Shown here: positions 1 to 26,580 of the stretch, one piece after another
Numbering within the stretch: position 1 is the first letter of the stretch
How the letters are laid out: each line of letters starts with the position of its first letter
Assembly: GCA_016215705.1 (NCBI GenBank)
Contig: JACRIR010000104.1
Span: forward strand, 1 to 26,580
From: Candidatus Poribacteria bacterium
GTDB taxonomy: Bacteria > Abyssobacteria > SURF-5
Length of the DNA stretch: 26,580 nucleotides
Direction of reading: 5' to 3'
Notes under the pieces: generated by a model
The model's input: the letters and a program-made list of their open reading frames with translations, nothing else
Database searches by the model: none
What the model was told of the DNA's origin: nothing
Made by a program: the position numbers and the translations under genes

Positions 1-2384
1 ACAAGATAGGCGTCCCCTCCCATCTCTATCGAGCGCCTGAGCGCGCTCGCCGCTTTCCCACGATCGCCGGTTCGCGCGCAGTACTTTGCAAGCATGAATA
101 GGGCCAAAGGCGAATCGGGTTCGCTTTCGAGCGCCTTATTGAGGACCTCGCTTGCATCGTCGAGCCTGTTAAGTTGAAGATATGCATTCGCGAGACCTCT
201 GAGAGCGAACACGTACGTGGGTTTTATCTTCAATGCCCGTCGGAATTGTTCCACGGCGTCGTCATGTTGCCCAACCAGTGAGTAAAGCTGACCCATAGCA
301 GTCATCGCCTCATGGTAATTTGGATATAGGCGCACCGCCTTGCGATAGGCGAGAAACGCATCGGCATACTGACCGGTTGATCGATATGCGTTTCCAAGCC
401 CGTAGTAGGCAAGCGCCATGTAGGGGTTTCCGGCGATCGCATGTTTATATTCACGTATCGCGTCCGAGTGTCGGCCGGCGCGATCTTCGAGCCGACCCAG
501 GTTATAACGGCTGATAGGATATTCAGGATTGAACTTCAGGGCGAGCTCGACGGCCCATCGCGAAAGATCATCGCGCCCGAGGTCTTCGAACATCAGGCTC
601 TGGTTGTTCAACTCGACCGGATAGATTTCCAGGGCAAGCGGCGCATTCTTCAAGCGAGAATTATTGAGGAAAAGCTGCAATTCGGAGTCCCAGAAATCCT
701 TATTATCAGCCACAGTCTCCTCACTCAATGCCAGCGGAGTATTCGAGTAACGACAGATAATCCCTTGTGGATCGAGGTTCTTGAAGAACGGCAAGCCCTT
801 CATGATGATTCCCCAAAAGATGGGGCGCCGGTCGTAGTTAGCATCCATGATCGCCTGGATGGCGAGGTACTTCCGGGTTTCTGTGTCGGCGCCGCGCTGC
901 TTATAGTCCTCGACAGTTTCAGACGGTGGCAGCACAAGCTCGGGATACTGCTCCATCACCTGAGAATGCAAAGGAATCCCTGCCGTTATCCATGTAGGCT
1001 CTATAACCATCAAATCAGGCCGCCTGTACTCGCAATACTTTAGATACCAGAGTATGAAGAGGGCATTGCCATCCAGAGTGAATAATGCGGAATCCCTGGG
1101 CAAGCGTTCGAGAATCTGTTCTCCGTAGCGTAAGGCATATATATCCTCGCTCCGGTTCATTTTCCGGAAATTCAGCCCAAAAGGAAGTATGAAACTGACC
1201 CCAAGCGCGCCACATACGCCGTACCGCAAGACTTTCGCAGAAGATTCGGCCCTGATTCTGTCCGAAACAGCGATCACCCACTTGAACGCCTGCTGCAAGC
1301 CCACCCCTATCCAAATGGCCATGAGAGCGAGAGCGGGCACGAAATACGCCGAGATGAAAGCACTATTGAGGCCGATATAGAAGAGAATTGCAACGACGAT
1401 GAGCCCGAATACCACCACGCGGCCTTCCCTGCGCGCTAGAGTCCATGCGCCAGTGATTCCAAGGGCGCAACCTGCAATAGTGAACTGATGCAACAAGTCC
1501 TTTCCACTGAGAATAAGATGTCCGATTATTTTCACCGGATTGGGCGTGCTGACGACATTTGGCGAAAACTGCCTGGCTGTCACCACCCACAGAAAATTCC
1601 TCAGGTTCTCAGGATTGCCCCAATCGATGGGCGGATTCGCCAGAGACCTCAATGGTAGATAACCATACACGAGCAAGCCGCTGAAGGAGACGAACAGCAT
1701 GCTGAAAAAAAGCCGGGGCGCAAGAATACGCTTCCCAAAAGAAAAAAGAAACAGGTACACGAAAGCGGGGAAAAAGAACACACCGGCCACGTGGTTTGTC
1801 AGACTGAACCCGTAAAGGAAACTGAATAACAAGAGCGAGCGCCGCTCATCCTTCCAGACAACCTTACCTGACACAAGACGAAATGCAATAAGCGTAAGCA
1901 ACATCATGAAGAAGCTGTGAAAGGTTGTCGTCTCGGCGATCGTGGCCTGATCCCACACCATGGGCGCAAAGGCGAAGAAGAGAGCCCCCCCAAACGCACA
2001 GACAGGGGTCAGGTCTACACATTTGACATAAGGCATTGGCTTGCGTTGAGGACCGTTGATGGAATGTTTTATGTCAAATGTGTAGACTTGACCCCTTATT
2101 ATCTTGTATATCAGCAGGCAGGTAAGCGCTCCGAAGAACGCGGACATCAGGTTTACACGATACGCGACGGAGCCCACCGGCAACAACGTGAACAGCTTGC
2201 CGACAATGGAATAAAGAGGATGGCCGGGAGGATGCGGAATGCCGAGAGTGTACGCAGCGGCTATCAGCTCGCCCGAGTCGCCCCAGTAAACGGTGGGACA
2301 CAAAGTGTAAATGTAAACTGCAAAAGTGACAAAGAAGATCAGAAACGCGGACAAAAAGCGCGTCAATCCATGTCTTGTTGTCAT
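1..2384 (-). CDS. DUF2723/TMEM260-like membrane mannosyltransferase with C-terminal TPRs (3' end outside window)
   Basis: About 794 residues are visible and the frame is open to the left edge, so the C-terminus is missing. A first membrane segment (residues about 5-27) is followed by the DUF2723 signature: Tyr-Trp-Gly-Asp-Ser-Gly-Glu-Leu, then Gly-x-Pro-His-Pro-Pro-Gly-His-Pro-Leu. The acidic residues lie in the first extracytoplasmic loop, as in GT-C glycosyltransferases. More hydrophobic segments run to about residue 430, then a soluble part, then about five TPR units from residue 618 onward. The family includes TMEM260, a protein O-mannosyltransferase; a role transferring sugar from a lipid carrier to a protein or glycan is inference. 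Residues about 97-127 are encoded by a palindromic element inserted in frame between two membrane segments. The ATG at 2384 has GGAG directly abutting it, a poor spacing; a TTG at 2420 is an alternative. Family assignment is firm, substrate unknown. Confidence 0.85.
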   Translation of the reverse strand, partial: MTTRHGLTRFLSAFLIFFVTFAVYIYTLCPTVYWGDSGELIAAAYTLGIPHPPGHPLYSIVGKLFTLLPVGSVAYRVNLMSAFFGALTCLLIYKIIRGQVYTFDIKHSINGPQRKPMPYVKCVDLTPVCAFGGALFFAFAPMVWDQATIAETTTFHSFFMMLLTLIAFRLVSGKVVWKDERRSLLLFSFLYGFSLTNHVAGVFFFPAFVYLFLFSFGKRILAPRLFFSMLFVSFSGLLVYGYLPLRSLANPPIDWGNPENLRNFLWVVTARQFSPNVVSTPNPVKIIGHLILSGKDLLHQFTIAGCALGITGAWTLARREGRVVVFGLIVVAILFYIGLNSAFISAYFVPALALMAIWIGVGLQQAFKWVIAVSDRIRAESSAKVLRYGVCGALGVSFILPFGLNFRKMNRSEDIYALRYGEQILERLPRDSALFTLDGNALFILWYLKYCEYRRPDLMVIEPTWITAGIPLHSQVMEQYPELVLPPSETVEDYKQRGADTETRKYLAIQAIMDANYDRRPIFWGIIMKGLPFFKNLDPQGIICRYSNTPLALSEETVADNKDFWDSELQLFLNNSRLKNAPLALEIYPVELNNQSLMFEDLGRDDLSRWAVELALKFNPEYPISRYNLGRLEDRAGRHSDAIREYKHAIAGNPYMALAYYGLGNAYRSTGQYADAFLAYRKAVRLYPNYHEAMTAMGQLYSLVGQHDDAVEQFRRALKIKPTYVFALRGLANAYLQLNRLDDASEVLNKALESEPDSPLALFMLAKYCARTGDRGKAASALRRSIEMGGDAYL
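2005..2095. repeat. REP/MITE-like palindrome inserted in frame inside the DUF2723 gene
   Basis: Two 27-bp arms (2005-2031 and 2069-2095) are inverted copies with one mismatch, separated by 37 bp. The outer ends are GGGGTCA/TGACCCC and the inner ends TTTGACATAA/TTATGTCAAA. The element encodes about 31 residues without stop or frameshift and sits in a loop between two predicted membrane helices. I recognise no transposase here, so it would be a non-autonomous element. Confidence 0.85.
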
Positions 2385-2556
2385 CTCCGACGCTGGATGT
2401 CCGATCGTCGTTGATGACAAGTTTTTGGTTTTGGATTCCATCAACCGCGATTCTCGGGAAGCATTATTGCAGGCGAAGGGTCGCAGGCCAAAGCGAAGCA
2501 ATCCCATGCGCTCAGGAAAATCGGGGACACGATGCCGAGTCGTGTCCCCGATTTTC
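2385..2556. other. Intergenic gap between glycosyltransferase and DUF2723 genes
   Basis: This 172-bp gap interrupts an otherwise tightly packed minus-strand gene series. It holds most of a perfect 19-bp-arm palindrome and a weak match (about 2488-2505, AAAGCGAAGCAATCCCAT) to the dispersed repeat seen at 10611 and 16314. I see no gene and no convincing promoter in it. Confidence 0.6.
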
Positions 2557-2558
2557 CT
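2514..2558. repeat. Palindrome with CGGGGACACGA arms, copy 1 (possible terminator)
   Basis: Perfect 19-bp inverted arms (2514-2532 and 2540-2558) flank a 7-nt loop (TGCCGAG). It overlaps the TAG stop (2557-2559) of the glycosyltransferase on the minus strand. A related, decayed copy lies at 10486-10526, so this is a dispersed palindrome family. A long hairpin with a T-run at its minus-strand 3' side could also end transcription or stabilise the upstream mRNA. Confidence 0.8.
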
Positions 2559-3291
2559 AAGCGCCGGCGTTTCGCTCGGCCCCCAAGTAGACGGCCCGGT
2601 GGAACGTCCTTTTCCACCAGAGCCTGAACAAGTCTTTGACCGTGCGCCAAATGACCTTTGGCCTTCCGCAAGTCTGCTTCCCGGCAGTGCGCGGAACGTA
2701 GGTGATGTCAACTTCCTGCAGACGGTAGCCGAGGTCGCGTGCTTTTATCATGATTTCGGCAGTTATGAAGACGCCTCTCGACTCGATGTCGATTCGCTCG
2801 AGCATAGCTCTGCGGTACATATGGATGTAATTGAATTGACGCTCTTTCATGCCGAAGAGCAGTTTGATGAGAGTGATATTCACAACCGACACGAACTTGC
2901 GAAACAGCGTGTAGTCCCGTCTGTCCGAGCGCACGCCGACAACGAGATCGCATTCGCGAGAGGCGTCCATGTACTTGTAGAGATCATCGATGTCGAGCGC
3001 CAGATCGGCAGGAATGAATATGACAAACTCACCGTTGCTCGCCTTGATCCCGGTGAACACTCCGCTGCCCGGGCCGAGATTGCGTTCGTGGTTAATCGGC
3101 CTGATTCGGGCATCTGCCTGCGCCATCTCCTCCGCTATTGCTCGTGTATGATCGGTGCTTCCGTCGTTCACAATAATAATTTCAAAAGGAACCCGGAGAG
3201 CCTCGAGCTTGTTCGCAATCAGAGTACTCGTAGGGCGGATGCTGGCTTCTTCATTAAAGGCGGGAATTACAACCGACACGTACGGATTCAT
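2557..3291 (-). CDS. Family 2 glycosyltransferase (dolichyl-phosphate-mannose synthase-like)
   Basis: A 244-residue GT-A fold enzyme. It opens with the GT2 signature [11 protein letters not shown], then [11 protein letters not shown] near residue 40, which binds the nucleotide-sugar. The usual metal-binding DxD region reads PADLALD, as in many polyprenol-phosphate glycosyltransferases of this type. Probable role: moving a sugar from a nucleotide donor to polyprenyl phosphate, which could supply the DUF2723 enzyme encoded next; this link is inference. The ATG at 3291 overlaps the upstream acyltransferase stop as ATGA, which fixes the start against longer in-frame options. A short hydrophobic stretch lies near residue 135, but there is no C-terminal membrane anchor. 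The stop codon is embedded in the 2514-2558 palindrome. Confidence 0.87.
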
Positions 3292-3860
3292 GTTCGTCGC
3301 CCCCGGATTACTCTGGCCGGCACTCCCCCAACGATCGCATAGGGCTCGACATCTTCGCACACCACCGCTCCTGCGCCAACCTGCGCGCCTCGTCCCACGG
3401 TTACGCCGGGGAGTATCACCGCCGAAGTTCCGATGTCGACGTCGTCCTCAATTACCACGGCCCTGAAAACAATGGGAGTGTGGAGTATGGGCTTCGAGGT
3501 GTCCTCGCCGTCATGGTGCGAGGTAATAATCTTGACGGCAGGGCCGATCCCCACGTTTCGGCCTATCTTGATCCCGCCCGCGCTGTGAAAGAAACATTGC
3601 TGCCCGATCCACACGCCGTTCCCTATCACCATCTTATTCTTGTAGTATCCCTTCAAGATGGTATTGTGGCCGATATACACGTCGTCTCCGATCTCGATGT
3701 TTTCCGGATGAAAAATGAGCACGCCCGCCTCAATGACAACGTCTTTCCCGAGGCGGGCTAGCTTTGAAGTATCCGGCGTTCCGCTGCCGTGAGATTTCGC
3801 CATATCAGTGTCTGGGAGATTTGCGCTCCCCTCAAGGATTCCCGGCCGGACTCCCAACAT
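3288..3860 (-). CDS. Left-handed beta-helix (hexapeptide) acyltransferase
   Basis: 190 residues (171 if started at the ATG at 3803). From about residue 40 the sequence is a run of hexapeptide repeats ([LIV]-G-x-x-x-x), including [59 protein letters not shown] and VGAGAVV. It ends in [10 protein letters not shown], the classic ending of sugar O- or N-acetyltransferases of the LacA/WbbJ group. Conserved His residues around ITSHHDG may be catalytic. The ATG at 3860 has AGGGA four bases upstream and overlaps the epimerase end by 29 bp; the internal ATG at 3803 has no good ribosome-binding site. The 3' end overlaps the glycosyltransferase by ATGA. It probably decorates a surface or pilus glycan; the substrate cannot be told. 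Confidence 0.85.
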
Positions 3861-4875
3861 GTTCCCTGCATTCGTGGATCAAACCGGACGTGGACCCACT
3901 CCCCAACTGAGCGCGATACCATTCGATAGTGCGGATCAGCCCCTCATTAAGGTCGATTTTCGGCTCAAAGCCAAGCAAGCGTGTCGCCTTCTGGATGCTG
4001 GGAATCCTGAGCTCGACGTCTACGTAGTCTTTCTTTACGAAGATGATCTCGGAGTTTGAGCGGGCCAGCGTCTTTATCTTCTCGGCCAGCGTGTTGATGG
4101 TAACAGTCCCGCGGGGATTGCCGATATTGAACACGTGCCCCACCGCGTCCGGGTTAGTAAGGGTGAGGATAATTCCATCCACCATGTCGTCGATGTAGCA
4201 CCATGCGCGTATTTGATTGCCGTCCCCGTGAATCTCCATCGGGAGGTCCTTAAGGGCGCGCACTGCGAACGTGTGGATCGCTCCGACACCCATCTGCCGG
4301 GGTCCGAAGACGTTGAATGGGCGAATCGAGACAGTCGGAAGGCCCGTCTCCTTGCCATAATTGTGCACGAGATGTTCAGCCGCCAGTTTGCTGACTGCAT
4401 AGGTCCAGCGGGCCTCACCCACCGTGCCGAGCGTAGTTGCGCTCATTTCTTCAGCATGGTAGACATGCGTGCCGAAAACTTCGCTGGTCGAGAAATCCAC
4501 AAACCGTTCCACGTTCCTCGAGTTTGCGACTGTTGCCTCAAGCACGTTATAAGTCCCGATGAAATTGATCTTCATCGTACGAGTGGGAACGCGAAGCACG
4601 GTATCCACACCCGCTATTGCGGCAAGGTGCAGCACCATATCAGGCGCGGCCTTTCTTATTGCCGCACAAAGCAGATCGTAATTGAGGATATCGCCGTGAA
4701 TGAAAGAAAGGTTGGGGTGAGTCCATGCGGGGCAATCTCTGAGAGAGTTGCGATGCCCATTGTCAAAAACGGATATCTTGTTCCGTTCGACCAAGCGCTG
4801 CACAAGACTCGTTCCGATGAAACCGGCGCCTCCGGTCAAAAAGATCGACTTGCCACTTATTTCCTGAGTGCCCAC
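3832..4875 (-). CDS. NAD-dependent epimerase/dehydratase (extended SDR, nucleotide-sugar)
   Basis: 347 residues with the extended short-chain dehydrogenase layout. The NAD-binding motif TGGAGFIG is near residue 14, an acidic residue (VFDNG) ends beta-2, HLAA is near residue 83, FSTSEVFG carries the catalytic Ser/Thr, and YAVSK has Tyr159 and Lys163. [10 protein letters not shown] follows, as in UDP-glucose 4-epimerase, UDP-glucuronate decarboxylase and dTDP-glucose dehydratase relatives. It should make a nucleotide-sugar for the neighbouring transferases, but the exact reaction is not decidable. The start is GTG at 4875, preceded by GGAAAGGAG with good spacing. The stop overlaps the acyltransferase start. 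It lies 14 bp after pilC, so the sugar genes may be co-transcribed with the pilus operon. Confidence 0.88.
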
Positions 4876-4889
4876 GCTCGACTCCTTTC

Positions 4890-6122
4890 CTAACCAACCA
4901 GCGTAGAGAGTTTGAATATCGGGAGAAACAGAGCAAGCACCATCCCGCCGACGACGATACCAAGGAAGAGAATCAGCATAGGCTCAATCAGCGAAGTGAG
5001 ACTGGAAATGGTCGCCTCCACTTGCTGATCATAGAATTCGGCTATTTTCCCGAGCAACTCGTCAAGCGCGCCCGTTCTTTCGCCGACGTCGATCATGCGT
5101 GTAACCATAAGCGGGAATGCGCCGCTGCGGGAGAGGGGCTCAGAGATCGTGGCGCCGGCCTTGATACTCGACTGAGACCCGTTCACGGCGCGCGCAATCA
5201 CTTCGTTTCCGATAGTGCGCTCCACAATCTCGAGCGCTGCAAGCACCGGAACGCCGCTCCGCGTGAGTGTAGACAGAGTTCGCGCAAACCGGGCCACTGC
5301 AACTTTTCTGAATAGCGGCCCGAAAACCGGCAGCCTGAGCTTGACAGTATCGAACTGCATTTTGCCCAACGGCGTGGAAACATAATATCGCACGCCGACA
5401 AATATTGCAACAAGAATCCCGATAACAATCAGAATGTAACTGCGGAGGATGTTGCTTAGCTTGATAAGCATGAGCGTCGGCGCAGGAAGCTGTCCTCCAA
5501 GGCCTTCGAATATCTCCTGGAACTTCGGCACGATGAATACAAGCAGGCCGACAGCAATCGCTACGACGATAACCAATGCGATGATGGGATATGTCATCGC
5601 GGACTTGATCTCGCGCTTGAGTTTTTCGGTGGCCTCGAGGTACTCCGCAAGCTGGATGAGAATGCCGTCCAGGTTGCCGCTCGCCTCGCCCGCGCGCACC
5701 ATGCTGGCGTAAAGGTCGGTGAAAACCTTTGGGTGCTTCTTCAACGCGTCCGAGAACGTAAGTCCTGCCTCGATATCCTGTCCTATCTGGGTCAGAACCC
5801 GCTTAAAATTGGCGCTCTCGGTTTGTTCGATCATGATGTCAATTCCCTGAAGCAGCGGCAGACCGGCATTGACCATGGTCGCCAGCGAACGCGTGAAGAG
5901 GATCATCTCTTCCGATTTGATTTTCTTGCCGCGTCTCAGACCTTTTCCCGCCAAGGCTTTCTTTGTGTCCTGGGCGCGCGCCGAGTGGGTGTCGGATACG
6001 GATGTGGGAATGAGACCCTTATCCCTCAGTTTCTGAAGCATATCCTGTTTGTTGTCTGCGTCCATCCTGCCGGACGCGCTGTTACCTGACTTGTCACGAG
6101 CCGTGTACTGGAACGTTGGCAT
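4890..6122 (-). CDS. pilC: Type IV pilus inner-membrane platform protein PilC
   Basis: 410 residues from the ATG at 6122, chosen because GGAGGG lies about eight bases upstream and the protein then begins MPTFQYTARD, the usual PilC start. Two T2SSF (GspF) domains are seen: the first with RSLATMVNAGLPLLQGI and a Gly-Glu-x-Ser-Gly-x-Leu stretch, the second with RTLSTLTRSGVPVLAALE and GERTGALDELL. Three membrane segments lie near residues 180-202, 230-250 and 378-403. PilC is the platform that couples the PilB and PilT ATPases to pilin assembly. It starts 19 bp after the pilR stop and closes the pilT-pilS-pilR-pilC cluster. Length and motifs are normal. Confidence 0.95.
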   Translation of the reverse strand: MPTFQYTARDKSGNSASGRMDADNKQDMLQKLRDKGLIPTSVSDTHSARAQDTKKALAGKGLRRGKKIKSEEMILFTRSLATMVNAGLPLLQGIDIMIEQTESANFKRVLTQIGQDIEAGLTFSDALKKHPKVFTDLYASMVRAGEASGNLDGILIQLAEYLEATEKLKREIKSAMTYPIIALVIVVAIAVGLLVFIVPKFQEIFEGLGGQLPAPTLMLIKLSNILRSYILIVIGILVAIFVGVRYYVSTPLGKMQFDTVKLRLPVFGPLFRKVAVARFARTLSTLTRSGVPVLAALEIVERTIGNEVIARAVNGSQSSIKAGATISEPLSRSGAFPLMVTRMIDVGERTGALDELLGKIAEFYDQQVEATISSLTSLIEPMLILFLGIVVGGMVLALFLPIFKLSTLVG

Positions 6123-6141
6123 TGCTGATCCCTCCGTTTGA

Positions 6142-7551
6142 CTAATCGTCCCTTTCGGGTTCGTTGCCATCCTTTGATTTCATGTTGTATTTTTCCAGCT
6201 TGTACCTGAGCGACCTCGGCGAGAGCCTCAGCAATCGCGCCGCCCGGGTCTGGGAATTGCTGACTCTGTTCATAGCTTGCTTGATCAGCGAGCGTTCAAA
6301 GGCCCCGACGTGTTCGTCCAGGTCAATGCCGTCCGCGGAGACCTCCAGCGCGGCGGCCGGCTCCTCCGCGGTCAGGTCGAACAATTTCCTGGGCAGATCG
6401 GCCGACTCGATCATGTCGCCGTCGCATAATGCCGCTGCCCGCTCAATGACGTTCTCCAGCTCCCGCACATTGCCGGGCCAGCGGTACTGCTCGAGCATCT
6501 GTTCGGTCTCTTTGGAAAGCGCCACCTGTCTGCCCGATCGCTCCCAGAACTTGTTCAGGAAGTGTCTGGCCAACAGTTGAACGTCCTCCCGCCTTTCACG
6601 AAGAGAGGGAGCATATATGGGAATCACGTTCAGACGGTAGTAAAAATCCTCACGGAATCTCCCGTCAGACACCATTTTCTCGAGGTCCTTGTTGGTAGCC
6701 GAGATGAGGCGAACGTCCACCGAGAAATCCGTAGCGCTGCCGACGGGCCGTATTTTCATCTCGTCGAGGACTCGCAACAGCTTCACCTGGAGCGCCATAC
6801 TCGTCTCGCCTATTTCATCGAGAAACAGACTGCCCCCATCCGCCACCTTGAAGAGACCGTCCTTATGAGAGACAGCGCCCGTAAACGCTCCCTTGACGTG
6901 CCCAAACAGCTCACTCTCGAGCAGATTCTCAGGAATGCCGCCGCAGTTTATTGCGATGAATGGTTTCTCGGCGCGAGAACTGCAATTGTGTATGGCTTTG
7001 GCAACGAGTTCCTTGCCCGTCCCGCTCTCGCCGAGTATCAGCACGGTGCTCGACAGGCACGCCACCTTCCGTATCATGTTCTTCATGTCGTTTATTGCTC
7101 GACTATTGCCTACAAGGTCATCGAGCCTGCCGAGCTTCTTGAGCTCGAGCCGGAGAGCCCTGTTCTCGACACGCAGCTTTTTGCTTTCAAGCGCCTTCTG
7201 AACGACCAGCTTGAGCTCGTCGTTCTTGAACGGTTTCACCAGATAGTCAAAAGCTCCCAGGCGCATCGCCTCGACGGCGGAATCGACGGAACTGTGGGCC
7301 GTGATAACTATCGAAGAAATGAACCCATCGGCATTCTGGGCGTGTCGGAGCACCTTCGTGCCGCCATCCCTGTCATCATTCAGCCAGAGGTCAGTGATGA
7401 GCAGGTCCCAAAGGCCATTGCGCAGTTTCTCGGCAGCCTCTTCGTGGGAGCCGACTCCCGTGACATCATACCCCTGTTTTTCAAGCATTATCGTCAGCAA
7501 CTCACGCATGCTCGGTTCATCTTCGACAATCAGGATTCGGAACTTGCCCAT
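6142..7551 (-). CDS. pilR: Sigma-54-dependent response regulator PilR
   Basis: 469 residues. Receiver domain at the N-terminus with acidic pair Glu10/Asp11, phospho-acceptor Asp54 and the conserved Lys in YLVKPF. The AAA+ domain has Walker A GESGTGKE (Lys180), an intact GAFTGA loop in the context HVKGAFTGA, Walker B SLFLDEIG and the arginine-finger region FREDFYYRLNV. The Fis-type helix-turn-helix is at the C-terminus (SNSQTRAARLLRLSPRSLRYKL). In Pseudomonas and Geobacter, PilR with PilS activates sigma-54 transcription of pilin genes. Here it lies three bases after pilS and the operon begins at a consensus sigma-54 promoter, so autoregulation is likely. Assignment as PilR rather than a general NtrC rests on the pil context. 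Confidence 0.92.
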   Translation of the reverse strand: MGKFRILIVEDEPSMRELLTIMLEKQGYDVTGVGSHEEAAEKLRNGLWDLLITDLWLNDDRDGGTKVLRHAQNADGFISSIVITAHSSVDSAVEAMRLGAFDYLVKPFKNDELKLVVQKALESKKLRVENRALRLELKKLGRLDDLVGNSRAINDMKNMIRKVACLSSTVLILGESGTGKELVAKAIHNCSSRAEKPFIAINCGGIPENLLESELFGHVKGAFTGAVSHKDGLFKVADGGSLFLDEIGETSMALQVKLLRVLDEMKIRPVGSATDFSVDVRLISATNKDLEKMVSDGRFREDFYYRLNVIPIYAPSLRERREDVQLLARHFLNKFWERSGRQVALSKETEQMLEQYRWPGNVRELENVIERAAALCDGDMIESADLPRKLFDLTAEEPAAALEVSADGIDLDEHVGAFERSLIKQAMNRVSNSQTRAARLLRLSPRSLRYKLEKYNMKSKDGNEPERDD

Positions 7552-7554
7552 AGT

Positions 7555-9192
7555 CTAAACTCGACTCTCTCTCGGGAGCACCATACGTACCGTGGTCCCC
7601 TTTCCCTCATTGCTTTCGATATCAATTGAACCGCCGTGAGAAGTGACTATCCTGTGGACTATGGACATCCCCAGACCAATCCCGTGCGGTTTAGTCGTAT
7701 AGAAAGGATCGAACATTTTACGAGCCTCCTCCGGAGAAACTCCGTTCCCCTCGTCCTCGACAAGGATACCCACGTGGCCGACTGATTCACCATCTTCTCC
7801 CGCTCCGATTCTCAGTTCGCCGCCCCCGGGCATTGCTTCGACCCCATTGCGGATAACGTTCAGAACTGCCTGCCTGATCTGTCCGCGGTCTGCCATTATG
7901 CTTCCCAGGTCCTCCGGCCATTCTCTGACGATGCGCACTTTGTCGTTGTAGATGAGACATCGCTCCGCCACCTGCGCGACCTCATCGAGTAACTGACTCA
8001 CGGCGAATCGTTCTTTACCGCGCGGATGCGGCCGAACGAATCCGAGGAAATCCGACACGATTTTCTCCAGTTGATCGGTTTCATGTATCGCTATCTTCAT
8101 CAACTGAGCGTCTGTCCCCTCGAGCCTGGAGTTCTCCGACAGTTCCTGGATCGCGCCGCGAATGGAAGCGGCAGGATTCCGAATTTCGTGCGCAAGGACG
8201 GCCGACATCTCGCCTATGGCCGCCAGTCGGTCGGCGCATCGGAGTTCCTCCTCCATGCGTTTGAGCTCGGTGAGGTCAGTGAAACTCGCCACCGCTCCCG
8301 TGACATTCCCTACGCCGTCACGCAGAAGCGACACCGTAATGCCGACCGGAATCTCTTTGCCGTCCCCTCGGGTCACGATAATCTCTTTGCTCTTGCACTC
8401 TCTTTGTTCGCTCACCGATTCTTCAAGGGGATTCGATCGGCCGGCCGGAGTCATAAAGACCGCCGAGATATGTTTGCCAAGTCCTTCGGACACTGATCGC
8501 CGCAGCAAGCCGGCTCCGGCGGGATTGAGGAGCGTAACAATGCAATTTCGATCTATGCCTATGAACCCGCTCGAAAGACTGTTCAGAATGTTCCGCTGGA
8601 ACATTTGAAGCAGTCCGACCCGTCGGGAAAGGTAGCCCGCCAGGAATACGGCCAGATAAAAAGCGAAAACGTTCATTCCGATGTACGCCCACAACTCCTC
8701 GAGTGTCATCATGGCTTTATGCCATCTGAACGGAGACGCGGCCACGATGGACAAGTCACGCTCGAGGAAGATCGCGAGAAGAAAGAACGCCGAACATACG
8801 GTTGCCATGAAAAGACTTTGCTTAAACGAAAGGAGGATGCTTGCGGAAAGTATAATGGCGATATACAGACAATTGAATGCGCTCTCACTGCCTCCGGTCA
8901 GCATTACGACTGCGCTCGTCAGCAGCAGATCACCGCACACAAATAAGAGTGGAAGGTATGCTCCGGGCTGATACTCCTCCGTTATCCAAAAAGCGACGAC
9001 CACGGATTCGACAAAAGCGAGAACAAGAATGGAGTAGAGGCAGACCGTGCTCGGGTCGAGCGCGGAGGCGTTCTTCATGTGAAGCACCGCGCACAGAAGC
9101 GCTATGAGGGAGATGATCAACGCCCTCGCCAGGGTAAACCGTTTCAGAATAGACGCGCTTCGTTCGACGTATACCTTGCCGTTGTCGCTCAT
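7555..9192 (-). CDS. pilS: PilS-like sensor histidine kinase
   Basis: 545 residues. About six hydrophobic segments fill residues 20-190, as in PilS. A PAS domain follows (NILNSLSSGFIGIDRN to the FTDLTELKRMEEEL boundary, about 205-320). The dimerisation/phospho-acceptor helix reads GEMSAVLAHEIRNP with His335. The ATPase domain has the N-box NVIRNGVEAMP, G1 box DEGNGV, F-box FDPFYTTK and G2 box GIGLGMSI. In Pseudomonas, PilS senses pilin in the membrane and controls PilR; the same pairing is expected because pilR starts three bases downstream. The ATG at 9192 has an AGAGGA-type site upstream and starts 21 bp after the pilT stop. Confidence 0.9.
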   Translation of the reverse strand: MSDNGKVYVERSASILKRFTLARALIISLIALLCAVLHMKNASALDPSTVCLYSILVLAFVESVVVAFWITEEYQPGAYLPLLFVCGDLLLTSAVVMLTGGSESAFNCLYIAIILSASILLSFKQSLFMATVCSAFFLLAIFLERDLSIVAASPFRWHKAMMTLEELWAYIGMNVFAFYLAVFLAGYLSRRVGLLQMFQRNILNSLSSGFIGIDRNCIVTLLNPAGAGLLRRSVSEGLGKHISAVFMTPAGRSNPLEESVSEQRECKSKEIIVTRGDGKEIPVGITVSLLRDGVGNVTGAVASFTDLTELKRMEEELRCADRLAAIGEMSAVLAHEIRNPAASIRGAIQELSENSRLEGTDAQLMKIAIHETDQLEKIVSDFLGFVRPHPRGKERFAVSQLLDEVAQVAERCLIYNDKVRIVREWPEDLGSIMADRGQIRQAVLNVIRNGVEAMPGGGELRIGAGEDGESVGHVGILVEDEGNGVSPEEARKMFDPFYTTKPHGIGLGMSIVHRIVTSHGGSIDIESNEGKGTTVRMVLPRESRV

Positions 9193-9213
9193 GCTCCGCC
9201 GTCCTCTGCCCTC

Positions 9214-10278
9214 TCAGAACCCTTTCCCCATCAATCGGAGAAGCTCTTCCTGGTCCATGCTGTTTTCAAGCGCATGTTCATACGTGATTTGGCCGCTCTT
9301 GTAGAGCCTGTAGAGACCCAGGTTCATCGTTTGCATTCCGAGAGCGCCTCCGGTGCTGATTGCGGAATATATCTGGTGGAGTTTGTCCTCCCGAATAAGG
9401 CTTCGTATGGCAGGCGTCGCAACCATGATCTCGAGAGCCAGGACGCGCCCATTAGAGTTCTTTCGAGGAAGAAGTTTCTGCACAAGCACACCCTCCAGAA
9501 CGAATGAAAGCTGCGTTCGAACCTGCAGTTGCTGATGCGGCGGAAACACGTCCACCATTCGGTTAATGGTCTGGGTGGCGTCATTTGAATGGAGAGTGGC
9601 GAACACCAGATGTCCGGTTTCAGCGACCGTCAAGGCCACCATGATCGTCTCGAGGTCCCGCATTTCGCCTATCATTATTACGTCGGGGTCCTGTCTGAGA
9701 ATATGTTTGAGCGCGGCCGCAAATGAATGAGTATCCGCAAAAACCTCTCGCTGGTTGATAACTGACAACTTGTGAGCATGCAGATACTCAATCGGATCCT
9801 CGATTGTGACGATGTGGCAACGTCTCTCGTTATTAATCTTGTTCATGAGCGCGGCAAGCGTAGTGCTCTTTCCGCTGCCGGTGGGACCGCATACGAGCAC
9901 CAGCCCTTGCGGCCGGTCTGCCAGCTCACGCACGCATTTGGGCAAGCCGAGGTCTTCGAAATTGAGTATCTCGTAGGGAATCGACCGAATTGCAGCAACC
10001 ACGGAGCCGCGGTCAAGGTAAAGGTTGACGCGGAATCTGCTCAATCCCTTTATGCCGAAGGACATATCGAGTTCCTTGTCCTTCTCGAACTCCTTTATCT
10101 GTTGTTCGGTCAGAATGCTGTAAGAGAGGCTTTTTGTCATCTCAGGAGTGAGGGTCGCCGTATCCAGAGCGTACAGTTCTCCGTCAATGCGAAGCTGGGG
10201 CGGTATGCCCACCGCAAGATGGAGGTCAGAAGCGCCGCTCTCGATCATTTGACGGCATAACTCTTCGAGTTGCATCAC
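9214..10278 (-). CDS. pilT: Type IV pilus retraction ATPase PilT
   Basis: 354 residues, a normal length. The N-terminal PAS-like half has the PilT start pattern (SGASDLHLAVGIPPQLRIDG). Walker A is GPTGSGKST (Lys137 counting from the GTG), the Asp box IVTIEDPIEYLH, Walker B DVIMIGEMRD and the His box TGHLVFATLHSND. The C-terminal signature AIRSLIRE is close to the AIRNLIRE retraction motif, which separates PilT from PilU and PilB. The start is GTG at 10278 or ATG at 10275; GGGAG lies about 10 bases before the GTG. It is first in the cluster behind a sigma-54 promoter at 10398-10413, with a leader of roughly 110 nt. PilT depolymerises the pilus, giving twitching motility and DNA uptake. Confidence 0.96.
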   Translation of the reverse strand: MMQLEELCRQMIESGASDLHLAVGIPPQLRIDGELYALDTATLTPEMTKSLSYSILTEQQIKEFEKDKELDMSFGIKGLSRFRVNLYLDRGSVVAAIRSIPYEILNFEDLGLPKCVRELADRPQGLVLVCGPTGSGKSTTLAALMNKINNERRCHIVTIEDPIEYLHAHKLSVINQREVFADTHSFAAALKHILRQDPDVIMIGEMRDLETIMVALTVAETGHLVFATLHSNDATQTINRMVDVFPPHQQLQVRTQLSFVLEGVLVQKLLPRKNSNGRVLALEIMVATPAIRSLIREDKLHQIYSAISTGGALGMQTMNLGLYRLYKSGQITYEHALENSMDQEELLRLMGKGF

Positions 10279-10366
10279 GTGCGGACTTCTCCCTTCCGCT
10301 TATTGCGTAACAATATTGGCCGGATGTGGCAATTCCTGCACTTGCTCATTTCAAAAACGTAGTTTC

Positions 10367-10385
10367 CGACAGATATTTGCTGTCG
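10367..10385. promoter_or_regulatory. Inverted repeat CGACAG-N7-CTGTCG at the pilT start-site region
   Basis: Perfect 6-bp arms (10367-10372, 10380-10385) lie just downstream of the predicted transcription start of the pilT sigma-54 promoter. It could be a repressor operator or the foot of an mRNA hairpin. PilR sites described in other bacteria contain TGTC, which is present here; the match is short. Confidence 0.35.
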
Positions 10386-10397
10386 TAACACTGAAAG

Positions 10398-10413
10398 AGC
10401 AATTCTTGTGCCA
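10398..10413 (-). promoter_or_regulatory. Sigma-54 promoter (-24/-12) for the pilT operon
   Basis: On the minus strand the sequence is TGGCACAAGAATTGCT, matching the sigma-54 consensus TGGCAC-N5-TTGCW at every fixed position with the required GG-N10-GC spacing. Predicted start of transcription is near 10388, giving a leader of about 110 nt before pilT. A sigma-54 activator, pilR, lies in the operon it would control. Confidence 0.85.
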
Positions 10414-10419
10414 CATTTT

Positions 10420-10444
10420 GTAACTGTCTTACAGTAATTGTTAC
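10420..10444. promoter_or_regulatory. Dyad ACTGT-CTT-ACAGT nested in GTAAC/GTTAC
   Basis: An inner dyad at 10423-10435 (5-bp arms, 3-nt spacer) lies within outer GTAAC (10420-10424) and GTTAC (10440-10444). It sits immediately upstream of the -24 element, closer than usual enhancer sites, so it could be an operator, an IHF-like bend site or chance. Confidence 0.3.
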
Positions 10445-10485
10445 CCGAGGCATGAGCTTATTCGGCAACATGGTGCGGTATACTG

Positions 10486-10526
10486 GAAAATTAGGGATAT
10501 GATGCCTCATCGTGTCCCCAATTTTC
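10486..10526. repeat. Palindrome with GGGGACACGA arms, copy 2 (decayed)
   Basis: Arms 10486-10502 and 10510-10526 pair at 14 of 17 positions around the 7-nt loop TGCCTCA. The right arm TCGTGTCCCC-AATTTTC nearly equals that of the copy at 2514-2558 and the loop shares TGCC. Two of the three changes would still allow G-U pairs in RNA. Confidence 0.75.
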
Positions 10527-10610
10527 TGTATCCATCCTCTAAAAACCCACTAGTATGACGTTTCCGAAATAACATGGCATAAGCATTTTGAGGATGAGCC
10601 TAACAATAAC

Positions 10611-10639
10611 CGTCATTCTGAGCGAAGCGAAGAATCTCG
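10611..10639. repeat. Dispersed repeat (TCATTCTGAGCGAAGC type), copy 1
   Basis: The unit 10612-10638 matches 16314-16340 at 23 of 27 positions, all four differences being transitions. This word is recognisable as a short sequence dispersed in many environmental bacterial genomes. It is non-coding here. Confidence 0.6.
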
Positions 10640-10762
10640 TTCTTTATGGCTATTGCAACGTTACTTAGGAAGCGCTCTACTAGGCGCCGAAACAGAGCTT
10701 GGCAAGATATTCCTGAGACACGATATTGGCAGAAGCACCGGGGGGCGGATTTCGTCGGGCGA

Positions 10763-12478
10763 TCAATCCGGAGCCGTAACGCGAAGGGCTTCTTCTAAAG
10801 TTGTAAGCCCCGCCGTCACTTTTCTCAACCCGACCTGACGCAAGGTGACCATGCCGTTCTCGACTGCGACGCGTTTGATCTCGCCGGAAGGAGCAGACGC
10901 CATTATCAAGTCCTGAACGTTTTCTTTCACGCGGAGCACTTCCAGGAGCGCAAGCCGCCCTCGATAACCCGTCTCGCCGCAACGCCCGCACCCTCGTCCT
11001 TTCCAGAGGGAAACTTTCTCTCCGGGCACGCTGTTGAACTGGGCCCTCTTGAGCACCGGGTCAGGGACACTGTAAGACTCCTTGCAGTCCGGACAGATTC
11101 TGCGCACCAGTCGCTGAGCGGCGGCCATGAGCATTGAAGAGGCAATCAGGAATGGCTCCATTCCCATGTCGATGAGGCGCGTGATAGCGCCGGGAGCGTC
11201 ATTAGTGTGAAGCGTGCTGAGCACGAGGTGACCTGTGAGCGCGGCCTTGATGGCGATGTCGGCGGTTTCCTCATCGCGGATTTCACCGACCATTACCACG
11301 TCGGGGTCTTGTCGCAATATGGACCTCAAACCCGAAGAGAACGTGAGTCCGACCTCCGGCTTTACCTGCACCTGATTGACGCCATAGAGTTCATACTCTA
11401 CGGGGTCTTCGACGGTCACAATATTTATGTCCGGATTATTCAGCATGTGCAGCGCTGAATAGAGCGTGGTTGTCTTGCCGCTGCCGGTCGGACCGGTCAC
11501 AAGAATGATCCCATTCGGCCTTGCCAGACTGTCCCGGAAATCATCGAGTGGCTGCTGCTCGAAATTAAGTTTGTCAAGGTCGAGTTGCAGGGAACCTTTG
11601 TCAAGAATTCGAAGAACGACCTTCTCGCCGTAGTAGGTCGGCAGAGTCGACACGCGGAAATCTATCTCGCGACGCTCGAACTTGATGCGGAACCGCCCAT
11701 CCTGAGGAACGCGCCGCTCGGCTATGTCCAACTCCGACACGACCTTGATTCGGGAAACGACCGCCGCCTGAAGAGACTTGGGCGGAGGCTGTACTTCCCG
11801 TAACATGCCGTCTATTCGGTAGCGAAGCCGAACATCCTTCTCGAAGGGCTCTATGTGGATATCGCTGGCGCCCTGCTTGATGGCGTTGAGAAGAATAAGG
11901 TTGACCAGGCGTATCACGGGCGCCTGCTCGACCTCCTTCTTCAGGCTGCTTATATCGATCTCTTCCTTGCCTTCAACAACGGTGACGGTGTCAGTCTGCG
12001 CGTCTCTCAGGATGTCTGCAAAGTCATCTCCTTCGCCTTCCTTGCCTCCGTAGTACCGGTCGATTGTCTTCTTTATCTCGGAATCCAGGCTCACAACGGT
12101 TTCGACTTCATACCCTGTCAGCATTCTGACGTCATCTATCGCCACGATGTTCAACGGATCGGACATCGCGATGGTCAGAGACTTGCCTGTTTTCGCGACC
12201 GGAATGAGGTGATAGCGCCGCGCGATTCCTTCGGGAATCTCCGCAAGCACTTCAGTTGGGATGTCATAGCTCTCAACGCGCAGATGCGGGATGCCCAGTT
12301 GCTCGCTGAGGGTGATGACGATGTCCTCCTCGCTGACCAGCCCGGAATTGATAAGAATGGCGACCAGCGGCTGGCCGGTCCGCCTCTGTTCGGACAACGC
12401 CTGTTGGAGTTGTTCGTGCGCCAGCAAATGCTCTTCGATGAGGATGTCACCCAGTCTCTTCTTGAGGGTTTCGACCAT
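10763..12478 (-). CDS. pilB: Type IV pilus extension ATPase PilB
   Basis: 571 residues, normal for PilB. The N-terminal MshEN (T2SSE_N) domain, residues about 5-150, begins KRLGDILIEE and has the QLQQALSEQ helix; MshEN domains of MshE and several PilBs bind cyclic-di-GMP. The first half keeps the RLGxxL motif while the second half (GQPLVAIL) departs from it, so binding is not certain. The catalytic part has ASDIHIEP, Walker A GPTGSGKTT (Lys335), Asp box VTVEDPVEY, Walker B VVMVGEIRD, His box TGHLVLSTLHTND and a tetracysteine zinc site (CPDC...CGRC). It powers pilin polymerisation on PilC. The ATG at 12478 has GGGG about 11 bases upstream. It lies 157 bp after the MshEN-DnaA gene, probably in the same transcript. 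Confidence 0.95.
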   Translation of the reverse strand: MVETLKKRLGDILIEEHLLAHEQLQQALSEQRRTGQPLVAILINSGLVSEEDIVITLSEQLGIPHLRVESYDIPTEVLAEIPEGIARRYHLIPVAKTGKSLTIAMSDPLNIVAIDDVRMLTGYEVETVVSLDSEIKKTIDRYYGGKEGEGDDFADILRDAQTDTVTVVEGKEEIDISSLKKEVEQAPVIRLVNLILLNAIKQGASDIHIEPFEKDVRLRYRIDGMLREVQPPPKSLQAAVVSRIKVVSELDIAERRVPQDGRFRIKFERREIDFRVSTLPTYYGEKVVLRILDKGSLQLDLDKLNFEQQPLDDFRDSLARPNGIILVTGPTGSGKTTTLYSALHMLNNPDINIVTVEDPVEYELYGVNQVQVKPEVGLTFSSGLRSILRQDPDVVMVGEIRDEETADIAIKAALTGHLVLSTLHTNDAPGAITRLIDMGMEPFLIASSMLMAAAQRLVRRICPDCKESYSVPDPVLKRAQFNSVPGEKVSLWKGRGCGRCGETGYRGRLALLEVLRVKENVQDLIMASAPSGEIKRVAVENGMVTLRQVGLRKVTAGLTTLEEALRVTAPD

Positions 12479-12635
12479 GAATATGGGCCCCTTCTGAACG
12501 TGTCCCGCAATTGCGCTCTTCGATCATGCCGCCGTAGGTGCGAATTCGCTCGCATGGGCTTAGACGCTTGCCTCATTCCTGCGAATAAGAATAATCTCGC
12601 ACTTATGAAATTGCTGGACGGTCTCCTTTTCCCGG

Positions 12636-13973
12636 CTACGCCTTGGCCGTCTTGAACATGTGCTTCAGTATTTCCTGCGCCAGTTCTACCGTTATCTCAT
12701 GTCCCACAAGAGAGGAGTAAGCCAGCAGTTTCTTCAATGCTCCCTCCAACTCACGAATGTTCGACGGAATTGACTTGGCAAGCAGATCGAGCACGTCCTC
12801 GGGAACAGTCGCCCCCGCGGCGCCGGTCCGCTGGCGGAGGATTCCGAGCCGAGTCTGAAAATCGGGTTCCTCCACACAGGCGACAACTCCGCCTTCAAAC
12901 CTCGATATGAGACGCTTCTCGAGACCCTCCAACCTTTTCGGAGAGACGTCGCTGACCAGAATGATGTGCTTTTTATTGCCGTAAATGAGATTGAAGACAT
13001 TGAAGAACTCTTCCTGCGCGCGGGTCCTTCCAGCCAGAAATTGGATATCATCCAGAATGAGCATATCGACGTTGGCGTAACGGTCTCTGAACTCCTTCAT
13101 TTTTTCGTGCTCAACCGCTTCGATCATTTCGTCGATGAATTGGCTTGCCGGCGCATAGACCACCAGCGCGTCATTGTTTGAACGGACTACCTCGTTTCCG
13201 ATTGCATTCGACAGGTGCGTTTTCCCCAAGCCGGTATTGCCATAAATGAAGAAGGGGTTGTACTCGGAGCCCGGAGATTCCGCGATTGACCGCGCCAGCG
13301 CATACGTAAACGAGTTGGCTTGCGCCACCACGAAAGAATCGAAGGTGAACCTTTCTATCAATCCACCCGGGCAATGGATACTCTTCTCCTTGTCCGGGTC
13401 CGGCGGCCTCGGCCCCTCTTCCGTTGGCGCGACGGTCTGAGCTGCCGGTTGCTTCGGCTCGGCTGCGACGGTCGCGACTTCAGCGGGAGCGCTTTCTTGC
13501 GGGTGCGCCTTGCGATCCTGCGCGCCGTAAATCCTGTCATATAAGTCTCTGAAATCGACCCATGAGCAGAGTATGGGCTTTATGCGAAGGCTGACGGTTT
13601 TCTTGATCTTTTCGAGCGCCTCTACGTCGAGCGGGTTCACCATTGCGATCGTGAGGAGTGTCCCGAGCTTGTCAATTGCCAGCAGCTTATACTCTCGGCA
13701 TATCGCAGCAGGGACAAGTTCCGCAACGTCCTTCGCTATCTGAAAATTCGAAAGCTTGAGGTGAGGAATGCGGCATTGGCGGACGAGGAACCCGACAAGC
13801 TCCTCCTCGGTAATATACTTCAGCCGCACAAGGATTTCCCCGAGGAATTGGCCCGCATGTTTTTGTTCCCGAAGCGCTTCCTCAAGTTGTTCGCGGGTTA
13901 ACACCTCTTCCCGCACCAGCAACTCACCCAGCTTCTTACTGGCCCCTTTTACGCTATGTATATCATCCATCAT
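12636..13973 (-). CDS. MshEN domain fused to a DnaA-type AAA+ ATPase lacking the DNA-binding domain
   Basis: 445 residues of unusual architecture. Residues about 12-150 are an MshEN domain like that of PilB (KKLGELLVREEVLTREQL, then FLGEILV, then a MVNPLDVEAL half). A proline/alanine-rich linker follows (about 152-198). Residues about 205-435 are DnaA domain III: FTFDSFVVAQAN, Walker A GNTGLGKTH (Lys251), the initiator-specific segment MKEFRDRYANVDML, Walker B ILDDIQFLAG, arginine-finger region RLISRFEGG and box VIII SNIRELEGAL. The protein stops right after this; DnaA domain IV (the DHTTV helix-turn-helix) is absent and is not found in the following 157 bp. It is therefore not the replication initiator. 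It is upstream of pilB, and MshEN domains can bind cyclic-di-GMP, so a regulatory partner of the pilus machine is a reasonable inference. Start ATG 13973 (or 13970) has only a weak GGA upstream. Confidence 0.9.
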   Translation of the reverse strand: MMDDIHSVKGASKKLGELLVREEVLTREQLEEALREQKHAGQFLGEILVRLKYITEEELVGFLVRQCRIPHLKLSNFQIAKDVAELVPAAICREYKLLAIDKLGTLLTIAMVNPLDVEALEKIKKTVSLRIKPILCSWVDFRDLYDRIYGAQDRKAHPQESAPAEVATVAAEPKQPAAQTVAPTEEGPRPPDPDKEKSIHCPGGLIERFTFDSFVVAQANSFTYALARSIAESPGSEYNPFFIYGNTGLGKTHLSNAIGNEVVRSNNDALVVYAPASQFIDEMIEAVEHEKMKEFRDRYANVDMLILDDIQFLAGRTRAQEEFFNVFNLIYGNKKHIILVSDVSPKRLEGLEKRLISRFEGGVVACVEEPDFQTRLGILRQRTGAAGATVPEDVLDLLAKSIPSNIRELEGALKKLLAYSSLVGHEITVELAQEILKHMFKTAKA

Positions 13974-14092
13974 TTTTGTCCACAGCGGCCATATGACACC
14001 CGCGCCACTGTCCCTTATTTGAGCCGCACCGTGGTTTCTTGTGTCCCTGCTATTGCAGGATAAACGGCGACCGGCAAACTACATGTTCTTGT

Positions 14093-14122
14093 TTGACACA
14101 AGTCAGTGATTCCGAATATAAT
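14093..14122 (+). promoter_or_regulatory. Sigma-70 consensus promoter for the hybrid kinase operon
   Basis: TTGACA at 14093-14098 and TATAAT at 14117-14122, both perfect, separated by 18 bp. Transcription would start near 14130, leaving a leader of about 165 nt before the kinase ATG. Confidence 0.78.
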
Positions 14123-14151
14123 TACAGCGAATATGCTGGATTCGTCCGACA

Positions 14152-14163
14152 CTGTCGAGACAG
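14152..14163. promoter_or_regulatory. Dyad CTGTC-GA-GACAG in the kinase leader
   Basis: Perfect 5-bp arms around GA, about 25-35 bp downstream of the predicted transcription start, with more GACA words nearby. The half-site matches those around the pilT promoter. Candidate operator only. Confidence 0.3.
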
Positions 14164-14204
14164 CGACATCCCGACACATGGTCCCGGGCGAATAAATTCG
14201 CTCG

Positions 14205-14230
14205 TGCAAGGAGTTTATAAGTTCCTTGCA
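14205..14230 (+). promoter_or_regulatory. Leader hairpin TGCAAGGA-N10-TCCTTGCA
   Basis: Perfect 8-bp arms with a 10-nt loop in the untranslated leader. The 5' arm contains AAGGAG, an SD-like word that would be sequestered when paired. It is about 65 nt upstream of the chosen ATG, so a role in translation control is speculative. Confidence 0.45.
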
Positions 14231-14294
14231 GGACCGGATTCAATCTGAGCCCGATTCCCGAACACATTCGCACTGCCCGATTATCCGGGCGTTT

Positions 14295-16304
14295 ATGGTG
14301 CCTTCGATGAAAAGTCCTTTCGCCAAGATTGTCCCGTCTCGACTCATGGTGGTCGGCCTGGGAACCACCCTGTTTGTGCTTTGCATCGCAACCATTCTCC
14401 TTCTTCTTCCAGGCTTCATCGGTCGCGAAAGGCTTGTTGACCGAATGGTGGAAAGCCTCCAGTCCATGAGCGCCCTCCAGCCGGATGACACATCGTTCAA
14501 AGACCTTGACCACGTGCTATTTACAATTACGCAGTCCAACAGAGCCAACAGAAATATCTCCTACTTGCGATTCGTAGACCTCGATGACGGCTCCATTTTT
14601 AGCTATGACGAAAAGGGAATTCGCAGCGCCGTCGGCCGGGCTGAGCCCGATGTGTGGGCTGACCTCATGAAGAAAGGCCGTGCCCTTAAGGTCGATGCCG
14701 ACCGGTATGAAGCATTTCGTATAGTTTCACCCGAACACCCAATTGCCATAAACCTTGGCATCGACCCCGAAGTTGCCCATGAAATCGAGTCACAGAGAAG
14801 GCTTTCAATGATAATTGGTAGCATAATCCTTGCCACTGGAATAGGGATTCTGATAATGATTTGGCAGACACGTCAGATAGAGGAAGCCAAGGGGGAGCTT
14901 GAACTCGTGCTCGCGAGCACATCGGAACCCATTCTCATGGTAGACAATTATTGCCGGTTGGTGTTCGCAAACGAACCCGCCCGCACGCTTTTAGGACACC
15001 CTAAAGGGAAGAAATTCCGGAATCGACCTCTCTTATCCTTGGTCCAGAATGCGTCGAACCGGGAGTTCTTTGAGCGACTGCTGGCCAACGAGGGGTCTGA
15101 ACTTGACGAACTGGAGACAACCCTCGCCGGCTACTCTGAAAAAACAACATTCCGGGCCGGAGTCCTTGATGTCAAGACTTCCGTCGGCCGCACGTTGGGC
15201 AAACTGCTCGTGCTCAGGGACGTAACCCTCGAGAAGAGACTCGAGGATAAGAAAGTCTCACAAACCATACACGAATTGAAGGGCATGCTGGGAGAAGTGA
15301 AAGGATTCATCCGGCACGCCCTCGACACGATGGATGGGGACGCGCAAAGGGAGCAACGCGCCTTCCTGAACATCTGCCTCGAGAAGCTCGAAAGATCTTA
15401 TGACACCGTTGCCGCCATGGTAAGATCTATTGTGAGCGCCTTCAAGCCGCAGTCGCTTGAGCTTAGGCTTCGCCACGTCGACCTCGGCGAGATAATCAGA
15501 TTCAACGTGAACGATTTCGAATCATCCCTCGAGAAGGAAAAAGTTAGGGGCCTTGTAATTAAAGTGAATCTTCCTGAGAAGTTGCCGACGGTTTGCTGCG
15601 ACTCGAACGCCATCTCGCGCGTTCTCGTAAACCTTTTCCAGAATGCCTTCCAGCATTGCCCGCAAGGGGCCATCGAAGTGACTGCGGAGGAGAAGGGCGA
15701 AACAGTTCAGGTGCAGGTGAAGGATGTCGGCTGCGGTATCCCGCCCGGCAACCTGGACATAATCTTCGAGCCTCATGTGAGCTTCAGAAAGGGAGGAACG
15801 GGCCTGGGTCTTTCGATATGCCGCGACTTCATAAAGGCGCACGGCGGAGAAATATGGGCCCATTCCGACGGAAAGGACAAGGGTAGCACATTCTGCTTTA
15901 GCCTCCCCAAATCCAGACCGGTTATCCTCGCATCCGATTCCGGACTTGCAGCCAGATTGGATGCGTACTGCAAGAAGAGCGGTTATTTCCCCATCATTCT
16001 TGATGATTTCCTGGCAGCCACACGGAAAGTGGCCGAGATAAACCCGAACGCCATCCTCCTCGACGTAGACATGCAAGATACTATCTCGGGGATATCACTC
16101 GCATACCGGCTGAAGAAGACGGCGGACACGGCGAAGATCCCTATAATCGGCCTCACATCAAGCGTCTCGGACGCGCAAGCGGAATTGGATCGGTATGAAG
16201 GAATAAACTTAGAGGCATTCTTACAGAAAGACTTCAAGGAAGAGGACCTGGGAGCGGCCATTAAAACTATTGAGGCATACTGGTACCTGGCACAAAGCTC
16301 CTGA
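14295..16304 (+). CDS. Hybrid sensor histidine kinase with PAS and C-terminal receiver-like domain
   Basis: 669 residues from the ATG at 14295; the ATG at 14307 is equally possible because neither has a strong ribosome-binding site. Membrane segment 1 (about residues 15-40), an extracytoplasmic sensor region of about 115 residues, membrane segment 2 (about 163-185), then a short coiled coil and a PAS domain (LELVLASTSEPILMVDNYCR). The phospho-acceptor helix is TIHELKGMLGEVKGF with His326, lacking the usual proline. The ATPase domain has NLFQNAFQH, DVGCGIP, and GGTGLGLSI. The C-terminal domain (from about residue 537) resembles a receiver: it keeps the Asp of LLDVDMQD, GLTSS and QKDF, but the acidic pair reads ASDS, so metal binding may be weakened. 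It is followed 59 bp later by an NtrC-like regulator, its likely partner. Confidence 0.85.
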   Translation: MVPSMKSPFAKIVPSRLMVVGLGTTLFVLCIATILLLLPGFIGRERLVDRMVESLQSMSALQPDDTSFKDLDHVLFTITQSNRANRNISYLRFVDLDDGSIFSYDEKGIRSAVGRAEPDVWADLMKKGRALKVDADRYEAFRIVSPEHPIAINLGIDPEVAHEIESQRRLSMIIGSIILATGIGILIMIWQTRQIEEAKGELELVLASTSEPILMVDNYCRLVFANEPARTLLGHPKGKKFRNRPLLSLVQNASNREFFERLLANEGSELDELETTLAGYSEKTTFRAGVLDVKTSVGRTLGKLLVLRDVTLEKRLEDKKVSQTIHELKGMLGEVKGFIRHALDTMDGDAQREQRAFLNICLEKLERSYDTVAAMVRSIVSAFKPQSLELRLRHVDLGEIIRFNVNDFESSLEKEKVRGLVIKVNLPEKLPTVCCDSNAISRVLVNLFQNAFQHCPQGAIEVTAEEKGETVQVQVKDVGCGIPPGNLDIIFEPHVSFRKGGTGLGLSICRDFIKAHGGEIWAHSDGKDKGSTFCFSLPKSRPVILASDSGLAARLDAYCKKSGYFPIILDDFLAATRKVAEINPNAILLDVDMQDTISGISLAYRLKKTADTAKIPIIGLTSSVSDAQAELDRYEGINLEAFLQKDFKEEDLGAAIKTIEAYWYLAQSS

Positions 16305-16313
16305 CACAATCTC

Positions 16314-16340
16314 GCCATTCTGAGTGAAACAAAGAATCTC
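16314..16340. repeat. Dispersed repeat (CATTCTGAGTGAAAC type), copy 2
   Basis: Matches 10612-10638 at 23 of 27 positions. It occupies most of the short gap between the hybrid kinase and the sigma-54 activator gene. Confidence 0.6.
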
Positions 16341-16363
16341 TATTCCGGGGAGGCAGAGGAGAA

Positions 16364-17725
16364 TTGCTCGACATAGGAAGCCGCATACTGATCATCGACG
16401 ACGAATTGGAGACGGTCCAAAGCATCATAAACTACCTCAAGGAGGAAGGCTTCGATGTGACCGTGGCCTACGACCGGCTCGAAGCCATCCGTCTCCTGAG
16501 AAAGACAAACTACGACATCGTGTTCCTGGACTGGGTGCTCGAGAGAGAGATAGGACTCGAGGTGTTGAATGCGCTCCGATGCGAGTTTCCCAGGCTTGAT
16601 GTCGTCGTGTTGAGTGAAGCCGCTTCTCTCGAGATGGCGGTGCAGGCGATCAGCCACGGCGCATACGACATAATCAAGAAGGCCCGTGAAGACGGAACCA
16701 ACCAGTGGAAAGTGCCTTCGCGCTTGCCCATCGTGCTACATAATCTTCTGGCCCGCAGGCAAGAACGTGAGCTCGTTTCGCAGCAACAGGATGAGAGATA
16801 CCATATGGTCGGTGTCAGCGAGGCCATGCAAAAACTGCGGGAGGAGATAGCCCTGGTCGGGCCAAGCGATTATACGGTTCTTATCTGCGGCGAAAGCGGA
16901 ACCGGAAAGGAACTGGTCGCCCACAATATCCACCGCCATAGCGCCCGACAGGAAGCCCCATTTGTCCCGGTCAACTGCAGCGCCCTCACGTCCACTCTCC
17001 TTGAATCGGAGCTTTTCGGTATCGACAGACGCGTGGCCACCCAGGTGGACCAGCGCAAAGGCAAGTTCGAACTCGCTCATGGAGGCACTCTCTTTCTTGA
17101 CGAAATAGGCGACCTCAGCTACGAGGCTCAGGCAAAGCTCCTCCGTGTTCTCGAGGACAAAACCATTACCCGCGTCGGTGGACAAAAGGAGATCAAAGTA
17201 GACGTAAGAGTGATTGCAGCCACCAACCGCGACATGGATGCCATGACAAGGAGCGGCGCTTTCAGGGAAGACTTGCGGTACCGCCTCACGTACCGGATCA
17301 CTTGTCCCCCCCTCCGTGAGCGCAAAGAGGATATTGATCCTCTTGTTCTCTATCTGCTCGAGCGAGAATGCCGAAAGCTTCATAAGAAACGCATCTCCAT
17401 CGACCCCGATGCCCTGGACGTGCTGAAATCGTACTCCTGGCCGGGAAACGTCCGGCAGCTTAAGAACGTTCTGCAATGGACCGCCGTAAGAGTGAACAAT
17501 GTTATCACGGCAGAACTCCTTCGGAAAAACGAGGACTTGCGCTCTGCAGCCCCATCAACGCAAAACTATGCGGAGATGACACTTAAAGAGGCCCTTCGCG
17601 TATTTGAGCGCGATTTGATCACTCGCGTGCTGGGTGAAAGCGGATCGAACCGAGAAGCTGCCCAGAAACTTGGTATGGATGAAGGAAATTTTTCAAAAAA
17701 GCTCAAAGAATTCGGCCTGCGATGA
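16364..17725 (+). CDS. NtrC-family sigma-54 activator with altered GAFTGA loop
   Basis: 453 residues starting at a TTG (16364); GGGGAGG and AGAGGAG precede it. Receiver domain with Asp12/Asp13 and phospho-acceptor Asp56 (VFLDWVLE). AAA+ domain with Walker A GESGTGKE (Lys182), Walker B TLFLDEIG, FREDLRYRL and PPLRERKEDI. The sigma-54-contacting loop normally reading GAFTGA is RVATQV (residues 223-228) and is one residue shorter; a GVATGV variant is known to me from other activators, but here both glycines are lost. A Fis-type helix-turn-helix ends the protein (SNREAAQKLGMDEGNFSKKLKEFG). Either it activates sigma-54 through a variant loop or it works as a DNA-binding regulator without sigma-54 remodelling. 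A sigma-54 promoter lies downstream at 17951. Confidence 0.88.
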   Translation: MLDIGSRILIIDDELETVQSIINYLKEEGFDVTVAYDRLEAIRLLRKTNYDIVFLDWVLEREIGLEVLNALRCEFPRLDVVVLSEAASLEMAVQAISHGAYDIIKKAREDGTNQWKVPSRLPIVLHNLLARRQERELVSQQQDERYHMVGVSEAMQKLREEIALVGPSDYTVLICGESGTGKELVAHNIHRHSARQEAPFVPVNCSALTSTLLESELFGIDRRVATQVDQRKGKFELAHGGTLFLDEIGDLSYEAQAKLLRVLEDKTITRVGGQKEIKVDVRVIAATNRDMDAMTRSGAFREDLRYRLTYRITCPPLRERKEDIDPLVLYLLERECRKLHKKRISIDPDALDVLKSYSWPGNVRQLKNVLQWTAVRVNNVITAELLRKNEDLRSAAPSTQNYAEMTLKEALRVFERDLITRVLGESGSNREAAQKLGMDEGNFSKKLKEFGLR

Positions 17726-17863
17726 AAGCCGCAAGGAACTCGCGTGCCCTTGTACAAAGCACAAGAGATTTGTCCCGCCAACAAAACTCAGCGACCAGTC
17801 TCGTGAACTCCCTCTTGCGAAGCAATCGTATCTGCTCTTTCCATCATACCCCTCTCAGTCTAA

Positions 17864-17899
17864 GCTAAGTCATTGATGACAAAGGTATTATGACTTAGC
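17864..17899. promoter_or_regulatory. Inverted repeat GCTAAGTCA-N18-TGACTTAGC, probable activator site
   Basis: Perfect 9-bp arms at 17864-17872 and 17891-17899; inside lies another dyad, GTCA-TTGA-TGAC (17869-17880). The centre is about 97 bp upstream of the start predicted for the sigma-54 promoter, the normal distance for an enhancer-binding protein site. Which activator binds is not shown. Confidence 0.65.
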
Positions 17900-17950
17900 A
17901 ACTCGCTTGTATCACAGAGAGCTTTCGGCTTTCGTACTGTATCCGGAACT

Positions 17951-17966
17951 TGGCACGTGCCTTGCA
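17951..17966 (+). promoter_or_regulatory. Sigma-54 promoter (-24/-12) for the receiver/Ser-Thr kinase genes
   Basis: TGGCACGTGCCTTGCA matches TGGCAC-N5-TTGCW exactly with GG-N10-GC spacing. Transcription would begin near 17978, about 64 nt before the receiver ATG. Confidence 0.87.
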
Positions 17967-18041
17967 CATATACACGATGGTACGTGAAAACTCACGGCTT
18001 GGAAACTGGTGAAAGCAACAAGAGCGGGAGCATCTAAATCC

Positions 18042-18425
18042 ATGGCAACTGTAACGTGGGCCAACAGTGTTCTGATCATAGATGATGAGATGGAATCGCT
18101 AAAAGGAATAATTGCCTTCTTCAAAAGCATCCATTGGAAGGTGACAACAGCCGTTGACGAGAAGGAGGCCATCCTCGAGTTTGAGCGCGCGAACCCGTGC
18201 CTGGTTCTGCTCGATCTAGTGCTTGAGAAGGAAAGCGGTTTCGAGGTCCTTACGCGGATTCGGCAGCTCAACCCTGACACTAAGGTCGTCATCATAAGCA
18301 AATATTTCGATTATGAACTCATCAAGCAGGCAATGAAAGCCGGCGCAATCGGATTTGTGCAAAAGGCTGAAACAGACGAACTGCCCTCGGGGTTTGCCAG
18401 CCTGTTTCGCGGGGCCGTGGCGTAA
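18042..18425 (+). CDS. Stand-alone CheY-like response regulator
   Basis: 127 residues from the ATG at 18042 (GGGAG about 11 bases upstream); a GTG at 18009 would add 11 residues. A receiver domain fills the whole protein: VLIIDDE acidic pair, phospho-acceptor Asp58 in LVLLDLVLEKESG, Ser in VIISK, and Lys in GFVQKAE. There is no output domain. It resembles the receiver of the activator at 16364 (both have IIDDE at the start and an LVLEKESG/WVLEREIG stretch after the aspartate), suggesting a duplication within the locus. It is likely co-transcribed with the Ser/Thr kinase 35 bp downstream and may be phosphorylated by the hybrid kinase upstream; that is inference. Confidence 0.88.
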   Translation: MATVTWANSVLIIDDEMESLKGIIAFFKSIHWKVTTAVDEKEAILEFERANPCLVLLDLVLEKESGFEVLTRIRQLNPDTKVVIISKYFDYELIKQAMKAGAIGFVQKAETDELPSGFASLFRGAVA

Positions 18426-18460
18426 CGGCAGGCCGGATTAACAATTGAGAGATTCGGATT

Positions 18461-19462
18461 ATGTTAAGAGAAGCCAATGTGAATTCATACGGCGAGAACA
18501 ACTTCGATGAGGTCTACCGCCGCACTCTGAGGAGACACGGCTACCAGTTCGTTCAGGTGATCGGAAAGGGAGGCATGTCGCGGGTCGACGAGGTGCGCCA
18601 CCTTGCCACGGGCGAACTGAAAGCAATTAAACATCTCGGCGCAAATCCACCGCCTGACAAAGTCGAGCGATTCAAGAGAACGCTCAGGCGTGAAACGGAA
18701 TACGCTTTTGACCACCCGAATGTCATGAAAGGTCTGGACTTTTTCGAGGACGGCGCAAATATCTTTTTTGTAATGCCTCGTATGCAGCACAATCTTGAGC
18801 ATCTGCTGCTCGACGACAGGAAGTATGAATTGCCGTTCTTGCTCGATATCGTAGTTCAGACGGTCGCAGGCTTGAATTATCTTCACCAGAACGGTATCAT
18901 CCACCGAGACCTTAAGCCCTCGAACATCCTGTACAATCTGACCGCCGACGGAGTTTGGGTTGTCATATGCGATTTCGGGCTGAGCCAGGACAAGGTCGCA
19001 AAGTTCAAGACCGACCTCTCTCGTTTTGTCGGAGGCGGAAGACGGGCAGGTACGCTGAACTATGCGGCGCCCGAGCAAATGCGGAAGGACGGCAGGTACG
19101 ACAAACGATGCGATATCTACTCGATGGGTCGTGTCATAGACGAACTCGTGGGTAAAAAGACGTCCCAAGATAAGAGATACTTGAACACCTTCCAGCAGGA
19201 CCATGAGATCGACGCTTTATCGAGGAGAATCTACTTGTACAAACTTGATAAGCCGTTCATCCTCACTGGCGATGTCCGCAGACATCTCCCCTATTCTCTG
19301 ATGAATCTCGTCCTCCGGTGTTTGCAGAAGCATCCGGAAAGAAGGCCGTCCGATATCGTCCAGATATTCTATGAACTGACCAAAATCCAGCAAGAATATC
19401 GTATGATGAACGGGGCCGAGGCGCTGCAAAAGGAAGTCTTGACGTATCGCGCAAAAGCGTAG
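18461..19462 (+). CDS. Hanks-type serine/threonine protein kinase, soluble
   Basis: 333 residues with a complete protein kinase fold: glycine loop IGKGGMSRV, ATP-anchoring Lys57 in KAIKHL, catalytic loop IIHRDLKPSN (Asp150), metal-binding DFG (Asp171), and YAAPEQM ending the activation segment. All catalytic residues are present, so it should be active. There is no membrane segment and no PASTA or other sensor domain; the N-terminal 30 residues and a short basic tail are the only additions. The ATG at 18461 has GAGAG about ten bases upstream. It follows a stand-alone receiver behind a sigma-54 promoter, an uncommon pairing that joins two-component and Ser/Thr signalling. The substrate is unknown. 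Confidence 0.93.
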   Translation: MLREANVNSYGENNFDEVYRRTLRRHGYQFVQVIGKGGMSRVDEVRHLATGELKAIKHLGANPPPDKVERFKRTLRRETEYAFDHPNVMKGLDFFEDGANIFFVMPRMQHNLEHLLLDDRKYELPFLLDIVVQTVAGLNYLHQNGIIHRDLKPSNILYNLTADGVWVVICDFGLSQDKVAKFKTDLSRFVGGGRRAGTLNYAAPEQMRKDGRYDKRCDIYSMGRVIDELVGKKTSQDKRYLNTFQQDHEIDALSRRIYLYKLDKPFILTGDVRRHLPYSLMNLVLRCLQKHPERRPSDIVQIFYELTKIQQEYRMMNGAEALQKEVLTYRAKA

Positions 19463-19583
19463 TCCGGAAACATATCAGCGCCGAAGCAGAATGCAAAGAG
19501 ACGCTACTGCCGGCGATAGCGTGAATTTAACCCCTTCGCCGACACTCCTGCAACCTTGACGGCCTCACCCGGATTTTGCGGAT

Positions 19584-19979
19584 TCAGTCACGCTGGCATA
19601 TCTCGAGGAGCACGCCCATAGTGCTTTTCGGGTGAAAGAAGGCGATTTTAGCGCCACCGGCCCCCTCCCTGGGTTTTTCGTCGATAACACTGAGTCCCTT
19701 GGCCTTGAGATCTTCAAGCGATTTTGACACGTCATCCACCCGAAGCGCAACGTGCTGCACGCCTTCTCCCTTCTTTTCGAGGAACTTGGCGAGTGCGCCG
19801 TTGGGGTCGGTCGGTTGTAGAAGTTCAATCTCGGTGTCACCGACCGGAATGAAAGCGATCTTCATGCCTTGAAAATCTTCCGTATGTTCCACCTTCAGGC
19901 CAAGGGTGTCACGGTAAAGTTTGAGCGCGTTATCAAGATTCGAAACCGCTATTCCGACATGGTCTACCTTCCGGATCAT
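19584..19979 (-). CDS. mce: Methylmalonyl-CoA epimerase (glyoxalase superfamily)
   Basis: 131 residues, two beta-alpha-beta-beta-beta modules of the vicinal-oxygen-chelate fold. The start MIRKVDHVGIAV carries the first metal His; the EIELLQP strand, VQHVALRV (second His) and GVLLEICQ (Glu) complete the metal site. KIAFFHPKSTMGVLLEI is characteristic of this family. It interconverts the R and S forms of methylmalonyl-CoA in propionate metabolism together with B12-dependent mutase, which is not in the window. The ATG at 19979 is set by GGGGAGG seven bases upstream; a longer frame would lack this. It lies 82 bp after the TIM-barrel gene and converges with the Ser/Thr kinase. Confidence 0.9.
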   Translation of the reverse strand: MIRKVDHVGIAVSNLDNALKLYRDTLGLKVEHTEDFQGMKIAFIPVGDTEIELLQPTDPNGALAKFLEKKGEGVQHVALRVDDVSKSLEDLKAKGLSVIDEKPREGAGGAKIAFFHPKSTMGVLLEICQRD

Positions 19980-20061
19980 CTTCTTACCTCCCCTTGAATG
20001 GGCGAATGCCACGCGCTCCGCCGCTATTCCAAAAACACGCCTCTGCATTCATTTCCCGACT

Positions 20062-20913
20062 CTATCCGATGGCCTTCTTAAGAATCCTCACTGAATCGAT
20101 CGGATCCACCGTGTGGACTTCCAACACCACCGGACCGCCGAAGTTCGCCGCTCGGAGCATTCCAATAACGGCGTCGACATCGATTATGCCGCAACCGAGT
20201 CCTTGATGGTCATCCATGACAGTGACCCGTTTGTCAAACAGTTTCCACGTCACATCATGCATATGTACTTGTCCCAGGCGCGGGCCGTATTTCGCAACGA
20301 ACTGACCGATCTCCTCCCTCCTGAGCCTGATGTGCCCGACGTCCATGCAGACCTTTGTGTCGAATTTATCGACGAGCGGATACAGTTTCTCGAAGGCAAT
20401 ATACTCAAGATTCTCGATGCACAGCTTCGAGGGAGGTATGAATCGGACTATTTCTGCTATACTCTCTGCCGCATATGCAAGGTACGCCTCGATCACTTGA
20501 TTATCACGCAGTCCAACGCCCATCAAATCCTCCAACAAGCCGGAAATGTGGAGAATATAGGTAATAGGCTCAAGAGGCGAACACTGTTCAGTCAAGTCCC
20601 TGACGACCTCGATGGACCCGCGACGGATGGAATCTATGCTCGTGGTGAAGTTGACGCCGCCCATAAACGGCAGATGAACCGAGAACGTGACCCCCTCTTC
20701 TTCGTGTAGTCTCTTCAGACCGCCCGATGCCTCCTCACGAAACTTGTCGCGGATCGGACCCGGCAAGGCAGCCACACCCTCTCCGCTGATCTCGATGTGG
20801 TTGGCGCCTGCCTCAATCAGCCTCCTGGCCTCGTTGGCAAGCGAACAGTTGGCGTCACCGCTTAAGAACGCGCGCGCGATCTTCTTTGGTTCGATCATGG
20901 TCCCGATGCGCAT
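20062..20913 (-). CDS. TIM-barrel sugar-phosphate isomerase/epimerase-like protein (AP endonuclease 2 family)
   Basis: 283 residues from the ATG at 20913, which has AGGAGG eight bases upstream. The pattern is that of the xylose-isomerase-like TIM barrel: ANHIEISGEG (strand 2), TFSVHLPFMGG (strand 3), ITYILHISG (strand 4), KLCIENLE, KVCMDVGHIRLR, LGQVHMHDV and GPVVLEVH. The Glu, Asp, His and Glu of the last strands are the expected divalent-metal ligands. The family covers sugar isomerases, endonuclease IV and others, so the reaction cannot be given. It is followed by methylmalonyl-CoA epimerase, probably in one transcript. I considered the cobamide-remodelling CbiR group and did not see enough to support it. 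Confidence 0.75.
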   Translation of the reverse strand: MRIGTMIEPKKIARAFLSGDANCSLANEARRLIEAGANHIEISGEGVAALPGPIRDKFREEASGGLKRLHEEEGVTFSVHLPFMGGVNFTTSIDSIRRGSIEVVRDLTEQCSPLEPITYILHISGLLEDLMGVGLRDNQVIEAYLAYAAESIAEIVRFIPPSKLCIENLEYIAFEKLYPLVDKFDTKVCMDVGHIRLRREEIGQFVAKYGPRLGQVHMHDVTWKLFDKRVTVMDDHQGLGCGIIDVDAVIGMLRAANFGGPVVLEVHTVDPIDSVRILKKAIG

Positions 20914-20996
20914 CAACAGTCCTCCTCTTCTGTCATATCCGGTAGGCATTGGGAAACTGGAATCAGCAACAATCAGATTCCGGCGCTGGCAGGCGG

Positions 20997-21026
20997 ATTA
21001 TATCACTGACAAACAGCGCCATGCAA
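20997..21026 (-). promoter_or_regulatory. Candidate sigma-70 promoter for the TIM-barrel/mce genes
   Basis: On the minus strand TTGCAT (21021-21026) is followed after 18 bp by a perfect TATAAT (20997-21002). The start would be near 20990, about 75 nt before the ATG at 20913. The -35 box is weak. Confidence 0.45.
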
Positions 21027-21101
21027 GCTCAGGACGCCGCCTCCCCTCGCAAGGCTCTGTTGGAAAAACGTCTCAGACAACGACCGGATATTTCCCATCG
21101 C

Positions 21102-21206
21102 GAACCTTGAACTTTGCACTTTAAACTTCCCACTTCGCACTTTAAACTTTGAACTCTAAACTCTGAACCATGAACCATAAACCATAAACCATGAACCATG
21201 AACCAT
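21102..21206. repeat. Heptamer tandem array, 15 units
   Basis: Fifteen consecutive 7-bp units, mostly [GA]AAC followed by CNT or TTT. They drift along the array from GAACTTT/GCACTTT types, through GAACTCT/AAACTCT, to GAACCAT/AAACCAT. Seven is not a multiple of three, so it is not coding. It lies between the TIM-barrel and DUF523 genes; the rest of the surrounding 304-bp gap (20914-21217) holds only the candidate promoter. Confidence 0.85.
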
Positions 21207-21217
21207 AAACGTACTAT

Positions 21218-21661
21218 TCACACCGGTATTAGTTCTATGCCTTCGCGAAGAAGCAAGGCCGCGCACACACCGTTGCCCTTTTGCAGTTTGCCGTTCACGT
21301 ATATCTTGCCCACACCGCATGATGGGCTCTTTGTCTTCATATAGAACCGTCTGATGCCCAACTCATTCACTATTCTGAGGACTTCGTTGGCGCCGCGCAA
21401 GAATTGGAGCGTCATGTCCGTTCCATCTTCGAGAATTACCGCTGATTTGCCGTCGAGAACGTCTTCGCCGGACCCCTCGGCGATCTCCGCCCTGAGGCGG
21501 GGTGTGCTCAAACCCCCGAGTTGTTCCGGACAAAGGGGTATTATCTTACCCTCGACGAACAACCTATGAATCGACGCATCCAGCTTGTTCGCGCCATCGA
21601 AGCGGGTATTCAAACCAACCAGGCAAGCACTCGCGCCAAACACAAAATATCCCCCTCTCAC
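21218..21661 (-). CDS. DUF523 family protein
   Basis: 147 residues from a GTG at 21661 with AGGAG seven bases upstream; a GTG at 21643 with GGGGG is also possible and would start the protein just before the conserved SACLVG. Family motifs are all present: SACLVGLNTRFDG, a CPEQLGGLSTPR block, then KTKSPSCGVGKIY and GNGVCAALLLREGIELIPV. The conserved cysteines in SAC, CPE and SPSCG suggest a metal or redox site, but no activity is established. A TATAAT on the minus strand (21685-21690) just upstream argues against a start further out. It stands alone between a tandem repeat and a dispersed-repeat region. Confidence 0.85.
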   Translation of the reverse strand: MRGGYFVFGASACLVGLNTRFDGANKLDASIHRLFVEGKIIPLCPEQLGGLSTPRLRAEIAEGSGEDVLDGKSAVILEDGTDMTLQFLRGANEVLRIVNELGIRRFYMKTKSPSCGVGKIYVNGKLQKGNGVCAALLLREGIELIPV

Positions 21662-21766
21662 AAATCGCTCCTGAACCACTTCTGATTATATATTTCCGTG
21701 GACATCTGTACTACTCACGTTCGAAATCATGAATTCGTGTCGCAATTTCCTCTTCTTCTTTTTCGT

Positions 21767-21902
21767 AAAATCCGTGTCCATCCGCGTGCATCTGTGGCTA
21801 AGATGCTTCTTTTTCTTCTTCTCCCCAAATCCGTGTAATCCGTGAAATCCGTGGTTCCCTTTGTTTCTTCTTTTGTTTGGTTGCGGCTCTGCCGCGCTAT
21901 GC
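21767..21902. repeat. Dispersed non-coding repeat region (ATCCGTG words)
   Basis: Overlapping words such as AATCCGTGTCCATCCGCGTG, AATCCGTGTAATCCGTGAAA and GGTTGCGGCTCTGCCGCGCT follow each other, separated by CTTCTTTTTC runs. I recognise these phrases from intergenic regions of many environmental bacterial genomes. The open frame read through it on the minus strand is low-complexity and not a gene. Confidence 0.6.
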
Positions 21903-21913
21903 AAGCCGGTTTC

Positions 21914-23329
21914 TTAAGAGTCCTTTACCGAACATGGCGGGTCGCCAGGGGAAGAAAAGGGAAGAGTTATCTCAACCGTAGTACCCTCGTCGAGCTTGCT
22001 TCTTATCCGCATGCTTCCCTTGTGAGCCTCTATGATCTTCCTGCAAATCGGGAGACCAAGTCCTGTGCCCCTTATCTTTGTGGTCATGAACGGCTCTTGA
22101 ACTGCGGGCAGGTCCTTTTCAGCAATTCCACAACCGCTGTCAACAATAGAAAGTTTCAGGACATTGCGGCCTTTTTCTTCGCAAGAACGAGACTGTATTC
22201 GCAATTGCCCTCCATCTGGCATCGCCTCGATTGAATTTGATATGAGGTTCACGAGCACCGCCGTAATCTTGGCGCTATCAACTGTCATTTCCCTTTCTCT
22301 TTCATTTAACTCCAGTGTAATGGTTATGTTTTGCAGCTTGTGGGCAAGTACCTTGAGCGACTCGTCCACAAGCGCTCCCACGGAGCAGACCGAATGGCGC
22401 AACTGCACCGGCTTCGAATACTCAAGCAACTCGGTGATTATGCTGTTCAGAAGGTTGACCGCATGGTCGATCCCCGCCATAGTCTCAGCCTTGCTTGCAT
22501 CCTCTCCGATTTCTGCGTGTAGAACGTCCACTCCCATCTTGATACCCTGAAGCGGATTCCTCACTTCATGGGCCACAACCGAAACCATCTTCCCTATCGC
22601 CGCCAGGCTCTGGGCCTGCTCGAGCTCAGCCACCTTTTGCCCGACCTTTTCCTCGAGATGCTCGGAAAGCAGACGATAGCGGGCTTCGGATTCACGCAGC
22701 GTTTCCTCGGCCTGCTTCCGCTCCAGGGCGTTTGAGAAAATCTCTCCCACTATTTTAAGAAGCGCAATCGCGTCCTCGTCCCATGCTTTCTCTTGCCTCA
22801 CAGAATCAAACCCGGCAAATCCGATTACTTTTCCTCTGGAAATCATTGGAACACAAATCAGCGATTGTATCCCCTCCAACTGCCATTCTGCTTTTTCGAC
22901 CGCCGCTTCAGGCGGGAGATCGGCCACCCTCGGGACATAGCAAGCTTGCCCCTTTTTCAATGTTGACATGATCCACGAGAACTCTTCCGCTGAAAGCCCT
23001 TTGAGACGGTGGATATGAGGCGCAATTCCATCCGCACACCACTCATGGGTGTTGTCCATTTTCTTGCCGTCATCGTATAACCGGAAAATATAGCTTCGGT
23101 CGACGGCCGCAAACTCGCCGATACGCTGCAGAGCGTAAGTCGCTCCTTCATCTATCCGGTCAACCGATAGATTGATGAAGTGGGTCGATATACCGGTGAT
23201 GAGTTTAATGAACTCGATTCTGCTTCTCAGCGCCTCCGCATGAGCGCCTTTCTCCCACTCCGGCGCACTCTTGCGCACCTTCGCGCTCTCAGAGGCAACC
23301 CCTCGTTTCCTTTTCTTGTGGCGTATCAT
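21914..23329 (-). CDS. Orphan cytoplasmic GAF-domain sensor histidine kinase
   Basis: 471 residues from the ATG at 23329; the frame stays open further upstream but that part is lysine/arginine/histidine-rich, unlike any domain, and runs into the RHS region. A GAF domain spans about residues 45-210 (INLSVDRIDEGATYALQRIGEF to ALLKIVGEIFSNALE). A coiled coil then leads to IGKMVSVVAHEVRNPLQGI with phospho-acceptor His254. The ATPase domain has NLISNSIEAMPDGG, DSGCGI, VQEPFMTTK and GTGLGLPI. There are no membrane segments, so it senses a cytoplasmic signal. No response regulator is adjacent. The ribosome-binding site (AAGG) is weak, so the start is uncertain. Confidence 0.85.
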   Translation of the reverse strand: MIRHKKRKRGVASESAKVRKSAPEWEKGAHAEALRSRIEFIKLITGISTHFINLSVDRIDEGATYALQRIGEFAAVDRSYIFRLYDDGKKMDNTHEWCADGIAPHIHRLKGLSAEEFSWIMSTLKKGQACYVPRVADLPPEAAVEKAEWQLEGIQSLICVPMISRGKVIGFAGFDSVRQEKAWDEDAIALLKIVGEIFSNALERKQAEETLRESEARYRLLSEHLEEKVGQKVAELEQAQSLAAIGKMVSVVAHEVRNPLQGIKMGVDVLHAEIGEDASKAETMAGIDHAVNLLNSIITELLEYSKPVQLRHSVCSVGALVDESLKVLAHKLQNITITLELNEREREMTVDSAKITAVLVNLISNSIEAMPDGGQLRIQSRSCEEKGRNVLKLSIVDSGCGIAEKDLPAVQEPFMTTKIRGTGLGLPICRKIIEAHKGSMRIRSKLDEGTTVEITLPFSSPGDPPCSVKDS

Positions 23330-23514
23330 ACCGAAATACCTTTTTCTTCTAATACTAACATCTCCGACCCGTCGATGAAAGCGGGGGTGCGGGGTGTGCG
23401 ACATGAAAGGTGGTTGATGATAACTTCTTCCGTTGGCGTCGTATTTTCTGAGGGTAGCGAATAATAATGCAAAGGGATTCATAATGCGACTGGAAATGCG
23501 TCTGCCTCGCTTTT

Positions 23515-23542
23515 GTAGGGGCACGGCGTGCCGTGCCCCCAC
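23515..23542. repeat. GC-rich palindrome GGGGCACGGC-GT-GCCGTGCCCC
   Basis: Perfect 10-bp arms (23518-23527 and 23530-23539) around a 2-nt loop, extendable to 13-bp arms with one mismatch. It sits between the divergent kinase and RHS genes and marks the left end of the RHS homology. This word is a known type of repetitive palindrome in many bacterial genomes. Confidence 0.8.
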
Positions 23543-25273
23543 AAGAATTCTTTGGCCTTGACCAATTTTATGTCGTACACCCGCGGATGCGGCGGCAGCG
23601 GAAGCGCGGTCACAAGAATCACGTATCCCAACAATGACTATGAGACGTTCAAATACGACGCGAACGGCAACCTCACCCTCAAGACCGACTGCAACGGCGC
23701 GCAAATCCAATACGCCTACGACGCTCTGAACCATCTGACGCAGAAAACATACCCGGGCTCTAGCACAGCCACGTTTGCTTATGATAAAATAGGTAACATG
23801 ACAAGCGCGGTTGACAGCGATAGTTCCATATCCTTCGCATATGACAATCTGTACCGCATGACCAGCACAACCCAGCAGCTTGACTCCAACCCGAGCAAGA
23901 CGATTGATTATGAATATGACCCTGTCGGCAACCGCACAGCCATGACCGGCCCGAATGATATCGCGAACGCATACACCTACACGCTGGTCAACCAGGTGGC
24001 GAGCATTACGGATGTCTACAACAACGCCACGAATTACTACTACGACGACGGCGGCAGACTGACACTGCGAACATACGGCAACGGCACAAAGGCGGAGTAT
24101 TCCTACGATGAAGCGAACCGCTTGACTTTGCGCGCAAACAAGAAATCCGACGACAGCATGTTGTCGAGCTTCGAGTATGAGACCGATAAAACCGGCAGTC
24201 GCACAAAACGCACAACGGGTGGAAGCGCCATGACCGCGCAGGCGCTGAAGTACACTTACGACAACATCTATGAGATAAACGAGGTGTACCGCCTCGAACC
24301 CAATCCCGCTGTTCTTGAGACATTCAGCTACGATGGCGTCGGAAACCGGACCGCAGACACTGATTACTCCAACTATTCGTACAACACGAATAATCAGCTT
24401 ACGTCATATGACAGCATCACGTTCGTCTACGACAATAATGGCAATCTGACCAAGAAAACGCAAAACGGAACGGATGACACGACGTACACGTTCGATTACG
24501 AGAACAAGATCACGCGGATTGACTATCCGGACGAAACCTATTCGGCGTATAAGTATGACGCACTTGGGCGAAGAGTTGAAAAACGGGACAGGAGCGGGAA
24601 CATAGCCCGCTATGTCTATGATGGACAGAATTTTATTGCCGAGTATGATGGCAGCAACAGCCTGGTAGCCTCATATCTTCAGAGTTTCGGTATCGACAGG
24701 CCCATCTCGATGTTTCGAGCCGGGCAGATGTACTGGTACCACTCCGATGCCCTTGGGAGCATCTATCAGATGACCGACTCCAACCAAGCCGTGGCCCGCA
24801 GCTATGATTATTCAGCTTTTGGTAAAATCATCTCGGAGTCAGGCTCACTTGTGAATCCCTTCACCTACACTGCGCGCGAATATGACTCCGACAGTGGGCT
24901 GTATTACTATAGGGCGCGGTATTATGATGCGGGTGTGGGAAGATTCTTGAGTAGGGATCCGATAAAGTCGAAGAAAGTAGCTGCTTACGGGAGACTGTAT
25001 CTATACGTGCTAAATGACCCTATTAACAACACTGATCCTCGTGGCTTAGATGATCAGGCGTTCTTGGTATGTGTCGATAGGGGTACTTATGAAATATGTA
25101 TGGAATGCTATTGTAGTGAGTTACTAGGATTCACCCCAAAAGGGATTTATGAGGCAGTTATTCGTCCCGATGGCACATGCACCTGCATTTGTGAGTATGA
25201 CCCTGAATGTCAATACGAGGGTGAGCGGGCATATAGTGTTGGTAGCTGTACTACATTCATCATCGCTAAGTAG
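23528..25273 (+). CDS. RHS-repeat protein, 5'-truncated, with cysteine-rich C-terminal tip
   Basis: 581 residues. From about residue 28 the whole body is YD repeats of the form Tyr-Asp-x-x-Gly-Asn-x-x and similar. It ends in the RHS core signature YYYRARYYDAGVGRFLSRDPI and NTDPRGLD (to about residue 507). After this the sequence changes to a 74-residue tail with nine cysteines (for example ICMECYC, TCTCICEYDPEC), the usual place of a variable toxin or effector tip. RHS proteins form a cocoon that encloses this tip and are usually well over 1000 residues with N-terminal export domains; none is present here, so the gene is a fragment or relies on another N-terminal piece. The GTG at 23528 lies within a palindrome with AGGGG before it; the ATG at 23570 is an alternative. 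The ankyrin gene follows after 18 bp. Confidence 0.85.
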   Translation: MPCPHKNSLALTNFMSYTRGCGGSGSAVTRITYPNNDYETFKYDANGNLTLKTDCNGAQIQYAYDALNHLTQKTYPGSSTATFAYDKIGNMTSAVDSDSSISFAYDNLYRMTSTTQQLDSNPSKTIDYEYDPVGNRTAMTGPNDIANAYTYTLVNQVASITDVYNNATNYYYDDGGRLTLRTYGNGTKAEYSYDEANRLTLRANKKSDDSMLSSFEYETDKTGSRTKRTTGGSAMTAQALKYTYDNIYEINEVYRLEPNPAVLETFSYDGVGNRTADTDYSNYSYNTNNQLTSYDSITFVYDNNGNLTKKTQNGTDDTTYTFDYENKITRIDYPDETYSAYKYDALGRRVEKRDRSGNIARYVYDGQNFIAEYDGSNSLVASYLQSFGIDRPISMFRAGQMYWYHSDALGSIYQMTDSNQAVARSYDYSAFGKIISESGSLVNPFTYTAREYDSDSGLYYYRARYYDAGVGRFLSRDPIKSKKVAAYGRLYLYVLNDPINNTDPRGLDDQAFLVCVDRGTYEICMECYCSELLGFTPKGIYEAVIRPDGTCTCICEYDPECQYEGERAYSVGSCTTFIIAK

Positions 25274-25291
25274 TATATCCAGGAGGAGTCA

Positions 25292-26344
25292 ATGAAGAGG
25301 TTTTCCTTAGGCAAACTGAGCCTCCTTTTGATGGTTGTCTTAGTGGGATCATTAGCCGCATATGGCAGAAACCCATATGAAGCGCGTAAGAAACTCGATG
25401 AACTAAGTATTCCATTCACAGTGGAAGCATTCGTAAATCTAGCCGCGATCGGGGACTCTACTGCGATCGCCCTATTCCTGGACGCAGGCATGGATATTGA
25501 TTCCGCCGATGCAAAATATGGCATGACCGCCTTGATGCATGCAACAATAGCAGGCCGGTCGGATATCGTGAAAAGCTTGTTGGACAAAGGGGCTGATATA
25601 AATGCCAAAGACAAAGATGGTCGGACAGCCTTGATACTCGCGTCAGGTTGCGGGTTCAGTTCATCAATGCCAGAAGAGATAGAAAAGAGGTTGTATGTTA
25701 TCGAGAAGAGGCGCGCACTCGATACCCATCCCACCACTGTGAAGACCAAGCGGAATGTCCCTTCCGACGACAATCCCTTCGAAGAAGGAGCCGCTGAAAA
25801 GGATGGTATTATCACAGTGGTTACGAGGCTGGATAGTCATCCCGATATCGTGAAAACTCTACTCGAAAGAGGCGCTGACGCAAATATTCAGGATAACGAT
25901 GGTAAAACGGCCATTATGTCTGCAGCATGGCACGGTCACACGGAGATCGTCAAGAGGCTCTTGGACATGGGCGCTAACCCGAATGTAAAGGACAGGCATT
26001 CTCGTGCCTCATGGAATTTGTCCATAATCAGTAGCGGCCATGTTTTGCATCCTGGAAACGGCTGGACAGCGCTTATGTATGCCATGCTGAGCAGTTGCCC
26101 TGAAGTCGTGCGCGCTCTATTGGATGCTGGCGCAGACCCCAATGCGAAGGATCAGCACGGAGTGAGTGTATTGATGATTGCCGCATTCCATCAAGGGCGC
26201 ACCGAGGTGGTGCAAGCTCTGCTTGATGCAGGCGCTGATACAAATGTTAAAGACGAACATGGTGACACGGCCTTGGATTATGCGACGGATTCAAAGCATA
26301 AAGATGTTGTGGAACTTCTCAAGAAGCACAGCTCGAAACAATGA
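25292..26344 (+). CDS. Exported ankyrin-repeat protein, candidate immunity partner of the RHS tip
   Basis: 350 residues. Residues 1-24 are a signal peptide (basic MKRFSLGK, hydrophobic LSLLLMVVLVG, small residues before the cut); no lipobox Cys. The rest is ankyrin repeats with consensus pieces such as GMTALMHATIAGRSDIVKSL, LDKGADINAKDKDGRTALIL, VKTLLERGADANIQDNDGKT and VVQALLDAGADTNVKDEHGD. The series is interrupted by two non-ankyrin insertions (about residues 120-180 and 233-252). The start has AGGAGGAG just upstream. Ankyrin proteins directly after an RHS tip are often taken as immunity proteins, and a periplasmic location would suit protection from an incoming toxin; this role is inferred from position. 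Its stop overlaps the next RHS segment by ATGA. Confidence 0.85.
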   Translation: MKRFSLGKLSLLLMVVLVGSLAAYGRNPYEARKKLDELSIPFTVEAFVNLAAIGDSTAIALFLDAGMDIDSADAKYGMTALMHATIAGRSDIVKSLLDKGADINAKDKDGRTALILASGCGFSSSMPEEIEKRLYVIEKRRALDTHPTTVKTKRNVPSDDNPFEEGAAEKDGIITVVTRLDSHPDIVKTLLERGADANIQDNDGKTAIMSAAWHGHTEIVKRLLDMGANPNVKDRHSRASWNLSIISSGHVLHPGNGWTALMYAMLSSCPEVVRALLDAGADPNAKDQHGVSVLMIAAFHQGRTEVVQALLDAGADTNVKDEHGDTALDYATDSKHKDVVELLKKHSSKQ

Positions 26345-26580
26345 CTGAGAACAAGGCGGAAAAACACTTGAAATACACCTACGACAATATCTATGAGATA
26401 AACGAGGTGTATCGCCTCTCGCCTGAGCCCACTGCGACACTTGAGACATTCAGCTATGACGGCGTGGGCAATCGGACCACTGATTCCGACTACTCGAATT
26501 ATGCATATAACACAAACAACCAACTCACCTCCTACGACAGCATCACGTTCAATTATGATAAGAACGGGAATCTCACGAAG
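26341..26580 (+). CDS. Second RHS core segment (orphan cassette, runs off the window)
   Basis: Eighty codons are open from an ATG overlapping the ankyrin stop as ATGA to the right edge. After about ten unrelated residues the protein re-enters the RHS core at LKYTYDNIYEINEVYRL and stays collinear with the main RHS copy (starting at about 24247). The two agree at most residues, while the DNA differs mainly at third codon positions; there is one extra residue around PEPTAT. This looks like a displaced C-terminal cassette: a partial core that would lead to another tip beyond the window. No secretion signal; it is probably silent unless recombined. Confidence 0.8.
   Translation, partial: MTENKAEKHLKYTYDNIYEINEVYRLSPEPTATLETFSYDGVGNRTTDSDYSNYAYNTNNQLTSYDSITFNYDKNGNLTK

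Follow-up and report, generated by a model that had tools for sequence, protein, structure and literature searches.

An MshEN domain fused to a DnaA-type AAA+ module in proteins linked to type IV pilus genes

The stretch of DNA analysed here, 26,580 nucleotides in length and termed the window, carries on its minus strand a gene (positions 12636-13973, ATG start at 13973) whose 445 aa product is confirmed to consist of an MshEN domain, a linker and a complete DnaA domain III, without the DnaA domain IV. Proteins of this architecture recur in at least five deep bacterial lineages, and their link to type IV pilus genes is well supported. Our favoured reading, to which we give slightly better than even credence, is that the protein serves the type IV pilus base as an ATP-switched AAA+ factor, in which a DnaA-type core is combined with an MshEN docking domain. 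The first-pass annotation of this DNA had the coordinates of the gene right, and the reading frame proved to lie on the minus strand.

Architecture, recurrence and ancestry

The MshEN domain occupies approximately residues 10-155 (13509-13946, minus strand). Two profiles describe it, and both score above their cut-offs: NF053729, the c-di-GMP-binding MshE motif of NCBIfam (residues 14-66, 61.3 bits, cut-off 38), and the Pfam MshEN model PF05157 (residues 68-154, 62.6 bits, cut-off 23.1). Both 24-residue c-di-GMP half-motifs are present. In an AlphaFold model of the whole protein (mean pLDDT 75.5), residues 5-158 match the GSPII-A/MshEN domain of Thermus PilF (9g1w, Z 18.9). A linker rich in Pro, Ala and Glu follows (approximately residues 156-203; 13365-13508, minus strand), which is predicted to be disordered and has pLDDT values below 50 over residues 155-202. 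The DnaA domain III AAA+ module extends over approximately residues 204-440 (12654-13364, minus strand). It is matched by Bac_DnaA (PF00308) with 194 bits over residues 207-364, and residues 203-440 of the model match domain III of Bacillus subtilis DnaA (8btg_C, Z 28.1). Alignment places the Walker A motif GNTGLGKTH at residues 245-253 (13215-13241, minus strand) and the Walker B motif LILDD at residues 305-309 (13047-13061, minus strand), and the initiator-specific motif appears in the model as two inserted helices (residues 276-288 and 292-300).

The stop codon comes directly after the lid. TIGR00362 aligns residues 176-442 with its positions 75-341 of 437 (321.9 bits, below the cut-off of 343.9), and since the alignment ends at model position 341, the protein stops where domain IV would begin. 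A Pfam scan of the window protein found no match to Bac_DnaA_C (PF08299, domain IV) or to the T2SSE ATPase domain (PF00437), and domain IV was absent from all 20 fusion members scanned. The DnaA domain III fold is also present in the most divergent branch of the fusions. The architecture proposed in the first-pass annotation was borne out, both in the N-terminal MshEN domain, which the profile searches do recover, and in the missing domain IV.

A frameshift or a chimaera as the source of this architecture was excluded by the presence of the same fusion at the equivalent position in two other genera. Orthologues (L059:4286-5593 and L060:9899-11305) are 65-73% identical, and the fusion gene stands before pilB in 3/3 genomes (three genera) of the window's phylum. 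The gap between the fusion gene and pilB is 157 bp in the window and 20 and 31 bp in the two other genera, which leaves no room for a lost domain IV.

For wider searches we used a fusion-specific profile that comprised MshEN and the first part of domain III. The profile was cut at Walker B because plain DnaA and plain PilB then score low, and with it fusions scored at least 271 bits and everything else at most 178 bits. A whole-protein profile was rejected as a fusion detector, being swamped by plain DnaA. Among 386 genomes sampled across bacteria, the truncated profile revealed fusions in six families, and all profile searches together yielded 35 fusion proteins in 32 genomes from five phyla (3/3, 3/3, 2/2, 3/3 and 21/147 genomes with a fusion per phylum). 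The largest of these phyla, with its small genomes and numerous families, might be Omnitrophota, which is no more than a guess. A scan of named genomes with the window protein returned only plain DnaA relatives (30-45% identity), and no record in the plasmid and phage collections covered 80% of the window protein. These counts refute the objection, raised when the gene was first noted, that the fusion might exist in this one contig only. The recurrence in 32 genomes likewise refutes the reading of the protein as a truncated DnaA paralogue or a functionless assembly chimaera, which has the odd architecture and nothing else in its favour. In addition, the ATPase motifs are intact and synteny is kept.

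The ancestry of the DnaA half also argues against a truncated paralogue. In a tree of 65 DnaA domain III sequences, canonical DnaAs and a few close derivatives form one side of a supported branch (96/93), and the other side holds all MshEN fusions together with receiver-DnaA, TPR-DnaA and double-DnaA proteins. Grouping of the window fusion with the DnaA of its own phylum was rejected (p = 0.026). With these results, we regard the probability of a truncated paralogue or chimaera as negligible. A single clade of all fusions, judged by their DnaA halves, was also rejected (p = 0.010), with receiver-DnaA and TPR-DnaA proteins nested among them. In a comparison with ten type IV pilus ATPases from the window's phylum and from genome G150, a weakly supported branch (88/86) sets the MshEN halves of the fusions apart. 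These trees are most simply read as an old family of non-replicative DnaA-type proteins that underwent domain swaps. The fusions may go back to one old fusion followed by later domain swaps, or to several fusions.

Further DnaA-type proteins were observed in these genomes. G150, G288 and G386 each have 9 to 13 DnaA-domain matches, many of them proteins of 390-640 aa that carry a receiver domain and a DnaA domain III without domain IV (L155:3597-5402, L156, L157, L159-L168 and L173), as if DnaA served response regulators as an output module. TPR-DnaA proteins of about 1750-2130 aa (L083:7958-14356 in G014, others in G162 and G301) combine long TPR arrays with a C-terminal DnaA domain III, and the N-terminus of the G014 protein resembles, by eye, a CHC2 primase zinc finger. 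Proteins of 610-710 aa that have DnaA domain III but lack domain IV (L169:3233-5362, L171:4014-6158 and L123:6932-8767) are encoded near pilT: two f116 genomes have such a gene two positions downstream of it, and in G239 a related gene lies no more than about 6 kb from it. The window's own genome encodes a short DnaA of 352 aa with domains III and IV but not I-II (L056:16186-17244, contig C166), whose gene closes a gsp/pil-type operon, directly behind two pilB-like genes; G002 has a similar gene. The same genome also encodes an 1830 aa coiled-coil protein whose two ends carry degenerate DnaA-type domains (L057:6286-11778, contig C255), and G001 and G002 have long frames similar to it.

Gene neighbourhoods of the fusion

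In the window, the fusion gene is followed on the same strand by pilB, pilT, pilS, pilR and pilC, in this order. The pilB gene (10763-12478, minus strand) encodes a T4aP extension ATPase with an MshEN domain of its own (TIGR02538, 705 bits, cut-off 675.65), and pilT (9214-10278, minus strand) encodes the retraction ATPase (TIGR01420, 482 bits). Next come genes for a PilS-like sensor kinase with a PilS-type transmembrane domain, HisKA and HATPase_c (7555-9192, minus strand), a PilR-like sigma-54 response regulator (6142-7551, minus strand) and the platform protein PilC with two copies of T2SSF (4890-6170, minus strand). On the other side, a divergent hybrid histidine kinase gene adjoins the fusion gene (14226-16304, plus strand; by comparison with orthologues its true start is probably 14307). 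The gene for its partner, an NtrC-type response regulator, follows (16364-17725, plus strand), and each of the three genomes of the window's phylum has both beside the fusion. The space separating the fusion gene from the divergent kinase gene holds a perfect sigma-70 promoter (14093-14122, plus strand; TTGACA, 18 bp, TATAAT; chance occurrence about 0.01 per window), which is also present in G001 and G002. No convincing sigma-54 site was found upstream of the fusion gene.

The connection to the pilus machine, originally suggested by the single neighbour pilB, is borne out by synteny in three phyla (3/3, two loci and 21/21). In a second phylum, tandem MshEN-DnaA genes of G150 come directly after pilD (prepilin peptidase) and are followed by pilB-pilT. 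The order after pilD is equal in G288, where the contig end falls inside the last fusion gene. In the largest group, 21/21 fusion genes precede a same-strand pilM-pilN fusion gene at a distance of -11 to +86 bp, with a stop/start overlap between the two genes in many of these loci, and pilO, AMIN/PilP and secretin genes then follow wherever the locus sequence reaches that far. The gene cluster of the G529 fusion includes pilB, pilT, pilC, a pilin gene and pilD.

With each tandem taken as a single locus, 26 loci sit right among pilus genes, against seven that do not. Of these seven, six have no adjoining pilus gene (contig C283 of G150, G386, G130 and three f116 genomes). In the seventh, G267, pilB and pilC lie about 6 kb from the fusion on the other strand, with dprA and topA in between. 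The three f116 genomes have Roadblock/LC7, Arf/Rag-like GTPase and two DUF4388 genes near the fusion. Two genes that adjoin fusions were observed to encode MshEN in other settings: L228:8513-9085 (G130) encodes MshEN only (190 aa), and L082:5246-6556 (G150) encodes MshEN with a C-terminal part unmatched by Pfam (436 aa).

Conserved residues and proposed function

K251, D308/D309 and D342 of the window protein align with K178, D235/D236 and D269 of E. coli DnaA, and R354, R358 and R407 align with R281, R285 and R334. K251 belongs to Walker A, D308/D309 to Walker B, D342 to sensor-1, R354 and R358 to box VII and R407 to sensor-2. Conservation was counted over 34 aligned fusions. No substitution occurs at the Walker A Lys or at either Walker B Asp (34/34), and the sensor-2 position is Arg or Lys in every sequence (34/34). 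The arginine finger (R285 position) persists in 21/34 fusions, including the whole branch of the window, and hence hydrolysis activated in trans cannot be a universal feature.

Domain III of DnaA assembles into helical filaments, and the fusion retains the helix-forming insert. These features would suit a polar scaffold or polarity factor, whose ATP-dependent DnaA-core filaments would label the pole and draw the pilus machine together via MshEN instead of working on the motors. The Roadblock/LC7 and Arf/Rag-like GTPase genes of the f116 genomes, which resemble MglB/MglA, and the two DUF4388 genes near the fusion point in the same direction. However, conservation of the arginine finger and of box VII residues breaks down in parts of the family, and the close coupling to pilM-pilN points to stoichiometry with the pilus base more than to a landmark role. 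We therefore consider a polar scaffold doubtful.

The single-stranded-DNA residues V211 and R245 of E. coli DnaA align with I284 and R318 of the window protein. The R245 position is Arg in 11/34 fusions, and the V211 position varies freely and is often Lys, Glu or Asn; both residues are kept in the window's branch and lost in most others. By this pattern, DNA binding is no shared constraint on the fusion family, and the function common to its members is one that is ATP-dependent and pilus-linked. A DNA factor, whose domain III would bind single-stranded DNA and aid DNA uptake via the pilus (transformation) or recombination, could draw on the match at I284 and R318 and on the dprA and topA genes between the G267 fusion and pilB/pilC. 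The absence of domain IV, the divergence of the two positions across the family and the pilus structure genes that flank the fusion in other lineages render it unlikely. For the same reasons of residue divergence and neighbouring genes, the action on DNA or replication suggested in the first-pass annotation is unsupported.

A different tie to replication would be an Hda-like regulator, whose AAA+ face would contact ATP-DnaA and couple pilus or c-di-GMP state to replication initiation. The DnaA-type interface residues R354, R358 and R407 are present in the window protein, and Hda, which is also without domain IV, is among the nearest folds to the model. However, the match to TIGR03420 (89 bits) is far under the cut-off of 194.8, many homologues have lost the arginine finger, and the surrounding genes belong to the pilus. 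Furthermore, Hda carries an N-terminal clamp-binding motif, and by inspection there is none in residues 1-13 of the window protein (MMDDIHSVKGASK). Such a regulator appears very unlikely.

The contact residues named for MshEN are R9, L10, G11, L25, L29 and Q32 in the first half and R38, L39, G40, L54, L58 and Q61 in the second, with loop glycines at positions 18 and 47 (PMC5013675). In the window protein, 10/12 named contacts are identical, R9 and R38 being replaced by K14 and F43, and the loop glycines are replaced by E23 (G18) and K52 (G47). Of the 34 aligned fusions, 9 retain G11, 10 retain G40 and 5 retain Q61; the contacts are kept in the window's branch and lost in most others. In the large pilMN-linked group, G40 is Glu in 21/21, and the second glutamine and most other contacts are lost. 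By the reasoning that explains the non-binding of XpsE, the proteins of this group probably do not bind c-di-GMP. The loss of the key glycines and the second glutamine in the largest group means that c-di-GMP control cannot be the shared function. Control of the kind predicted from the window gene would be at most a trait of some branches: the prediction finds support in the window's branch only, in which most contacts are present, and probably fails for the largest group.

For the favoured role as a factor of the pilus base, we infer docking on PilM or PilB, oligomerisation and a loader or exchange role. The MshEN half would set the protein at the cytoplasmic socket used by PilB, with PilM (PilM-PilN) or PilB's own N-domain ring as its likeliest docking partner. 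ATP binding by the DnaA half would produce an oligomer, either an open spiral or a ring, and this oligomer would help to position, retain or swap the hexameric motors PilB and PilT. Docking may be gated by c-di-GMP in the branch of the window. Because the fusion has the same domain as the traffic ATPases, and its gene lies beside pilM-pilN or pilB, docking at the same place is plausible. T2SS GspE homologues contact PilM homologues via MshEN (PMC6325625), and a review places PilB in the PilM socket (PMC11656802). Thermus PilMN stimulates PilF through a GSPII domain, but each of PilF's three GSPII domains proved dispensable for PilMN binding (PMC6325625), and so MshEN need not be the sole contact.

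The loader role is drawn by analogy with DnaC and DnaI, related AAA+ proteins that load a hexameric ring ATPase (PMC8213410, PMC3791466). A specific loader role for PilB/PilT is a tentative suggestion, and we hold a role at the pilus base to be much more likely. A broader reading, possible but speculative, is that pili of several phyla contain an unrecognised second ATPase class, descended from DnaA and docked at the PilM socket, that loads, opens or exchanges PilB/PilT, much as replication uses DnaA-clade AAA+ proteins to load the DnaB ring. The fusion would then be part of an old non-replicative DnaA-type radiation, along with the receiver-DnaA, TPR-DnaA and double-DnaA proteins.

Relation to known systems

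The domains of the fusion are known, whereas for their combination and its place in pilus operons we found no published description in the open-access literature; a review of PilB cofactors names no DnaA-type factor (PMC11656802). For the exchange of PilB and PilT at one socket, and for motor assembly there, a conserved second ATPase coupled to pilM-pilN offers a concrete candidate. Pilus machines seem to have taken over a motor from DNA replication. If true, the non-replicative history of the replication initiator's AAA+ core is older and broader than Hda and the helicase loaders suggest, with the DnaA core serving pilus and two-component systems as a general switch module. Annotation pipelines may label such genes dnaA, which would yield misleading counts of replication initiators.

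Compared with PilB, MshE and GspE, the fusion has in common the N-terminal MshEN (GSPII) domain, the type IV pilus gene neighbourhood and probably the docking site. The motor is different, being a T2SSE secretion ATPase in those proteins and a DnaA-type AAA+ module in the fusion. MshEN serves as a portable regulatory module both here and in its fusions to REC, HD-GYP, CheA, CheX, cyclase, kinase and glycosyltransferase partners; the main text of the paper that lists these partners does not name a DnaA fusion (PMC5013675).

With Hda, DnaC, DnaI and IstB the fusion shares a DnaA-clade AAA+ module that acts without an HTH domain, although its sequence is closer to DnaA than to any of these. We know of no described member of that group that carries MshEN or sits in pilus operons. 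Like DnaA itself, the fusion has a complete domain III with Walker A/B, sensor 1/2, the initiator-specific insert and box VII. It differs from DnaA in that domains I-II are replaced by MshEN and the linker, domain IV is missing, the box VII Trp (RFGWGL) is Gly, and domain III falls outside the canonical DnaA clade. The window gene is also not beside dnaN, whereas a canonical dnaA-dnaN pair is located on contig C89.
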